From: Pseudobacteriovorax antillogorgiicola | Lineage (GTDB): Bacteria; Bdellovibrionota_B; Oligoflexia; Oligoflexales; Oligoflexaceae | Reading direction: 5' to 3' | NCBI RefSeq assembly: GCF_900177345.1 | Contig: NZ_FWZT01000006.1 | Span: 62,001-126,000, forward strand | Length of the DNA: 64,000 nt | Shown here: piece by piece, positions 1 through 64,000 of the stretch | Layout: every line of letters begins with the position of its first letter | How positions within the stretch are numbered: the first letter of the stretch is position 1 | The notes under the pieces: model-generated | Seen by the model: only the letters and a program-made list of their open reading frames with translations | Database searches by the model: none | Told to the model about the DNA's origin: nothing | Program-made: the position numbers and the translations under genes

Positions 1-1222
1 TCTGCTGCACCTCTTCTTCCAGGCATTCCCATACCGTAGTTTCTATAATGATAACATGAGTGTTCGACACACTGAGGTGCTTTAGCAGTGGTTTCCTAGT
101 GGACTCATATCGAGTTGCTTTAATAATCCCAGCTCCGTATAGATCGTAGGTTTTCAATCCAGAGGTTGGAAAATCTCCAACGACGCTACCAATACCAATT
201 CCAATCGAGCAGTAAGCCTCCTGATCATCAAGAAACTCAACCGAACAACGATTGACGACCTCCACAAAGCGAAGCGCAAGCTCATAAGCCACCTGCTCTT
301 TTTTACCTTCGCAGTGAAATGGAAAACCAACCGCACACAAAAAACCGTCTCCCATTTCCTTGATCATATATGCGTTTGCAGAAAGCGTATCAGGATCGTA
401 GTTTTCCATCATAATTGTATGGCAGTCATGAATTACGGACTCAAAGAACTCGTGATTCTTGATGTGCCCAATGGCGGTCGATCCTTGAATGTCGAAGCTA
501 ATGATGCAACTTTCAGCACTCCCCCGAGGCATGGTCGCTTCGAGACTTTCCTTCTTTTGCATGAGGTAAAGCTGATGGGGATAGACCAGCTTTTTCATCT
601 GCTCATAGGCATGGTTGCGAGAACTATCAGACATCGATACCAGATAAAATTTTCCTTTAAAGGCAAGGATTAGTATCTGATTGACGAAAAAGCCTAGTGA
701 GATGGATGTCAGGGCAGACATAGACACCTGTTGAAAGAGCGAGCCGTCAAAGTAGATGGGGACGTAAGCCAAAATCAGTGACAGGCCGATACAACGAATG
801 GTGGCAGTAAAGTGACGGTGATCAAATGCAGTCGCCCAAAGTATGGTGAAGACACCACCTATAGAAGTGGACTGAAGGAGATTCGCGTTGTAGATCCCGT
901 AGTAGACACAAATTCCTACAAACTCTAGAACACCTGCAGTCATCGCTGCTTCGAAAACGGTGACTGCTGGGATGCCTGATCTTACAAGCCGGGTATAGAA
1001 AGCTAGGATCGCACATGAGGGAACATGGGCAAAGATCATCAACGTCTGCCCAGTTTTATTGACGATTAAAACTGAAATGAGGGTCATGATACAGATCAGG
1101 CACGTTGGAAGCTTCCAGTGACCGAAAGCGGCTTCGAAGGCGCTATTTACCTCGCCGTAATAATCTTCCTGATGCTCTGCTGCATGGCGATTGATGCTCC
1201 TGATGATGTCGCTGGACTTCAT
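1..1222 (-). CDS. Membrane-bound class III adenylate/guanylate cyclase (3' end outside window)
   Basis: The frame is open from an ATG at 1222 to the left edge, so the C-terminus is missing. Residues about 35-205 hold roughly six hydrophobic segments (for example 'LICIMTLISVLIV' and 'LTSISLGFFVNQILI'). They are followed by a class III nucleotide cyclase domain: 'CIISFDIQGSTAIG' carries the first metal-binding Asp and 'MIKEMGDGFLCAVGFPF' matches the central MGD motif. 'GIGIGSVVGDF' and 'YDLYGAGIIKATRYES' follow. In this family the enzyme makes cAMP or cGMP at the inner membrane. The substrate-specifying residues are not assigned, and catalytic competence cannot be judged without the C-terminus. 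No Shine-Dalgarno is obvious before 1222. The gene diverges from the small gene at 1417. Confidence 0.8.
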   Translation of the reverse strand, partial: MKSSDIIRSINRHAAEHQEDYYGEVNSAFEAAFGHWKLPTCLICIMTLISVLIVNKTGQTLMIFAHVPSCAILAFYTRLVRSGIPAVTVFEAAMTAGVLEFVGICVYYGIYNANLLQSTSIGGVFTILWATAFDHRHFTATIRCIGLSLILAYVPIYFDGSLFQQVSMSALTSISLGFFVNQILILAFKGKFYLVSMSDSSRNHAYEQMKKLVYPHQLYLMQKKESLEATMPRGSAESCIISFDIQGSTAIGHIKNHEFFESVIHDCHTIMMENYDPDTLSANAYMIKEMGDGFLCAVGFPFHCEGKKEQVAYELALRFVEVVNRCSVEFLDDQEAYCSIGIGIGSVVGDFPTSGLKTYDLYGAGIIKATRYESTRKPLLKHLSVSNTHVIIIETTVWECLEEEVQQ

Positions 1223-1416
1223 AAGCCAATGAACTCTTTTTAATGACCAAGATAGATAATCGGATTCCTTTAATCCTTTCGGTCGTTCCACTCAATTTAT
1301 GAAAAAACGAAAAAAGAAGACCCTCGTCCTTGAAAAGTTTTAAGGAGGAATTATATTGATGGTGGTTTCTATAAGCTTCTATTTTTGTTTGACTTATTCG
1401 AAAAGGAGGAGATGTT

Positions 1417-1563
1417 ATGCTACACAAGGCAGACATGAACTGGCTCGAAGAGTTACGCAAGAATCTTGCGTGTTATCAGCCAAAACCTGATGGCATTGCC
1501 GGCATTCGAAAGTTTTCGGCCTGGCAACCCAATGGCTCACAAGAAACCAAGAAGGAGGTTTGA
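1417..1563 (+). CDS. Small hypothetical protein (48 aa)
   Basis: ATG at 1417 follows a strong Shine-Dalgarno (AAAAGGAGGAG, 1401-1411). The product is soluble and mixed-charge, starting MLHKADMNWLEELRKNLAC and ending in QETKKEV; I do not recognise a family. An overlapping frame (ATG 1359, stop 1488-1490, 43 codons) also has a strong Shine-Dalgarno (AAGGAGG, 1342-1348). It encodes a less protein-like, Arg/Cys-rich peptide, so the 1417 frame is preferred. A hairpin at 1611-1631 and another at 1658-1678 close the unit before the convergent pectate lyase gene. Confidence 0.45.
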   Translation: MLHKADMNWLEELRKNLACYQPKPDGIAGIRKFSAWQPNGSQETKKEV

Positions 1564-1657
1564 TGCGACGATTGGACCAATAGCTAAGATTCCACAGCAC
1601 TCACCTCGTGGGCCAAGGGCAAAGCTTGGCCTTCATTCTCTAGATGTCACGACCAAC

Positions 1658-1678
1658 GGAGGCCTCGTGTAGGCCTCC
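1658..1678. terminator. Hairpin between convergent genes
   Basis: Perfect stem GGAGGCCT / AGGCCTCC around a 5-nt loop, lying between the small + strand gene and the stop codon of the pectate lyase gene at 1687. It has no strong U-tract on either strand, so it may be a weak or factor-assisted bidirectional terminator. A second 7-bp stem (GGCCAAG/CTTGGCC) lies at 1611-1631. Confidence 0.5.
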
Positions 1679-1686
1679 TCCCTTAG

Positions 1687-3180
1687 TCATTGGCAGCTTT
1701 CCTCGTGCCATTTGTTGACACCAGCACAAGCCAATACCTTTGCCTTAACAAGCTCAACAGGATCGAGTTTGTAGTCGTAAGGAACAACGAGTTCCGTAGT
1801 CGATTCTCCATCAGGGCCTGCGACCATGTCTCCCCCTGATGGCTTAGACCATGAAATATCCTCAAATCTGTTGCCTTCCAAGTCCCAAAACCCAATGTCT
1901 TTGCTATAGAACGAGACAATGGGATTGGAAACCGCCTCGAAGTGATTCCCTTCAATAAGCAACTGGGCTCCCATTCGTGAGTTGATGGCAGAGCCTTGAA
2001 TATCGTGATAGTAATTATTAAAAATATGGCCAATGCCAAAGCGAAACAATGGGGCTCGCGAGTTCAGAGATTCGAAGCGGTTGTGATGAAACGTGATCCG
2101 TCGTGGTTGATCATCGCTGTCTGAATAACCGTGAAGCGAAGCCTTCCAGCTATCATGGAAGTAGTTGTGAGAGATTGTGATATACTGGGCATCACGCTTC
2201 GTGTCGAGAAGGCCATCATAGTAATCCTTGTCAACCTCTAAGGATCCAAATAGCTCGTTGTGGTCGATCCAAATGTGGTGAGTTCTCCCATCATTGCTAC
2301 CAGCAATGCTAATGGCATCCTTGTCTCCAGTATCGACCAATCCAATTTTGAGATTTCGAATGATGATATTGTGAGAGCGAACAATCGTGATGCCGATGCC
2401 ATCGAACACACCTCGATCATCAACACCAAGGACAGTGACAGAGTTCATATCTTTGATAGAAATCTTGTCTCCCCGGCTATTCTCTGGGGTGATTGTGCCA
2501 TCGATCAAAATGGTAATGGGAGCCCCAAGCTTCTTGGCAGCATCAAGCTCATCCTGGAGCTGCTCACCTGTTTGCACCGTTACCGTTGGTCCGCCGTCGC
2601 CTCCTTGAGTGCCACTGCCCATTGCAGCAAAACCTATAGGTTCATCCCTGGGATTTTGCTCCTGAGGCTCTAGCCTCCAATGCTGATTGCCAGAACCGAC
2701 CTCTGGCCAGGTAGAGACCAAAGAACCCTCTCCACGTTCTTTTCTGTAAACTTCTAAAAGTTCGTTTGTCACCACAGACCGTATCTTAAAGTAAGGAGCT
2801 TCAGATTCGATTTGCCACATTTGCTCGACACCTGAGGAGATCTCTCCCCAACTTAGAATTCCCTCAAGCTCTGCGGCATCTGGTGAGACAGTGAGCGCCT
2901 GACGCGCCGTAGAATCCAGGATGAGGTAGGCATCGCCGAGGCGTTTCAGGTTGAATACCTGCCCTGCGGAATGGCTTTCTTTCTCCTGCGTTAATAAGCT
3001 CGTTTCCTGGCGATCATCGTTGGTCAAAGTTAGACCACTCAAACGATTTATGAGCTTGAATGGTCCGTCACCAGGCAACTGAGCCTGGTCCTCTGAAACC
3101 GACAGCTTGCTTTGCCCACCGGTGCAGGCCTGCATCGCAATGTTAATAAAAATAAGTGCTATTAAATAGTTAAATCGCAT
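1687..3180 (-). CDS. Pectate lyase (PL1-like) lipoprotein with N-terminal ricin-B-like lectin domain
   Basis: The start at 3180 is chosen because it begins a lipoprotein signal, MRFNYLIALIFINIAMQAC, with the lipobox Cys at residue 19 and GGAG just upstream. The frame stays open 18 codons further upstream. Residues about 40-180 look like a beta-trefoil carbohydrate-binding domain of ricin-B type ('YLILDSTARQALTV', 'NQHWRLEPQ'). Residues about 200-470 are a right-handed parallel beta-helix pectate lyase domain. It has 'IWIDHNELFG', 'YYDGLLDTKR' (Ca-binding Asp residues) and 'SRAPLFRFG' with the conserved Arg. The family cleaves polygalacturonate by Ca-dependent beta-elimination. Its predicted place is the outer membrane or cell surface. 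It is monocistronic, with an inverted repeat upstream at 3243-3259. Confidence 0.9.
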   Translation of the reverse strand: MRFNYLIALIFINIAMQACTGGQSKLSVSEDQAQLPGDGPFKLINRLSGLTLTNDDRQETSLLTQEKESHSAGQVFNLKRLGDAYLILDSTARQALTVSPDAAELEGILSWGEISSGVEQMWQIESEAPYFKIRSVVTNELLEVYRKERGEGSLVSTWPEVGSGNQHWRLEPQEQNPRDEPIGFAAMGSGTQGGDGGPTVTVQTGEQLQDELDAAKKLGAPITILIDGTITPENSRGDKISIKDMNSVTVLGVDDRGVFDGIGITIVRSHNIIIRNLKIGLVDTGDKDAISIAGSNDGRTHHIWIDHNELFGSLEVDKDYYDGLLDTKRDAQYITISHNYFHDSWKASLHGYSDSDDQPRRITFHHNRFESLNSRAPLFRFGIGHIFNNYYHDIQGSAINSRMGAQLLIEGNHFEAVSNPIVSFYSKDIGFWDLEGNRFEDISWSKPSGGDMVAGPDGESTTELVVPYDYKLDPVELVKAKVLACAGVNKWHEESCQ

Positions 3181-3242
3181 CAACTCCATCCTTTCACATT
3201 TCCATACCAAGATACGCACTGCTTCAAACACCAACTAAAGGA

Positions 3243-3259
3243 CTAGCTGAATCAGCTAG
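3243..3259. promoter_or_regulatory. Perfect 8-1-8 inverted repeat upstream of pectate lyase gene
   Basis: CTAGCTGA-A-TCAGCTAG lies 63 nt upstream of the chosen pectate lyase start. On the minus strand it sits immediately downstream of a -10-like TATACA (3269-3264), so it would overlap the transcription start. That placement is typical for a repressor operator of a substrate-inducible hydrolase gene. No regulator is identifiable from the window. Confidence 0.4.
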
Positions 3260-3362
3260 ATTGTGTATAATTGACATACATTGGCCGGCTGGTCAAGTAT
3301 TCCCTGTCCCATTTCTGATGGATTCTCCGATAATTTCGAAGCGCTGATTCCATGATTCCTAG

Positions 3363-3608
3363 TTAGCACTGTATTTATCGATAGATAGCTTCCATCGGCG
3401 CCTTTCATGGGATAAGCCCAGGCTCATTAATTTTGTTTGGTATGGGAAACATTCAGGTTTCTATTTAGTCTCTTTGCTAGGGAGTGCTGTAAAGACCTAC
3501 TTTCAAAGCCTTGGGGAAGATATAACAATTCAGCCCCAAGGAGATGACTTCATCGAAGACGAGAATGGACATGTCCGCTTCCAGTTTCGAATTTTCAATC
3601 CCACGTGA
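3363..3608 (+). pseudogene. Open frame without start codon, possible gene remnant
   Basis: Between the pectate lyase promoter and the DUF2237 gene, one + strand frame is open for 82 codons from just after a stop at 3360-3362 to TGA at 3606. It reads like protein (for example 'RRLSWDKPRLINFVWYGKH', then 'DDFIEDENGHVRFQFRIFN') but has no ATG/GTG start with a ribosome-binding site. It could be the 3' remnant of a deleted gene or chance. I do not recognise the family. The rest of 3181-3691 shows nothing else. Confidence 0.25.
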
Positions 3609-3675
3609 ACATTCGTCGAGAGCAACAGAGCGAGCTTCTTAGCAAATCGTTTTTGTCAATAACTCTATTAATCTA

Positions 3676-3692
3676 TTGCAACAGGTTATGGT
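3676..3692 (+). repeat. 17-bp dispersed repeat, copy 1
   Basis: TTGCAACAGGTTATGGT, one mismatch from the copies at 5325 and 13049. It abuts the stop codon of the DUF2237 gene. The flanking TTAATCT upstream is also shared with the 5325 copy. Confidence 0.6.
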
Positions 3693-4072
3693 TAGCCTCT
3701 AGCAGTTGATGGCTGGATCTTGCAGCTTTCTAGATCTTCGATCGAGACCAGCTCTAAAGCTGATAGATGAGTTGCCTCCATATTTACCAGGGGAGCGCAA
3801 CCCGCCTCATAGGCTTGTTTCCAACGCTCAAGGCAGACACACCAATGATCACCCGGCTTGAGTCCTGGAAACCCAAAATCAGGCATCGGAGTCGATAAAT
3901 CGTTGCCTACGTATTTAGAGAAGGCAAGAAAGTCTTCCGTCATCTCGCAGCACACCACGTGGCGACCTTTGTCATTGTCATCTGTGGCGCAACTGCCATC
4001 ACGGAACCAGCCTGTTTTTGGCTCGCAACTGCATTCCTGTAGAACTTTGCGATAGATATTCATCTGTGTCAT
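3692..4072 (-). CDS. DUF2237 family protein
   Basis: The 126-aa product starts at ATG 4072, 6 nt after AAGGAGG; an upstream in-frame extension lacks a ribosome-binding site. It matches the DUF2237 (COG3651) pattern end to end. An N-terminal Cys pair is followed by 'TGWFRDGSC', 'HVVCCEMTEDFLAFS' and 'GNDLSTPMPDFGFPGLKPG'. 'WCVCLERWKQA' and 'LEATH'-like 'MEATHLSAL' complete the match. The family is small, cytoplasmic, Cys-rich and of unknown function. The gene stands alone, and its stop abuts a copy of the 17-bp repeat. Confidence 0.85.
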   Translation of the reverse strand: MTQMNIYRKVLQECSCEPKTGWFRDGSCATDDNDKGRHVVCCEMTEDFLAFSKYVGNDLSTPMPDFGFPGLKPGDHWCVCLERWKQAYEAGCAPLVNMEATHLSALELVSIEDLESCKIQPSTARG

Positions 4073-4124
4073 GTGATCCTCCTTTTTCGAGAAAATAACA
4101 TGATGGCGATGAAGCGAAAAGAAA

Positions 4125-4150
4125 AAGGAGTGGGCTTGTGCCACACTCCT
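4125..4150 (-). terminator. Intrinsic terminator of the lipoprotein gene at 4173
   Basis: Read on the minus strand, AGGAGTGTGGC and GCCCACTCCT pair around a short loop and are followed by TTTTTC. It sits just after the stop codon at 4173 and before the DUF2237 start. Confidence 0.7.
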
Positions 4151-4172
4151 ATTTGATCACGAAGAATTTTTG

Positions 4173-4727
4173 TTAGTTGAGGATAGCGTCGATCAGGTCT
4201 TGAACAGCTGCGATAATACCCGCAACATCGGCGTCCATCGCTGCATCGATGATGTCTTGAATCGCATCCATGATCCCTGCAACATCCACGAGTCCAGCAG
4301 CATCAGGCTTCAAGTCATCAGAGAACTTAGCCAAGCGATTCGCAGCCCCCATAACGCGAAACACATTGCCAGATTCTGATGCATCAATCAGGTCCATCAC
4401 AAGCTTTTCACCTTCTTCCGCTTGCGCTGCGCTCATTGAGTTCCCAGTGATTCCTTGGGATTCGAAAAACATTTGTGAAACAGTTTGAGACATTTCAACC
4501 GTCTCAGTTTCTGCCATAGGCACAGCAATCGGTGCTGAGGTGATTTGTGAATTGATTTGCTCTTCTGTAAAGTAATCAGCCTCGGGCTCTTGGGCACGCA
4601 CGGGGCTAAGCTCGACATCTGCTTCAGCTGATGCGCTGTCGCTCGTGGTGCGCTGCGGCTGGTTTGGTAAATTTCCTTGGCAAGCTGCTAATGCTAGAGT
4701 TGTCAGTCCGATGAGTACTACTTTCAT
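4173..4727 (-). CDS. Hypothetical lipoprotein with amphipathic C-terminal repeats
   Basis: The start at 4727 gives a clean lipoprotein signal, MKVVLIGLTTLALAAC, with an AGGGG ribosome-binding site. The frame is open upstream, but that part is not signal-like. The mature part is acidic. The last 40 residues contain an imperfect tandem repeat of about 18 residues, 'DVAGIMDAIQDIIDAAMDA' then 'DVAGIIAAVQDLIDAIL'. This forms amphipathic helices that could insert into a membrane or self-associate. I do not recognise a family. It has its own terminator and is probably monocistronic. Confidence 0.6.
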   Translation of the reverse strand: MKVVLIGLTTLALAACQGNLPNQPQRTTSDSASAEADVELSPVRAQEPEADYFTEEQINSQITSAPIAVPMAETETVEMSQTVSQMFFESQGITGNSMSAAQAEEGEKLVMDLIDASESGNVFRVMGAANRLAKFSDDLKPDAAGLVDVAGIMDAIQDIIDAAMDADVAGIIAAVQDLIDAILN

Positions 4728-5085
4728 TTCAATCCCCTGAGTTGCGTCGCGAGAGCCTTGCAGACCCCTAGTAAGACCCTCTGTGTCCTTGTATGCCTGG
4801 AGACGAAGCAAGTTTGGTTCCAATACCTCAAAAATGTTGATCTTTTGCACCTTTACTCAATAATAACAGCGATATATTAAGGCAGTTGAAGTCTCATTTT
4901 TTTGAAGAAGCTGTCCAAATATCTGCCATATCGCCACTGGCACTAGTGATTATCTATATGATTTCTTTGAGTTAGGCTGATAAGGACTAAGCTTTTTAAC
5001 TAGAAGCCTTAGTGGCTTGGTATTCCTCTATTGATCTGGAGTCTTAGAGCTGTTTGAGAAGAATATATTGAGTGTTTTTAAGTAA
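4728..5085. other. Intergenic region, 358 bp
   Basis: AT-rich DNA between the divergently oriented lipoprotein gene and the small Cys-rich gene. It presumably holds both promoters, but I see no well-spaced -35/-10 pair, hairpin or operator worth naming. Confidence 0.4.
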
Positions 5086-5319
5086 ATGCATGAAGTAGCC
5101 GAAAGGAAGGACACGGAATCCATGATAATATATGCTAGCCCTTGCAGAACTTGCATGAAACGGCCTATTGAATTCGGAAAGAGGGATATGAAGAAGCAGA
5201 AACATTGCTGTGAATCTGATTGCGTTGGTTGTGAAATCTTTGCTGCCAAGAAAGAAAAGTTGAAGAAGGCTCAGAAAGCCTCTCAGTCATCATCGGAAGA
5301 TATTTTGTGGAATCGTTAA
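5086..5319 (+). CDS. Small Cys-rich protein (oxidoreductase-like N-terminal type)
   Basis: Up to 77 aa. The informative part is the last 43 residues, starting MKKQKHCCESDCVGCEIF and followed by a Lys-rich helix. A CC-x3-C-x2-C cluster like this is typical of the small 'oxidoreductase-like' (PF09791-type) proteins, whose function is unknown and which may bind metal. The start is uncertain: ATG 5086 has no clear Shine-Dalgarno, while ATG 5188 has a close GAGGG and would give just the 43-aa core. The N-terminal extension adds a second C-x2-C (CRTC). It converges on the next gene. Confidence 0.5.
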   Translation: MHEVAERKDTESMIIYASPCRTCMKRPIEFGKRDMKKQKHCCESDCVGCEIFAAKKEKLKKAQKASQSSSEDILWNR

Positions 5320-5324
5320 TCTGA

Positions 5325-5341
5325 TTGCAACGGGTTATGGT
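5325..5341 (+). repeat. 17-bp dispersed repeat, copy 2
   Basis: TTGCAACGGGTTATGGT, identical to the copy at 13049. The stop codon of the convergent gene 5335-5562 lies inside it. Confidence 0.65.
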
Positions 5342-5562
5342 AGTTTGGTCGTGTCCATTGATTCCCATTGGGAATCGATATCGGTGTTGGGCTCGTAACC
5401 AGCCTTTTGAATTTTCCCGTCTGCATCCTCTATTTCGAGTTCGTCTGGATTGACATCAGTTAGTGAATCAGCACTCGAATGAAACGCAGACCTGCTTGAA
5501 AATAGTAGGACAGCTATCATGAGCCAGGGGAGATAGGGAATTATTTTTTTTACTTTTTTCAT
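5335..5562 (-). CDS. Small exported or membrane-anchored hypothetical protein (75 aa)
   Basis: Start ATG 5562 with TTGGAG 8 nt upstream. Residues 1-25 (MKKVKKIIPYLPWLMIAVL) form a signal peptide or single anchor. The remaining 50 residues are acidic and presumably periplasmic. No family recognised. Its TAA stop falls inside the 17-bp repeat, so the repeat arrived with, or defines, the gene end. Confidence 0.5.
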   Translation of the reverse strand: MKKVKKIIPYLPWLMIAVLLFSSRSAFHSSADSLTDVNPDELEIEDADGKIQKAGYEPNTDIDSQWESMDTTKLP

Positions 5563-5677
5563 GATAATCTCCAAAGCTTGGTCCTAAGCTTTATCAGCAA
5601 AGGGCATACCACTTCGGGTTTCTTACGTGGGCCTTTCATTTTGAGGGATTGCGAGCCTCTTAAGGCCCGCTAGCTGT

Positions 5678-7846
5678 CTATGGTTGCGACAGTTCAAGAG
5701 CACTCACATGCACCCTTTGGCCATTGAGTATGGCGTTACCAGATACAGGTTCGACTTCCTGATCGCTCAAGATCTGGTTTATATTCGCGCCTCCCATGGC
5801 GATGGCCTGTTTGAGCTTCGATCGACCTTCCTGATGGCCCCAGCCATGAGGCATGCTGACAACCCCTTTCATGATTTTGTCGGTAAGGCGGACAGGCGCT
5901 TCGATCGATCCCACAGCCCCTGAGACTCTAACGGTTTGGCCGTTACTAAGACCCAAAGCAGCTCCATCATCTTCATTGACTAAAACGTGGAAATCTCTCT
6001 TTTTAAGATGCAGGCTTTGGCAGTTATGCATCCAAGAGTTGTTGCTGCGCAGGTTCCGTCGCCCAATCAGTTGGAAACCATCAGCAGTAGGGTTTGGCTC
6101 TTTCTGAAGTTGGGCTTTCACTTGACTAAACTGCTTGATTAGCACTTCAGGCGCCAGATCCAGCTTCTTATCAGGTGTTCTGAGTTTGTCCGGTAGCTGC
6201 GGCGTCAGGGCACCAAGGTCAATGCCATGTGGATTCTCGCGAAGCCGTTTCAAAGTTAGTTTATGGGGACCGCGACGAAGCATCCCATCAAGAATCCTTT
6301 CGGGTCCAAGCCAAATCATCCCTTGAGCTATCGCACCAATCTTAAAATTCTGAAACTTTGAGCCATGATCAAGGCGTTTCCACAGTTCAAGAATGATATC
6401 GAAGTCTTCTTTACCCTGCTTTTTGAAGGTGGCTTCGGAAAACCTTGCAGTGTTGCGGATTGCTAAGGCGTTAAATACAAGATCGTAGTGACTTCTTTCA
6501 AGTGGCGAGCAGGGAGGAAGGATATAATCGGCGTGAGCAGAACTCTCGGTGATGTAGTAGTCAATAGCGACGAACAAATCGAGCTTGTCCAGGGCTGATC
6601 GCATCTGCTCACCGTTTGGTGTTGATAAGGCGGGATTACCTGCAATCGATATAAGCCCTTTAATCTGCCCCTCACCAGAAGTCAGGATTTCCTCTGCCAA
6701 GGCTGCCACAGGAAACTCTCCTTCAAAACTAGGTAAACCACGGACCCTGGTTTTTCTTCGAGCAAATTTCTTATGGTGAGCACCCCGAGAGATATAGTTT
6801 AGAATATCAATGGCAGGATCAGTAAACATAACCCCACCGGCACTATCAAGATTGCCAGTGAGAAAGTTGATCACATTGATCAACCATTGGCAGAGGGAAC
6901 CATGCTCTTGGGTGGAGACCCCCATCCGACCATAGCAAATGGCACCTTCGTAGAAATGCAGGTCATGGATAATGCGATCGACAATCTCGGGAGACATTCC
7001 GGTACGAGCCTCGAAGTGAGGGTCTTCATAGTCGCCAAATGCGTCCATCAGAATATCGAGCCCTTTGATATGGGGAGCTTGCTTATGAGTTGTTGATGTT
7101 AGCAGGCCTTTGACTATCGCTGCCAGCAGGTAGATATCCTTGCCTGGTTTTATAAAATGATGCTCTGTAGCTTGCGATGCGGTTTCCGTGTAGCGAGGGT
7201 CGATCACGGTAACTTTGCCACCGCGCTTTTGAATTTGCTTGAGTTTCGATGACAGACCAGCAGCGGTAAGTAAACTTCCGTTCGACACCACTGGATTTGC
7301 TCCAATAATCAACATGTAGTTGGCCCGATCCACATCAGCTATGGGCAGCATGAGAGAGTGACCAAACATTAAATGAGCTATCAGCATGTGAGGTAGTTGG
7401 TCCACGGAAGTGGCCGAATAACGGTGGGGGGATTTTAAAGCCCTGAGTAGCATAGGTAAAGCCAGCATCGCCCCTAAGTTATGAACGTTGGGGTTGCCTG
7501 TGTAGGTCGCTATGCTAGCCTTACCGTGCTGGCTTTGGAGCTTAACAATGCGCTCAGCTACCTCGTCGAGAGCTTGTTCCCATGGAATCTCTTGAAAGCC
7601 TTGGGCAGTCTTCTTTAGGGGCTTTCGCAGGCGATCAGGGTCCTGGTATAAATCCTTAAGCCCCTGGGATTTTGGGCAGTAGGCCCCTTTGCTGAAAACA
7701 TCGTCTGGGTCGGCTTTGATAGACTTGATGTCTTGGCCCGATAGCTCAAGTTCGAGCCCGCAGGTCGCTTCACATAGGTTGCACACGCGTGTTTTACTGG
7801 TAAGCACCGTCATCCCCTTGCATAGTTTCTTCAGTGTATTGGCCAT
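5678..7846 (-). CDS. Molybdopterin-dependent oxidoreductase, cytoplasmic, substrate unknown
   Basis: A 722-aa protein of the Mo/W-bis-MGD family (COG0243). Residues about 21-57 carry the [4Fe-4S] motif 'CNLCEATCG'...'GAYCPKSQG'. The central MGD-binding region has 'IIGANPVVSNGSLL' and 'VTVIDPRYTETA'. The C-terminal dinucleotide-binding domain has 'GRRNLRSNNSWMHN', 'LVNEDDGAALGLSNGQ' and 'MPHGWGH'. Where formate dehydrogenases have Sec/Cys, this protein has 'SATSVDQLPH', so the metal ligand is not Cys/Sec. There is no twin-arginine signal, so it is cytoplasmic. No partner electron-transfer subunit is encoded nearby. ATG 7846 lacks an obvious Shine-Dalgarno; ATG 7813 is an alternative start. Confidence 0.85.
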   Translation of the reverse strand: MANTLKKLCKGMTVLTSKTRVCNLCEATCGLELELSGQDIKSIKADPDDVFSKGAYCPKSQGLKDLYQDPDRLRKPLKKTAQGFQEIPWEQALDEVAERIVKLQSQHGKASIATYTGNPNVHNLGAMLALPMLLRALKSPHRYSATSVDQLPHMLIAHLMFGHSLMLPIADVDRANYMLIIGANPVVSNGSLLTAAGLSSKLKQIQKRGGKVTVIDPRYTETASQATEHHFIKPGKDIYLLAAIVKGLLTSTTHKQAPHIKGLDILMDAFGDYEDPHFEARTGMSPEIVDRIIHDLHFYEGAICYGRMGVSTQEHGSLCQWLINVINFLTGNLDSAGGVMFTDPAIDILNYISRGAHHKKFARRKTRVRGLPSFEGEFPVAALAEEILTSGEGQIKGLISIAGNPALSTPNGEQMRSALDKLDLFVAIDYYITESSAHADYILPPCSPLERSHYDLVFNALAIRNTARFSEATFKKQGKEDFDIILELWKRLDHGSKFQNFKIGAIAQGMIWLGPERILDGMLRRGPHKLTLKRLRENPHGIDLGALTPQLPDKLRTPDKKLDLAPEVLIKQFSQVKAQLQKEPNPTADGFQLIGRRNLRSNNSWMHNCQSLHLKKRDFHVLVNEDDGAALGLSNGQTVRVSGAVGSIEAPVRLTDKIMKGVVSMPHGWGHQEGRSKLKQAIAMGGANINQILSDQEVEPVSGNAILNGQRVHVSALELSQP

Positions 7847-7874
7847 AGATTGGCGGCTTGGCGAATGCCTTAAC

Positions 7875-9854
7875 CTAACTTGCGATGGGCAATTCTACAA
7901 CAAATGTTGTTTGGGGAGACGGTTCTTCTAAAAAAATGCGTCCATTCATGGCGGCCACAATGCCCAGGGCTGAACTTAGGCCGAGGCCGACGCCTTCACC
8001 AATCTTTTTGGTTGTAAAAAATGGCTGGAAAATATTCTCTCTGATGTCTTCCGGTATTCCTGGACCACTGTCAATAACCTTTACCCAGGCCCTAGAGTCT
8101 GACTCTCCGACTAAGACTTCTAGCCTAGGCGCTGGACTCAGGAGCGATGCTTCAATCCCGTTTAATAGAAGGCCGTGAATCACCTGCATCAACTCAGATG
8201 GCTTGCCCTTTACCTGCGCTGTGGTGTGATCAATGAATCTCAACTCGATTTCCTGATCCAGGAGCCTGGACTCGATGAGTACGATGCTATCGCGAACTAC
8301 GTCACTGAGAACAAATATTTCTTGATGAAGTTCCTTGATACCCGAGAATTGTTGCAACCCAGCCGTAAGCTTGGCAATTCTTTGGCACTGGGCTTCGATC
8401 TTCAGGATTCGATCATCGACCACTGGGTCTACGTTCATGGTTAAGCGTTTGACCTGGCGAATAGAAGCAGAAATGATTGCCAAAGGGTTGTTAATTTCGT
8501 GGGCAATTCCCCCAGACAACTTGCCAAGGGCAGCAAGCTTGGTAGATTGAACCACTTCAGCCTGCTTCTCAAGAATCTTGGCATTCGCGCCTTCTAGCTC
8601 TTTGGTTCGAATCTTCACAAGCTTTTCCAGATTCTCTCGCGACAGAGCCGCAGCTTCAAGCAGTGCCCGAGCATGAGACCTTTGCTTTTGATAAATTGCG
8701 ATGGAAAATAGGATAGGCTCCATGGCAACCGCTAAAAACATCCAATTAAACTGCACATTTTCTTGCATACCAAACTTCATTTTGGTGACTTCAAAAACCA
8801 AGGAAAAGAAAAGAAAACTCCATGCGAGTATAAAGTAAAGCGCATATCGTCTCTTCTCTTTGAAATAGATGAAAACGGATGTGGAAAAAATAAACAAACA
8901 TGTTGCCCCACCCAAATAGTCACTGAATGAGATCACCGACGCAAGCGGAGCTACGGCTAGCACTAAGAAGCAGCCCGCGAATAAGGTGCTTTGGAGTTGC
9001 TTCAACTTCAAAAGCTTGTGGCTGATACGGTGCCATTCAAGGAATTTAGAAGAGAATTCAAGCATGATAATAAACGCGATACACTTGGTCGTATGCAACA
9101 CAACGCCCCAGGGAGCATCCACAATGTTTGAGAACAAGTGCTGCCAGCCGTTGTAGATCAGAATGGTAATAAGAGTACAAATGAGTGAGGCTGGATAGTA
9201 GAGGAAAACGTCTTCACGGGTACTTAGAAATGTGAGAAAGGAATAGAGCGATAGAGCTAGAACCAAACCGGAAAATAGGACTTTCATGGCTAAGTCATGA
9301 AACAAACTTTTTCCTGCTTGTAAGTCACTTCTTAAGTAGAATTCCAAGTCGATGACAGTGGTTGACTGCATGGAGATCAATAGCACGATAGGGTTTTGGG
9401 ACACATTTAATTGGTAAAGGGGAATCGGCAGATAGTCTAGCGGCTCAACCACGCCCAATACACCATCTCGAACTGTATATACCGAAACACGATCCATCTG
9501 GCGTTTTTTAAAATCGAAAAACCAGCTGGTACGATCGGCTTCAAGATTTTGAAGCGGTACGGCCAGCCAGACCGTTTCTTCGAGATATCCCAGGCGGCTA
9601 TGGTCTGGGATGGAGTTCATCCGACCCGCCTGAAACTCTTGAAACACCTGAGTTGGACTCAAATCTTGTTTTGTCTTCAGAAAGCGAGCGAGCTTCGCCC
9701 CCTGACTCTTATCGAATTGTAAGACTGAAATCGACTCATGGAGATTTTTGATGGAAATGTAATCGTCTTCAACTAGGGTATCCTGGCCGTTGGATGTCTT
9801 GGTCCAAACCATAAAGAAAAGAGATAATGCCAGTGAAATGATGCATTGATGCAT
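7875..9854 (-). CDS. Sensor histidine kinase with 7TMR-DISM sensor
   Basis: The start at 9854 begins a signal peptide ([17 protein letters not shown]) after AAGGG; upstream residues look non-coding. Residues about 25-160 resemble the 7TMR-DISMED2 extracellular domain ('[16 protein letters not shown]'), and about 170-385 hold seven membrane helices. After a coiled coil comes the HisKA domain '[19 protein letters not shown]' with the phospho-His. The ATPase domain has N box 'LLLNGIEAS', '[10 protein letters not shown]' and '[10 protein letters not shown]'. The architecture is known for carbohydrate-sensing receptors. No response regulator is adjacent, so it is an orphan kinase. The gene ends 28 nt before the oxidoreductase start, and the two may be co-transcribed. 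Confidence 0.88.
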
Positions 9855-9960
9855 TCTTGCTGAAACCCTTGTCGCCCGAGCTATTTGTTTTATGTATCCG
9901 TAGTAAGTTATCGGAATTTGGGCCGTGAGGGTTATAGCAGTCTTGTGAGAAGGTGGCGAG

Positions 9961-9984
9961 GCGAAAGGCCTGACGGCCTTTCGC
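9961..9984. terminator. Strong hairpin downstream of ahpF
   Basis: GCGAAAGGCC-tgac-GGCCTTTCGC, a perfect 10-bp stem with a 4-nt loop, between the ahpF stop (10055) and the start of the sensor kinase gene. There is no U-tract, so it may act as an RNA 3'-end stabiliser or Rho-assisted terminator. Confidence 0.5.
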
Positions 9985-10054
9985 ATAAAGGAGTGCCCTG
10001 TTCGATCCGAGGCGCGAGTCATCAGCTAATGAAATTTCGCGCCACAGATCATAC

Positions 10055-11599
10055 TTATGCCTTCATTCGATCTTCGAAGGCGCTTAGCGCAGCTTTAGCA
10101 CCTTCTCCCATCGAAATGATAATTTGCTTGTATGGAGTCGTCGTCACATCCCCAGCGGCATAGACACCTGGAACATTCGTCCGTCCCTTGCCATCGACAA
10201 TGATCTCTCCGAATTGGTTGGTTTCCATTTGATCTAGGCCGATCTTGCTATTGGGGATCAAGCCGATTTGAACAAAAACACCGTCCAACTTTTCTTCTTT
10301 CATTGCACCTGACTCGCGATCCTCGTAACTTAATCCTGTTACGTTCTTACCATCGCCTAGCACTTGGTCGGTACGAGCCGAGGTATGCACGGTAACATTA
10401 GATAGGGAGTGGAGCTTTTTAACTAAGACATCGTCTGCCTTGAGTTGGTCCATGAATTCGAACAAAACCACCTCGGAGCAAATACCTGCTAAGTCTATTG
10501 CAGCCTCAACTCCTGAATTGCCGCCACCGATGACGGCAACCTTTTTGTTTTTGTAATAAGGCCCATCACAGTGAGGACAGTAAGCAACCCCGCGGCCTAG
10601 GTAGTCTTTCTCTCCTGGAATATTAAGCTCTCGCCACTTTGCGCCTGTTGCAACGATGATCGAATCAGCTCGAAGCGTCTCGCGGCTCGACAGCTGCAAC
10701 ATTCGACCATTTTCGATGTCAATTTGCTCCACACGACGATGTTCTAGGATTTCAATTGGGTACTCGCGCATGTGTTTTTCTAAACTAGCAGCCAGTTGAG
10801 GCCCCTCGGTGTAAACCACAGAAACCATGTTTTCGATACCCTTGGTTTCCTGCACCTGACCGCCCATCTTATCTGCGATGACTACAGTTTTTAGGCCTTT
10901 TCTAGCACTATAGATTGCAGCAGAGGCACCCGCTGGACCACCACCGATCACCGCAACATCATAGTGACCTAAATCTTGGGCTGGAACGCTTTCCTTATCA
11001 GAGCCGAACTTAGTCTCCAGCTTCTCAACTAACTGGCCTAAGGTTCCCTTGCCAGAGTGAATCAATTCTCCATCGATAATGACTGCTGGCACACCACCTA
11101 GGTTTAACTTTTTCACTTCATCCGGGTAGAGCCCCCCGTCTACCATCTCGTGCTCGATTCCTGAGTTGAAGAGACTCATAACATTAAGCGCTTGAACGAT
11201 ATCGGGACAGTTCTCGCAAGATAGTGAGACATAAGTGGTGACCTTAATTGGACCATTGATGGCTGCGATGCGGTTCTGGACTCCCTGGTCGGGAAGCCGG
11301 CCTTTGCCCGCAGCGTTGAGTATTGCTAGGATGAGCGAGGTAAACTCATGACCTCCTGGAACACCGCGAAAGCGAATCCCCGTGGGCTCGTCGTTGCGGA
11401 GAATATCGAACTGAATACCCTCCACGGCATCGTCCAGACGCTTCAATTCAATCTCATTGCTGACGCTACTGATCTGGTCCAGCATGGTTTCGATCTCGCC
11501 TTGCTTTTCGTGGTCGCTTTTGTAAAGGGCGAAGGAAATGCTAGCGCCAAGATCTTGGAAGTGGGTTTTCAACTGTTCGAGTATATTGCTATCTAACAT
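10055..11599 (-). CDS. ahpF: Alkyl hydroperoxide reductase subunit F
   Basis: A 514-aa flavoprotein that passes electrons from NAD(P)H to AhpC. The N-terminal double-thioredoxin-fold domain has the redox pair C128-E-N-C131. The FAD-binding motif '[13 protein letters not shown]' begins near residue 215, and the thioredoxin-reductase active site 'CPHC' near 340 is followed by the NAD(P)H motif '[13 protein letters not shown]'. '[15 protein letters not shown]' is near the C-terminus. Length and order of domains are normal for AhpF. It lies 133 nt downstream of ahpC on the same strand, with a hairpin between. Confidence 0.97.
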
Positions 11600-11709
11600 A
11601 ATAATCTCCTTTAAGACTAAAGGCCCTTCTGCCTTGTCAGAATAAATCCTTGGCCTGGATAAACCATCGCGAAGAACCTAATCTCACCGAGCACCAGTTG
11701 GGGGGGAAA

Positions 11710-11727
11710 GAGAGGCCAAGGCCTCTC
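11710..11727 (-). terminator. ahpC-ahpF intercistronic hairpin
   Basis: GAGAGGCC-aa-GGCCTCTC, followed on the minus strand by TTTCCCCCC. Located 6 nt after the ahpC stop. It probably terminates most transcripts or protects the ahpC 3' end, which would give more AhpC than AhpF from one promoter. Confidence 0.55.
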
Positions 11728-11732
11728 GTTCA

Positions 11733-12299
11733 TTAAATCTTACCGACTAGGTCTAGACCTGGTTTTAGAGTGTCCGCACCTGGCTTCCAGTTTGCAGGAC
11801 AAACTTCGCCGTCGTTGTTAGCTACGAAGATTGCTGCCTGAACCTTACGGACAAGCTCTTCAGCGTTACGACCAACAGCATTGTCTTGAATTTCTGAGAT
11901 TTTGACTTTGCCTTCAGGGTCAACAACGAAGCTGCCGCGATATGCAAGGCCTTCTTCTTCGATATACACGCCGAAGAAGCGGCTTAGCGCGCCAGTTGGG
12001 TCAGCCAACATCGGGAACTTGATCTTCTTGATGGTGTCAGAAGCATCGTGCCATGCTTTGTGCGTGAAATGAGTGTCCGTACTTACAGAGTAGACTTCTA
12101 CACCAAGGTCTTTCAATTCAGCATACTTGTCTGCCAAGTCACCTAATTCAGTCGGGCAAACAAATGTGAAGTCAGCCGGGTAAAAGAAGAATACAGACCA
12201 CTGACCTTCTAAGTCTTTACGGGTAACAGTCTTGAACTCATCATTGTGGTAGGCTTGTACAGAAAAATCTGGTAGTTCTTTGTTGATAACGCTAGACAT
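11733..12299 (-). CDS. ahpC: Peroxiredoxin, alkyl hydroperoxide reductase subunit C
   Basis: A 188-aa typical 2-Cys peroxiredoxin reducing H2O2, organic peroxides and peroxynitrite. The peroxidatic Cys is C48 in 'FVCPTELGDL', the resolving Cys is C167 in 'EVCPANWKPG', and the active-site Arg lies in 'YRGSFVVDPEG'. The ribosome-binding site AAGGAG is 8 nt before the start. It is first gene of the ahpCF unit and is recharged by the neighbouring AhpF. Confidence 0.98.
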   Translation of the reverse strand: MSSVINKELPDFSVQAYHNDEFKTVTRKDLEGQWSVFFFYPADFTFVCPTELGDLADKYAELKDLGVEVYSVSTDTHFTHKAWHDASDTIKKIKFPMLADPTGALSRFFGVYIEEEGLAYRGSFVVDPEGKVKISEIQDNAVGRNAEELVRKVQAAIFVANNDGEVCPANWKPGADTLKPGLDLVGKI

Positions 12300-12383
12300 A
12301 AGTAAGTCTCCTTATTGAGTCTTTGTAAACCGGGCATCCAACCGCCCGCCGTTAAGACAATCATCGGGGAATTCTTTTAATAA

Positions 12384-12424
12384 GTATAATATATATAAAA
12401 AATACTCCTATAGCCTTTTCCTAT
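12384..12424. promoter_or_regulatory. Candidate peroxide-responsive operator upstream of ahpC
   Basis: ATAG-N7-CTAT at 12410-12424 is a good OxyR half-operator; the second half-site at the expected spacing is poor. Next to it, GTATAATATATATAA (12384-12398) agrees with a PerR box at 11 of 14 positions, but in AT-rich DNA that is weak. The position, about 85-125 nt upstream of ahpC, suits either. The remainder of 12300-12626 shows nothing else apart from the divergent gene's ribosome-binding site. Confidence 0.35.
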
Positions 12425-12626
12425 CCTTATAAGTCATTGAAATTACGGCTAGACTAGCCAGTCCACGGACCAAGCGCTGCCATACCTACGGTAGGAACTC
12501 ACGAAAACGAGTAATATTACCGATGATATAGATAAGGTTGGTGCCACGGCCAGGATGCTTGAATGACAAGCAGAAATGCTTCATCCTAGCGGTGACTTCA
12601 TTCAGTGATGCTTAGGAGGATTCCCT

Positions 12627-13046
12627 ATGAAAGATCGAACATTTCTAATACAGGCCCTCAGGCAAACCGCGATTCGCCTCCGGTCGGAGGATACCAAGTA
12701 TCAATGGGGCCATATGGGCCAGTGTAACGCTGGGCATCTGGTTCAGTCGCTGACAGGCCTATCCGATCGAGAGATCGTTGCGGCTGTCGACAATGAGATG
12801 AACGAATGGACCGAACATGCGAGGACCTTTTGTCAAAACACTGGTTCCTGTGTAGACGACTTGTTCTATGAGATCGAGCAGCATGGCTTAGATCATCAGG
12901 CCATCATTCATCTAGAAAACTTGAGTGACACTAAAATATTAAAGAACTTAGCCGGTGGATTCCGCTACCTAGAGCGGAATCGTCGAGATGATGTGATTGC
13001 ATATATGGAAAGTATGGCAGATCTTATGGAGAAAGATGTTGCATAG
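12627..13046 (+). CDS. Conserved hypothetical protein (139 aa)
   Basis: ATG 12627 follows TTAGGAGGA. It is soluble with no signal or membrane segment. 'YQWGHMGQCNAGHLVQ' with His and Cys spaced as in a metal site is the most conserved-looking part. It resembles an uncharacterised family I recall mainly from Bacteroidota ('QWGHMGSCNCGHL'-type proteins); no function is known to me. Divergent from ahpC, so it could share oxidative-stress control; that is inference. The 17-bp repeat lies 3 nt after its stop. Confidence 0.7.
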   Translation: MKDRTFLIQALRQTAIRLRSEDTKYQWGHMGQCNAGHLVQSLTGLSDREIVAAVDNEMNEWTEHARTFCQNTGSCVDDLFYEIEQHGLDHQAIIHLENLSDTKILKNLAGGFRYLERNRRDDVIAYMESMADLMEKDVA

Positions 13047-13048
13047 CC

Positions 13049-13065
13049 TTGCAACGGGTTATGGT
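13049..13065 (+). repeat. 17-bp dispersed repeat, copy 3
   Basis: TTGCAACGGGTTATGGT, identical to the copy at 5325-5341 and starting 3 nt after the stop codon at 13046. Confidence 0.65.
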
Positions 13066-13182
13066 AATACGAGTTTCAGCCATGGAGTTTATTAGCCGCT
13101 CAGAAAAGCAGCCGTGCTATAAATAGAACTGAAGCAATCGATTCGACGATCGACAGCCTTGCTGCCAAACTCAGGATTTTCA

Positions 13183-13881
13183 ATGAAAATGTTCATTCTC
13201 TCTTTGTTCATGCTTTTATTTCCAAATGTCGTCTACTCGCAAGCCTGTTCAAAAAGCAAAACATTGCAAATTGGGGTGGATCCATGGCCACCTTTTTCAT
13301 ATTCCTCTAGTTCCAAGCTGAAGGGAGTATCTGTCGATATTATCCGTGCTGCATTCAGTAAAGTTGGTATAAAAACTGACTTTCATCTTCTGCCTTGGAA
13401 GAGGATCGTGCGGAATATCCAACTGGGTGAGCTTGATGTTCTTGCCAATCTCTATTACGTCGAAGATATTGCAAAATGGGTGAAGTATAGCCTGCCATAT
13501 CTCAAGAGTGATGTAAAACTTGCAAGCTTGAAAAACTTCAAACGTCGTATCAGATCAATTAGTTCCATCCAAGGCGAGTCGGTTGCCTATGGTCAGGGCT
13601 ATTCTTTTGGCAAAAGCTTTGATCATGCGTCTCACTTCAAGAAAGTCGAAGTGCCTGTCACTGAAAACGGTTTGAAGATGATGATCCTAGGGCGGGTTGA
13701 TTTGGTGATCGATAGCGAAGAAGTTTTGAGTTTTCTGATCGATCACAACACTGAATATAGTAGCAAGATAAAAATCCTGTCGGATAGCCTATTGGTAAAC
13801 GAGATGAGCATTGGTGTTTCAAAAAAACACCGTGACCGTGAGAGGATCATCACCTGCTTCAATCAAGGTCTTACTGCTTAG
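13183..13881 (+). CDS. Periplasmic solute-binding protein, family 3 type (orphan)
   Basis: Start ATG 13183 with AGGA upstream and signal peptide MKMFILSLFMLLFPNVVYS; an in-frame TTG at 13159 precedes it. The mature protein has the SBP_bac_3 pattern: 'LQIGVDPWPPFSYSS', 'GVSVDIIRAAF', 'LPWKRIVRNIQLGELDVLANLYY', and late 'MSIGVSKKHRDRE'. At 232 aa it is the usual size for these short, PilS-fold-like sensors or amino-acid binding proteins. No ABC permease or ATPase gene is nearby, so it may feed a sensor rather than a transporter. Convergent with the CheA-like gene. Confidence 0.8.
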   Translation: MKMFILSLFMLLFPNVVYSQACSKSKTLQIGVDPWPPFSYSSSSKLKGVSVDIIRAAFSKVGIKTDFHLLPWKRIVRNIQLGELDVLANLYYVEDIAKWVKYSLPYLKSDVKLASLKNFKRRIRSISSIQGESVAYGQGYSFGKSFDHASHFKKVEVPVTENGLKMMILGRVDLVIDSEEVLSFLIDHNTEYSSKIKILSDSLLVNEMSIGVSKKHRDRERIITCFNQGLTA

Positions 13882-13957
13882 CAGCGGCTCTTTGAACAAG
13901 ATTCTCAATAAACAACGCAGTCAATGATGCCCGAAAATCATTTCACTAGCGAACCTT

Positions 13958-16339
13958 CTAGCCAGCACGTCGGTCTACCTTGGGCGCTGAGGTCTTTGGT
14001 ATCTTTAGGCGGAAAGTGGTACCACTGCCGAGGCTAGTATTAAGCTGGATTTCACCACCGATTTCCTTGATGGCGACTTGAACTGCACTCATCCCATAGC
14101 CTCGCCCCGAGATGTCAGTCACGACTTGAGCTGTGGATAAGCTTGGCTTGAAAATAAGTGAGTATATTTCGCTTTCGGAATAATCCTTGTCAGCGTCGAT
14201 TAACCCCCTTGCAATGCCTGCTTTCCGTAATTTTTCAGGATCGATTCCGGAGCCGTCGTCTTGAAGAACTAACTCAAGCATGGAGTCATGGTCGTGGCAG
14301 GTGATGGCTATGGTACCGACCTCCTCTTTACCCAAGCTGAGCCTTGATTCGGGAGCTTCGATTCCATGGTCGATGCTGTTTCGAATCAAGTGGTTCAAAA
14401 TATCAGAGAGCGGTGATATCAGAGAGCGAGGGATGGTACTATCATGGACATCGACTTCATAGTCGATTTTCTTGTTGCAGCGTTGAGCAAGTTCTTCAAC
14501 GGTCGCTCGAAATTCGTGCAACTGCTCTCCTAAAGGAACTTCGTGTAGGCGATCGAGGAGCTGGCCAAGTACCTGATGATCGGCTCCTTCATCGACAGCC
14601 TCCCGCAATCGTTCGAGGCTTTTGCCATAGATCTGGTGGTAAGACTCCATGTGGTCTCCCATACGATCCTGTAGGTGGTGGTGACGTTGCCCATAGACCC
14701 AAGTTTTAATGTCTTGCCAGCGCTCTGACCCAATATCCGCCCTCTGGAGATCATCAACTTCCAGATCGCTGGGGTGATCGTCGTAACGGTACAAGAGGCT
14801 TAGATAATGCCTTAAGTGCATAATGTTTTTAGTAAATTGTGTCGCGGCGATCTTATCCTTGCCTTGCTCGCAATCCATGATCTGTCGCTCGACCGAAGTG
14901 AATAGAAAGGCTGCGATCACATTGGAGCGACCGAAGTAGGAAGAAATGATATTGCTGTAAACCATCAAACCATCGATGCCTTCCATCCAAACATCAAAGA
15001 GCTTATCCAATACTACCTCTTCTGAGTAGTGGGAGGCATGGTTTTTAAGGTCGATTAAGTCTTGCTCAATGAGGTGGACCATCTTGGAGATACTGCGAAA
15101 CCCAAGCTGCCGGGAGTTACCTTTGATCGTATGGAGTTCCCGAAGCAGCAAAGACCAGGTCTCCTCTTTCAACGGAGCGTGAAGGACGGCCTGCTCCATG
15201 GTATTGAGTTTCTCGCTACAGGACGTCAGATAGCTAAAGGTTTTCTCAAGACCAACCTGGACAATAGCCTCCAGGGCGGTTGTCGTTTGAAAGTTCGCTT
15301 TTTGCTCGGCCCTTAGGCGTTCTTCGGCAGCGACAAGTTCGGTGATATCTTCCACAACGAACATGATCCGCTGCAGTTCGTCTGTGTTGTCGTAGATAGG
15401 ATTGCAATTGATCTTAAGTTTAAGATCTTGATATTCTACATCTTTTGGGAGGTAGTCCTCACTAGCCATCCATTGGATATCATCGCTCCCAAAAACCGAC
15501 GTAAATACAGTTTCGAGGCGAGCGTACATCTCTGAGTTTCTATCGATATCTTTAAAGAGAATTTCGAATATGGTCTTATCTTCAATATCGCAGCCAAAAA
15601 TCTTTTTGGAGTATTTGGAAACCGGTGGACGAATCTTCAGTTCTTCATCGATTACAAAAACCGATTGCTTCATATTATCCAACAGGTTGGCGATTGTTTG
15701 GTATTGATCCTGAATCTTGCCTTCGGCTTCTTTGATCTTCTTAAATGCCATTCTTTGAAGGATTTCGTAAATCGTGGTCACGGATGCGAGGGCAAAAATA
15801 GCAAAGGCATAGGTAACCCCGACAAACAGCTTAAACTCATCTCCTTGGAAGGAAAATTTGAACTGGTAAGGAAGATCGCCCCAGAGAATCTCTGCTGACG
15901 TGACCGCCAGTGAGATTGCAGATGTAAACAACGCAATCGCCCACCCCCCACGACGACCATTCAGGAGGAAAGTGGTGATTGTTACAAAAAAGAACCAGGC
16001 ATAGAGTGGTGAGTACGACCCACCAGTGAAAAGTAGGTTCGCTCCCAATACGGCTGCGCCCCCGAAATTACCCATGAATGCGGCCCAAAACGATGAACGT
16101 TTGGCCTTCATCATGGTGAGGCCAATCAAACAGCAAGGTAATCCCAAAACTCCACATACAAACGCTGACATAGGGTTATCTAAAAATCCGTAGATGCCTA
16201 TGTAGCTGATCCAGCACATGCTATAAACAATAAGAAAGCCTAGAATGATTTGGGATTGGAGGCGACGATGATCGTCTTTTATGCTCTCGTCATCGACATT
16301 GAAGAATTTAAAAAGTGAGTTAAGCAAATTGAGGGCCAT
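13958..16339 (-). CDS. Membrane CheA-like sensor kinase (6TM-PAS-Hpt-ATPase)
   Basis: ATG 16339 is preferred over an upstream in-frame GTG (16369). Residues about 25-200 contain six hydrophobic helices. A coiled coil and PAS-like domain (about 215-350) follow. An Hpt domain has 'LHTIKGNSRQLGF' with the phospho-His near residue 403. The CheA-type ATPase domain has N box 'HLIRNSIDHGIE' near 655, 'DDGSGIDPEKL' and 'DISGRGYGMSAV'. The CheW-binding P5 domain of CheA is absent, so output should go by phosphotransfer from Hpt to a stand-alone receiver. It is related to the C-terminal half of the giant kinase at 55637. Confidence 0.85.
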   Translation of the reverse strand: MALNLLNSLFKFFNVDDESIKDDHRRLQSQIILGFLIVYSMCWISYIGIYGFLDNPMSAFVCGVLGLPCCLIGLTMMKAKRSSFWAAFMGNFGGAAVLGANLLFTGGSYSPLYAWFFFVTITTFLLNGRRGGWAIALFTSAISLAVTSAEILWGDLPYQFKFSFQGDEFKLFVGVTYAFAIFALASVTTIYEILQRMAFKKIKEAEGKIQDQYQTIANLLDNMKQSVFVIDEELKIRPPVSKYSKKIFGCDIEDKTIFEILFKDIDRNSEMYARLETVFTSVFGSDDIQWMASEDYLPKDVEYQDLKLKINCNPIYDNTDELQRIMFVVEDITELVAAEERLRAEQKANFQTTTALEAIVQVGLEKTFSYLTSCSEKLNTMEQAVLHAPLKEETWSLLLRELHTIKGNSRQLGFRSISKMVHLIEQDLIDLKNHASHYSEEVVLDKLFDVWMEGIDGLMVYSNIISSYFGRSNVIAAFLFTSVERQIMDCEQGKDKIAATQFTKNIMHLRHYLSLLYRYDDHPSDLEVDDLQRADIGSERWQDIKTWVYGQRHHHLQDRMGDHMESYHQIYGKSLERLREAVDEGADHQVLGQLLDRLHEVPLGEQLHEFRATVEELAQRCNKKIDYEVDVHDSTIPRSLISPLSDILNHLIRNSIDHGIEAPESRLSLGKEEVGTIAITCHDHDSMLELVLQDDGSGIDPEKLRKAGIARGLIDADKDYSESEIYSLIFKPSLSTAQVVTDISGRGYGMSAVQVAIKEIGGEIQLNTSLGSGTTFRLKIPKTSAPKVDRRAG

Positions 16340-16653
16340 GTGTTTCTCGCATAAATGATCTAGGAGCACTAGTCAGTTCGGAGGCTTAGGTGTTGACATT
16401 AAGGTGTTCTTTGCTACATTTTGACTGCTACAAAAAATATGTATAATTTCTGTGAGTTATACCAATTGATTCCAATTGTGGTTCGGCATCTATGGGCTCT
16501 TTCACAGGTTTTTGAGCCTTCAAAAATAATGAAGTACACCGAAACCTTGCCTTGTTGAAAGAATCTATAGCTAAGCTTCACAACTGCGGAGCCTTGAAAG
16601 TCTTCCGTTGCACTGCTATAGGCATGGATCAACCTATAAGGAGAAATATTCAA

Positions 16654-17589
16654 GTGAAATACCCTACCTTTCTTACGTTCTGGCTGACGCTATCGTGCTC
16701 TCAACTACCCCATGAAAGCGAACTCCAGATTGTGTCGTCCCCTGAACATGTCGTGCGCACTTGGACTCCTGTCTCGCGGGCAAGTCTTGCCATGGTTGAG
16801 CGTGCCGAGATTAATGCCATCCCTTATTGTTCAGCCGTGCTTATTGCACCCGAGATTGCTCTTACCGCGGCCCACTGCGTTGAGGAGGAAAGCTACTCGC
16901 CGGGAACTCAGGTCACCCTCAGTTTTGGTAAAGGCTTGCTCGACGAACCTGTTTTTTGGGAAGGTAGGTTTACCAGGCATGAAGCGTTCAATGCACCCTA
17001 CGTTGAACCCCTTGACTTTGATATCGCCTATATCGAGATTGATGGAAACCATCCCCAGGCGGAGCCCATTGATATTGCCGATCATGAAGATCTAGAGGAG
17101 GCTCTTCAGAACTGTAGCGTTCGTGAAGAGTCACAGCTAGCATATCGTTGCCCACAAAAAGGTCCTTCTAACATTCTGATAGCTGGCTTTGGAGATACTT
17201 GGTCTCCCGAGGACAAGACTATTGTCAGCAATAGCGATGGTCAACTTCGCCAAGCTTTCACTAGGATCGATCGTATTGAAAGTATGGAAAACTTGCTTCA
17301 ACAAGGAAAGATTTTTTATCAAAGCCCAGTGTCTGCCGATCCGTCGGTAGAGATTCTAAACACTGCTTGCCGCGGTGATTCAGGTGGACCTATGTTAATC
17401 AATACTCTAGAGGGCTGGAAGTTAATCGGGATTACTAGGGGCAGCAACTATGTTTCTAGTGATCAGCAGTGCCTGGACGGAGCGGGGAACTACACAAACG
17501 TAGTCTTTTGGAACAATTTTACTATCTCCGAGGATGGGGTCCGGTTCTACGAAGATGGTTGGATTCCTGATAATGTCCGGGGCCTGTAG
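16654..17589 (+). CDS. Trypsin-like serine protease (S1), lipoprotein
   Basis: GTG 16654 is chosen because AAGGAG lies 10 nt upstream and the product then begins with a lipoprotein signal, VKYPTFLTFWLTLSC; the frame is open upstream, with an ATG at 16624. The S1 catalytic triad is visible: His in 'LTAAHC' (about residue 73), Asp in 'DFDIAYIEI' (about 122) and Ser in 'CRGDSGGPML' (about 241). The protein should act at the cell surface or in the periplasm. It is divergent from the CheA-like gene. The substrate is unknown. Confidence 0.85.
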   Translation: MKYPTFLTFWLTLSCSQLPHESELQIVSSPEHVVRTWTPVSRASLAMVERAEINAIPYCSAVLIAPEIALTAAHCVEEESYSPGTQVTLSFGKGLLDEPVFWEGRFTRHEAFNAPYVEPLDFDIAYIEIDGNHPQAEPIDIADHEDLEEALQNCSVREESQLAYRCPQKGPSNILIAGFGDTWSPEDKTIVSNSDGQLRQAFTRIDRIESMENLLQQGKIFYQSPVSADPSVEILNTACRGDSGGPMLINTLEGWKLIGITRGSNYVSSDQQCLDGAGNYTNVVFWNNFTISEDGVRFYEDGWIPDNVRGL

Positions 17590-17771
17590 TTGAGATTAGT
17601 TTAAAATATCAATATATATAGATACTTAAATATCGAAATAATCACCATGAACACATTTAGTTAGTCGTTGTGATCACCTCTTTGGAAGTGGTCGCGTGTT
17701 TTTGATTGATAGGTAATCACTCTGTTTTTATAAGGAGGGTTTGCACAAATTTTGGGACATAAGGAGATCGA

Positions 17772-18719
17772 ATGGTAAACAAGGTTTTTAGCCTACTCGT
17801 GCTTGGCGCTGTTGCCAATCATGCCAACGCTAGCGAACTAGAGTTTAGTTGCCGAACGCCGGAGAGCTTCACACCTGGCTATATGCATGTTGATGTCAAC
17901 ATTGAGGGAACAATTAAACTTAACGCAAAAAATAACTACACACTCAGCTACGAAACCCTTGTCGATCTAAAAATGGTGGGAGATACATCATCCGAGTCTT
18001 GGGCTAGGTTTGATGGAGCTGAGACGGCGGTTCAAAACTACAGTTCCTATAAGCCACGGAAATACATAGATCACATGAAGTTTAACCTTGATGATAAGCT
18101 TGGCTCCAGCGGTCGATCTTGGGGTGACTTCGACTTCATCGTTCCTCATTTCAGCGATGCTTCTGATCTAGGTCAAGAGTTCAAAGCTTATCTTATCATG
18201 TCAGGTGTTGATGATCACTTTGGAACAACTGCACCACTTCTTTGCAAACAGACTAAAGAAACTCCAATAAAAAATGACGACGTTTGTTCTGAGCTGTTTG
18301 AGGATAGCTGGGATTTTATGGCCAACAAGTCTTGGTATAAATACGTTTCAGCCCTGCCTGAAGTTATGATCGTAAAGGATGCAGATAAAGCTGCAGAACT
18401 AATCAAGTGGGGTTGGTTGCGCGACGACGCTTCAGTTACAACCTTGGCTGGCCTATCTGATGACCGCAAAGCCAGAATCAAAACAACGCTAAACACCTAC
18501 AACGAATTCGACGATAGCTTAAGCTTTGAAGAAAACTTCTCACGTTTGATCAGTTGGGATGGAGTTTTAAACACCATCAAATTTGTAAATACCAAAAATG
18601 GCAATATTTACGAATATCTCTATCATTATCCAGGTGACAATGAGTATGGAAAAATATTCAATCATCTTACAGGAGAGGTGGCTGCTTCAGTCAATGACGG
18701 TGGCTGCTACCTAGATTAG
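17772..18719 (+). CDS. Secreted hypothetical protein (315 aa)
   Basis: ATG 17772 with AAGGAG 6 nt upstream. Signal peptide MVNKVFSLLVLGAVANHANA, with likely cleavage before SELEF. The mature protein is acidic and rich in aromatic residues. Its N-terminal 150 residues look like beta-sheet and contain Cys27, which probably pairs with a later Cys ('LLCKQTK'); the C-terminal half is helical. I recognise no domain. A strong terminator follows, and no partner gene is evident. Confidence 0.7.
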   Translation: MVNKVFSLLVLGAVANHANASELEFSCRTPESFTPGYMHVDVNIEGTIKLNAKNNYTLSYETLVDLKMVGDTSSESWARFDGAETAVQNYSSYKPRKYIDHMKFNLDDKLGSSGRSWGDFDFIVPHFSDASDLGQEFKAYLIMSGVDDHFGTTAPLLCKQTKETPIKNDDVCSELFEDSWDFMANKSWYKYVSALPEVMIVKDADKAAELIKWGWLRDDASVTTLAGLSDDRKARIKTTLNTYNEFDDSLSFEENFSRLISWDGVLNTIKFVNTKNGNIYEYLYHYPGDNEYGKIFNHLTGEVAASVNDGGCYLD

Positions 18720-18726
18720 GACTCCA

Positions 18727-18761
18727 GAACGAGGAGAGGCTTTGGCCTACTCTCCTCGTTC
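18727..18761. terminator. Bidirectional terminator, secreted protein gene / aroF
   Basis: GAACGAGGAGAG pairs perfectly with CTCTCCTCGTTC (12 bp) across an 11-nt loop. It lies between the stop at 18719 (+) and the aroF stop at 18781 (-) and is followed on the + strand by TTG. It is the only hairpin between the convergent genes. Confidence 0.75.
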
Positions 18762-18780
18762 TTGTGGAAGAATGACTACC

Positions 18781-19908
18781 CTAAAGCCACGGACTTACCG
18801 CTAGCATGAGCGCTTCAAAACGATCAAACTTAAGTGATTGAGGGCCATCGCTCAAGGCTTCTTCGGGCTTCGGATGAATTTCGATCATGATCCCATGTGC
18901 ACCTACCGCAAACGATGCTCTTGATAGGTCCAAGATATATTGCCATTTGCCAGCAGCATGTGAGGGATCCACAATAACTGGCAGGTGAGATCGCTCCTTG
19001 ACAACGGGCACTGCTGAAATATCAAGGGTATTGCGCGTACTTTGATCGAAACTTCGAATGCCTCGCTCGCAAAGAATAACATCCCGATTACCGTGGGCCA
19101 TCACGTATTCAGCAGATGAAAGCCATTCGTCAATGGTTGCCATCAAACCTCGTTTTAGCACCACCGGCTTGCCCGCCTTACCCAAAGCTCGTAGGAGATC
19201 GAAATTCTGCATGTTCCTAGCACCAACCTGAAGCAAGTCGCTGTGCTTGGCGACGACTTCAACCTGATCGATGGCCATAACCTCGGTAACCACTGGCAGG
19301 CCGTATTCCTTGCCTGCATTCTCTAGCAATTTTAGGCCTTCGACCCCCATCCCCTGGAAACTATAGGGAGAACTTCGGGGTTTAAAGCAGCCTCCTCTTA
19401 GAATGTGGGCGCCCTGTTGCTTAGCCTGGGCAGCACATTCCATGATTTGCCCCTCAGACTCAACCGCGCAAGGACCAGCAATAACAGTTCTATGATCGCC
19501 GCCAATGACCACCTCGTTAACACTAACAAGGCTATCTTCAATGTGGTTTAGACGACTAGCTAGCTTATACGACTTTTTTTCTAATGCTTCTGAGAGACTT
19601 GGAGGGAGGGTCTGGGGAGATGGGGCGTGGCCTCTGGCCTTTTTTTGCAGCTTCACTGACTCTTGCATGATGGTTTTGAAAAGGCGAACAATGGGTGATG
19701 GATCCACATTTTCTTGCTCAGCCAGGGCTTGTATGCCTTGGAGAATCTGGGCTTCCCGCCCATGGTCCCTCGCTGGCCAGTCTAGGCCTTGCTTGGCATG
19801 AAGAATGGACTGAATCGACTGGAAACGGGCAATCAATTGCTTCGTGAGATCATGATCAATGTGATCGAGCTGCTGGCGAATAGCTGAAATCTGATGCGAG
19901 CTGGACAT
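18781..19908 (-). CDS. aroF: Bifunctional chorismate mutase / DAHP synthase
   Basis: A 375-aa fusion. Residues 1-95 form an all-helical AroQ-type chorismate mutase ('SAIRQQLDHIDHDLTKQLIAR'-like first helix, split here by convention). Residues about 120-375 are a type I-beta DAHP synthase with 'VIAGPCAVES', 'RGGCFKPRSSPYSFQG', 'VVLKRGLMAT', 'ILCERGIRSF' and 'VDPSHAAGKW'. It condenses PEP and erythrose 4-phosphate at the start of the shikimate pathway. In this architecture (for example Bacillus AroA) the mutase part acts as the allosteric site for chorismate/prephenate. AAAGGAAAGTC precedes the ATG. Expression is very probably set by the leader peptide and attenuator at 19952-20131. Confidence 0.95.
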   Translation of the reverse strand: MSSSHQISAIRQQLDHIDHDLTKQLIARFQSIQSILHAKQGLDWPARDHGREAQILQGIQALAEQENVDPSPIVRLFKTIMQESVKLQKKARGHAPSPQTLPPSLSEALEKKSYKLASRLNHIEDSLVSVNEVVIGGDHRTVIAGPCAVESEGQIMECAAQAKQQGAHILRGGCFKPRSSPYSFQGMGVEGLKLLENAGKEYGLPVVTEVMAIDQVEVVAKHSDLLQVGARNMQNFDLLRALGKAGKPVVLKRGLMATIDEWLSSAEYVMAHGNRDVILCERGIRSFDQSTRNTLDISAVPVVKERSHLPVIVDPSHAAGKWQYILDLSRASFAVGAHGIMIEIHPKPEEALSDGPQSLKFDRFEALMLAVSPWL

Positions 19909-19951
19909 GACTTTCCTTTCTCGCCCTATTCGCTAGGCTCAATCCAACAAA

Positions 19952-20009
19952 AAAGCCCTAGCGATCTGCTAGGGCTTTGATTTTATCGAAAAAACGACTC
20001 TTCCCTAGC
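19952..20009 (-). promoter_or_regulatory. Transcription attenuator of aroF (terminator and antiterminator)
   Basis: On the minus strand, an 11-bp stem AAAGCCCTAGC / GCTAGGGCTTT with a 5-nt loop (19978-19952) is followed by a T-run, a typical intrinsic terminator 44 nt before the aroF start. A second GCTAGGG (20009-20003), overlapping the leader peptide stop codon, can pair with the CCCTAGC of the terminator's first arm. That pairing forms an antiterminator that excludes the terminator. TAGCTA upstream, inside the aromatic codon run, can pair with the same segment as a 1:2 pause hairpin. These are the four segments of a Trp/Phe-type attenuator. Confidence 0.85.
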
Positions 20010-20131
20010 TATCTGAAGTAGCTAAAATAGAAAAAGCCTACAAAATAAAAGGAGCCAAATGCACTTAGAGTGCTCTGGATATAAGTTTTAAAATTGGCTA
20101 ACTGCACCACTTTCGGCTCCTTTGTTGACAT
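20009..20131 (-). CDS. Phe/Tyr-rich leader peptide of aroF (40 aa)
   Basis: ATG 20131 to TAG 20009. Residues 28-40 read FYFVGFFYFSYFR: nine of twelve residues at 28-39 are Phe or Tyr (six Phe, three Tyr). The stop codon overlaps antiterminator segment 2. A ribosome stalled at these codons for lack of charged tRNA-Phe or tRNA-Tyr would leave segment 2 free and allow read-through. A ribosome that reaches the stop would cover it and allow termination. It is longer than the E. coli PheL-type leaders and has only a weak Shine-Dalgarno (TTGAGATAG). No promoter could be assigned with confidence: TTGACT at 20171-20166 lacks a good -10. Confidence 0.85.
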   Translation of the reverse strand: MSTKEPKVVQLANFKTYIQSTLSAFGSFYFVGFFYFSYFR

Positions 20132-20203
20132 CGCCAATGCTATCTCAAGTAAAAATCAAATAGCAAGTCAAAAAAAGATTTTTTTTATTCTGATCTGCGA
20201 AAG

Positions 20204-20209
20204 TATAAT
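20204..20209 (+). promoter_or_regulatory. Candidate -10 box for the antiporter gene
   Basis: A perfect TATAAT 65 nt before the start codon at 20275. Only a T-rich, poor -35 lies at the right distance, so this is a tentative promoter. Confidence 0.35.
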
Positions 20210-20274
20210 TGTGTATGAAGCAACAGAGGCTTAGATTATCAATGCTTATCACTTCGTAGAATCTCGGAGCACCT

Positions 20275-21240
20275 ATGCTTACTCTTGTTATCGCTCTTCT
20301 GCTTGGTCTGGTCGTATTAATTTTCAGCGCCGATAAATTTGTTTTAGGAGCAGCAAATGTAGCGAGACATTATAAAATGTCGCCACTGCTCATTGGGATG
20401 CTCATCATTGGCTTCGGCACCTCGGCCCCGGAAATCCTCATCTCTTTTATGTCTGCCCTCGATGGTAAGCCGGCCTTAGCATTGGGCAATGCCTATGGCT
20501 CTAATATTGCCAATATAGCTTTGATATTGGGAGTCACTGCCTTGATATCTCCCATTGCGGTTCACTCCTCGATTGTTCGAAAAGAGATTCCGATACTCCT
20601 TGGCATCACAGCCTTATCCATCGCATTGATAATAGATTTTAAATTAAGCCGAGTAGACGGCATTATTCTTCTGGCAGCTTTCATCGTGTTGATGATTTGG
20701 ACGGTCAAAACAAGTAAGTCTAGCCCCCAGGATGAGCTTGGGCAGGAGGTGAATCAAGACTTGGGCGATTCTCCCCTCCCCCTCGGTAAAGCGCTTCTGT
20801 TTCTCTTGGGCGGGCTTATCTTTCTTCTGATAAGCTCCCGGATGATGGTCTATGGCGCTGTTGGAATTGCCCAAATCTGGGGGCTTGATGAGCTGGTTAT
20901 CGGGCTAACAGTTGTGGCGATTGGAACGTCCCTTCCAGAGTTAGCATCGTCTGTGACCGCTGCGTTAAAAGGGGAACCTGATTTAGCTCTTGGGAATGTC
21001 CTTGGTTCAAACTTATTTAATACCCTGGCCGTTGTTGGAATATCCGCAAGTATTGCCGAGATCGATATTAGTACCGTCGTACTCTATCGAGATGTGTCAG
21101 TCATGGTTGGGTTAAGCCTCGCTCTTTTTGTTTTTGCATTCGGTTTTCGAGGGCAAGGCAGAATCAATAGGATTGAAGGGACTCTATTTTTGTCGTGCTT
21201 TGTTGCTTACACAGCATACCTTGTAATGGTTTCTGTTTAA
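20275..21240 (+). CDS. Na+/Ca2+ antiporter, CaCA family (YrbG type)
   Basis: A 321-aa inner-membrane protein with about ten hydrophobic segments and the two family-defining alpha repeats. These are 'GFGTSAPEILISFMSAL' followed by 'ALGNAYGSNIANIALILG', and 'AIGTSLPELASSVTAAL' followed by 'ALGNVLGSNLFNTLAVVG'. The acidic residues of the two repeats (PE..S) bind the cation. GGAG lies 8 nt before ATG 20275. It is monocistronic, divergent from the aro leader and closed by a terminator. The family exchanges Ca2+ for Na+ or H+. Confidence 0.93.
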   Translation: MLTLVIALLLGLVVLIFSADKFVLGAANVARHYKMSPLLIGMLIIGFGTSAPEILISFMSALDGKPALALGNAYGSNIANIALILGVTALISPIAVHSSIVRKEIPILLGITALSIALIIDFKLSRVDGIILLAAFIVLMIWTVKTSKSSPQDELGQEVNQDLGDSPLPLGKALLFLLGGLIFLLISSRMMVYGAVGIAQIWGLDELVIGLTVVAIGTSLPELASSVTAALKGEPDLALGNVLGSNLFNTLAVVGISASIAEIDISTVVLYRDVSVMVGLSLALFVFAFGFRGQGRINRIEGTLFLSCFVAYTAYLVMVSV

Positions 21241-21271
21241 GCTTAATCCCGCTGAAAGGCGGGACTAAGCT
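21240..21271. terminator. Bidirectional terminator after antiporter gene
   Basis: AGCTTA-a-TCCCGC pairs with GCGGGA-c-TAAGCT around a tgaaag loop, between convergent genes ending at 21240 and 21279. Confidence 0.75.
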
Positions 21272-21278
21272 CTCCATA

Positions 21279-22328
21279 CTAGAAACTACATTGATCTGAT
21301 TTAGTGAAAGCTTCAGGAATCACTAGCTTGTCTTTGCTAAGGATTCCAAGACCCTTGATGACTTCCCATTGTGCCTGAGCTTCAGCATTGTTAATAGCCT
21401 TCTCTTCATCGAAAATATTACCAGAGTAGCACCAACTACCAGCCGGATTTGCCTCATTAAATGAACCGTTGCAATTTTCATCGTAAGACACATAAACACT
21501 TTGGCTGCGATCACCTGGAACTAACACCCCGGTTACATATTCAATACCCTCGATCGGAGAGTCCGTCGTGAAGCCTTCCACTGATTGAAGAAGGGTTTGC
21601 GTACTTGAAAGCTCGCGGACAACGACAGCCTCAATGTGCTGATCTGTTTCTTCAAGCTCCCCATCTGCATTTTGAAACTGCTCTGCAACTGTATCCGCGA
21701 GGACAAAATCAAGGGACTCCAGTTCAAACTGAACGGTATACTTAATATCTACAACTTCAAAAATTTGATCATACAAGGTGATATTGGATGCTGAAATCAT
21801 AATATCATCTGCCTTTTCGTTCCAGGCTATTCGGGTTATGAATTTATCGCCTTCGCAAACAACGGCTTCGTACTTACCTTCTCCCAAATCACTCACTTTA
21901 AGTTTCTGCTTCTTATCAACACCTTGCCCTTGAAAGGTACCAAAGTCAGTGATCTGATAAGTCTCAAGTAGTTGGTCAATACTTTGGGCAATCTCTTGAA
22001 TATCCCGGATCTGTGACTCGATACGATTCTTATCGTTAACATTCTTATCATTTTCTTTGTCGCGATCACCACGATCCTTATTCCTTTTACCACCGTTACG
22101 CTGTAAAGCGAGAACGTCTTCAAGAAAGCCATCCAATAAGTTACCAAACGACAAGGATAGTGTCGGTGGTGTTGGTACGAGAGGCTTTGCTGGAGTTTCA
22201 CCACCACCGCCGCCTGTGCCGCCTTGTGATCCTGACTGCATGGGGTTCCCTACTCGGGTTCCGCAGCCCCAAGATGCGCAGAGGATCAGCCCCCCGAGCC
22301 CCCAGGTTAAACTTTTAAGCAAGCTCAT
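21279..22328 (-). CDS. Lipoprotein of the 'CGTRVGNP' type, downstream of a TIGR02147 regulator
   Basis: A 349-aa lipoprotein: signal MSLLKSLTWGLGGLILCASWGC, then GTRVGNP, a motif I associate with lipoproteins of Bdellovibrio-like bacteria and Myxococcota that sit beside TIGR02147 genes. A Gly-rich linker and a Pro-rich stretch follow, then a charged Lys/Asp/Asn-rich segment at about 78-105. A mostly beta domain ends with a Cys near the C-terminus (DQCSF). Its start is only 2 nt after the stop of the regulator gene upstream (AAAGGACTGAGTATG), so translation is probably coupled. Function unknown. Confidence 0.75.
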   Translation of the reverse strand: MSLLKSLTWGLGGLILCASWGCGTRVGNPMQSGSQGGTGGGGGETPAKPLVPTPPTLSLSFGNLLDGFLEDVLALQRNGGKRNKDRGDRDKENDKNVNDKNRIESQIRDIQEIAQSIDQLLETYQITDFGTFQGQGVDKKQKLKVSDLGEGKYEAVVCEGDKFITRIAWNEKADDIMISASNITLYDQIFEVVDIKYTVQFELESLDFVLADTVAEQFQNADGELEETDQHIEAVVVRELSSTQTLLQSVEGFTTDSPIEGIEYVTGVLVPGDRSQSVYVSYDENCNGSFNEANPAGSWCYSGNIFDEEKAINNAEAQAQWEVIKGLGILSKDKLVIPEAFTKSDQCSF

Positions 22329-22330
22329 AC

Positions 22331-23206
22331 TCAGTCCTTTTCAGCCTTGGTGAATGGAAAAACTTGAACATTGATTTGAAAAACATCGGTATGTTCATTC
22401 ATCTCCGATTCAATATTCAGGACTTCGTCCAAGAATTGACTCATTTTCTGATTGATGAGGGGAACGGCTTCAACTGGTATACTTACAGTAACAGCATTAA
22501 TGGTGCGTACAGATTCGTGAATTCTTGTGATCGAGTCCTTACCCATTTCGATCATTTTTTGGTGATACTGGGTGATGGCCAAAGAGTCCACCACATCTCC
22601 AGTTTCAATAACGTCTCCTGCTCTTATATAGCGCTCAAGTTCAGCATCGAACTTGATAACTCCAAGGTCTTCAAGGAGCTGCAAGCTTTTCTTGATCTCA
22701 TCCAGACGCAAAGGAAAGCGCAAGGCTTGCTGAATTCCCTCAGGACTTGTATCGAGATCTTCCAGATCCATCATTTCGCGAATGATCGGGTGATACCACT
22801 CTCCAAAGTACTGAATCTGCTTTTCATTCAGAGCTTGTGGATCGCTTTCTTTCTTGAGTTTAATCAGGTGATTGAATGTTTCTTCCCGCTTTTTGGGGAC
22901 GCGTTCATTATTGAAGTCTACTAGCAGTAGCAAGTAGCGTCTCTCCAGTCCTTTGATCCCTATGGCCTTACATATCGTAGAAGCGGCAACTTTCGTTAGG
23001 ATTCTGTGACCGGTTATAACTAAGCGTATAGTATTATTGGTTTTCGAGAAGCCAAGGAGTTCAGAAAAGTCCTTATGGGTGACTCCTGGTACATCCTTCT
23101 TCAGGGATTTAAACAATAAATTGAGGTACTCTCGATAGGATAGAAAGTTAAGAACTGAGACCCTGTCGACCACCGCCTGCATATTTCGTCGATACTGATT
23201 TGCCAT
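22331..23206 (-). CDS. TIGR02147 family protein (DUF4423 domain)
   Basis: A 291-aa soluble protein matching the TIGR02147 pattern. The N-terminal 'LNFLSYREYLNLLFKSLK' is followed by an HTH-like region ('THKDFSELLGFS' ... 'LTKVAASTICKAIG'), a middle 'QYFGEWYHPIIREM', and the C-terminal signature 'RTINAVTVSIPVEAVPLINQKMSQF'. The family is widespread in Fibrobacter and Bdellovibrionota and is thought to be regulatory. It forms a two-gene operon with the lipoprotein at 21279. ATG 23206 has no clear Shine-Dalgarno. Four TGCACT-type motifs lie upstream at 23341-23520, so autoregulation is plausible. Confidence 0.85.
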   Translation of the reverse strand: MANQYRRNMQAVVDRVSVLNFLSYREYLNLLFKSLKKDVPGVTHKDFSELLGFSKTNNTIRLVITGHRILTKVAASTICKAIGIKGLERRYLLLLVDFNNERVPKKREETFNHLIKLKKESDPQALNEKQIQYFGEWYHPIIREMMDLEDLDTSPEGIQQALRFPLRLDEIKKSLQLLEDLGVIKFDAELERYIRAGDVIETGDVVDSLAITQYHQKMIEMGKDSITRIHESVRTINAVTVSIPVEAVPLINQKMSQFLDEVLNIESEMNEHTDVFQINVQVFPFTKAEKD

Positions 23207-23340
23207 GTTAAGTCACTCACTCTAAAGTCTGAACTCGTAAATACATATCGGCAAAATTATATCTGAACTCAAGGAGTCACCCCTTTGTTCATTGATAACA
23301 GCCAATTGAAACCTTTCCTTTCAATATCATTTTAACTTGC

Positions 23341-23520
23341 TTGCACTCCTAATGGGAGTTGGCATCCCAGCAAAGTGCATCTCGCTTAAGATCCCTTATA
23401 AATACCGGTACATACAAAAATACATGAGTGCACTTATAGCTTATATAATTTAATTAATATGACATATATTAACGTAATATCAATGGTATACATATCTATC
23501 TAAAGTGCAGAAACATATGA
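23341..23520. promoter_or_regulatory. Cluster of four TGCACT/AGTGCA motifs upstream of the TIGR02147 gene
   Basis: TTGCACT at 23341, AAAGTGCA at 23372, AGTGCACTTATAG at 23427 (palindromic core AGTGCACT) and TCTAAAGTGCAG at 23509. The last is identical over 12 bp to a site at 26653, and TGCACTTATAG is identical over 11 bp to a site at 26566. Likely operator sites for one regulator acting here and at 26489-26664. Confidence 0.55.
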
Positions 23521-23539
23521 GCCGAATAGTATATTATCA

Positions 23540-23820
23540 AAGGCGATGGTGCTAAAGAAACCAACAGCACCCTAACTAGAGATCAGTTATCTATCCCTGG
23601 TGGATGGTTCGAGCGCAAGTCAAGGGGCTCTTGTGAGTGTTCCTTGGGATAAGAGCCCCTTGCATTCCGCGACAGCCCCTACCAGTTTCTTTGACCCCTT
23701 GTCTTCTTGGTCAAACCCCGACTTTGAAGATTTTATGTTTAAATGTCTCATCGAACGACCCTCATTGTTTTAGACCCCTTTCCTGAGGGCAGCTGGTACC
23801 AGCTGCCCTTCCTCTTTTTT
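23540..23820 (+). ncRNA. Candidate structured small RNA with repeated CCCC loops
   Basis: There is no open frame of note. In order on the + strand: stem GGTGCT/AGCACC (23548-23571), an 11-bp stem AAGGGGCTCTT/AAGAGCCCCTT (23622-23661) and stem TTTGACC/GGTCAAA (23690-23715). A 24-bp palindrome then follows with U-rich tail, ending at 23820. Five CCCC motifs (around 23656, 23676, 23695, 23716 and 23775) lie mainly in unpaired parts. C-rich loops are known from sRNAs that pair with Shine-Dalgarno sequences. The 5' end is a guess; a TATATT at about 23530 could be its -10. Confidence 0.4.
23786..23820 (+). terminator. Strong intrinsic terminator, + strand
   Basis: AGGGCAGCTGGTACCAGCTGCCCT, described here as AGGGCAGCTG plus its mirror, is a perfect 24-bp palindrome followed by TCCTCTTTTTT. 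The U-tract is only on the + strand. No protein gene precedes it on that strand, which is why an RNA gene is proposed upstream. Confidence 0.75.
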
Positions 23821-23920
23821 ATCTTTACGACATAGGAGACGAGCGCTACCGAAGCGATAGCGCTACGCAGGATGGAAGTCGATTTTGAAGTGGAATACTT
23901 GATGAATGAACAGTGATCTA

Positions 23921-24472
23921 CTAATCGGGGTTTTGGTAAGTCTTAAGGGCAGCAACGATATTGTAAATCTCTTCAACGTTAGGCCAAGTACCAACACGTT
24001 GGTGAATTTCATATTCAATGACACCCGCGATACGCAAAGGATCAGGAGATCTTAAGGTGGAATTTTCGATAGGTTGGTGGCAAGTTTGGCAATGGGTGCT
24101 GTAGTAAGCAACTCCATCGGTGGCAGAACCACGGCTTTCATCAACTGCCTCTGATAGATTTAGAACCGCGACCAAGCGTTCAGCTTCTGAGCCTTGTGGC
24201 CAGGGTTTCACACCTATGTGGAAAACTAGCGCTCCAGCGTTAGCGATATCATCCAGCTGCTTGCCGGTGAGTTCTGATTCCTCCAGCGCTTCATGGCAGC
24301 TTTGACACTGAGATTGGTAAAGGGCCAATCCAGATCCTGGCTGGGCGATGTTTGGGCTATCACTCTCGCTCGCATCTAGGCTCACCTGGCTCCGCGGTTT
24401 CTGCGGCAAGGGGTCCCGGTAGCAAGCGGGTAAGAGCATGGTCAAAAGGAGTCCCGAAACAACAGCCTTCAT
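23921..24472 (-). CDS. Diheme c-type cytochrome lipoprotein
   Basis: A 183-aa protein. Lipoprotein signal MKAVVSGLLLTMLLPAC, then two heme-binding sites, CQSCH (about residue 55) and CQTCH (about 130). Each half resembles a small cytochrome c domain, so the protein is probably a duplicated domain with two covalent hemes. It is periplasmic, membrane-anchored and a likely electron carrier. It lies downstream of the large heme lipoprotein gene on the same strand, separated by 102 bp containing a strong hairpin. The axial ligand Met is not obvious in either half. Confidence 0.85.
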   Translation of the reverse strand: MKAVVSGLLLTMLLPACYRDPLPQKPRSQVSLDASESDSPNIAQPGSGLALYQSQCQSCHEALEESELTGKQLDDIANAGALVFHIGVKPWPQGSEAERLVAVLNLSEAVDESRGSATDGVAYYSTHCQTCHQPIENSTLRSPDPLRIAGVIEYEIHQRVGTWPNVEEIYNIVAALKTYQNPD

Positions 24473-24506
24473 GGCAATACTTCTCCGTCGATTAGCTAGT
24501 TAAGTG

Positions 24507-24535
24507 GGAGTAACCTTGGAAAGCAAGGTTACTCC
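24507..24535. terminator. 12-bp hairpin between the two minus-strand heme protein genes
   Basis: GGAGTAACCTTG-gaaag-CAAGGTTACTCC, a perfect 12-bp stem between the stop at 24575 and the start at 24472. There is no U-tract; it may separate or stabilise the two cistrons. Confidence 0.5.
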
Positions 24536-24574
24536 GGTGTGAGACACGACATGCGAAACCAATGTTCCCTAACT

Positions 24575-26425
24575 TTAGGGAACAACATCACTTGTACAAA
24601 TATCCATCTGTGTGGCATTGGCTACCATACACTCGGCAGTCACCAAGTGATCACCTAAAATCGGTGGCGCTGCGCTCACGGCGCTTCTAAATACATTGGT
24701 AGCACTGGTTGCGAGGAAGTTAAACTCTTCCCTAGAGATTTCACCGGCAGGTTGATACAGACTGACCCAAGCAGATTTGAACGGCTCTGAAGCGAGCACT
24801 GTATTGAAAGTGATTTCATCAACTCCCAACTCAGCAATCACTTCGCTGCGTTTGAGCTTACGATTATAGAACTGGTAAAAAGTGGTCACAGGGTCGGGGT
24901 CACTAGGGTTCATACCGAGTGTGGTCAGCGCTGTTTGGTACTTCAAATTATCAGCGTCGATCTGGCTTTGCAGTTGCTGATCACTAGCGTAGATATTAAA
25001 GATCTTTTCTTTCTCAGCATCAGAGAAGTCTTGTGAGATACCAGCAAATCCACGAATCTCATCACTCTTAAATATCAACCCTTGATGATGGCAAGACATA
25101 CAGGCCACTCCATTGACAACGCTTTGGATAAACTGTGCTGGGCCGTTGGCCTGCTGAGCAATACTCACCGACGATTTGTCGATATTTGCTCCATTAGCTT
25201 GAGCAAGATAGAACCCCAAAAGACCGTTTGGTAACTGGAAGATCACTTCACCAGCGTCATGATCGAAGGCTTTGTTATTAAAGCCACTGCCCACAGGACC
25301 AATCGGGAAGTTGAACACATTTTGATTGGCAACATCGTTGGATGCAAAATCGTAGCTGATCCAGTAAGGAAGATTGGTTAAACCCGATGCGTGACGCTCA
25401 ATCACGCGATTTTGAATCGTCACTCCAGAATTTTTAAAACCGGCGCGGAGTATTTGGTCGTTTAAGATATTTTGTTGGCGACTGACCCCCAACTGCGTTT
25501 CTAAACCTTGCAATGTGTTAGGCAGATTAAGCAATTGCTGATACAGGATGGGAAGTGTGGCCGTCGCGACAAACCAGTCTGCACGAATCACGTAGTTTTC
25601 TGTTTCCGCCTCATTCACTAGAAATTGATGATCATCACTGAGTCTTTGTAAGATAGGATCGTTGCCAAAAGGCAGATATGCTCTTGCAAAGGGGTAGAAG
25701 TCTCGAATCACGTCATCGAAGGTGTTGGGGTCAATAGCTAGATCCTGTAGATTGACCCGATAAATGAGTCCATCGGCACCCACTGGCACTGGAATCACCA
25801 ACGCAGCAGCTCGCGATAATGAGTTGATTGTTTTGGCTAGAGCTTGGCCCATAACAGATCGAACCTGTTCGTCCATTCCGGTATTGTTAGGCACCTGCAT
25901 GGAGAAGTAGCGGGTCGTTGGTCTTTGGGCTGTGGGAACCAGCTGCATATCACTTCGAATTTCACGAATGTGATCAGCGTCACTGAGAAACTTAAAGCCA
26001 CTCACTGCGATCTGGTCGATCCACGCGACAAGAATGTCTCGGTCACTTAAATCCAGGGCACCTGAAGGAGGCATGTTGCCAATCGGCGCTAGTTTTCGAA
26101 TAAGTGGCGAGGCTTCGCCATTGCCTGGAATGATTCGGCCGCTTTCTATCATGGCCTCTACGTTGAGAACGCCGCCGAATCCACCTTCCGCTGTTTCTGG
26201 GTTGTGACAGGATGAACAACTCGCCTCAAGAATCGCGAGCGATTGATCCTTAAGGCTGCCAGCAACAACATCATCGCTGGTGTTTTGCCCTCCTCCACCG
26301 TTGCCACTGCTTCCTGTGTCGTTGCTAGCCACCTCTGTTGATCGTCGATCATCGGGCTGCTGTGCTTGTTCGCAGCCCAACAGCCCGATGCCTATAAACA
26401 TTATAATATACTGAAATCGTTTCAT
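24575..26425 (-). CDS. Large heme c lipoprotein, paralogue of the divergent gene at 26755
   Basis: A 616-aa protein. Lipoprotein signal MKRFQYIIMFIGIGLLGC, Gly/Ser/Asn-rich linker, then a cytochrome-c-like domain of the planctomycete PSCyt1 type. That domain has 'LEASCSSCHNPETAEGGFGG', 'IIPGNGEASPLIRKL', 'GNMPPSGAL' and 'LVAWIDQI'. A second heme site, CMSCH, is near residue 450. Between the heme sites lies a 280-residue conserved region of no family I know ('QRPTTRYFSMQVPNNTGM', 'LPYWISYDF', 'GEVIFQLPNGLLGFYLA'). It shares this layout and much sequence with the product of 26755-28623. Probably periplasmic and outer-membrane anchored; role unknown. Confidence 0.8.
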   Translation of the reverse strand: MKRFQYIIMFIGIGLLGCEQAQQPDDRRSTEVASNDTGSSGNGGGGQNTSDDVVAGSLKDQSLAILEASCSSCHNPETAEGGFGGVLNVEAMIESGRIIPGNGEASPLIRKLAPIGNMPPSGALDLSDRDILVAWIDQIAVSGFKFLSDADHIREIRSDMQLVPTAQRPTTRYFSMQVPNNTGMDEQVRSVMGQALAKTINSLSRAAALVIPVPVGADGLIYRVNLQDLAIDPNTFDDVIRDFYPFARAYLPFGNDPILQRLSDDHQFLVNEAETENYVIRADWFVATATLPILYQQLLNLPNTLQGLETQLGVSRQQNILNDQILRAGFKNSGVTIQNRVIERHASGLTNLPYWISYDFASNDVANQNVFNFPIGPVGSGFNNKAFDHDAGEVIFQLPNGLLGFYLAQANGANIDKSSVSIAQQANGPAQFIQSVVNGVACMSCHHQGLIFKSDEIRGFAGISQDFSDAEKEKIFNIYASDQQLQSQIDADNLKYQTALTTLGMNPSDPDPVTTFYQFYNRKLKRSEVIAELGVDEITFNTVLASEPFKSAWVSLYQPAGEISREEFNFLATSATNVFRSAVSAAPPILGDHLVTAECMVANATQMDICTSDVVP

Positions 26426-26488
26426 AATTGGTCCCCTAAACTGGCCTATGTTCTCCCGGTTTCAAGTACTCATCGACACATTTGAATC

Positions 26489-26664
26489 TGCACTTGAGTT
26501 AATTATTTAATAATTTGTTTTAATTAGATATTTCTGGTCTATAAGTAATTTTTGACTTCTATATATGCACTTATAGTAGAAGTGCAGTTTATGGGCATCT
26601 AAGCAATTTGAATGGTATTTTTGCACTGTATAATCAGTTAGATAAAAATATTTCTAAAGTGCAG
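26489..26664. promoter_or_regulatory. Cluster of five TGCACT/AGTGCA motifs between the divergent heme protein genes
   Basis: CTGCACTT (26488-26495), TGCACTTATAG (26566-26576), AAGTGCAG (26580-26587), TTGCACTG (26631-26638) and TCTAAAGTGCAG (26653-26664). Sites occur in both orientations across the shared AT-rich promoter region of two paralogous genes. The same motif recurs upstream of the TIGR02147 gene. The 26566 and 26580 sites form an inverted pair with 3 nt between. Confidence 0.6.
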
Positions 26665-26754
26665 TTTTAAGTCTGTCGAATAGGCTCTTATCGAAAACAA
26701 ACACGGCTCGATACTTCATCAGCGAATGCCATGTTAAAAGCCGAGGGGACGGTA

Positions 26755-28623
26755 ATGAAAACTACACTTAATGTGATTGTCATCAAGATGGGGATTCAAA
26801 TGTTGATCCTCATGAGTTTGGTCTTGAATTTCTCATGTACCAAGCCAGCACCAGTACCAACAAGGAGTGGCAGCAATGTAATTAGCTCTCAAAACAGCAA
26901 CGGCGTTGGTGGCGGCGGTAGCGGCGGCTCCAATAGCGGACTAAGATTCGAAGCACTAGCAATTTTAGAGGATAACTGTGCTTCTTGTCATAACCTAGAG
27001 AGAGCCGATGGTGGCTTTGGAACCATCCTAGATGTCGATGCGATGATCGCAAGCGGTCGCTACATCATTCCAGGTAACGGTGAAGGCTCTTTGATTGTGA
27101 CGCGGCTAGCTCCACAGGGAAATATGCCTCCAAGTGGAGAAATTGCAGCCGACGATCGGCAGTTGCTGATTGATTGGATCAACCAAATCAATGTGGATGA
27201 AGTTGAGCCTCTCTCAGACTCAGATCACCTCAAGCTTATTCGGCGAGATTTAGAGGTCAACGTAGCGACATCTGATCGACCGACAACCCGTTATTTTTCA
27301 CTCCAAGTGGCTAACAACTCTGGTATGAATAGTGACGCAAAAAATGAGATGAAACTTGCTTTAGCCAAGACAATCAACTCCCTATCGCGATCGTCTATCC
27401 TAGTTCAGCCTGAACCCATAGATCCTGACGGCTTGATCTTTCGGGTTGATTTACGTGACCTAGCTATGGATGTAAGTCGCTATGAAAACGTGATGAATAA
27501 CTTTTATCCCTTCTCAGTGGCCTTCCAACAGTTAGGCAATGATCCTGATTTAGCGCGACTAGAAGATGATGATCGCTTCCTTCGTGATGAGATGGAAAGT
27601 GCAAATTATGTGGTGCGCCTCGATTGGTTTAACGCAACCTCAACGCTGCCGATTCTGTATAAAGAGCTTCTCAATCTACCGAATACCCAGCAAGAACTGG
27701 AAGCTCAACTTGGCGTCAACCTTCTTCAGAACATCAATAACGATCAGGTGATTCGCTCTGGTTTCAGAAATTCTGGGGTTTCTAGTCAAAACCGTATCAT
27801 CGAACGGCACGTTTCAGCAAACACCAACCTCCCCTTCTGGATCAGCTACGATTTCGCTGACAATAACGAAGGCGAACAGAATATTTTCAACTTCCCGCTG
27901 GGACCTGTAGGCAGTGGCTTTGAAGAGAAAACATTTGATCATGATGGTGGAGAGATCATATTCCAGCTGCCAAACGGCTTGTTCGGTTACTACCTATCCG
28001 TTGCAAATGGTGCGAGTATCGATAAAGGCCCGACCAATATTGTTCGCCAACCAGACGGCCCATTGCAATTCTTCCAATCGATTACCAACGGCTTGTCTTG
28101 CATGAGTTGCCACGGAAACGGACTACTGTTTAAAAAGGATGACATTCGTGACTTTGTTGCCATATCTCAGGATTTCACAGATATTGAAAAGGAAAAAGTA
28201 TTCAACCTCTATGCTACCGAAGACGAGTTACGATCTGAAATGGACCGTGATAACCAGGCATACTTTAGAGCCTTACAAACACTTGGAATTCAACCAGCTG
28301 AAGCTGATCCGATCAATGCATCATTCCGCTACTACAATAACAATCTGTTCCGAAGCACGGTCATGGCGGAGCTAGGAGTTGATGAGAATACTATGCTCAC
28401 CATACTCAATACCGAGCCATTCAAGTCTGCATGGGTGAGTATCCTGCAAAATTCAGGATCGATTACGCGGCAGGAATTCAATGCCCTTGCTGGTCGGGCT
28501 TTGGATGTTTTCAAAAATGGTGTTAGCTATACACCACCAGTATTAGGAGATCACCTCGCGACTCCTGACTGTATCACAGCTGACCCTCTTTTGATGGATG
28601 TGTGTACTTCGCCCATTGAATAA
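26755..28623 (+). CDS. Large heme c lipoprotein, paralogue of 24575-26425
   Basis: The start at 26755 has GAGGGG upstream; an ATG at 26731 in frame is less likely. Lipoprotein signal ends 'LNFSC'. Gly/Ser linker, then the PSCyt1-like domain with CASCH ('LEDNCASCHNLERADGGFG', 'IIPGNGEGSLIVTRL', 'GNMPPSGEI'). The same unknown central region follows ('RPTTRYFSLQVANNSGM', 'LPFWISYDFADN', 'GEIIFQLPNGLFGYY'), then the second heme site CMSCH. The high similarity to its divergent neighbour and the back-to-back arrangement point to an inverted duplication. A strong terminator follows at 28677. Confidence 0.8.
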   Translation: MKTTLNVIVIKMGIQMLILMSLVLNFSCTKPAPVPTRSGSNVISSQNSNGVGGGGSGGSNSGLRFEALAILEDNCASCHNLERADGGFGTILDVDAMIASGRYIIPGNGEGSLIVTRLAPQGNMPPSGEIAADDRQLLIDWINQINVDEVEPLSDSDHLKLIRRDLEVNVATSDRPTTRYFSLQVANNSGMNSDAKNEMKLALAKTINSLSRSSILVQPEPIDPDGLIFRVDLRDLAMDVSRYENVMNNFYPFSVAFQQLGNDPDLARLEDDDRFLRDEMESANYVVRLDWFNATSTLPILYKELLNLPNTQQELEAQLGVNLLQNINNDQVIRSGFRNSGVSSQNRIIERHVSANTNLPFWISYDFADNNEGEQNIFNFPLGPVGSGFEEKTFDHDGGEIIFQLPNGLFGYYLSVANGASIDKGPTNIVRQPDGPLQFFQSITNGLSCMSCHGNGLLFKKDDIRDFVAISQDFTDIEKEKVFNLYATEDELRSEMDRDNQAYFRALQTLGIQPAEADPINASFRYYNNNLFRSTVMAELGVDENTMLTILNTEPFKSAWVSILQNSGSITRQEFNALAGRALDVFKNGVSYTPPVLGDHLATPDCITADPLLMDVCTSPIE

Positions 28624-28676
28624 ATACTTTACAAGGCACAAACCTTGATTCAAGTTCTCATACCAAGTTCCTTTAT

Positions 28677-28703
28677 AGGAGTGACCACCAGTCACTCCTT
28701 TTT
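28677..28703 (+). terminator. Intrinsic terminator of the heme protein gene
   Basis: AGGAGTGAC-cacca-GTCACTCCT followed by TTTTC, 53 nt after the stop at 28623; also between convergent genes. Confidence 0.8.
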
Positions 28704-28720
28704 CGACGACGACTCCACCA

Positions 28721-30274
28721 CTAAAAACCAAATGGAATGCCAAAGCTGAAGAAGGCCACTAGGAGTGCTGTCCAAGCAACTAGGAAGCTAATCGAGTAAG
28801 GCACCATCATAACCATCATATCGCCTAATGTGAGTTCAGGCTTATACTTTCGCATAAACGCCAGAATAACCCCTGCATAGGACATCATCGGTGTAATGAT
28901 GTTGGTAGATGAGTCAGCGACACGATAGGCAGCAGTGACTAAGTCTGGAGTCATCTGCGAGTTTACTTGATAAAGCATGGGAATAAAAATAGGCCCAAGG
29001 AGCATCCACTTTGAAGTCAATCCACCAACAAAAATGTTGATGACCGATGTGATAAGTACGAAGCCAATCACCAACAAGACCGGGAACTCTTGCAAGCCTA
29101 AGGCCCCAAGGAAGCTCGCACCAAGATAGGTTATATAAGTTCCTAATCCAGAGTAACCTAGGATACCTAAAAAGTTGTAACAGAAAAATGTCAGAACTAA
29201 GATGTAGCCCATGGTGTTCATCTGATTGACCATGGCTAAGACGACATCCATCAAGTTCTTAAATTTTTTGGTAGCGAATCCAAAAAAAGCACCTACGATC
29301 GTAAATACCAAAGCAATAAGTAAGATAACGTTGTTTAAGTATGGCGTCACGGTGCGCCCGGAACTATCAACATATGGTGCAAGTGGCCCTAGCGCCAGGG
29401 CTAATACAATGGCTAAAGCCACAAGCAAGCCAACGAGCGAAGCCTTAAGGCCTTTTTTTTCAGCGTCACTCACTTTGAAGTCAGAAAAGTCGATTTGCTC
29501 GGGCAGAATGAAAGAACTATGAGATAGCTTTGGTTCGACAAATTTTTTCGTTACCCAAGCACCTAACGCTACCAGCAAGAAGGTTGATGCAACGATGAAG
29601 TAGTAGTGCATTGTAGGTGGAGAAAGCGCTTCACCGGCGGCATTTGTGAATGGAACTGACTGAGCGTCTGCAAAAATCTTCGCATTGACCCCCAAAATAA
29701 CATCGACTGGCGTTGCCGGAATTAAGTTTGCACTAAACCCAGCGGACACTCCCGCAAATGCTGCGGCCATACCAATCAAAGGGTTTTTTCCAAGGCCCGC
29801 ATAGAGCATCCCGGCAAGGGGAATAAGAACAAGGTAGCCAGCATCCGTCGCGATAGAACTCATAATTCCGAGGAAAATAAGCGCTGGAGCCAGAAAACGA
29901 TCGTGAATTTTGGTGCCGAGCTTTTTTATCAACGCTGTGAGTAGACCCGAACTTTCTGATACGCCAACCCCTAGCATGACTATCAAAATGACACCCATCA
30001 CGCCGTTTCCGAATCCTAACCAGTTTTTGAGTAGAGCATTGTCGAAAAACCACCGAACGTGTTCGGCTTCTGTCATGTCTTTAATAGTGTGTTTTATAGC
30101 AGTGCCATCAGCGCTCACAGTTTCGAAACTAAGGCCCCCAATAAAAGCGGTTAGCAGAAAGGCTAAGACGAGAAACCAGATAAATATAATAATGGGATCT
30201 GGAATTTTCTTAGCGATTAGTTCGATGAACGCCTTCGCCCCTTCTGGAGAATGCTCTTTACTGGTGTTGGTCAT
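28721..30274 (-). CDS. AbgT family transporter
   Basis: A 517-aa inner-membrane protein with about 12 hydrophobic segments and the AbgT (p-aminobenzoyl-glutamate transporter) pattern. Visible motifs are 'KIPDPIIIFIWFLVLAF', 'NGVMGVILIVMLGVGVSE', 'ATDAGYLVLIPLAGMLYAG', 'GVSAGFSANLIPATPVDVILG' and the late 'TDSSTN'-like 'VADSSTNIITPMMSYAGV'. Members import p-aminobenzoyl-glutamate or export sulfonamides/p-aminobenzoate, driven by ions. The start has GGAAGG 6 nt upstream. No aminobenzoyl-glutamate hydrolase gene is adjacent. Confidence 0.93.
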   Translation of the reverse strand: MTNTSKEHSPEGAKAFIELIAKKIPDPIIIFIWFLVLAFLLTAFIGGLSFETVSADGTAIKHTIKDMTEAEHVRWFFDNALLKNWLGFGNGVMGVILIVMLGVGVSESSGLLTALIKKLGTKIHDRFLAPALIFLGIMSSIATDAGYLVLIPLAGMLYAGLGKNPLIGMAAAFAGVSAGFSANLIPATPVDVILGVNAKIFADAQSVPFTNAAGEALSPPTMHYYFIVASTFLLVALGAWVTKKFVEPKLSHSSFILPEQIDFSDFKVSDAEKKGLKASLVGLLVALAIVLALALGPLAPYVDSSGRTVTPYLNNVILLIALVFTIVGAFFGFATKKFKNLMDVVLAMVNQMNTMGYILVLTFFCYNFLGILGYSGLGTYITYLGASFLGALGLQEFPVLLVIGFVLITSVINIFVGGLTSKWMLLGPIFIPMLYQVNSQMTPDLVTAAYRVADSSTNIITPMMSYAGVILAFMRKYKPELTLGDMMVMMVPYSISFLVAWTALLVAFFSFGIPFGF

Positions 30275-30425
30275 CTTTACCTTCCACAGCTGTTTATAGT
30301 TGTTCCTTGCTACCCTAATCTATTGCCAAGCAGCCCCATTTTTCGGGTCTAAACTCGGATGGGCAACAATAGATGCTATCAAGTGGGCTGGCAAGATCAT
30401 TGCGTTACGCATCAATCAAATTGAC

Positions 30426-30443
30426 ATATTTATGCATAAATAT
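30426..30443. promoter_or_regulatory. Perfect 18-bp palindrome, candidate operator
   Basis: ATATTTATGCATAAATAT, overlapping the end of a consensus TTGACA (30421-30426) on the + strand and about 150 nt upstream of the AbgT start on the - strand. It is a typical shape for a dimeric regulator site. Which gene it serves is unclear, since nothing on the + strand follows closely. Confidence 0.35.
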
Positions 30444-30611
30444 GCAGCGATCTTGCCTTCAACTGTTGGAGTGTATGTCGGCTAGGGTTAGCGTTTGGGG
30501 TGCTAATTTAGCTTGGTTGATAGTAACTTTTCCTTGATTCTGACCCTTTATCCTGGGTCTTTCAAGACATTAATCGGAGGACAGTTCGAATTCTTTAGGG
30601 GTGGATGATTT

Positions 30612-30627
30612 GGGGGTTTGCACCCCC
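30612..30627. terminator. Hairpin after chitinase gene
   Basis: GGGGGT-ttgc-ACCCCC, 11 nt beyond the chitinase stop; short but GC-only stem, no U-tract. Confidence 0.45.
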
Positions 30628-30637
30628 TGGTAGAAAT

Positions 30638-32494
30638 CTAATTCTCTTTGGCAAAGACTCCATTGATAGCATTTAACAGAGGGTAGTCTTTCTTCTCATA
30701 GTCATAGTCTGCATCGAGAACCCAGAACATGACTCCTCCTAACTTATTTTTTAGAACAAAGTCAGCCTTGGCCGCCACGGATCGTTCGTTTTCGTATGAA
30801 ATAAACAAACCTTTAGTTTCAGACTGCTTGTCACCATATTGATCCACAACAGTCTCCCCATAGGCGAACGGTACCATAGCTTTCGTATCAAAATACTCCG
30901 ATAACTGTCCTTGAGCAATGAGATAGCGAACATGAGCGCTGTCATAAGCACCCGCTTCGTATGTTCCTGGTGAATTCATATAACCACCATAAGATTCGGG
31001 GTTTCCCTGATAAACGCTATAGTCCAACGTTCTGGGAACTCCAGCACTAATACATGTTTCTAAAAGGGGCTGACCATTGACTGGGTAAGCCTGAAGAAAA
31101 GAAAAATCGGCGGTCAACCATTTACCAGTATCCTGTGCGTCAGCAGTAATATCAAAATCGCAGTTGAATTCAAACGAGAATTCACCCTCACCATTCTTGA
31201 AGAATTCATTATCCTTTGAGAACACTTTGCTGTTATTGGGAACTTCCGCCCACCCTCTGCCGTAGAAAGGGATGCCGACCACTAGCTTTTGGCTGTTCAG
31301 TTCTCCTATGATGCTCAAGTAACGCTTCACGGTCTCGTCAACATTGAGGTAATTAACTGAGCTATCCCAAAACTCGCTGGGCTCTTTTTTCATTGGGTAA
31401 AGCGGCGACTGATGACCAATATGGGCGGCCCACCGGTTGAGGCGTTTGCCATCTTTCGCACCAAGAATGGAGTCTATTGATCTACCATCATGATAGTCTT
31501 GGGTACTCCAAAAACTCCCATCGGGAACTTTCTGGAAGCGAAAATAATCCCAGGCGCCCATAGCATCATAAGTCATGATATTGATCCAATCGAGCACTTC
31601 AATAATCGCCGGAAAATCGTAGTTTTCTAGTTTATTAAACTCGCGATCATAGGCTTGTTCGGGGCCAGTATAAATCGGTGTTGCAATGGTTAGTAATTGG
31701 GGCTTTTCTAATTTATCTAGCTCAGTTCTAAATAGTTTGATCAGATCAACGAAAAGCTCTTTCTCCTGAGGGACTCCTTCTAACCTTTCCGTATAGACTA
31801 GCTGATCATTTTCCATACGATAATTGTCATCCCGACCTCCGGCTACTGGATATTCCCAGTCGATATCAAGACCGTCCAGTCCGTAGTGCTTCACAATCGA
31901 GACACAAGACTTGACGAAGTGGTCGCGATATTTTTCCGTCGCTGCTACTCCAAAGTACTTCGACCCATCCCAGCCGCCAATGGCAATCGATACCTTTACA
32001 TCCCATAACGGATGATCAGGATCGTCCTTTCGTTTGGAGATGTACTTTAAGTTCTTTAGGGTGATCTGGCTAGCTTCCAAGTCGGTTTTAACCTTTAGAT
32101 CTTCGGTCAACAAGGGCTGCTCATCAAGAGATACGCACTCGTAATTATCACCGACCTTTCCTGGTATAAGAAAAGAATAATTTAAGTGGGTGATCTTCTT
32201 ACCGGGTACAGCAGAAATAGGGTAGTCACGCTTATCCCGGTTAATTTTGAAATTCTTGGACTCAGGCTCAGCACTGTTTTCAATATAGTAGGAAATGACC
32301 TTTCGATGAGGCTTTTCTGATGTTTTTGAATGGGAATGACTTATGACACTACCGTGTGTAGAATCATCTGCGTTGTCAGAACCTTTTCTGGATAGTTTTT
32401 TTGAAAACTCATCACATGCCACAATTCCACCCGAGAGAACTATAAGCAGCACAAAGGCCAAGACGTCTTTGTAGCTTCGATCGATCAGCTTCAT
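30638..32494 (-). CDS. GH18 chitinase, lipoprotein
   Basis: A 618-aa protein with signal ending 'SGGIVAC' (lipobox) and a His/Ser-rich linker. A GH18 TIM barrel starts near residue 65 ('KVISYYIENS'). 'VSIAIGGWDGSKYF' is the conserved SxGG strand, and 'YGLDGLDIDWEYPV' holds the catalytic DxxDxDxE. 'INIMTYDAMGAWD', 'VVGIPFYGRGWAEV' and the C-terminal 'GGVMFWVLDADYD' complete the barrel. The enzyme hydrolyses beta-1,4-GlcNAc polymers through substrate-assisted catalysis. Lipid anchoring suggests action at the cell surface. An insertion of about 80 residues before the last strands carries two Cys. Confidence 0.95.
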   Translation of the reverse strand: MKLIDRSYKDVLAFVLLIVLSGGIVACDEFSKKLSRKGSDNADDSTHGSVISHSHSKTSEKPHRKVISYYIENSAEPESKNFKINRDKRDYPISAVPGKKITHLNYSFLIPGKVGDNYECVSLDEQPLLTEDLKVKTDLEASQITLKNLKYISKRKDDPDHPLWDVKVSIAIGGWDGSKYFGVAATEKYRDHFVKSCVSIVKHYGLDGLDIDWEYPVAGGRDDNYRMENDQLVYTERLEGVPQEKELFVDLIKLFRTELDKLEKPQLLTIATPIYTGPEQAYDREFNKLENYDFPAIIEVLDWINIMTYDAMGAWDYFRFQKVPDGSFWSTQDYHDGRSIDSILGAKDGKRLNRWAAHIGHQSPLYPMKKEPSEFWDSSVNYLNVDETVKRYLSIIGELNSQKLVVGIPFYGRGWAEVPNNSKVFSKDNEFFKNGEGEFSFEFNCDFDITADAQDTGKWLTADFSFLQAYPVNGQPLLETCISAGVPRTLDYSVYQGNPESYGGYMNSPGTYEAGAYDSAHVRYLIAQGQLSEYFDTKAMVPFAYGETVVDQYGDKQSETKGLFISYENERSVAAKADFVLKNKLGGVMFWVLDADYDYEKKDYPLLNAINGVFAKEN

Positions 32495-32836
32495 ATCTCC
32501 TCCAACTCACAATGTTTGATGTTTATCTCCTCGCATTTAAGCTGTAAGGTTTTTTGCAATATTAATTCCATCAACCAGGCAAGAAAATGATAAGAATTTT
32601 ATGTGATTACGTCTGCGATTAGAAAGACAAGACAACCTAGAAGTAAATGAAACTTCATACTTATCGATAGCTTAAGACTGAAATACTATCATTGCTCGCG
32701 ATAATGGACATGGGCATGGTCTGAGCATGAGGATGAATGACTATTTTAGGAAGAGTTTGGTCTTGTTGGCGGCACGGGCAAATATACCCTTGCCTTCTAA
32801 TTAATTTCTCGATCTGCTAGCGGTTTCTCTTGGGCA
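32495..32836. other. Intergenic region, 342 bp
   Basis: Between the chitinase start and the end of the next minus-strand gene. Presumably the chitinase promoter; I see no clear operator. A hairpin spanning the stop of the upstream gene is listed separately. Confidence 0.4.
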
Positions 32837-32851
32837 TTACTCCCAAGAGAA
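32825..32851. terminator. Hairpin with a stop codon in its loop
   Basis: TTCTCTTGGG pairs with CCCAAGAGAA (10 bp); the TAA of the lipoprotein gene at 32837 lies in the loop. No U-tract. Confidence 0.4.
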
Positions 32852-33757
32852 GTCTCTGAAAATAATGTGGCTAATCAGAGCTTTGTCTGCTCCTCCCCAG
32901 GAACCCTTCATCTCCCACGTGATCCAGTTAAAAACCGTTGATGTATCCGCGCTCTCAGGCAATTTAAGATCGAAGACTTTACAATCTGACTCAAGCTTAA
33001 GCTGATCGGTGCCGCCTTCTTTCAACCAAGTTGTCGTCGGGGCACCACCAGCGCCGGGAAACTCTCCAGGCTTAACCCATCTTAAACCCCAGTCTGCAGG
33101 TGAGCCTTGATTGGGCTTTTCTTGTTTAGCAACAATGGTGACTCCACTGGCCGTAAAGTTACGAATAAATGGTTTTGGAACCGGAGCATTATATATAGAG
33201 TCCTTGAATGTGCCGGCTGAGTCTTCATCTGTGGGGAAGGTTAACCTAAAACCTTGAAAAATACCGCCATTGACATATGCAATATAGTTGATGCCATCCA
33301 TCTCAACTTTTTCCACTTCACCACTACTCCAAACATCATCCAGACGCCAACCACTAGGAAATTGTAATTCTTCTCTGGAAACTTCTGTGAAGCTCTCCCC
33401 TGAAAAAGCCACTAAATCGTCATTAGCTACACTTGGGGAGCTACCGCAATTTGAAGGAATGGGATTTACCAATTCGTTAAGCGACGTCTCACCATTTTGG
33501 GAATCACTGTCATTGCCTGGATCATCGGTCTCGTCGTTGTCGATATCTCGATCTTGATCAAAGTCATTGTCAGAGCGATCTTCACCTCGTTCTTTGTCGG
33601 AGCTATCTTGGAAGTCACGCTCTTGGCCCTGAGCCTCACCACGAGGTTCCTTACTATCGCTAGATCTGACTCCGTATTTAGGAATTGAGGTGGGTTTATA
33701 GCATGATGCTAATAGGGAAAAACTTAACATTAGAAGTAAACTAATTCCGTAGCTCAT
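32837..33757 (-). CDS. Hypothetical lipoprotein with acidic linker
   Basis: A 306-aa protein. Signal MSYGISLLLMLSFSLLASC (lipobox LASC), then about 70 residues of very hydrophilic Asp/Arg/Glu/Ser-rich linker, then a compact domain of about 190 residues with two Cys. The domain is Trp-rich in its last third ('WGLRWVKPGEF', 'VFNWITWEMKGSWGG'), as in carbohydrate-binding beta-sandwich domains. I cannot name a family. It is upstream of and codirectional with the chitinase, but 342 bp apart. Confidence 0.65.
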   Translation of the reverse strand: MSYGISLLLMLSFSLLASCYKPTSIPKYGVRSSDSKEPRGEAQGQERDFQDSSDKERGEDRSDNDFDQDRDIDNDETDDPGNDSDSQNGETSLNELVNPIPSNCGSSPSVANDDLVAFSGESFTEVSREELQFPSGWRLDDVWSSGEVEKVEMDGINYIAYVNGGIFQGFRLTFPTDEDSAGTFKDSIYNAPVPKPFIRNFTASGVTIVAKQEKPNQGSPADWGLRWVKPGEFPGAGGAPTTTWLKEGGTDQLKLESDCKVFDLKLPESADTSTVFNWITWEMKGSWGGADKALISHIIFRDFSWE

Positions 33758-33959
33758 TTATCGCTCCTGCAGTGTATCAACAGCTTCTCAGCTAGACTAA
33801 TTCAAATCATGGGCCAACTTATTTATTAAAGATATCAGCAGCTAAGATATGTGCGCGGTGGCTCTTTCAAACTCACTGGTTGGAACAGAGTAGCGAGTTA
33901 TACCTTTTATGTCGATGTAATTATTACTTTATTTACCTATAGAAGTCGAATCAGGTAGA

Positions 33960-34205
33960 TTTTCTACGGCTCTTTGCGAGCACTTCGTAAGCAGGACAAA
34001 GAGCTTATGAACATATGGATAGCAAAATAGATATTTATCTGTGTGGTGGTTCCGCGTTAGCGGGCTGTCTCGACAAAGAAGGCCTTATCGATGCATTATG
34101 GGTGAAGATCAACCGTTTTATAATGGCCGCTGGAAAGCCCATCTTTAAGGTGAATTGCCACGGAAATTACAGCTTTTCGACTCTAAAAATGAAACCCATC
34201 TATCT
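33960..34205 (+). pseudogene. Decayed dihydrofolate-reductase-like (RibD C-terminal) gene
   Basis: One + frame from 34015 reads 'DIYLCGGSALAGCLDKEGLI', then 'DALWVKINRF' and 'AAGKPIF'. This is the C-terminal half of the RibD_C/DHFR-like family (GG..LA..L...GLID.L.....P...G.G.PLF). The family's next element appears in a different frame as 'LQLFDSKNETHL', so there is a frameshift at about 34150. Just upstream, 'LRALRKQDKE' in another frame could be the preceding helix. No N-terminal half or start exists. Its end runs into the 3' end of the response regulator gene. An enzymatic role is lost. Confidence 0.6.
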
Positions 34206-34634
34206 CTTGAGCAGAGGAAATTCTACGATTTTCAGGTACGAATCAATCAGCGTGACCAAGTCATCAAACATAGATCCCGCATTGTCTTTGGTAATATAGC
34301 CATTTACTTTAAGGTCATAGGCTTGGGTAATTTCTTCTTCTCGTTCAGAGGTTGTAAGAATAAATATAATTGTGTTTTCAAGCTTTCTGTCAGCGCGAAC
34401 CTCTTGCAGGAACTCTAAGCCACTCATTTTTGGCATTCTAATATCTAAGAGTACCAGAACTGGCATACCCACACTTTTGGAATGATGCTTTGCCCGAAGA
34501 ATTTCTAGTGCCTCAAGTCCGTCACTAGCCTCGACTGTTGGAGTAAGCACATTTCTCTTACGCAGAGACCGCAGGACAAATTCCCGGTCGACCTTGTCAT
34601 CATCAACTACAAGTATTGTCTTTGGTTTAGCCAC
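34200..34634 (-). CDS. Single-domain response regulator (Rcp1/CheY-like)
   Basis: A 144-aa receiver domain only: acidic pocket D11-D13, phospho-acceptor D64 in 'LVLLDIRMPKMSG', conserved Thr in 'FILTTSE' and Lys in 'GYITKDN'. GTG start at 34634 directly follows the kinase stop (TAG 34635), and its Shine-Dalgarno AAGGAGG lies inside the kinase's last codons, so the two are translationally coupled. There is no output domain; it probably acts by protein contact or in a relay. The stop overlaps the decayed + strand gene. Confidence 0.93.
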   Translation of the reverse strand: MAKPKTILVVDDDKVDREFVLRSLRKRNVLTPTVEASDGLEALEILRAKHHSKSVGMPVLVLLDIRMPKMSGLEFLQEVRADRKLENTIIFILTTSEREEEITQAYDLKVNGYITKDNAGSMFDDLVTLIDSYLKIVEFPLLKR

Positions 34635-35762
34635 CTAGCCGGCCTCCTTTTTCAAACCTTTTATAGAGGTGGGCCATGAAAATGTGAAGCTTGCCCCTTT
34701 GCCTTCTTCGGAAACTAGCGTGACCTCTCCACCAAACCGATTGACAGCCTTTTGCACGATGGCGAGCCCAATGCCAGTGCCCTCTATCTCATCACGAGAC
34801 TGTAGGGTTTGAAATAGTTGAAATACTTTTTCGTGGAACTGGCTTGCGATTCCTTTACCATTGTCACTGACGGTGAAGTAGTAGAAAGAGCCCTCTTTTC
34901 TACATGAAACACACAGCTGCCCATCGTCCTTATCCCGGTGCCTGATGGCGTTGCCAATAAGATTTCGCAGCACAAGATCCAGGGGTGCCCGAGCTGTTTG
35001 AAAACTTGGCAGTGAGCCATCAATTTTTATCTTGTATTCAGAGGGCTTGTCTAAGCTTTCAATAATCTCCTCGACAAGGCTTTGGCAGGGTACTTCCACG
35101 ATTGAATCGTCCATCCGACTTACCCTAGAGTACTGGAGTAGGTCACTGAGCAAAGCTTTCATGCGCTGAACTCTGGACTCCAGGGTAGCTAGGTTTTTTT
35201 GTACATCTTCATTTGGGTTTTCTAAGTCTTCCTTTATCCAAGTCACAAGATGCTCGATAGATCTTAAGGGAGACTGCAAATCATGGGATGCTATATAGGC
35301 AAACTCACTCAGATCCTGATTGCTTCTGTGTAGCTCAACATTCATTTCTTCAATCGACTGTAGGTATTTTTCCTTAAGATTCATTTGGGCTACACGCTCT
35401 GATATATCAACAGCGCAGGCAATCACATACAGCTCATTTTCATACTCTAGAGGCGTCAGACCAACCTCAATAGCAATATCTTGGCCTTCTTTAGTCTTTC
35501 CTACAAGATCCCGGTTACCACCCATCCGGCGTTTTCGAGGCGCCGCCAAGTAGTTCTTTACATATTGCTGATGCTTTCGAGGAGCAATAGGAACGAGTAT
35601 TTCAACTTTCCTGCCATCTAACTCCCCTTCTTGGTAGCCGAAAAGGTTAAGAGTGGTGTCGTTGACAAATCTGATGCTGCCTGAAGAATCGACGATAATG
35701 ATCGCTGCTGGCATCGCATCAACAATGGTTTTCACTAAATTTTGATCTTTTCCAATATTCAA
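34635..35762 (-). CDS. PAS sensor histidine kinase, phytochrome-kinase type
   Basis: A 375-aa soluble kinase. PAS domain at residues about 5-120 ('FVNDTTLNLFGYQEGEL'), coiled coil, then HisKA 'FAYIASHDLQSPLRSIEHL' with H160. The ATPase domain has 'NLIGNAIRHRDKD', 'DNGKGIASQF' and 'GTGIGLAIVQKAV'. The 'IASHDLQ.PLR' form is typical of phytochrome-like and related kinases. The start is a TTG at 35762 preceded by AGGA; no in-frame ATG precedes the PAS domain. It is the obvious partner of the receiver encoded next to it. Confidence 0.92.
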   Translation of the reverse strand: MNIGKDQNLVKTIVDAMPAAIIIVDSSGSIRFVNDTTLNLFGYQEGELDGRKVEILVPIAPRKHQQYVKNYLAAPRKRRMGGNRDLVGKTKEGQDIAIEVGLTPLEYENELYVIACAVDISERVAQMNLKEKYLQSIEEMNVELHRSNQDLSEFAYIASHDLQSPLRSIEHLVTWIKEDLENPNEDVQKNLATLESRVQRMKALLSDLLQYSRVSRMDDSIVEVPCQSLVEEIIESLDKPSEYKIKIDGSLPSFQTARAPLDLVLRNLIGNAIRHRDKDDGQLCVSCRKEGSFYYFTVSDNGKGIASQFHEKVFQLFQTLQSRDEIEGTGIGLAIVQKAVNRFGGEVTLVSEEGKGASFTFSWPTSIKGLKKEAG

Positions 35763-35908
35763 TTTCGCGTTCCTGAGACATACGTCTATGTCAAGATCCT
35801 ATGTATAAACAGAATAGCATACCGTTTCATGAAAGTTAGCTAGCTAAAACTTCATTGGGATTAAAAAATAATATGGAATCGTTTGCGAATAAAGAAGCAG
35901 GAATACCC

Positions 35909-37084
35909 CTAAGCAACAACCTTGAGTTTTTTAGCGAGAGAATTAGCTTTCTCAAATTTAGGGTCGATACGTAGACATTTTCGAATGAACTTTTGAGCGC
36001 TCTCGTGATCGCGCATTTTATAGTAGCAAAGGGAAATATTAAAAAAGACCTGAACCTTGTAGCGATCAGTTTTTAGAGCTTTTAATGCCGTTTTGTATAG
36101 CTCCAAGGCGGTTTCCATCTCGCCCTCTTGCACTTTGGAAACGGCTACATTGTTAAAAATGCTAGCTGATTCTTCTTCTGATAAACTCGATTTAAACAGA
36201 GACAGTGCTGACTCCAACTGCCCATCTTCGAGCATCACCTGACCGGATCGTCGATCGGCTTCAAGAGCAACGTCCGAATCGGAAGACTTAGCTTGCTGGT
36301 AATAGGAAAGCGCCTTGGTCACATCACCCTTACCATAGAACGCATCGCCCAATAGTAACAAGCGATCTGGGTTCTTTGGACTGAGTATATTAGCCTTCTC
36401 TAAAATTTGAGTGGCATGCTCTAAGTTGCCCTGTTTCATAAGACTACGGGACAACAGATTCATTGCTCTAACGTTGTGTGGCTCCTTATGAAGCACATCG
36501 CGGGAGTAATGGGCTGACTTATCATACTCCTCCTCGCGAAGGCACAGGGCTCCGAATTCTAACTGAACGTTGGTTTCGTTAGGATACTTTTTTATGGCAT
36601 CCATGATTTCATTATCAATGTCTTGCTGAGAATATTGACCCGAGAAGCGAATTCTAGTGAGAAGGTTAGGAATATCGGTGGAGTCTTGCTTATAGTAAAG
36701 TTGATCGAGCTCAGAGCCAAGGTTCAAAGCAGCATTAGAATAGCTCATCACCTTTTCCACCATAGCATCGTAGCTAAAAACGATCATCTCAGTGGTTACT
36801 TCAGGGACGAGAATGATTCTGACCACACCACGCCCAATTTCTTTCTGAGTAAATTTGAGATGAAAATGCCTGGCTTGCCCCTCATCTACGGCAGCCCAAT
36901 CGTGAACCAAACCAGCAGGTTTAAACTGAAAAATAGCGTCGCCCACCTCCATCATACTGGAAATAAAACTCACCTTGTAGTTTGCCATGGCAAGCGCTTT
37001 GCGTATGAAATTTTTGTTCTGATTGTCGTTGCTGATCGCAAGAACGTTCCGACGACTGATTTCCAGTTCCATGAGATCCACCAT
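35909..37084 (-). CDS. TPR-repeat protein with receiver-like N-terminus
   Basis: A 391-aa cytoplasmic protein. Residues about 10-120 look like a degenerate receiver-type alpha/beta domain ('NVLAISNDNQNKNFIRKAL'), without the phospho-Asp context. Residues about 160-390 hold five to six TPR units ('ALCLREEEYDKSAHYSRDVL', 'ATQILEKANILSPKNPDRL', 'NISLCYYKMRDHESAQKFI'). Similar receiver-TPR proteins serve as scaffolds in signalling. The start could also be the ATG four codons downstream. It is codirectional with, and 146 nt upstream of, the kinase-regulator pair. Confidence 0.75.
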   Translation of the reverse strand: MVDLMELEISRRNVLAISNDNQNKNFIRKALAMANYKVSFISSMMEVGDAIFQFKPAGLVHDWAAVDEGQARHFHLKFTQKEIGRGVVRIILVPEVTTEMIVFSYDAMVEKVMSYSNAALNLGSELDQLYYKQDSTDIPNLLTRIRFSGQYSQQDIDNEIMDAIKKYPNETNVQLEFGALCLREEEYDKSAHYSRDVLHKEPHNVRAMNLLSRSLMKQGNLEHATQILEKANILSPKNPDRLLLLGDAFYGKGDVTKALSYYQQAKSSDSDVALEADRRSGQVMLEDGQLESALSLFKSSLSEEESASIFNNVAVSKVQEGEMETALELYKTALKALKTDRYKVQVFFNISLCYYKMRDHESAQKFIRKCLRIDPKFEKANSLAKKLKVVA

Positions 37085-37398
37085 CTGCCAGGGCCATCCC
37101 CTTTATTCTAAGGTATTTTCAAGGGATTAAAAAGAGTCCTAGCTGCGAACTCAAGGAATTAAAACTGTTCTTAACGCTTTGCTCTAGCTACCGCTTCCCT
37201 AGATCCAGCTGAATAAGTCATGGACCTGATTGAACTGATGCATTATTTTTAAGATATAGCCATTTCTTAAAATTCTGTGATATGCTGGTCTCGTTGGCCT
37301 AGCGCCAAGGAAGACGGTCACACACCTGTCATTTTTGAAGTGTGTTTTCGTGACCGGAAACAAATGGAGATTCCTCCACAACCACCTAGGGAGGCAAG
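37085..37398. other. Intergenic region, 314 bp
   Basis: Divergent promoter region of the TPR gene and the small gene at 37399. A weak hairpin CACAC/GTGTG followed by TTTTC lies at 37321-37348. Nothing else is seen. Confidence 0.35.
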
Positions 37399-37647
37399 AT
37401 GTACGATTTACTGTCAAACCGCGACAAAATGAATCTCTTCGAGAAGAAGCTTCAGCTTTTTGCTAAAGAAGTTGAGATCTTATGTGCCCTTGAATCGGGA
37501 GGTAAACTGGAGCCGAGGGAAGCCTACTCTAAGATCAAAACCAGCTGGAAAAAGCTCAAGGTGATGAAGAAGGACCTACTACCAAAGATAGAAAATATGC
37601 CCGTGGAAAGTTCTGAAGTGATTGAAAATCCTCAGTCTCCAGTTTAG
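37399..37647 (+). CDS. Small coiled-coil hypothetical protein (82 aa)
   Basis: ATG 37399 with GGGAGG upstream. It is Lys/Glu-rich, predicted helical through residue 68, with no signal or membrane segment. A GC-rich hairpin follows. I recognise no family. Confidence 0.55.
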   Translation: MYDLLSNRDKMNLFEKKLQLFAKEVEILCALESGGKLEPREAYSKIKTSWKKLKVMKKDLLPKIENMPVESSEVIENPQSPV

Positions 37648-37705
37648 AGCGGTTCCGAAAACCTCCACTTATGGTTGCTCTGTGGCAGTTCAATAATGCT
37701 AAAGG

Positions 37706-37729
37706 CTAAGGGGCTTTGCCCCCGCTTAG
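37706..37729. terminator. Hairpin after the 82-aa gene
   Basis: CTAAG-GGGC-ttt-GCCC-ccg-CTTAG, 59 nt after the stop; no U-tract. Confidence 0.45.
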
Positions 37730-37900
37730 GAATCAGATATATTGATTTTTCCTCACAATGTGTGCTTAATGGCCCGCGGCAGAACTTCAATCGAATTCAG
37801 TCGCGGGCGCATCGAATGGCCAGCCTTAACCACAAGAAAATTCTGTGATAGATTGAAGATGGCAGCGACATACCATATTTACATATTGGATCTATGAATC

Positions 37901-39508
37901 ATGAAAAGCGTGTTTGTAGCGATCTTATCCATTCCCCTCATCTATTTGGCTTTAGAGCTACCCAAATATCTGAACATTCCGAAAACTAGTGAACTACCAA
38001 GCCTGGTAAACCTACCGGCACAGCTAGAATCTAAACATATTCAGGTTCATCACAGCCAAGATAAACTTTTCATTTGGTGGATAGAAAATAGTACTTTGAA
38101 GTTCAGTCGCCTGGATGATGGCATCTGGCAACAACCGGTAGCTATACCAAGCAGCTCTGGGCTACAAATCAACTGGCTTGATCAGCCTCATTTCACTTAT
38201 TTTGCTGGTAGCTACTATGGAGTTTTTCTAAGCGGTAAGGCCAAGCAGCGTCGGTTTCAGTTCGTAACTTCGAGGGACGGCCAAGAGTGGCACGAGCTAG
38301 GCTGGAAAACGAACCACAGCACCCACGGTGAATTGGGCTTTGCTAAGCTAGCCTCCCACAAGGGTGAACTGATAGTACTCTGGCTGGAGGGTGGCGAGAA
38401 TCAGACTCAACTTGTAGCCAGCAACTTAAAGGATCAAAAGAAAATTGTCTTGGACCGACGGGTCTGTGATTGCTGCCCTCTTGGGATTTACACCGAAAAT
38501 GACGGTAATCTCATCATTGCCTATCGGGATCGTGGCAAAGATGAAAATCGAACCATAACAGTGGCCGCTTTAGGAAGTAACTATGAGTTAGAAAGGTTTC
38601 CAATAGAGCAACCGAAATGGATTACCGAATCTTGCCCGATGAATGGCCCCGCGTTAAGCCGGGTTGGTAAACACCTGGGCCTAGCTTGGTATACAGAAGT
38701 GAATGGGTCTCCCTCGATCTTGCTTGCTTGGAAAAAGGATGGAGGACCGTTTGAAACCTACGGACCTATTGAAACCCTTGATTCCCAAAGAGGGCGTCTG
38801 GGCCTAGCACCCTTGAACGATGAGTTCGGCCTCCTCACGTGGGTCGGTCCCAATGAGATGGGCAAAGGGCGGATTTGGTCTAAGCCCATATCAGTAGCAG
38901 GGCAAGAAGGGCCGCTATTCGAGCTGGCAGCAATCAACTTAAGCCACAAATCAGGCATCCCCCAACTTGTTAGCTTTAAAGATGAGCTGTACTTAGCTTG
39001 GACATCTCTGGGACGAAAAATGGTTATGATGCGCCGTTTCGTTCCAGGTTTCTTCAAGTACAACCCTGATGTCATTGCTCCCCCAGAATCACCACCCTCA
39101 CGGCTCCAATATGAAAACCTGAGCTTCACCGACCTTGATGGCAAGCGCCGTGAATTAGGAAAGGGACAGCAAACACTCCTTGTTTTTTGGGCATCTTGGT
39201 GCAAACCGTGTCTGGATGAGATCCCGACTCTGAATGAATATGTGGAAAGCAGGCCTAAGCTGAATTTGTTGAGTATCAACCTCGACGACATGACTCCTGA
39301 AGAGCTGCAATCAACTGTGGCTAAGCTCGGGATCCGATATCCCGTGATCGCTGACGACAAGAATGAATTACAAGCCTACTTTAATGTTCAATCATTACCC
39401 ACGGCAATTATGTTGGATCAAGCATCCCACGAGATGTGGCGGATAGTAGGTAAGAATGAAAGCGCATTGCAGCGGAAGATGGATCGCCCCCAGCTTGGGA
39501 CTTTTTAG
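37901..39508 (+). CDS. Membrane-anchored beta-propeller fused to a TlpA/ResA-like thioredoxin domain
   Basis: A 535-aa protein. Residues 1-24 are a signal anchor. Residues about 40-390 form a sialidase-like beta-propeller with repeated Asp/Trp blades. It carries 'RRVCDCCPLG' (about 187) and 'ESCPMNGPALS' (about 243), a Cys signature I recall from an uncharacterised sialidase-like family. Residues about 405-535 are a TlpA/ResA-type thioredoxin domain with active site 'WASWCKPC' (about 430), 'NLDDMTPEELQ', and cis-Pro in 'SLPTAIML'. The fusion suggests periplasmic thiol-disulfide chemistry on the propeller's own Cys cluster or its partner. Start context is weak (GGA only). Confidence 0.8.
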   Translation: MKSVFVAILSIPLIYLALELPKYLNIPKTSELPSLVNLPAQLESKHIQVHHSQDKLFIWWIENSTLKFSRLDDGIWQQPVAIPSSSGLQINWLDQPHFTYFAGSYYGVFLSGKAKQRRFQFVTSRDGQEWHELGWKTNHSTHGELGFAKLASHKGELIVLWLEGGENQTQLVASNLKDQKKIVLDRRVCDCCPLGIYTENDGNLIIAYRDRGKDENRTITVAALGSNYELERFPIEQPKWITESCPMNGPALSRVGKHLGLAWYTEVNGSPSILLAWKKDGGPFETYGPIETLDSQRGRLGLAPLNDEFGLLTWVGPNEMGKGRIWSKPISVAGQEGPLFELAAINLSHKSGIPQLVSFKDELYLAWTSLGRKMVMMRRFVPGFFKYNPDVIAPPESPPSRLQYENLSFTDLDGKRRELGKGQQTLLVFWASWCKPCLDEIPTLNEYVESRPKLNLLSINLDDMTPEELQSTVAKLGIRYPVIADDKNELQAYFNVQSLPTAIMLDQASHEMWRIVGKNESALQRKMDRPQLGTF

Positions 39509-39690
39509 GGGGGCTTCCCCTTCCCAGTCTTACCTAAAAAATACCCTCCCCTATCAAGTCATGATAAGCCAGGAATTCAGTTCAGCTTCCGAAACCAGCC
39601 CAAGATCCGATAGGAAAAATTATTTCGCAATATTTTGGTCTTATACCGGTCGTAATAAGCAGTTGAATCATCAAACAGAGGGCTTCAGTA

Positions 39691-40680
39691 ATGCACGAGA
39701 CTCATGCTAATGCAGTTGTTAGAGAAGACACAACACCACCATCCATGCAACAGTCGAATTTTAAGTATCATGGCACAGGATCAGAACTTGGTCTTCTGAT
39801 TTTAAAGAACGTATTTCTAACCCTAATCACCATCGGCTTGTATTATCCTTGGGGCAAAACAGCGCTTCGTAAATACCTATGGTCTCATACATCCCTTGAT
39901 GGTCACAGATTTCAATTCACCGGTACGGGAAAGGAAATCTTTATTGGTTACCTGAAGGTTCTTGGGGTTTACGTCTCGTTCGTGATCCTGAACGTCGCGA
40001 CACGGTCTCACACCATGCTCAATGGCATCATCGGTTTTGGTTTCTTTCTATTATTTCTTTGGGCCTTGCCTTACCTAGCGTTTGGCTCTCATCGCTATGT
40101 TATGAGTCGTACCAAGCTGCGGGGAGTGTCCTTCCGGGTGGATGCTTCACAACAGAAAAGTATTATCCGATTGTTTTATAAGAACTTCCTCTTTAGCGTC
40201 TTGAGCCTGGGGCTCTACATCCCTGTGTTGCAATTCCAACTCGCACAGGGCTTAATCCGAGCGACACGTTATGGGGACAAACCTTTCCATCAAGATGGTA
40301 AGGCCAAAGACGAATGGATAATCTCCATCACTAATATCCTAGGTATGATATTCACCGCGTATCTCTACACGCCATGGGCGATAGTTAGAAAGCTAAGATA
40401 TCGATTACGACATGTTCGCATTGATGATGCACGATTAGAAACTTCAATAACGGGCTTGGGCCTCCTTGGTGTCATGCTGCTTTCTCTACTAGGTACTATT
40501 CTAACCCTTGGAGTTGCTGCACCATGGATCAAAACTTTTATCAATGCCTACTTCCTGAAACATATCTCTTTAGTCGGAAATATTAATTACGACGAGACCA
40601 TGATGGTCAAATCATCTGGAGGCGATGCCTCTGGTGATGCAGGCTCGGATGTTTTTGATGTTGATATGGGAGTATTTTAA
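39691..40680 (+). CDS. DUF898 (YjgN family) membrane protein
   Basis: A 329-aa inner-membrane protein with about eight hydrophobic helices and the repeated DUF898 signatures 'TLITIGLYYPWGKTALRKYLWSH'-like (shown here as 'TIGLYYPWGKTALRKYLW'), 'SLGLYIPVLQFQLAQGLI' and 'TLGVAAPWIKTFINAYFL'. GAGG lies upstream of ATG 39691. It is followed after 2 nt by the M48 protease gene. This DUF898-M48 pairing is common in Gram-negative bacteria, where the two are thought to act together in envelope quality control. Direct function unknown. Confidence 0.88.
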   Translation: MHETHANAVVREDTTPPSMQQSNFKYHGTGSELGLLILKNVFLTLITIGLYYPWGKTALRKYLWSHTSLDGHRFQFTGTGKEIFIGYLKVLGVYVSFVILNVATRSHTMLNGIIGFGFFLLFLWALPYLAFGSHRYVMSRTKLRGVSFRVDASQQKSIIRLFYKNFLFSVLSLGLYIPVLQFQLAQGLIRATRYGDKPFHQDGKAKDEWIISITNILGMIFTAYLYTPWAIVRKLRYRLRHVRIDDARLETSITGLGLLGVMLLSLLGTILTLGVAAPWIKTFINAYFLKHISLVGNINYDETMMVKSSGGDASGDAGSDVFDVDMGVF

Positions 40681-40682
40681 GC

Positions 40683-41777
40683 TTGCAAGATCTATTTAGA
40701 ACGAGACTGCAAGGGGAATTTTTCGATGGCAAAACGGCGAAGGCTCATCAGGTGAGCCTTCGTTTTGAGCCTGAAAGCCTGCACATGCTGCATCAAGAAT
40801 CAGGCCACCGCTACTATAAGTCGGACTTAGCAATCGAAGATCTCGGTGAGGATACCGTGCGAATCGATCTCTTAAATCAAGATGGTCAGTTCTTAATCGT
40901 ACGGCATTCAATACTAGTCAAACAGCTTCAAGAGCTGGGTTATTTAGGAACCTATAAGGCAAAGGGCAAAAGAGCGTGGCTCATGTTCTTGGGCCTTAGT
41001 TCAGCGAGTTTGATCGCCTTGCTACTTTTTTATCAGGCCTTGACGCCCCTGTCTTATTGGACAGCGACCCAGGTTCCATTTGAAATCGAACAGCAGATCT
41101 TTGATGATTTTGTGATGCGAGCTATAGAAGATAGCTATTGCGAAGACCCTGAAGCCTTAAAAAGCCTTGAGACCCTTAAAAATCGGCTTTTACTAGCTGG
41201 AAGTGACCGAACTTGGCAGCAGCAGATAAAAGTCTCCATTGTAAACTGGGACATGGTCAATGCTTTTGCTCTTCCTGGTGGCAGGATAGTAGTTACAAAG
41301 GGTTTATTGGATAGCCCGAAGGAGCAAGTTGCAGGGGTCATGGCTCATGAAATTGGCCACCTTAAAAAGAGGCATGTACTTGGAGAATATATTCGGGGTA
41401 CAGCGCTTTCAGGAACTCTCAGTATCCTTATTGGGGACTACACTGGAGGGCTAGTAATCGACCCTACGATGATTAGCAATCTTGTTCAGAATAAGTTCTC
41501 TCGCGAAGCAGAAGCCGAGGCGGATCATGTCGCACTTAGCTTGTTGGATGAATCTGGTTTTGATCATCGTCCCATGGCTCAGTTTTTTAGAAGTTTGGAA
41601 GATGAGATGGGAGGCGAGGAAGCTTGGTATGATAAAGTTTTGAAATTTATCTCAACCCATCCAAGTCATCAGGAGAGGATTGCTTATATTGATTCGTATC
41701 AGCGTCAACACCCTGTAGATGCAAGTGTGTGGGATTTTCATTGGCAAGCGTTCGATGAATCCAGTTGCAGCGATTAA
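40683..41777 (+). CDS. M48 family metallopeptidase, membrane-anchored
   Basis: A 364-aa protein starting at TTG 40683, 2 nt after the DUF898 stop, with GGGAG inside the upstream gene. Residues 1-95 form a cytoplasmic beta-rich domain, and residues about 97-118 a membrane helix ('AWLMFLGLSSASLIALLLFY'). The M48 catalytic domain has zinc site 'MAHEIGHLKKRH' (about 221) and the third ligand Glu in 'EAEAEADHVALSLL' (about 277). The peptidase face is periplasmic. It is translationally coupled to DUF898. Confidence 0.9.
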   Translation: MQDLFRTRLQGEFFDGKTAKAHQVSLRFEPESLHMLHQESGHRYYKSDLAIEDLGEDTVRIDLLNQDGQFLIVRHSILVKQLQELGYLGTYKAKGKRAWLMFLGLSSASLIALLLFYQALTPLSYWTATQVPFEIEQQIFDDFVMRAIEDSYCEDPEALKSLETLKNRLLLAGSDRTWQQQIKVSIVNWDMVNAFALPGGRIVVTKGLLDSPKEQVAGVMAHEIGHLKKRHVLGEYIRGTALSGTLSILIGDYTGGLVIDPTMISNLVQNKFSREAEAEADHVALSLLDESGFDHRPMAQFFRSLEDEMGGEEAWYDKVLKFISTHPSHQERIAYIDSYQRQHPVDASVWDFHWQAFDESSCSD

Positions 41778-41790
41778 GCTGCATCCGCGT

Positions 41791-42840
41791 TCAGCGTGAC
41801 CATGATAGCACTTTTCTAACCCGCTCTATCAATCGCACGAAGCGATTCATAGAGGCTTCCACATCGGTTTCCACCTGACGCTTCTTTTCTTGTTCTAGAT
41901 TGCCGAAGGCGAGCTTTCGGCAGCCAATAAAGGTGCGGAAATTTTCTGCGCACACATCTTCTAAGGTTTTTTGGGTGTAGTAAAATTTAATCGCCTGCCT
42001 CACCCCTAAACGGAGAACGTTTACACTGACAGGCTTACTAATGAAGTAACAGGCATCGTGGCGAAGCATTTCCCGCGCTAGGTCGTTGATGCCCGCTTGT
42101 CCCGAAATAACCATAACAGGGACTGTCGGGTTTAAATTACGAATGTTCTCTAGCAAGTCGATACCGGTGATACCACCAAGATGATAGTCGGTGATGACAA
42201 AGTCTATACCTCCCTGCTTAAACATGTCTAAACCAGCCTCCCCAGAGGGCGCAAGAACCGTTTTCAAGCCTTCTTTCTTCAGAATTCGTTCGATCATGGA
42301 ACTGAACCCATCGTCATCTTCACAAAGAAGAACGCAAGGCGGGCGATCGAATGTTTCAAGTTGATCCCGCAGCCCCCCTTCTGACTCGTCTTGTTCCACT
42401 GCTAGTGGTGGTGACTCCTCTTGCTTGGGAGCTTCACCTGACTTGACGGGGGCATACTTTGATATTATTGGTGGAATGTTAAGATCACTCTGGCTTTCAC
42501 CATTGTCAAGAAGCTCCTGCACAGCATCGGTTAGATGGTCAAAACACTGGAAAACATCGTCGACTAGGTTCTCGGTGTAGGCAATATTCCCTTCTGCAAT
42601 ACCTTTTAACACATCTTCAAACAGGTGAATGGACTCTGAGAAGCTCATAAAGCCACACGTGGCTGAACCACCCTTCATAGAATGGACTCGCCTGAATATG
42701 TCACTAATTGCATCATCCGATTGATTGATTTTCCATTGATTCAATTGCTGCTCAACGGCCTCAAGATGCTCGGAGGATTCAGCCAAAAAGGTATCGATGA
42801 GTTCTTTTTGAAATTGTAGATAGTCTTCCGCTAAACTCAT
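41791..42840 (-). CDS. Hpt-receiver phosphorelay protein
   Basis: A 349-aa cytoplasmic protein. N-terminal Hpt domain (residues 10-115) with phospho-His H53 in 'FRRVHSMKGGSATCGF'. Then comes an acidic linker and a receiver domain starting at 'PCVLLCEDDDGF' with phospho-Asp in 'DFVITDYHLGGITG', followed by a C-terminal helical extension of about 60 residues. It has no kinase domain, so it must take phosphate from another kinase. The membrane CheA-like kinase (13958) or the hybrid kinase (45398) are candidates by type only. GGAG precedes ATG 42840. Confidence 0.88.
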   Translation of the reverse strand: MSLAEDYLQFQKELIDTFLAESSEHLEAVEQQLNQWKINQSDDAISDIFRRVHSMKGGSATCGFMSFSESIHLFEDVLKGIAEGNIAYTENLVDDVFQCFDHLTDAVQELLDNGESQSDLNIPPIISKYAPVKSGEAPKQEESPPLAVEQDESEGGLRDQLETFDRPPCVLLCEDDDGFSSMIERILKKEGLKTVLAPSGEAGLDMFKQGGIDFVITDYHLGGITGIDLLENIRNLNPTVPVMVISGQAGINDLAREMLRHDACYFISKPVSVNVLRLGVRQAIKFYYTQKTLEDVCAENFRTFIGCRKLAFGNLEQEKKRQVETDVEASMNRFVRLIERVRKVLSWSR

Positions 42841-42923
42841 GACTCACTCCAAGAGACGGCACTCAGTTCTCCTTGCCTATCGGAAAGTTAGTAGGATAGT
42901 TTATACGTTCCCGAATAGTAAGA

Positions 42924-42948
42924 AAGGCACCCCAAGGAGATGCCTTTT
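42924..42948. terminator. Hairpin after the 68-aa gene
   Basis: AAAGGCA/TGCCTTT stem with an 11-nt loop, 36 nt downstream of the gene 42985-43191 on the minus strand and just upstream of the Hpt-receiver gene. Confidence 0.5.
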
Positions 42949-42984
42949 CTATTGCACGGAAACAATTATATTAATTGTAAAGGC

Positions 42985-43191
42985 TTACCAGGCGAACCAA
43001 TACCCATCCTGATCCTTATCGATAACCATGAACTCATCTCGCGGCTCCCCGAGTCCGTCGACTTCTGATTCGACTCGTACCCAAGAATGAAGATCCTGAT
43101 TATACTCAAATAACCTTGGTTCTTGCTTGCTGTCGATTATATCGTGACCGGTTGTTTGAATTGTCTCAAACAATCTACCAAGTTTTGTCAT
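42985..43191 (-). CDS. Small hypothetical protein (68 aa)
   Basis: ATG 43191 with GAGGAG upstream. Acidic and soluble, with an aromatic C-terminus (DQDGYWFAW). No family recognised. It precedes the Hpt-receiver gene on the same strand, with a hairpin in between. Confidence 0.55.
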   Translation of the reverse strand: MTKLGRLFETIQTTGHDIIDSKQEPRLFEYNQDLHSWVRVESEVDGLGEPRDEFMVIDKDQDGYWFAW

Positions 43192-43497
43192 AGCACTTAC
43201 TCCTCTAATTTAGACATCGTTACCTCACACCTCTATTCGGCTGTTCCTCGGCCAACCGAAGGAGAATGAACTAATACCAATAGTAAGATGATCTTAGCTG
43301 TGAACAATTTAGAATTGAGCAATGAAACAGCTACAGAAATTCATGAATTGACTTATATCCTACTTAAAAACGATGTTAGGTGAAATCAGCAGAAAATTCC
43401 TTCTATGACAACGTTACGAATAAACAAGGATATCTTTCTAAAGTTGCTGAGACCGGGGTCGATCACGAACAAAGGCGAAACAACAGCTGGAAACTTT

Positions 43498-45231
43498 ATG
43501 AAGCTTTTGATTGCGAATCTTTGCCTCCTGACTCCGATTGTTGCAGAAGGTAGTGATAAGAAAGAACAATTTTTACGAGACACGCCTGGTACCTACGTAG
43601 ATTCTTCTGGGCAGTTTTTTATACATGCTTCAATGCCTTTAAATTTTCTCATCCAAGCAGGCACTCAGGAAAAGCAAGCTCACACTCTTGGCCATCAGAA
43701 AGACCCCAAGAATAAAGAACCGATTTTTTTGAGTGAACATGGTCCCCATAAGTTCACACTCCGAGATGGCAAACGGATCTTTACTTTTCCCTTTTATGTG
43801 GATAAAAAAGCGCCTTCGATAGATATATCTTTCAGTAAAGCGAACTCTATGACTCACGAAAACCGGAAAATCTTCGGCAAAGGTTTATCAATATCTCTTT
43901 CAGCCTCGGATCGTGAATCTGGCCTCCATAAGATATACTACCGACTCAATCAGGAGGCTGTTCAGGAATACGAAAAACCGATCGCAGTTGAAAAGCAAGG
44001 CAAGTATCGCCTTCAGTATTTCGCAAGAGATAGGGTCGGCAACACATCCGATTTAGGGGTAAAAATCTTCGAGGTCGACACCACACCACCGAAATCAGTT
44101 CATAAGTTCGTCAATGCAGTGAAAAGCGATAAACAGATGGTACTGTCGCAGCTTTCGAAGATCAATATCGGCTCTACTGATGAAGAGTCTCTTGTGAGTC
44201 GCATCGATTTTCAGATTACTGACCAAAAGAAAAAACCTGTGCAACAGGGGGTTTTTCGAACCCCGTTAAACTTGAAAACCCTTAAAATGGGTGCTTATAC
44301 CTTAAGTTACTATTCCATTGACCAGGTTCAAAACCGGGAAGACAAGGTGACAACAAACTTCTTTGTGGACACTCTTGCTCCTTTACACGATTTAGTATTC
44401 AACCAAGATCATACCCAGAAAGGTCGTACTGACTATATTTCCCAAAGAACCAAAATCGCTCTTAAGTCATCTGACAACGTCTCTGGTGTAGACCGGGTAG
44501 AGTATGCTCTGGATGGCAGTGCTCGCCAGCCTTACCAAAATCCCTTTTCTCCACCGCCAAAGAACGGCTTTTTCTCTATTGATGTCCTAGGCGAAGACAA
44601 GGTAGGCAACCAGGCTAGTAAAACGTTTAAATCACTATTTGTGGATCGCGGGCGTCCCACTGTTTCTTTCTTGATACAAGGTCCTGTTTATCAAAATGGG
44701 AGCCTTTACTATGTTGCTCCCCAGTCAAAATTAGTACTCAACGGAGAAGATAAGGAATCCGGCCTAAAGAAAATAGAATATACCATTAATAACGAAGACT
44801 ACGTAGAATACAAGTCACCCCTTAGGTTTGATGATGATGGCTCATTTACTGTGGAATTTAAGGGACTTGACTTTGTAAATAATATGAGCCCCAATCGTAA
44901 AATCGATCTATTTCTGGATGATAAAAAGCCCAAGATCTTCCATCGTTTTTCGTCTTCTCCGATTGGAGATCGAGAACACCAAGGCAAGAGTCTAGATGTA
45001 TACCCTACAAATACGTCTCTATTTCTGGGTGCATCCGACGATCATTCAGGTATTGATAGCATAACCTACAGTCTAAACAACAAAGCCGCTATCGTCCTAA
45101 AAGAAGCTATGATCCCTTTGACTGAGCCGGGACTCTACGAATTCAAGGTCTTCGCCAAGGATCGTGTAGCAAATATGACTAGCGAAACCATTCGAATTTT
45201 CATCACGAGCCCGGACATCCGCGCTCACTAG
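43498..45231 (+). CDS. Secreted protein with Ig-like (OmpL47-type) repeats
   Basis: ATG 43498 starts a signal peptide (MKLLIANLCLLTPIVAEG), preferred over an in-frame ATG at 43405. After a 90-residue N-terminal region come four to five copies of a repeat of about 90 residues of the kind 'SASDRESGLHKIYYRLN ... YFARDRVGNTS ... VDTTPP'. This is the OmpL47/Ig-like pattern also seen in surface proteins of other bacteria. The repeats probably form a rod-like adhesive or structural surface protein. The TAG stop codon is provided by the first bases of the inverted-repeat element at 45228, so the native C-terminus may have been altered. Confidence 0.78.
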   Translation: MKLLIANLCLLTPIVAEGSDKKEQFLRDTPGTYVDSSGQFFIHASMPLNFLIQAGTQEKQAHTLGHQKDPKNKEPIFLSEHGPHKFTLRDGKRIFTFPFYVDKKAPSIDISFSKANSMTHENRKIFGKGLSISLSASDRESGLHKIYYRLNQEAVQEYEKPIAVEKQGKYRLQYFARDRVGNTSDLGVKIFEVDTTPPKSVHKFVNAVKSDKQMVLSQLSKINIGSTDEESLVSRIDFQITDQKKKPVQQGVFRTPLNLKTLKMGAYTLSYYSIDQVQNREDKVTTNFFVDTLAPLHDLVFNQDHTQKGRTDYISQRTKIALKSSDNVSGVDRVEYALDGSARQPYQNPFSPPPKNGFFSIDVLGEDKVGNQASKTFKSLFVDRGRPTVSFLIQGPVYQNGSLYYVAPQSKLVLNGEDKESGLKKIEYTINNEDYVEYKSPLRFDDDGSFTVEFKGLDFVNNMSPNRKIDLFLDDKKPKIFHRFSSSPIGDREHQGKSLDVYPTNTSLFLGASDDHSGIDSITYSLNNKAAIVLKEAMIPLTEPGLYEFKVFAKDRVANMTSETIRIFITSPDIRAH

Positions 45232-45354
45232 TGCTTAGTCACATTGGATTCTCAGCTAGGCGTCGAGGAATGATTGAGGAGATAGTACTCCCGTACAGCG
45301 ACGATTGAGAGACGAAGACAACAACGCTGAGGATTCAATGTGACTAAGCACTAG
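45228..45354. mobile_element. MITE-like element, 127 bp with 29-bp terminal inverted repeats
   Basis: The left arm 45228-45256 (begins CTAGTGCTTAGTCACATTG) and right arm 45326-45354 are inverted copies matching at 27 of 29 positions. The inner 69 bp do not code for protein; they contain a small GTAC-tccc-GTAC tip. CTAG, or TA within it, occurs at both outer ends and could be the target duplication. No transposase is present, so it would be moved in trans. It supplies the stop codon of the upstream gene. Confidence 0.65.
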
Positions 45355-45397
45355 AGTATTGTACTTATTGTGTTCTGCTTCCCATGAAACAAGGTTT

Positions 45398-47599
45398 TCA
45401 AGAAGCTAGCTTCTTACCAACTCTTTCCAGAAGATCAGTAAAAACGATGGCAAGATCTCTCTTGGTGAGGGGCTTTGCAATAAAGTTGTCCATACCGCTT
45501 TGTGCCGCATGGGTGCGATCACTTTCTGAAGTATTAGCTGAAAGAGCTACGATATAGGGACGCGAAGGAGAGGATTTATAGTACTCTTGCATCCCTTCAG
45601 CAGTCTCGAAACCGTCCATCTCTGGCATTCTGAGATCCAGGAGAATTAGATGGTAACTGTGGGACTTGATTAATTGCAGGGCTTCCATACCACTTGATGC
45701 TACGTGAACTGTAGGCCCTAAACGGCTGACTAGCGAGTTCGCGAGATCACGATTCACTTCAATATCATCCACGACCAGCACGCTAAACTGATCTAACAGG
45801 GCTCGATCAGGCATGGCTAATGGCTGAGTCTGACTTGTGTTAGAACTGACATTATCATGAAGCCTGACTGTGAAGGTCGAGCCTTGACCCTCAATACTAT
45901 GGAGAGTTATGTTCCCACCTAATTTTTCAGCGAGGGACTTAGAGATGAAAAGACCAAGTCCACTCCCTGAAGCTGTGTGATTGCTTTGCTGCCGTCCCTG
46001 CTTAAAACGCTGGAAAATGATTTCTTGTTCTTCCTCAGGGATGCCTCGGCCTGAATCTTTGATAGCGATGTCAAAATATCTATTACCTTCCTCACTCACA
46101 TGCTTGAGCAATACATCGATAGCACCTTGCTCAGTGTACTTAATCGCATTTCCTATGAGATTGCTAACAATTTGTCGCACTCGGATGGGATCACTTGAGA
46201 TTTGAATCGTACCTTCACCAATATGATTGATAATTTTCAGGCCTTTATGATCAGCCGTTATCTGATGAATTGCGATTGTCTCGTCCAAGCAGTTTTTAAG
46301 GTCGAAGCTACAAACGTTGACATCCATCTGCCCTTCTTGGATTTTTGATAGGTCAAGGAAATCGTCAATAAGGCTTCTGAGTTGCTCACTACAATTGTGA
46401 ACGATTCGAATTCGCTTGGATTGCAGTTCGTCTAGGGTATTTGCTTCCAGTAGAAGTTGGGTATAACCCAAGATGCCATGGAGTGGTGTTCTAATTTCAT
46501 GACTTACATTAGCCAGTAGTTCTGCTTTTGCCTTTACAAGCTCTTGAGTTTCTCTTGAAGCTTTAATCACCTCATTTTCTGCAACCTTCCGAGCTGTAAT
46601 ATCAAATCGAATAGCTACAAAGCGTTGCACCTTGTCGTGCTCATCCCGAAATGGAAAGATTGTGGTATCGACCCAATATTCGTCTCCGCTCTTACTACGA
46701 TTGCAAATCTCACCCTTCCAAATCTTACCCTGGGCTAAGGTTTGCCACAGTTTTCTAAAGAAAGTGCGGGGATGGTAGCCGGAATTGATGATCCGATGGT
46801 CTTCCCCCAACAGCTCATCTCGACTGTAACCAGAGATTTCTAGAAACCTATCGTTTACATAAGTGATGCGTCCACCAACATCAGTCTCTGCAACGATCGC
46901 CGCAGCATCCAGTGCTTGTTTCTGGCGCTCCAGCTGAGTATGAGACACATGAAGTTGCTCAATCAATCGTTCTTCCCTGAGACGACTGGAGATATTTCTG
47001 ATACCGTGAGAGAGGATAATCGCTGAGTTTTCAATCATATCGATCTCAGCTTTAGAGAATGGCTTCAGTGATACGAGCTGCAAGCCTCCCACCAGGCGAC
47101 CATCAACAATCATAGGGACCGCAAGCAGAAACTCCGGGTAAATTTTTGAGAAACCTGTATCGATAGCAAACACCTGACCTGGAGTTTTTATGCAGATCGT
47201 CGTCTGAGTCTGGCAAGCTTGCCCTAGCCCCGCCTGGCCTAAGGCTATGGGCTTTAGCTCTTGGCTGGATGCTACACCAACGCAAGCCACAGGGATAAGA
47301 TGCGCACTTTCGTTACCGTATGCGTGATCTGCTACAAAAACACAGGCGATGGGGACATCGAGAGTTTCACATAGGATGTTAACAAAGGCCTGACCCGCAG
47401 AAGAGGTAGACATCTGACCCAGAACATGGCGAGCAATCTTAGCTTGTAGCTCTGACTTTGGGTGAGTCGATGAGGAAATATAGTCTATGGCCTTCGAGAT
47501 CTCGTTAGGTAGAGACTTAAGCCTGCAATATTTCTTTGCTTTCTTGATTTCACCATCGGCGATCATGGTTAGAAGATCGACGACCAGCCTATGATCCAA
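45398..47599 (-). CDS. Hybrid sensor kinase (GAF-PAS-HisKA-ATPase-receiver)
   Basis: A 733-aa soluble protein starting at TTG 47599 with GGGAGG 7 nt upstream. GAF domain at about 55-200 and PAS at about 235-345 ('GRITYVNDRFLEISGYSRDE'). HisKA has 'NVSHEIRTPLHGILGY' (His near 367). The ATPase domain has 'NLIGNAIKYTEQG', 'DSGRGIPEEE' and 'GSGLGLFISKSL'. The C-terminal receiver has 'VLVVDDIEVNRDL' and phospho-Asp in 'LILLDLRMPEMDGF'. It needs an Hpt protein downstream; the Hpt-receiver protein at 41791 is a possible partner. Confidence 0.93.
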   Translation of the reverse strand: MDHRLVVDLLTMIADGEIKKAKKYCRLKSLPNEISKAIDYISSSTHPKSELQAKIARHVLGQMSTSSAGQAFVNILCETLDVPIACVFVADHAYGNESAHLIPVACVGVASSQELKPIALGQAGLGQACQTQTTICIKTPGQVFAIDTGFSKIYPEFLLAVPMIVDGRLVGGLQLVSLKPFSKAEIDMIENSAIILSHGIRNISSRLREERLIEQLHVSHTQLERQKQALDAAAIVAETDVGGRITYVNDRFLEISGYSRDELLGEDHRIINSGYHPRTFFRKLWQTLAQGKIWKGEICNRSKSGDEYWVDTTIFPFRDEHDKVQRFVAIRFDITARKVAENEVIKASRETQELVKAKAELLANVSHEIRTPLHGILGYTQLLLEANTLDELQSKRIRIVHNCSEQLRSLIDDFLDLSKIQEGQMDVNVCSFDLKNCLDETIAIHQITADHKGLKIINHIGEGTIQISSDPIRVRQIVSNLIGNAIKYTEQGAIDVLLKHVSEEGNRYFDIAIKDSGRGIPEEEQEIIFQRFKQGRQQSNHTASGSGLGLFISKSLAEKLGGNITLHSIEGQGSTFTVRLHDNVSSNTSQTQPLAMPDRALLDQFSVLVVDDIEVNRDLANSLVSRLGPTVHVASSGMEALQLIKSHSYHLILLDLRMPEMDGFETAEGMQEYYKSSPSRPYIVALSANTSESDRTHAAQSGMDNFIAKPLTKRDLAIVFTDLLERVGKKLAS

Positions 47600-47740
47600 G
47601 ACTTACCTCCCTTTTCATCCGTTTCGGTGAGTTACAAGCTGTCCTCCATATACCTCTAGGTAGTGGTTAGCCTTTTAACGTTAGGTAGGTATCCCGGGGT
47701 TTGAGAGGAGTGCCATACGGAACGGTTCGCGCAGAAGCTG

Positions 47741-48406
47741 TCAAGACCTCTTCTGCGGGGTTGTTTTGCGACCTGGTATAACGGTTAGGTTCGTCGGCTG
47801 TTTGGGGGTGTGAGGCTCTTGCCCAGACTCACGCTGCCAGGCCTCGATAACATCCGAAACCAAAAATAGCGCTTCTGGGATGCTTACCAAACTCAATATC
47901 TTTTGAGTTCCCGGCCTCAATTCTTGTTGGTTATTGAGCTTTTGCCAAATTCCTTTGCTATTCTCTATTTTTAGTTCTTCGTTGCTAAGAACTCCATTTT
48001 GAATTGCTACAAGCATTAGTTGCTTGGTGATATCTTTGGCTTCATCCACCTGCCCTTCAAGTGGATCAAGTACTTTACAAACCACCGCCTGGGCTTGATT
48101 CAAGATTTGACCGCCGATGGCCCGCACAATTTTTTTTCGAGCCCCTCGAGTTTTTTCCGCGAGGCTAGGATCTACATGGTAGCAATCCTTGCGCCAGACT
48201 CCCATTTCAGCACTGATAAGGTCCGATCGGAGTCCAGCAATCTTACCCACCTCAGCCCGACGATGGCTGGCAAAAATCTTCTCAATTTGACTCAACCACT
48301 CCTTTAGGTCACGACTAAAAAATGAAGATTGATGATCGAAGGAGTCGACGAGAATCGGGAGTTGGATCATCATACCTTTGAGGTCTTCAAGAGTTTTAAG
48401 CTTCAT
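47741..48406 (-). CDS. Hypothetical protein of the DUF2589 cluster (221 aa)
   Basis: A soluble, mostly helical protein with Cys in 'KDCYHVD' and 'AVVCKVL' and a basic C-terminal tail (PGRKTTPQKRS). No signal peptide. It starts 9 nt after the stop of the 48416 gene, so they form an operon. No family recognised. A hairpin GCAGAAG/CTTCTGC (47731-47756) spans its stop codon. Confidence 0.65.
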   Translation of the reverse strand: MKLKTLEDLKGMMIQLPILVDSFDHQSSFFSRDLKEWLSQIEKIFASHRRAEVGKIAGLRSDLISAEMGVWRKDCYHVDPSLAEKTRGARKKIVRAIGGQILNQAQAVVCKVLDPLEGQVDEAKDITKQLMLVAIQNGVLSNEELKIENSKGIWQKLNNQQELRPGTQKILSLVSIPEALFLVSDVIEAWQRESGQEPHTPKQPTNLTVIPGRKTTPQKRS

Positions 48407-48415
48407 AACACAGCC

Positions 48416-49270
48416 TTATTCAGGGACTAGAATCTCGTCCGGATCTTGTTCTGATTCAGGTTCGTTCACCGTCCATTCAACCGAATCCTCAGTGACCGTT
48501 AGTTTAAACATAGCAAGATGCTCGTGGCTAGACTCTCTCACCTTTGATGTCTGAGCCTGAATCACGATTTTAGAGGCTGCCTTATGCTTTTGATTGAGTA
48601 GAAGCTGATTGACCTCGCTTAAAAAAGACTGTCTTAGGGAGGCCTGCACTTTGCTATCAAGCTTCTGCTGATTGATCTGAGTCCGTACAAACCGAATTCG
48701 GTAGAAATGATTAACAAGATACTTTGCGACCGTTGTGGTTTTATCTGTAAATGTTGAAAGAGAGTTTTTTATTCTTGGTATCTTTGTGAGTCTGTCCGAG
48801 ATATCTTTATCTGCGCGGGTCCTTCTCAAAGTTGCTTTAGCAGACCCTGGATCACCATATACCTTTTCGACAATAGCTTGGAGCTCAGGTTGAATCTTGG
48901 CCTTGATCGCAGGACTAAGGCCATGGCCTCCCAATTCCTCCAATAGCTCACTGAAGACATCTAATACTTGGGTCGCGAGTTGCTGCTGAGGGCTAAGATT
49001 ATCATCAGTATCGTCATCATCGCGGCTTTCAAGACCATCAGGAGTGAGTGTGCCCACCATGATGACAGGAACATTCAGCTCTACCTTTGGTAGTCTAACC
49101 CTCGGCACTGGAAAATGCTTTAGCAGGGGGTGGCTCTGATACTGTTCCGCAATCCGAATGGTTTCAAGATCAGCTTGCATTCTTGCCTTCGTTACCGAAG
49201 ACAGTAAATGACCGAGATAATCGCCAAGGGACTCGTTGAATTCATCGTCGCTTTCTGGAGCTTGAGGCAT
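48416..49270 (-). CDS. Hypothetical protein of the DUF2589 cluster (284 aa)
   Basis: A soluble protein. An N-terminal helix is followed by a basic, Pro/Val-alternating beta stretch, 'VPRVRLPKVELNVPVIMVG', similar in character to the 'IVPIPYIRVEDTTIEFKAKI' core of the DUF2589 protein encoded upstream. A middle helical region and an acidic C-terminus follow. It may be a distant structural partner of DUF2589. No catalytic motif is seen. It starts 114 nt downstream of the DUF2589 stop, past a terminator-like hairpin. Confidence 0.65.
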   Translation of the reverse strand: MPQAPESDDEFNESLGDYLGHLLSSVTKARMQADLETIRIAEQYQSHPLLKHFPVPRVRLPKVELNVPVIMVGTLTPDGLESRDDDDTDDNLSPQQQLATQVLDVFSELLEELGGHGLSPAIKAKIQPELQAIVEKVYGDPGSAKATLRRTRADKDISDRLTKIPRIKNSLSTFTDKTTTVAKYLVNHFYRIRFVRTQINQQKLDSKVQASLRQSFLSEVNQLLLNQKHKAASKIVIQAQTSKVRESSHEHLAMFKLTVTEDSVEWTVNEPESEQDPDEILVPE

Positions 49271-49342
49271 GAGATATATCCTTTATCACATTCTAAGATG
49301 GTCATTGTCCCTATTATAAATTGCTCTGGATCGATTGGAGAG

Positions 49343-49373
49343 AGGCAAAAAAAACCTTGCGGTCTTTTTGCCT
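49343..49373 (-). terminator. Terminator after the DUF2589 gene
   Basis: On the minus strand AGGCAAAAAGACC-gcaa-GGTTTTTTTTGCCT forms a long A/T-rich stem with internal U-run. It separates DUF2589 from the two downstream genes and probably reduces their expression. Confidence 0.65.
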
Positions 49374-49384
49374 CAAGTTTCTAA

Positions 49385-49984
49385 TTATGCAGCCTCATCG
49401 ACCACCTTGGATTCTTCAGTCTGACCAGAAGTATTATCAAAGATAGATTCTTCAAGAATATTCAAAACCTTCTCCATTCCCGCTGGAATCTCATCCTGCA
49501 CAGCATGAACGCGAACATCTAATGAATACGTTTTGGTTTCTTTACTACCTGATTTACTAGCCTTTTGATAACTTGTGTTTACCTTTAACTTGACACTACC
49601 AACGCCCCAACCATGTTTCACAGCGAGTGAGCCATCGATGCCAAAGCTTGAGGAGTTTTCCTGAGTGGCAACACTATTGATCTTTGCCTTAAACTCGATG
49701 GTTGTATCTTCCACCCTAATGTAAGGAATAGGAACGATCGTCAATAAAGGAACGATTAGCTCAACGTTGTCCCGCATGTTCTCATCTTGGGACGCCTTAG
49801 TGTAGGAAAACTTTACGTTGTTTAAGGATTGCTTACCATTTTCGTCTGTCGAGAACCCTATTTCTTTGATAAAATCAACCGTTGCCTTCGCAGCTTGAGT
49901 TTGTGCGCTAACAACGGCAGTTAAGGGCCCACCTATCATCGATGAAAAATCGATACTTGACAGTTCTTTACCAGGATTTGACAT
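49385..49984 (-). CDS. DUF2589 domain-containing protein
   Basis: A 199-aa soluble protein matching DUF2589 over most of its length: 'IDFSSMIGGPLTAVVSAQTQ', 'AAKATVDFIKEIGF', 'VPLLTIVPIPYIRVEDTTIE' and the beta strands 'VGSVKLKVNTSY'. It has no signal peptide or membrane helix, and the acidic tail is variable. The function of the family is unknown; members often occur in small clusters with other unknown proteins, as here. The preceding GGAGGTG suits ATG 49984. Confidence 0.82.
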   Translation of the reverse strand: MSNPGKELSSIDFSSMIGGPLTAVVSAQTQAAKATVDFIKEIGFSTDENGKQSLNNVKFSYTKASQDENMRDNVELIVPLLTIVPIPYIRVEDTTIEFKAKINSVATQENSSSFGIDGSLAVKHGWGVGSVKLKVNTSYQKASKSGSKETKTYSLDVRVHAVQDEIPAGMEKVLNILEESIFDNTSGQTEESKVVDEAA

Positions 49985-50858
49985 AACACCTCCAGATGTC
50001 TGAGATCATTCTCGCGCTTGACTTCGGACTTTGCCTGGAAGGCTTTAGTCAATTAAAATTTAAGGTTCCCTCTTTAGGAAATCAATCTTGGTTCAAACAG
50101 ATACCGAAGGTATTTAAGGCAGGCAATCGTTGTAAAAACCATAAACCTAAGTTTGGTTCGGTTTCATCGATGCTTTTTCCTTTCAGAAAGTTTTGAACCG
50201 AACTTGAATCAGAGGAGCAGCTTTTCTGTGGTCGATAGCAAAGTCTGCAAAGAAGTGCCTTGGGTGATACTCCCTCTGCAATATTACTGCATGAATAGAC
50301 TCTTAGTAGAGCAAGTCTCAGAGGATTTCAACAGAATCAGAATTTGGTGACAATTTTCTTTCAATAGAAACTGCGCAAGGTAAATCCTACTTTGTTAAGC
50401 AGTATAGAAAGCCCGACAGTCTCCTCATTGATTCCGAGCCTCTTTGGCGACAAGCTCTGTTCCAAAATCACACAACTTGAATAGCACTCGGCTAGATTTT
50501 TGTGATGTCAAGTTAAGTTCCTTGAAGGACTTCCAAATATCCCTTCTATCATCATTGTAGTTTAGAATGAGTGCCAGCTTAGCCTTAAGCGCTGGCTATT
50601 TCCCTCACCGTGGACACTTCCCATTCCGGAGACTCATCCAAGAGCATCAATCCGTGGCTCGCTCAGACTTCAGATCATCCATCAATGATTCACCATCAGC
50701 GCCTTCCGATCTTACCTCAAGATGAACACCCTGGCTTAGGTGTATGATTCCGGTCGTTACGGCCCACAGAAAACTTTCACTTCCTAAGTGTGTGCGCTGC
50801 CGGGCACACAAAAAGGGAGGCTATCAATAAGCCTCCCTTGAGCAAGAATGATTAAGAT
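49985..50858. other. Long intergenic region, 874 bp
   Basis: No convincing coding frame on either strand (the open frames at 49996-50196 and 50153-50350 lack ribosome-binding sites). It contains an inverted repeat AAGTTTGGTTC (50149-50159) / GAACCGAACTT (50195-50205) enclosing a small CTTT-cag-AAAG hairpin, a GCCAGC/GCTGGC hairpin at about 50573-50597, and the protease terminator. The size leaves room for an unseen RNA gene. Confidence 0.4.
50809..50839 (-). terminator. Intrinsic terminator of the S8 protease gene
   Basis: On the minus strand AAGGGAGGCT-tattgat-AGCCTCCCTT followed by TTTG, 20 nt after the stop. A second hairpin GTGTGC/GCACAC follows at 50789-50808. Confidence 0.85.
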
Positions 50859-53800
50859 CTAGTTACTACTAGGTGTCGCTAGGACTTTTACAGGGTAAAT
50901 GGACATAAGCATTTGCCCCTTACTATTGACAAGATCGATCTGCCCTTCAACATCAAGTCCTAGATCTAGGAAATAGGGGCTTGCGAGATAAGGAGAGCTT
51001 GGATCGACTGTGATGCCTAAGTTGTAGGTCGAGTCTACAAAGTCGCCTACATTAAGAGCCTGTGGCTCAGGTTTGCCGTATAATTTCATGTCGATGGTGT
51101 AAAGATCGCCAACTTTAGGAACGGTATAGCCGTCGACTTTAAGTTGATAATATTTACCTACCTCTACATCAGCAACAAACTGTTCGTTAGAATCTGCACC
51201 AGCACTCGATGCAACAGCCCGGCAGGTCGCAGAATCTTGGCTTATACACTCTAAAAGTAGAATATCTAAGTCAGTTTTAGGATCAGCATCATCGGAAAGG
51301 GCCGTGCTGATTTCTAGCATTTGAATCGAGGCATCGAAGGTGACAAACTCTTCACCAAGAAGAGGCACAGTGACTTCCTTTGCCTCAGCGGCTTGCTCAA
51401 GACGTTTGGTAAAGTTCTTCAGATAGAAAGAAGACTTATCCGTATCAATCATTGGGTCAGACCCACTTAGACGTAAAGATAAATCCTTGGACAAAGCCGT
51501 GCTTGTGAGTTCAATCACGTCACTGTCAAGCTTGCCTTGAGCAAAATCAACAGTTAGCTTGTATTTGCTATTAACGATTGATTGGTAGCCAGCGATGATC
51601 ACATTCCAAATACCAGGTTTAGGGTTGAGGCGAGTGAATGAAGTTTTGCCATTCGCCTGATTGATTTTTCTAAGAGTTCCATCCAACGAGCAGTTGAGAG
51701 CAAAAGGTGCTGAGCGATCCCAGTCAGCCCTTGGAGTTGTTGCTACTGGAGTTCCCTCATAGACGGTAGCTAGAACGATGGCACACTGATCAGCTGTCAC
51801 AGAATCTGTGGTAATTTCTGGAACTTCCAGAGTGATTGTTACAGATGAAGTACCTTCTGGAATCTCAATATAGTGTTTATCGACATCAAGACCACGAACG
51901 TCATCATTGATCGCATAAGCGGTTGAGCCAGAAAGAGTCTTATGAGGCACTGTGAGATAAACAGGAATCTCAAATGATGGGTTAGCTTCAACCTGATCGT
52001 TGCGATCAACTCGGTAGGCAGAGATGATGGCACCATGATCACCTGGGGATAGTGTGGCGAGTTTGCTGGAATCGATGCAAACATACAGTTCGCTATGAGT
52101 CGGCGCGATAGAATCACCATTAGGGAGCTCGATAGCACCTTCGCCTACGAGGAGCAATTGGTCTGAAACTTCTGAATCTAAGCAGGTGATCGTTCCGTTA
52201 GTTCCCACCCGTAACCAGTTGACGTGAGATCCATGTATTTCCGTTGTCAACTTGAAACGGTCAGCAGATTGACGAAGCTCAGCGAGCAATTCACCATACT
52301 TGTCGTGATCGCTTAGGGTTTGTGGTAACCGGCGGGTAACCTGAACATCTACCCGACGAAGTGGTTCGTCATACTTAAACCAGATTCCGCGTCCATAGCG
52401 TTTGCCTTTAGTATCGCCATCATCAACTTCGCCGGAGAAGTCTTGACCGTTGGGATTTTCTCTAAGGATTCGTACTTCGTAGTCGAGATTTACAGGTTTT
52501 CCATCCAAACTTACTGCCGCCATAGGCTGTTGATCTCGTTCAAGCTTAAGCGCTGCCCAAGCTGAGGGAAGATCGACCATACCTCGTCCTTGGTCTACCC
52601 AAGTATACTTTCCGCTGGTGGAAGCTTCAACTCCACCGGGGTGAAAGCTTGTGACGTTGAATGGCAGTGCTGATGCCATAAGTACTTTTTTAAGGGTGAT
52701 GGGATCGTGAGGAAGCGGTCGATCGGGATTCTTCTCATTATACAGAAGGGCCGCATCAAGTAACATGGCAATGGCACCGGCTACCGCAGGTGACGACATG
52801 GATGTTCCCTGGAGGACATCGGCACCGGCAAACGAACCAGGTTGATGATTCAATGGTTGTGCACTGAGCAGAATACCTGGGCCAACAACATCCGGCTTAA
52901 ATCCACCAGCCGCAGTGGGGCCACGAGAGCTAAAATCAGTAACGAAGGAATCCCAAAGGGGGTTGCTTGGATCTTCAAATTTTGGATCGATAGCACCTTC
53001 AACTCGGTAGAGACTGTTTGCCATCTTATTGGAGCTAGTTGCACCCACAGCTAGTACCCGTCGGGATGTTGCTGAGTTGCCAATGGTATTCACACCAGGA
53101 CCTTCGTTGCCGGCTGATCGGACGTAAAGGGTACCCATAACTTCAGTCAATCGATCGGCCATCAAAGATCCAACATCGAAGCCATCATTGTTTTCACTGA
53201 GGTAGCCCAACGAGAGATTGACGACCTTTGCACCGCGGAGGGCTAGTTGCGCCATGGCTTCTGTGGCATCGACACAGCCCCGTGCAGCAAGACAAACGCG
53301 GCCAAATAAAATATCGGCGGACGGTGCGACCCCTCTAACCAATGGTTGCTCGTCGCTATCGTTACTGAACAGTTTCTGACCTGCTGCAATGCCTGCTACG
53401 TGTGTGCCATGGCCATTGCCATCGATACCTACAGGTTTGGCGTAGATGAGTGATGTAGTACCTACTTCCGTAGTGCCGAAGGTAAACCCTAGTGTTTCAG
53501 CTGCAATCTGAACCGTCTCGCGACTCTGGTTCCAGTCTCTCAGAGGTGAAGATTTAGTAAAATCGTTGGCAGCCTGCGAGAAGTAGAGTGTGCCACCAGC
53601 TACGCTGTCAGTTCCTGGGACGAAGATAGTCGCGAAATTTGAGTCTGTCAGACCATCATTATTGATGTCCACCACAGGAACTCCGGTTCTAGTGCGGGCA
53701 TAGGACGATTCCGTTAAGAATCCAAGTTTCGCACCCGAATTTGGAGTTGTTAGCACATTCCAAAGATCTGAGTTTCTCTTAACCTTAAGAGTGATATTAA

Positions 53801-54674
53801 TGGAGTCACGTTTAGCTGGATCAGGAAGGCTTGTGCCAACTGTTTTTTGAAGTGCTTCCGCTTCCACCACCAAAGTATTATCTTCACTGCCAATGGTGAC
53901 GGTGAACTTAGCTTGCGGGTGAAAATAGATGTAACCTTCGCCAGTAAAATCGTCGATATAAGAGATTCGTGAGTCACCAGCTTGGTTATTAAAGGTCTTG
54001 TGATTGATAGTGATTCCGGAGTCGATAATACCAATTTTGACTCTTTCCCCACTAGGAGTCACACCAAGCTCGTTGGCAATAAGCTCTTCAAACTTCTGAA
54101 TGCCCATCTCTTCAAGTGGACTATATCCATTACTAAGATCTCGGGGGTCCACAGATGTAGACTCAGCGTAGGTATGTGCCTCTATGCGGTTACTGGCGAC
54201 AGGATTTGCTACGATATTGTAGGGGAAATCAATCTCGCCCATCTTGTTGTACTTATCAACGGCAACGTAGGCAACAAAGTATCCAAGCTTCGGATACTGT
54301 CTGGAACTGAGCACTCCAAGTTCGTCATCGAGTACTTTAACAACAGACGATAGCTCGCTTCGCAAATAGCTTTGTCGTTGATCGGCACTGTAGTTCTTCA
54401 ACCGGGTGCGAAGTTGAGCAAAGTCTCCTTGATCTAAGGCAACTGCCACCGGAATGTAGGAAATCCCATCCACCACAGTCACATTTAAGAAGTCACCGGA
54501 GTCAAGTTCGATGATAGCTTGATCATCATTGATCGTAATATCACCTGAGTCGATCGCAACGTTAGGCAATTGAGCCTTACCCTGCTTTGAAGAGGAGTTT
54601 TGGCAACCCTGCATGGGTGCAAGTAGCGATAAAGACGCCCCTAACACTAAGCTTTGAATCGTAAGCTTTCTCAA
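50859..54674 (-). CDS. Subtilisin-like serine protease (S8), large lipoprotein
   Basis: A 1271-aa protein. Signal ends 'LLAPMQGC' (lipobox). The S8 catalytic residues are Asp in 'IGIIDSGI' (about 216), His in 'GNGHGTHVAG' (about 423) and Ser in 'GTSMSSPAVAGA' (about 627), with the oxyanion Asn in 'SAGNEGPG'. A roughly 180-residue insertion separates Asp from His, as in tripeptidyl-peptidase II-like and other long subtilases. The 550 residues after the protease domain look like several beta-sandwich domains. Surface-anchored, probably feeding or predation related (inference). It is monocistronic with its own terminator. Confidence 0.92.
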   Translation of the reverse strand: MRKLTIQSLVLGASLSLLAPMQGCQNSSSKQGKAQLPNVAIDSGDITINDDQAIIELDSGDFLNVTVVDGISYIPVAVALDQGDFAQLRTRLKNYSADQRQSYLRSELSSVVKVLDDELGVLSSRQYPKLGYFVAYVAVDKYNKMGEIDFPYNIVANPVASNRIEAHTYAESTSVDPRDLSNGYSPLEEMGIQKFEELIANELGVTPSGERVKIGIIDSGITINHKTFNNQAGDSRISYIDDFTGEGYIYFHPQAKFTVTIGSEDNTLVVEAEALQKTVGTSLPDPAKRDSINITLKVKRNSDLWNVLTTPNSGAKLGFLTESSYARTRTGVPVVDINNDGLTDSNFATIFVPGTDSVAGGTLYFSQAANDFTKSSPLRDWNQSRETVQIAAETLGFTFGTTEVGTTSLIYAKPVGIDGNGHGTHVAGIAAGQKLFSNDSDEQPLVRGVAPSADILFGRVCLAARGCVDATEAMAQLALRGAKVVNLSLGYLSENNDGFDVGSLMADRLTEVMGTLYVRSAGNEGPGVNTIGNSATSRRVLAVGATSSNKMANSLYRVEGAIDPKFEDPSNPLWDSFVTDFSSRGPTAAGGFKPDVVGPGILLSAQPLNHQPGSFAGADVLQGTSMSSPAVAGAIAMLLDAALLYNEKNPDRPLPHDPITLKKVLMASALPFNVTSFHPGGVEASTSGKYTWVDQGRGMVDLPSAWAALKLERDQQPMAAVSLDGKPVNLDYEVRILRENPNGQDFSGEVDDGDTKGKRYGRGIWFKYDEPLRRVDVQVTRRLPQTLSDHDKYGELLAELRQSADRFKLTTEIHGSHVNWLRVGTNGTITCLDSEVSDQLLLVGEGAIELPNGDSIAPTHSELYVCIDSSKLATLSPGDHGAIISAYRVDRNDQVEANPSFEIPVYLTVPHKTLSGSTAYAINDDVRGLDVDKHYIEIPEGTSSVTITLEVPEITTDSVTADQCAIVLATVYEGTPVATTPRADWDRSAPFALNCSLDGTLRKINQANGKTSFTRLNPKPGIWNVIIAGYQSIVNSKYKLTVDFAQGKLDSDVIELTSTALSKDLSLRLSGSDPMIDTDKSSFYLKNFTKRLEQAAEAKEVTVPLLGEEFVTFDASIQMLEISTALSDDADPKTDLDILLLECISQDSATCRAVASSAGADSNEQFVADVEVGKYYQLKVDGYTVPKVGDLYTIDMKLYGKPEPQALNVGDFVDSTYNLGITVDPSSPYLASPYFLDLGLDVEGQIDLVNSKGQMLMSIYPVKVLATPSSN

Positions 54675-55029
54675 TTGTATTCTCCCAACAAAGTTTACTG
54701 GCTAGTCAGACAGTTTTGGTAGCATTACTTCCAGCTTTTGGAAAGATTATTTTAAAAAAATTATCAGGCCATAGAATTTTTGATCATGAGTTAAAATTTC
54801 TAATTATTATTTGAACTTGGGTTTGTAGCTCACAGAACACTTTATACAAATCTGTTGCCATTTCTGTTGCATCTATCAGATCTTTGTGTCGGTACGCCTA
54901 TTCTCCTTAGTTCGTTCTCTTAGCGAATAAAGTCAGGCTTTCAAGGGCTGTTCGCCATGGTGGGAAGGCGACTCCTATGCATCACCCCGGTCTTGTGCTA
55001 CATTTGAGTAAATCCTAAATTATGGCCTA
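54675..55029. other. Intergenic region, 355 bp
   Basis: Divergent region between the S8 protease start and the truncated TonB receptor. AT-rich near the protease; no clear promoter, operator or RNA gene identified. Confidence 0.35.
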
Positions 55030-55629
55030 ATGATGCTTCGGTACATGTTCTTGCTAGTGTCTTACTTTGCTTCATCGTTTGCGATTGCTGACGACAACGC
55101 TGGTGATATTATGGACTTTAGTATCGAACAATTGCTTGATGCAAAGGTGACAAACCCAGCCTCACTCACTAGGCTCCACCTTGACGAGCTTCCTGCATCG
55201 ATGACAACAATCCGAGAGCAAGACATCGCAATCACACCGGCTCGGAATATTCTAGACCTTATCGAGATCTATGTGCCGGGCGCGATCTGGATGAATTACG
55301 AAGAGGGGCCTCTTATAGGAATTCGAGGTAGCATGATCAATCGAAATTCTCGCTACCTACTTTTGATCAATAGTCGCTCTATGAATGCTAAGGGGCTAGC
55401 TGGGGCTAAGTCCGAAATAGAAATGTGGAGCTTAGAAGATATCCAGCGGATCGAAATCATTAGAGGGCCAGGATCCGTTGTATATGGAGCTGGCGCCGTA
55501 GCTGGAATTATCAATATTACCACACATAACGGCACGAGCTGCCCCCATGGCAAAGCTAGCATAAACTACATCACAGAATATCAATCCTCTGGGGCGAGCA
55601 TTAAAAAACTCTACCCTTGGGGCAAATAA
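55030..55629 (+). pseudogene. TonB-dependent receptor truncated after the plug domain
   Basis: Signal peptide (MMLRYMFLLVSYFASSFAIA), then 'MDFSIEQLLDAKVTNPASL' and a complete plug domain ('ELPASMTTIREQDIAI', 'GIRGSMINRNSRYLLLI', 'IQRIEIIRGPGSVVYGAGAV', 'AGIINITTH'). A full receptor has about 450-500 more residues forming a 22-strand barrel. Here the frame stops after 199 codons, about 25 residues past the plug, and the neighbouring convergent gene ends 8 bp later. The barrel is gone, so no transport function is expected. The ATG has no clear Shine-Dalgarno. Confidence 0.75.
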
Positions 55630-55636
55630 GTGAATG

Positions 55637-58600
55637 CTAAGCAGTTGATGGTAAAGATATTTTCTTACCAAATGTTTTAGGTAGATGAATTACAAACTTA
55701 AAAGATCTGAAGCCTGAAGCTACTTCATCATCTGTGAAACAAATATTAATATCACCATGATTGCTTACTAGAAAATGCTTCACCGCATCCAAGCCGACGC
55801 CTCGCCCGGAAATATTAGTGATCTGCTTAGCTGTAGAGATTCCAGATCTGAAAATGAGCGCGGCAATATCTTCATCAGCTAGGTCACTGGCATTCAATCC
55901 TACTCGTTCTCCAGTCTTCCTCAGCTGGCCTAAATGAAGACCTCGCCCATCATCTTGGAAAGTGATTTCGATGCAATCACTCTTATTCGAAACCTTAATT
56001 TCTATGCTACCTTGAGGGCACTTACCTTGCGCTCTTCTTTCGTCCTTCGTCTCGATACCGTGATCGAGGGAGTTTCTAAAGCAATGCATCATAACATCTG
56101 CAAGAAGGTTCTGAGATTGACTATCGAGCATAATATTTTCATCAATGTCTAGATTGACAGAAGGAGGCTCTTTCGCCAATTCCTTTGCAATATCTGGAAG
56201 GCTTGAGATCATATCAATTAGTTTACTCTTAAACGATTGCCCCAGTTGCTCTTGCCTAAGTGACGAAATTCTTTCAAACGCTTGTGCTTTTGATTCAATG
56301 GAGTTAAACGAAGCTGAAAGTTTCCTAACTTCCTCATCGATCAAAGCCGCTAATTGGTCTCCAGGCGCTTCTTTACGGAAGACTGCGATCTTCTCTTTAG
56401 CAATTCTCCTGTAATTTTGAATCCAATTATCAACCAGCTCTAGATCACTTAGTAACATCGATAATGCTTTTTTCTTCGAACTCTGATAATGCTCCTCAAC
56501 AACATGAATCGTTTCAGAAATGTGGCTCAAGTTTAGCATCCGAGCATTCCCCTTTATAGTATGGATACTCCGAAGCACAGATTCAACCAACTGATGGTCT
56601 GGGGTTGATTTGCTAATCACATCTGATCGACACTCATCAACAATCCGACTTGAGTTCTCGCAAAAGGAATCGAAACGTTCCGCTTTCAAGTTCAAAATCT
56701 GGCCTATGATCTCAAGTTCTTCACTTTGATCCTTAGCCTTCTCCTTTAATACCTGAATTTCTGTTATATCCCTTATGACAAGCATGATTTTTTCGATGCA
56801 ATCATGTTTATTGGTAATAGGACGCCAATCCAGCTCAAGGATCTCTGTGATGTCGTTTACATTTTTGATGATCTTTCTGGGTAAAATGTGACTATTAATA
56901 TCGAAGGCGAACAGATCGCTACCGATCGTTCCTTTGATTGCAGACTTAGTCTGGGAAATGATGTCATCTGACACAGTCGAGTCTTTAAAGAGAAGATCTA
57001 GAACATTCCTTGATACAATCTCTGATCCTGGAAAAATAGACTCTAGGTACTTCGAATATTCGTTGTTTATCATGAGATCCCGACCGAAGGTTAAAATACC
57101 TTGATCGATGTTCTCTAAGATCGATCTGATATCTCTTGACTTCTCTAGTACTTCCTCCGTTCTAGCTTTAATACGCTCTTCCAAATCATTGTATAGCCTG
57201 GTGTTTTCTATGGAAATTGCAATCTGTGAACAGATTAGACTTAGAGTTTCTACTCTTGAATCCGTAAAGGCGTCAGCCATCAGATTGTTTTCCAAATAGA
57301 GTATTCCGATTAGATTGCCCTGATTCACAATCGGTATACAGAAAACGGACTTCGTCTGATGCTCTTGTAGGTAGGAGTCATTTACAAATCGACCTTCCTT
57401 AGTCGCATTAGATAGAATTAACGTTTCTCTACATCTTGCCACGTATTGAACTATGGCCTGGGCTAGGTCCTTACTTTGATCTAGTGGTTGCGAATCCAAA
57501 ATCTTAAGATCTTCATTGTTTTGATATTTGGCTTCAACAAATAGCTCCTTATTGTCTGAGCCAGAAAGTAAGAGCATCGCTTTTTCTGCACCAGCGTTCT
57601 CTTGCACGATCTTCATGACTTTACGGATCAGATTATGTAGTACAAATTCCTGTGACAGAGCCCGTGATGCGTCCACGATCGTTGACATATCAATCGAACT
57701 GGCTTCAATGGCGTTCGTATCTTTTAGGCTAGGCATCGCAGTATTACTTAGCGTTGTCGGAGAGTGGGATAAAATATCTGAATACGTTTGATTCAAGTGC
57801 TCTACTTTCGCGGTGGCTCCCCATTTTCCATAGAGGTATTGGGATTCTTTTATAAATATAGCAGAGATCCGTTTTCGCCCTGAGACCTTGTAATACTTAC
57901 CTGCCAGTTCACAAGATATGGCGGCATTATGAATGAAGCCCTGCTCCAGTGCTTCGTCTATAGCCTGCTCATAGAGAGTTTCTGCAACTCGAAATTGATG
58001 GCTTATTCTTGCCTTTTCAGCTTGAAGTATGGAAAGCCTATGCTTTTGGTTTTCTGAGCAAGCCTTCGAGTATCCGCTGATTTTTTTGATGCTTGAGTTC
58101 AATATCCATCGATACTTCATCTTTTCTAGTGAGCTATCACATGAATCATACATTTGCGCTGCAAGGAGTCCATGTAAAAAGTTGTGGAGCGAAACGACAT
58201 CAAGGGCTATCATTGCGTCACTCTGAGACCCAGCTTGACCAGAATGATCAATGCCACGATCTGGCGTGCCAAAAAGGAAGAATAAAAGCCCCTTCAATAT
58301 ATGAAAATCGCAGTTAACTAGCGTAGTGAATCGCTCAATATCTGTCTCGTCGAAACCTTCATCGCTAAGGGATGTTAAATCTGATGTCTTTCCCATAAGT
58401 GCCTTGCAAAACTGTATCTTAATAACTCCATCGTCAAGAAAGTTGGTATCCTGGCTTTTTTCCATAAAGTCGACTTGCTTATGTGTGATCTCCAGGACTT
58501 CTGCCAAAGAATCCCCTTTACAGAGCATAGCCCAAGACTTTCGATTCAAGCAGTATCCAGCATAGGCAAGATCTCCTGATTCAATTCCTGCTTCGTAACC

Positions 58601-61585
58601 GCGGTCAAAAATGGGAAGTAGTTCGCGAAGATGCTTGACCCAGTGAACCGTGAAGGAGGCATACACCATGCAGGTACTACTCAGATAGGAAATGTCTCTT
58701 AGCTTCTCATTTAGGGTTAGAGCCATATTTCCAAATTCATAGGCTTCTTGATATGACTTCAAAACTCCAGCTAGTATGAGGCCATAGCCAGAGTAAGCGT
58801 AAGTCGTTTCAGCAATGTTTCCATGTCTTGCAGAAAGTGCAACGGACTTTAGGATTAGCAGTGGCAGCATATTTTCTTGAGTACTCAGGTAGGCTCCGGG
58901 GCACATCTGAATCATGATTTTAAGAATCATCTTCTTTGTGGGATTTGTCATCTCTGGAAGCTCTAGCAGGTCGGAAGCTTTCTTCCCTGCAAGAATAATC
59001 TTTACGTTTAGTAGCTCTTGCAGAACGGGAATTGGGCTTGGGTTCTTCTTAAGTTTCATACCTAGTTCATTAAGTATCCCAATACCAATATCGATACACT
59101 CTTCATACTTCGCAAGCTGGGTATAGGCTTGAAGCCTTAGTGAAGCCAATTTCGCCTTATCAAGGTCAGAACTCGCTTGCTCGATCAACTGGAAAAACAG
59201 CGATTCTCCTTCCTCAAAATTTCCTGATAGATAAGAACACTCCAGATGTTCACTTCCTTGGCTAAACCCTAGGCTGTAGTCGTTCTGCCAAATGTCAGCA
59301 GGAAGCAGCTTCGCAGCATACTCTAAGTAGCTAACTGCAGGTTGGTAAGCCCCCGAATGCTTGGCTTTGATTCCTGCCATAATATTGAAATTTGCCACTA
59401 CCTTCTTCTCGTCTGATGTTTTAATCAGTTCAATTGCCTTGTTATAGTGACTTACTATATCAAATAGAAGATCCTCACACTGCGTATTTCTAAACTCTTT
59501 GCTCTTTAGTCGAGCGATCATCAGATGGATTTCAAAGCATTTATCGCCAACAAGCTCATATACAGCCTGGTGAACTCTATCGTGGAGGAATCTATAGTAG
59601 CCACCGCCTAGTATAATTAGGCCGTCCTTGAGAGGCTCCCAAAGATCCATAATAGAATCTGTCTTGGGTTTTCCATAGATTGAACTAAGGTCTTCGATCT
59701 CGAATGTATTGCCAATGCATGCAGCTATCTTTAGAACTGCTTGTGAGTTGGGACCTAGCTTCTTGATCTCGTCGGTCATCAATTGAACAACATTTTCAGT
59801 AATGTCAACTTTCGCGATCTCCTCAAAGTTCCATACCCATCTGCCACTCGTGAAGTCAAAACTGATCAAATGATCTTGATATAGGCTTTTAAATAGTTGA
59901 GTGATAAAAAACGGGTTGCCATGGGTCTTAGTCATAAGAAGATCGGCGAGCCTATCAATCTCCTCACCATCTGTATGAAGGGTATCTGAGACTAACTGCC
60001 TGACATCTGTTTTTGATAACTCGGCTAGATCGATAGTTCGAACTGAAGCACCTAAGTTGATCATGCTATCAATTTTAATCATCAGGGGATGAGAAATACT
60101 AACTTCATTGCTTCGATAGGTTCCCACGATCAAAATATGATGGTTCTCATGGTTTGTCATCAAGTTCAAAATTAGGTCCAGTGTTGGAAGATCAGACCAC
60201 TGCAAATCATCTAGAAATATCACGAGAGGGTGCTCTTCTTTAGCAAATACTCGAACAAATTTATTGAATACAATGTTGAGCCTGTTTTGGTTCTCTGCCG
60301 GAGCTAGCTCTGGCACTGGCTGTTGCTTGCCTATAATGAGTTCCAGCTCAGGAAGAATATCTACGATAACCTGAGCATTTCTACCCAAGGCGTGGGCAAT
60401 CTTTTGCTTCCAGGTATCGAGGAGGTCTTGATGCTCACTAAGCAATTGGAGCACAAGATCTTTGAAAGCCTGCGATAGCGAAGCGTAGGGAATATCGTGC
60501 CTGAACTGATCAAACTTTCCAGAAATGAAGTAGCCATTACTTTCACTCACTGATTTATAGATTTCCTTCACCAGGACAGACTTTCCAATTCCTGAGTGAC
60601 CGGCTACTAGAATCACCGCGGAAAAGCCGTTGCATACTCTATCATATCCTTTGAGCAAGGTCTCGATCTCCTTATCACGACCATATAGCTTTTGGGAAAT
60701 GGTAAACTTGCTAGAAATATCTTTTGTACCAATACTGAAGTCCGAGATTATCCCGCTTTGAGCATACTCCTCCAAGCACCTGGTCAAGTCGAACTTAAGA
60801 CCCGTGGTGCTTTGGTAGCGATCATCTGGATTTTTTTCCAGAAGCTTCAATATAATCTTTCCGATTACAGGCGGAACTGTTGGCAATATCTCGACTGGGT
60901 TCTTGGGCCGCTCGGAAATATGAAGACTTACTAGCTCTCTTGCACTCTTTTTCACAAAGGGAGCTTGTCCAGTCAAGATTTCATAATAGCTGGCTCCGAG
61001 GGAGTAGAAGTCCGTTCGATAGTCGATGGCTCGATTTACACGCCCCGTCTGCTCTGGCGACATATAGGCGATTGTCCCTTCTAAAAACTCGGGATTCTTG
61101 ATCTCCTGAGTCTCGCGAGAGAGCATTGTGCTGATTCCGAAATCTGTAATTTCTAGCTCACCAGTTTCTTCGTTGAAAATAATATTAGATGGATTGATAT
61201 CTTTGTGAATGATGCCATTTTCATGAAGATTACCAAGCCCCTCGGCGACCTTAATGGCTACCATCAAGAACCTTGAAACATCCAAGGGCTTGTCGCCCAA
61301 GATTCCCTCAAGGGATTCTCCTCCAATATCCTTTTCCACAATCGCAAAAGTTTTTTTGTACACTTCCAAGGAAATGATTTTGATAACACCTTTAAGATCA
61401 AGATGAGAGAGCATCTTAATCTCGTTTTGATAATGGGAATATTCCTGAAGTGTTGGCGTTTCACTCACAGGGACTTTAAGGATAACGGGTAGCTGATCCG
61501 ATTCTCTAATGGCCCGGTAAACCTTGGTACGATTACTGCTGTAGATTTTTTCTTTCAACTCAAAACCAAGTATTTGGGTATCCAT
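55637..61585 (-). CDS. Giant Ser/Thr kinase-AAA-GAF-PAS-Hpt-CheA-type ATPase signalling protein
   Basis: A 1982-aa protein. Ser/Thr kinase domain (1-280): Lys in 'VILKVP', 'IIHKDINPSNIIF', 'ITDFGIST', 'AYMSPEQTGR'; the Gly-loop is degenerate. An AAA/STAND ATPase (about 300-600) has Walker A 'GHSGIGKS' (about 330) and Walker B 'LVIFLDDLQWSD'. A long helical TPR-like region spans about 620-1280. GAF (about 1298-1460) and a coiled coil with PAS (about 1480-1620) follow. Hpt has 'SIHTIKGNARM' (about 1675), and the CheA-type ATPase has 'NSLDHGIETKDE' (about 1838) and 'NISGRGVGLDAV'. Known HstK-type proteins end in HisKA-HATPase; this one has Hpt plus CheA-like ATPase instead. Confidence 0.9.
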   Translation of the reverse strand: MDTQILGFELKEKIYSSNRTKVYRAIRESDQLPVILKVPVSETPTLQEYSHYQNEIKMLSHLDLKGVIKIISLEVYKKTFAIVEKDIGGESLEGILGDKPLDVSRFLMVAIKVAEGLGNLHENGIIHKDINPSNIIFNEETGELEITDFGISTMLSRETQEIKNPEFLEGTIAYMSPEQTGRVNRAIDYRTDFYSLGASYYEILTGQAPFVKKSARELVSLHISERPKNPVEILPTVPPVIGKIILKLLEKNPDDRYQSTTGLKFDLTRCLEEYAQSGIISDFSIGTKDISSKFTISQKLYGRDKEIETLLKGYDRVCNGFSAVILVAGHSGIGKSVLVKEIYKSVSESNGYFISGKFDQFRHDIPYASLSQAFKDLVLQLLSEHQDLLDTWKQKIAHALGRNAQVIVDILPELELIIGKQQPVPELAPAENQNRLNIVFNKFVRVFAKEEHPLVIFLDDLQWSDLPTLDLILNLMTNHENHHILIVGTYRSNEVSISHPLMIKIDSMINLGASVRTIDLAELSKTDVRQLVSDTLHTDGEEIDRLADLLMTKTHGNPFFITQLFKSLYQDHLISFDFTSGRWVWNFEEIAKVDITENVVQLMTDEIKKLGPNSQAVLKIAACIGNTFEIEDLSSIYGKPKTDSIMDLWEPLKDGLIILGGGYYRFLHDRVHQAVYELVGDKCFEIHLMIARLKSKEFRNTQCEDLLFDIVSHYNKAIELIKTSDEKKVVANFNIMAGIKAKHSGAYQPAVSYLEYAAKLLPADIWQNDYSLGFSQGSEHLECSYLSGNFEEGESLFFQLIEQASSDLDKAKLASLRLQAYTQLAKYEECIDIGIGILNELGMKLKKNPSPIPVLQELLNVKIILAGKKASDLLELPEMTNPTKKMILKIMIQMCPGAYLSTQENMLPLLILKSVALSARHGNIAETTYAYSGYGLILAGVLKSYQEAYEFGNMALTLNEKLRDISYLSSTCMVYASFTVHWVKHLRELLPIFDRGYEAGIESGDLAYAGYCLNRKSWAMLCKGDSLAEVLEITHKQVDFMEKSQDTNFLDDGVIKIQFCKALMGKTSDLTSLSDEGFDETDIERFTTLVNCDFHILKGLLFFLFGTPDRGIDHSGQAGSQSDAMIALDVVSLHNFLHGLLAAQMYDSCDSSLEKMKYRWILNSSIKKISGYSKACSENQKHRLSILQAEKARISHQFRVAETLYEQAIDEALEQGFIHNAAISCELAGKYYKVSGRKRISAIFIKESQYLYGKWGATAKVEHLNQTYSDILSHSPTTLSNTAMPSLKDTNAIEASSIDMSTIVDASRALSQEFVLHNLIRKVMKIVQENAGAEKAMLLLSGSDNKELFVEAKYQNNEDLKILDSQPLDQSKDLAQAIVQYVARCRETLILSNATKEGRFVNDSYLQEHQTKSVFCIPIVNQGNLIGILYLENNLMADAFTDSRVETLSLICSQIAISIENTRLYNDLEERIKARTEEVLEKSRDIRSILENIDQGILTFGRDLMINNEYSKYLESIFPGSEIVSRNVLDLLFKDSTVSDDIISQTKSAIKGTIGSDLFAFDINSHILPRKIIKNVNDITEILELDWRPITNKHDCIEKIMLVIRDITEIQVLKEKAKDQSEELEIIGQILNLKAERFDSFCENSSRIVDECRSDVISKSTPDHQLVESVLRSIHTIKGNARMLNLSHISETIHVVEEHYQSSKKKALSMLLSDLELVDNWIQNYRRIAKEKIAVFRKEAPGDQLAALIDEEVRKLSASFNSIESKAQAFERISSLRQEQLGQSFKSKLIDMISSLPDIAKELAKEPPSVNLDIDENIMLDSQSQNLLADVMMHCFRNSLDHGIETKDERRAQGKCPQGSIEIKVSNKSDCIEITFQDDGRGLHLGQLRKTGERVGLNASDLADEDIAALIFRSGISTAKQITNISGRGVGLDAVKHFLVSNHGDINICFTDDEVASGFRSFKFVIHLPKTFGKKISLPSTA

Positions 61586-61917
61586 ATTTGGCCCTTGTTA
61601 CTGCTGTATTAAAGTGTTCTCAACTAAGTATTATACACATAGTTAGCTCGACAAAACTCCAGCTCTACCATGGGTAGGGACGAGCCAAGCCAATCAGCTA
61701 GATAAAGTGGTTCTTTGGCGATGGAATTGAATAGAGAAGCCAACTCAGCTTATATCTTGACTCTTTGAGTAGGTTACTTTTGTTAAATGAAATCCGCTTC
61801 TTTTTCGCAGCTAAGCTGGTCGCGCCTGATATCGCACACCTGATGGACGGTGTTCTATGGCGAAAAGGGGTGAATCTTATTAACTCTAGAGGGAGCGACT
61901 TAGGCCATTTTTCCTCC
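61586..61917. other. Intergenic region, 332 bp
   Basis: Holds the promoter of the giant kinase gene; open frames here on the + strand have no ribosome-binding site or coding character. Nothing else identified. Confidence 0.35.
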
Positions 61918-62544
61918 TTAAAATGCTCTAAGAACAGCCCTCACCGGGCTAGCATCAAAGCCCTTCAACTTCAATGGCAATGCAATAAGTTCGTAGTCAC
62001 CCGCTTCAACATCAGAAAGAACGAGACCTTCTAGATTTCGAATATCATGTTTATAAAGCATCTGATGCGCAGGCAGGTCCTTTGATGAAAAAGGATCCAC
62101 GGAGGGCGTATCAATGCCCACAAGCCTTACACCCCGTTGCCCCAGGGCATCAAGCAAGTCAGGATCAAAGGCTACAAAGTCTTCATTAAAGATCTGAGGG
62201 TTTGGAAAGCTCTGGGTTTTAAAAAGCAACCTTTCGGGGCAATTGCCTTCAAGCTGGCGAGCGATCTCCTCAAGGCGAATTAGGCCTCCTATGGGCGGTT
62301 CTACAGCAATCACCCGACACGGCCCCATGTAGGGCTCTAAGTCAAGTTGTTCAATGCTAGCACCATCACGATGGAAGTGGGACGGAGCATCGCCATGAGC
62401 TCCAACATGGACAGTGCTAGTCAGCGCGGAAAGATCCATATTCGATCCTTCAGCAATCCGACACTGCCACTGACGCTGGAATTGCACATCCCCAGGCCAA
62501 ACAGCAATGTTCTCGTCTACAGTCGGTGAAATATCAAAAATCAA
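61918..62544 (-). CDS. Cyclase family protein (arylformamidase/KynB-like)
   Basis: About 208 aa. TTG 62544 is taken as start because GAGG lies 8 nt upstream and the product then begins with the family's N-terminus (IFDISPTV..IAVWPGD); an in-frame TTG at 62574 lacks a Shine-Dalgarno. The metal-binding signature 'HVGAHGDAPSHFHRDG' (family: HxGTHxDxPxH) is present, followed by 'LLFKTQSFPN', 'LVGIDTPSVDP' and 'HQMLYKHDIRNLEGL'. These match N-formylkynurenine formamidase (KynB) rather than other cyclases. The reaction would be N-formylkynurenine to kynurenine plus formate. No other kyn gene is in the window. It sits 82 nt downstream of the aminotransferase-domain gene. Confidence 0.82.
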   Translation of the reverse strand: MIFDISPTVDENIAVWPGDVQFQRQWQCRIAEGSNMDLSALTSTVHVGAHGDAPSHFHRDGASIEQLDLEPYMGPCRVIAVEPPIGGLIRLEEIARQLEGNCPERLLFKTQSFPNPQIFNEDFVAFDPDLLDALGQRGVRLVGIDTPSVDPFSSKDLPAHQMLYKHDIRNLEGLVLSDVEAGDYELIALPLKLKGFDASPVRAVLRAF

Positions 62545-62626
62545 CGTTGCAACCTCATGAGAATGAATTCCCAAGAAGCTACAATAAGGACCGGCACCTT
62601 ACTAGACAGCTACCATTCATATTTCG

Positions 62627-64000
62627 TCAATTGCATTTTTCGAGCACGCGCTTGTGAAAGCTTCGAAGCCTTGCCAAGCCTTGATCAAAGTCTTCCTGAG
62701 TTACGGACAAAACGAATCGACAGTAGCCGTCGATTCCAGTCCACTTGGAATCATTGATCAGAAGATTCTCTGTAAAAAACAGAGATTTCACAAGCTCCAC
62801 TCCATCCAGAACAACCTTTTGCTCTTGGCCTGAGTTATCAGTAAAGAGGAACTCCTTACCCATATAGGCATCGGGTTTGGCGATCAGAAAAAGGCCGCCA
62901 TCCGGTTCTAGCACGCGCCAGCCGCACTCCCTTAAACACGAACCAAGAATAGCAGCTCGTTCAGCGAGTAAAAGCCTCTGTTGCCCTAAAGACGAAACAA
63001 GCTCAGGGTCACGGGATTGATAGGCTGCAAGTACCTTTTTAATTGCATACTGAATTGTGAAGTGTGGCCCTTCAAACGGGTTTTGATGGAGCCACTGAAT
63101 CAGCTCGGGAACGTCACTTAAGGCATAGCCAAATCGAAGTCCACCTGCAGCAAACAGTTTCGACGCCCCACCGAGAAAAACCCATGGCACGTCTCGCGTC
63201 GCTAAATGCTTCAAGGATATGGGTTCTCGATCACCCTTAAAGTTTAGCCCTCCAAATATACTATCGAAGATTAAGCCACCATCGTGAGCCTCGATAACAT
63301 TGGCGATCTCATCCAATTCGGTGCTGCTGTAGGCTGCACCTGTCGGATTCACCGTCGGGCCGTTGATAAACACCCAAGGCTTTTGGATACCCTGCAAGCA
63401 TTTATGAAGGCCCTTTGGGGTAAGTTTAAATTTATCGGCTTCATAAGTTTCGCAATGGGCCAAGCCAACTCCGAAGAATTGCGCAGCAGCGACGAACTCG
63501 CCATAGGCACCTCTGGGAAATACTAAGGTTCCGCCAATTTGCTTGATATGAATGAGCAATCCTGCAAATAGGGGGGCAACACCAGCACCCAACACAAGTT
63601 GGGATTCATCGAGCCCCGTTATCTGATAGTCCCTCTTTAGATTTGCAAGGATTTCAGGGCTTGGGTCGTATTCGTCGAAGGAGATCTCACGCCTTACATA
63701 GGCCTCATAGATTCCATGGCTCAAGTTTGATGGAATGGCGAGACAGTTTTCACCATAGTCGAGGCGAACAGTACTGGCTGACATAGGAAACTGGTTCCGA
63801 GTGATACACGGGTGGCTGAACGCGAGCCTCGCATTCTTTGCCAAGGGACCGAGCTTAGGATTGGTATTATGATCCACCCTCGCCTCTTTAATGCTTATCA
63901 CCTGAGACTCTCGGGCTTGGGTCATATGAAAGCTAAGGAGATCCCTTAGAATCTTATTGTAGTACTCTTGCATCAAAAACGGCGTGCGACTGTAGCTGAA
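62627..64000 (-). CDS. PLP aminotransferase domain, probable C-terminus of a methionine S-methyltransferase-like protein (5' end outside window)
   Basis: The frame stays open to the right edge, past the in-frame ATG at 63974-63972, so the start is probably outside. The visible 457 codons are a fold-type I aminotransferase: 'VLGAGVAPLFAGLLIHI', 'GGTLVFPRGAYGEFVAAAQF', 'PWVFINGPTVNPTGAAYS', 'GLIFDSIFGGLNF', and PLP Lys in 'LGGASKLFAAGGLRFGYA'. These segments resemble the C-terminal aminotransferase-like domain of plant methionine S-methyltransferase, which follows a methyltransferase domain. If so, the missing N-terminus would be the SAM-dependent methyltransferase making S-methylmethionine. 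Otherwise it is an ordinary class I/II aminotransferase. Confidence 0.7.
   Translation of the reverse strand, partial: FSYSRTPFLMQEYYNKILRDLLSFHMTQARESQVISIKEARVDHNTNPKLGPLAKNARLAFSHPCITRNQFPMSASTVRLDYGENCLAIPSNLSHGIYEAYVRREISFDEYDPSPEILANLKRDYQITGLDESQLVLGAGVAPLFAGLLIHIKQIGGTLVFPRGAYGEFVAAAQFFGVGLAHCETYEADKFKLTPKGLHKCLQGIQKPWVFINGPTVNPTGAAYSSTELDEIANVIEAHDGGLIFDSIFGGLNFKGDREPISLKHLATRDVPWVFLGGASKLFAAGGLRFGYALSDVPELIQWLHQNPFEGPHFTIQYAIKKVLAAYQSRDPELVSSLGQQRLLLAERAAILGSCLRECGWRVLEPDGGLFLIAKPDAYMGKEFLFTDNSGQEQKVVLDGVELVKSLFFTENLLINDSKWTGIDGYCRFVLSVTQEDFDQGLARLRSFHKRVLEKCN

Follow-up and report, generated by a model that had tools for sequence, protein, structure and literature searches.

A predicted leader-peptide transcription attenuator upstream of a chorismate mutase-DAHP synthase gene in Pseudobacteriovorax antillogorgiicola

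The region upstream of aroF in the window (the whole 64,000-nucleotide stretch of Pseudobacteriovorax antillogorgiicola DNA that was analysed) is, in all likelihood, a ribosome-mediated transcription attenuator within the aroF 5' UTR. Judged from the sequence, the attenuator is very probably real and functional, with Phe likely the main signal and Tyr, proposed alongside Phe in the initial annotation, a plausible second one. For this region we infer the transcription start, leader translation, actual termination and the response to amino acids. The full set of elements for ribosome-mediated attenuation claimed in the initial annotation was present, folding with a masked ribosome behaved as predicted, and a matching attenuator was found in one relative, G023. 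The features of the region, all on the minus strand, were as follows.

18781 to 19908, minus strand: aroF, encoding a type II chorismate mutase plus a class I DAHP synthase, 375 aa (Pfam)
19952 to 19978, minus strand: intrinsic terminator (3:4), AAAGCCCTAGC-AGATC-GCTAGGGCTTT followed by a T run, with a perfect 11-bp stem
19968 to 19974, minus strand: segment 3, CCCTAGC, predicted 3' strand of the antiterminator and 5' arm of the terminator
19996 to 20038, minus strand: predicted protector hairpin (1:2), the control-codon segment paired with TAGCTAGGGAAGAGTC (MFE fold)
20003 to 20009, minus strand: segment 2, GCTAGGG, predicted 5' strand of the antiterminator, beginning on the last base (G) of the leader stop codon
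20009 to 20110, minus strand: leader ORF with probable start GTG 20110, 33 codons, (M)VQLANFKTYIQSTLSAFGSFYFVGFFYFSYFR* (sequence, masked folding, ORF survey and the similar G023 leader)
20024 to 20050, minus strand: predicted control codons (masked-ribosome folding)
20117 to 20123, minus strand: AAAGGAG, probable leader Shine-Dalgarno sequence, with 6-nt spacing to GTG 20110
20131, minus strand: alternative leader start ATG, giving 40 codons to the stop TAG at 20011-20009
20161 to 20171, minus strand: promoter-like TTGACTTGCTA box, weak and with no clear -10

The aroF product matched PF01817 (CM_2; 1e-15) and PF00793 (DAHP_synth_1; 3.8e-83), and the gene had its own Shine-Dalgarno sequence and an ATG at 19908. 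The domain order, an N-terminal type II chorismate mutase (CM) followed by a C-terminal class I DAHP synthase (DAHPS), was that of the Bacillus-type fused enzyme named in the initial annotation, but the DAHPS domain grouped with CM-prephenate dehydratase (PDT)-DAHPS fusions, in a tree from which Bacillus and Listeria rows were absent. On this tree the window and G023 sequences fell together (95/56) and the pair was nested in the CM-PDT-DAHPS triple-fusion group (98/91), with the Clostridial group separate. PDB matches were 4grs, 1rzm and 3nvt; the 3nvt match was near full-length, and 4grs and 1rzm on the DAHPS domain alone outscored 3nvt over its full length. Three DAHPS genes were found in the window's genome, namely the window's aroF, an AroG-type gene (C15) and a type II gene (C9), and the leader stood at the window's gene only. 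Positions 18720-18780, between the convergent aroF and 17772-18719 genes, contained an inverted repeat, AACGAGGAGAG..CTCTCCTCGTT, which is possibly a terminator common to both.

Nine Phe and Tyr residues lay within 12 codons of the leader ORF (residues 28-39 when the 40-aa ORF is numbered from ATG 20131), in agreement with the aromatic-rich leader originally described. ORFs of 8-70 codons were surveyed in 404 kb of the window's genome (the window plus other stretches) by counting Phe and Tyr in any 12 codons. Among these 10,239 short ORFs the leader, with nine, was the only one to reach at least eight; one other ORF had seven and the rest had six or fewer. The leader probably begins at GTG 20110 (start codon 20110-20108, the first of GTG GTG) and is about 33 codons long, a start preferred because AAAGGAG stands 6 nt before the GTG and ATG 20131 has no Shine-Dalgarno sequence. 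ATG 20131 was rejected on this ground, the control region is the same with either start, and at 33 codons the peptide is not of unusual length, contrary to what had been claimed for it. The ORF ended in FGSFYFVGFFYFSYFR-TAG, followed on the minus strand by CTAGGG, a spacer and the terminator.

The terminator, between the leader and aroF, had a 10-bp core of -17.2 kcal/mol. It was assigned to the aroF 5' UTR because the neighbouring gene upstream of the aroF leader, at 20275-21240 (Na/Ca exchanger family), is divergent and there is no other minus-strand unit that a terminator at 19978-19952 would serve. The ORF could instead encode an independent small hydrophobic protein, such as a membrane peptide or type I toxin, that owns this terminator and leaves aroF to a promoter downstream, and the C-terminal half of the peptide is indeed hydrophobic and ends just before the terminator. 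This explanation is very unlikely, since the residues are Phe and Tyr and not the Leu, Ile and Val usual for membrane peptides, the terminator arm recurs at the stop codon, the roughly 40 nt between the terminator end and the aroF start leave little room for a promoter, and the same arrangement precedes the DAHPS fusion of G023. A consensus scan of the region returned no clear promoter and also missed the TTGACTTGCTA box, for which TAGCAT at 20142-20137 is a possible -10. The sequence GACTTGCTATT, common to the window and G023, was considered as a conserved promoter and set aside as not clearly promoter-like.

The attenuator reading depends on GCTAGGG (20009-20003), which is complementary to CCCTAGC (19974-19968) and is also a copy of the terminator arm. 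Pairing of this segment at the leader end with the first arm of the 11-bp terminator had been proposed at the outset, and all of the elements it requires are present in the sequence. The region fold was more stable than 200 of 200 shuffles (z = -4.0). A complementarity of 7 nt was attained in 117 of 2000 shuffles (6%), and the comparison with G023 matters for that reason; on its own the 7-nt antiterminator is weak evidence, and the case is strengthened by the 10-nt match in G023, which was attained in 3 of 2000 shuffles.

Folding was carried out for the window and G023 with a 29-nt ribosome mask and with the RNA extending no further than the terminator loop. The GCTAGGG:CCCTAGC antiterminator had a probability of 0.78-1.0 with the P-site at codons 18-29, 0.36 at codon 30, and 0 from codon 31 through the stop codon; it was about 0.14 with no ribosome and likewise with a ribosome on early codons. 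In GTG numbering, the antiterminator was favoured by stalls at F21, Y22, F23, F26, F27, Y28 and F29, and little or not at all by stalls at Y31 and F32. The G023 region gave the same on/off pattern around its aromatic run. With full-length RNA the terminator was the most stable form in every case, and therefore the switch must be kinetic, as other attenuators are.

In the proposed mechanism, a ribosome would begin the leader behind the polymerase, probably at GTG 20110. When charged tRNA-Phe (perhaps also tRNA-Tyr) is scarce, it would stall on the Phe/Tyr run and mask the protector hairpin's first strand, leaving GCTAGGG free to pair with CCCTAGC, so that the terminator is blocked and aroF is transcribed. 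When charged tRNA is ample, the ribosome would reach the stop codon and cover GCTAGGG, the terminator would form, and the transcript would end near 19945. With no translation, GCTAGGG would be held in the protector hairpin and termination would again be favoured.

Control of another kind, in which the terminator is constitutive or answers to a protein, Rho or a metabolite instead of leader translation, has only the slightest probability. The link from leader to termination is a computed one and the whole region folds strongly, both of which such control would accommodate; against it, the aromatic codons stand ahead of an aromatic pathway gene, segment 2 would be covered by a ribosome positioned at the stop codon, and in an Rfam scan of the window no riboswitch or T-box scored above threshold. 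An additional level on the attenuator was also considered, in which a AAAGGAGCC/GGCTCCTTT helix would hide the leader Shine-Dalgarno sequence once the control codons are transcribed and admit an early ribosome only. The helix is 9 bp long, perfect and part of the predicted fold, but one of equal length arose in 20 of 300 shuffles (about 7%) and none was present in G023; it was rejected as a conserved element, and the additional level is improbable.

The strongest evidence for the attenuator, at the level of sequence, is the concerted change of its three competing segments in G023. In a search of 58 genomes of the phylum at a match cut-off of E 1e-50, only three besides the window's genome had matches: G023, G010 and G014. 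G023, from a different family of the same order, was the sole close match (61% identity over the DAHPS domain), and its gene is a CM-prephenate dehydratase-DAHPS fusion. The G023 leader ended in ..AFVLSAFFSFYSAFFFFYFFSVLLGIG; its final codons contained GCTGGGG, and the terminator AAAGCCCCAGC-AAACA-GCTGGGGCTTT followed. The segments GCTAGGG/CCCTAGC/GCTAGGG of the window thus correspond to GCTGGGG/CCCCAGC/GCTGGGG in G023, with one position differing in all three (A to G, T to C and A to G) and both alternative helices kept.

Local alignment of the window and G023 from leader to terminator scored 71 (maximum of 49 in 500 shuffles), and the leaders alone scored 47 (none of 2000 codon shuffles exceeded 45); when the aromatic segment alone was shuffled, 47 was reached in 2 of 2000. 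Arms like those of this terminator occur widely, and part of the likeness may be convergent. The G023 copy did not stand out in a genome-wide DNA search, and DNA similarity as a route to more attenuators was abandoned, as it yielded only short T-rich or terminator matches. Conservation of the leader upstream of orthologues, proposed initially as a check, held in one relative, G023; no such leader was present in G010 and G014, two further members of the order that also had a DAHPS match but are more distant.

Control loci were searched for comparable leaders. None was found at 30 type II DAHPS loci, where the best ORF had 6 aromatics in 12 codons and 2-4 was usual. None was found upstream of the trpE, pheS, hisG and ilvB-like genes of the window's genome, or directly upstream of pheA genes with their own upstream region, save for cases of the G043/G049 type. 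General leader attenuation in the window's genome was accordingly rejected, there being no clear leaders at its trpE, pheS, pheA, hisG and ilvB-like genes.

More widely, 83 sense regions upstream of DAHPS genes were examined, mostly from the genome collection and including that of the window. At least seven aromatics per 12 codons were found in 18 of the 83, versus one antisense region. Clostridium and Pelosinus accounted for most of the 18, with a conserved leader and terminator. This conserved family of Phe/Tyr/Trp leaders before DAHP synthase, found in Clostridium and Pelosinus and in their relatives, comprised L033, L034, L040, L043, L047, L058, L061, L066, L069, L084, L086, L094, L095, L105 and L106, and a terminator accompanied most of these leaders. 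Antiterminator matches of 7-8 nt occurred in about half of the tested leaders of this type (combined p about 0.0007), and a TAATGAGT/ACTCATTA antiterminator was frequent. Rfam held no matching leader family for the scanned Clostridium and Pelosinus leaders. Like the window's region, these examples (e.g., L043, L086 and L058) combine a Phe/Tyr(/Trp) leader with a terminator, and about half of the tested ones also have an antiterminator; they differ in having their own conserved peptide (..WGFYFSAGYLFC..), the TAATGAGT/ACTCATTA pairing and a DAHPS placed elsewhere in the tree.

Two class relatives, G049 (L145) and G043 (L146), had Phe/Tyr leaders (..SFYFYSFRFYNY and ..SFYSFRFYNF) before an AroG-type DAHPS followed by pheA, with no obvious terminator seen at either. 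In L145 and L146, the leader UUCCUU could pair with the DAHPS Shine-Dalgarno sequence (AAGGAA in L146), which hints at control of translation. Triple fusions of CM, prephenate dehydratase and DAHP synthase occurred in several phyla (L002/L115 from G023, L031, L064, L046 and L049), and L075 and L083 apparently had dehydratase and DAHPS parts. L077, on a contig labelled as a Nanoarchaeota MAG and possibly mis-binned, had MKSAGIRKSMVFLAVSFFSFFGYYFFYW ahead of DAHPS and no clear terminator.

Independent gains of DAHPS attenuators are the simplest reading of this distribution. There is an even chance that Phe/Tyr attenuators arose repeatedly and independently before structurally different DAHP synthases, and that the window's lineage kept its attenuator while the gene lost or gained a prephenate dehydratase domain. 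The types concerned would be CM- and CM-PDT-fused enzymes (the window's order), AroG-type (the class), standalone (Clostridia and Acholeplasma) and aroF (Corynebacterium). Together, the window and the Clostridia and Pelosinus leaders unmatched in Rfam suggest several captures of the shikimate entry point by attenuation. The predicted attenuator would extend leader-peptide control of this entry step to a lineage for which no report of leader control of DAHP synthase was found in open-licence PMC papers, and would tie it to a triple fusion carrying CM, prephenate dehydratase and DAHP synthase.

Among known systems, the pheA and pheST attenuators of Enterobacteria share with the window a Phe-rich leader and competing protector, antiterminator and terminator stems; the gene and the bacteria are different, and membership in Rfam RF01859 (Phe_leader) was rejected, the window's 24.7 bits falling short of the gathering threshold of 55. 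Leader peptides of Firmicutes have been noted for hisS (PMC2965389). The uORFC-13-1 motif of Acholeplasma, proposed from comparison only, is found exclusively upstream of aroF and likewise has a leader ORF with Phe codons and a terminator; it differs in belonging to Mycoplasmatota, in being described with at least one Phe codon and in an extra base-paired substructure (PMC8632094). L053 and L055 probably contain this motif. In Corynebacterium glutamicum aroF, a Phe-Tyr-Phe leader peptide, aroR, precedes the DAHP synthase gene and ribosome stalling raises transcription; the response is reportedly to Phe and not Tyr (PMC11802643; PMC4046766; both describing Neshat et al., 2014). Likened on that description only, aroR has a much shorter aromatic run, lies in a different phylum and differs in its reported Phe-not-Tyr response. 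The control principle is therefore known from the C. glutamicum and Acholeplasma precedents; what is new here is the lineage, the link to the triple fusion, the distinct Clostridia and Pelosinus leader family with no Rfam match and, within the same class, the Phe/Tyr leaders that precede a DAHP synthase of another type.
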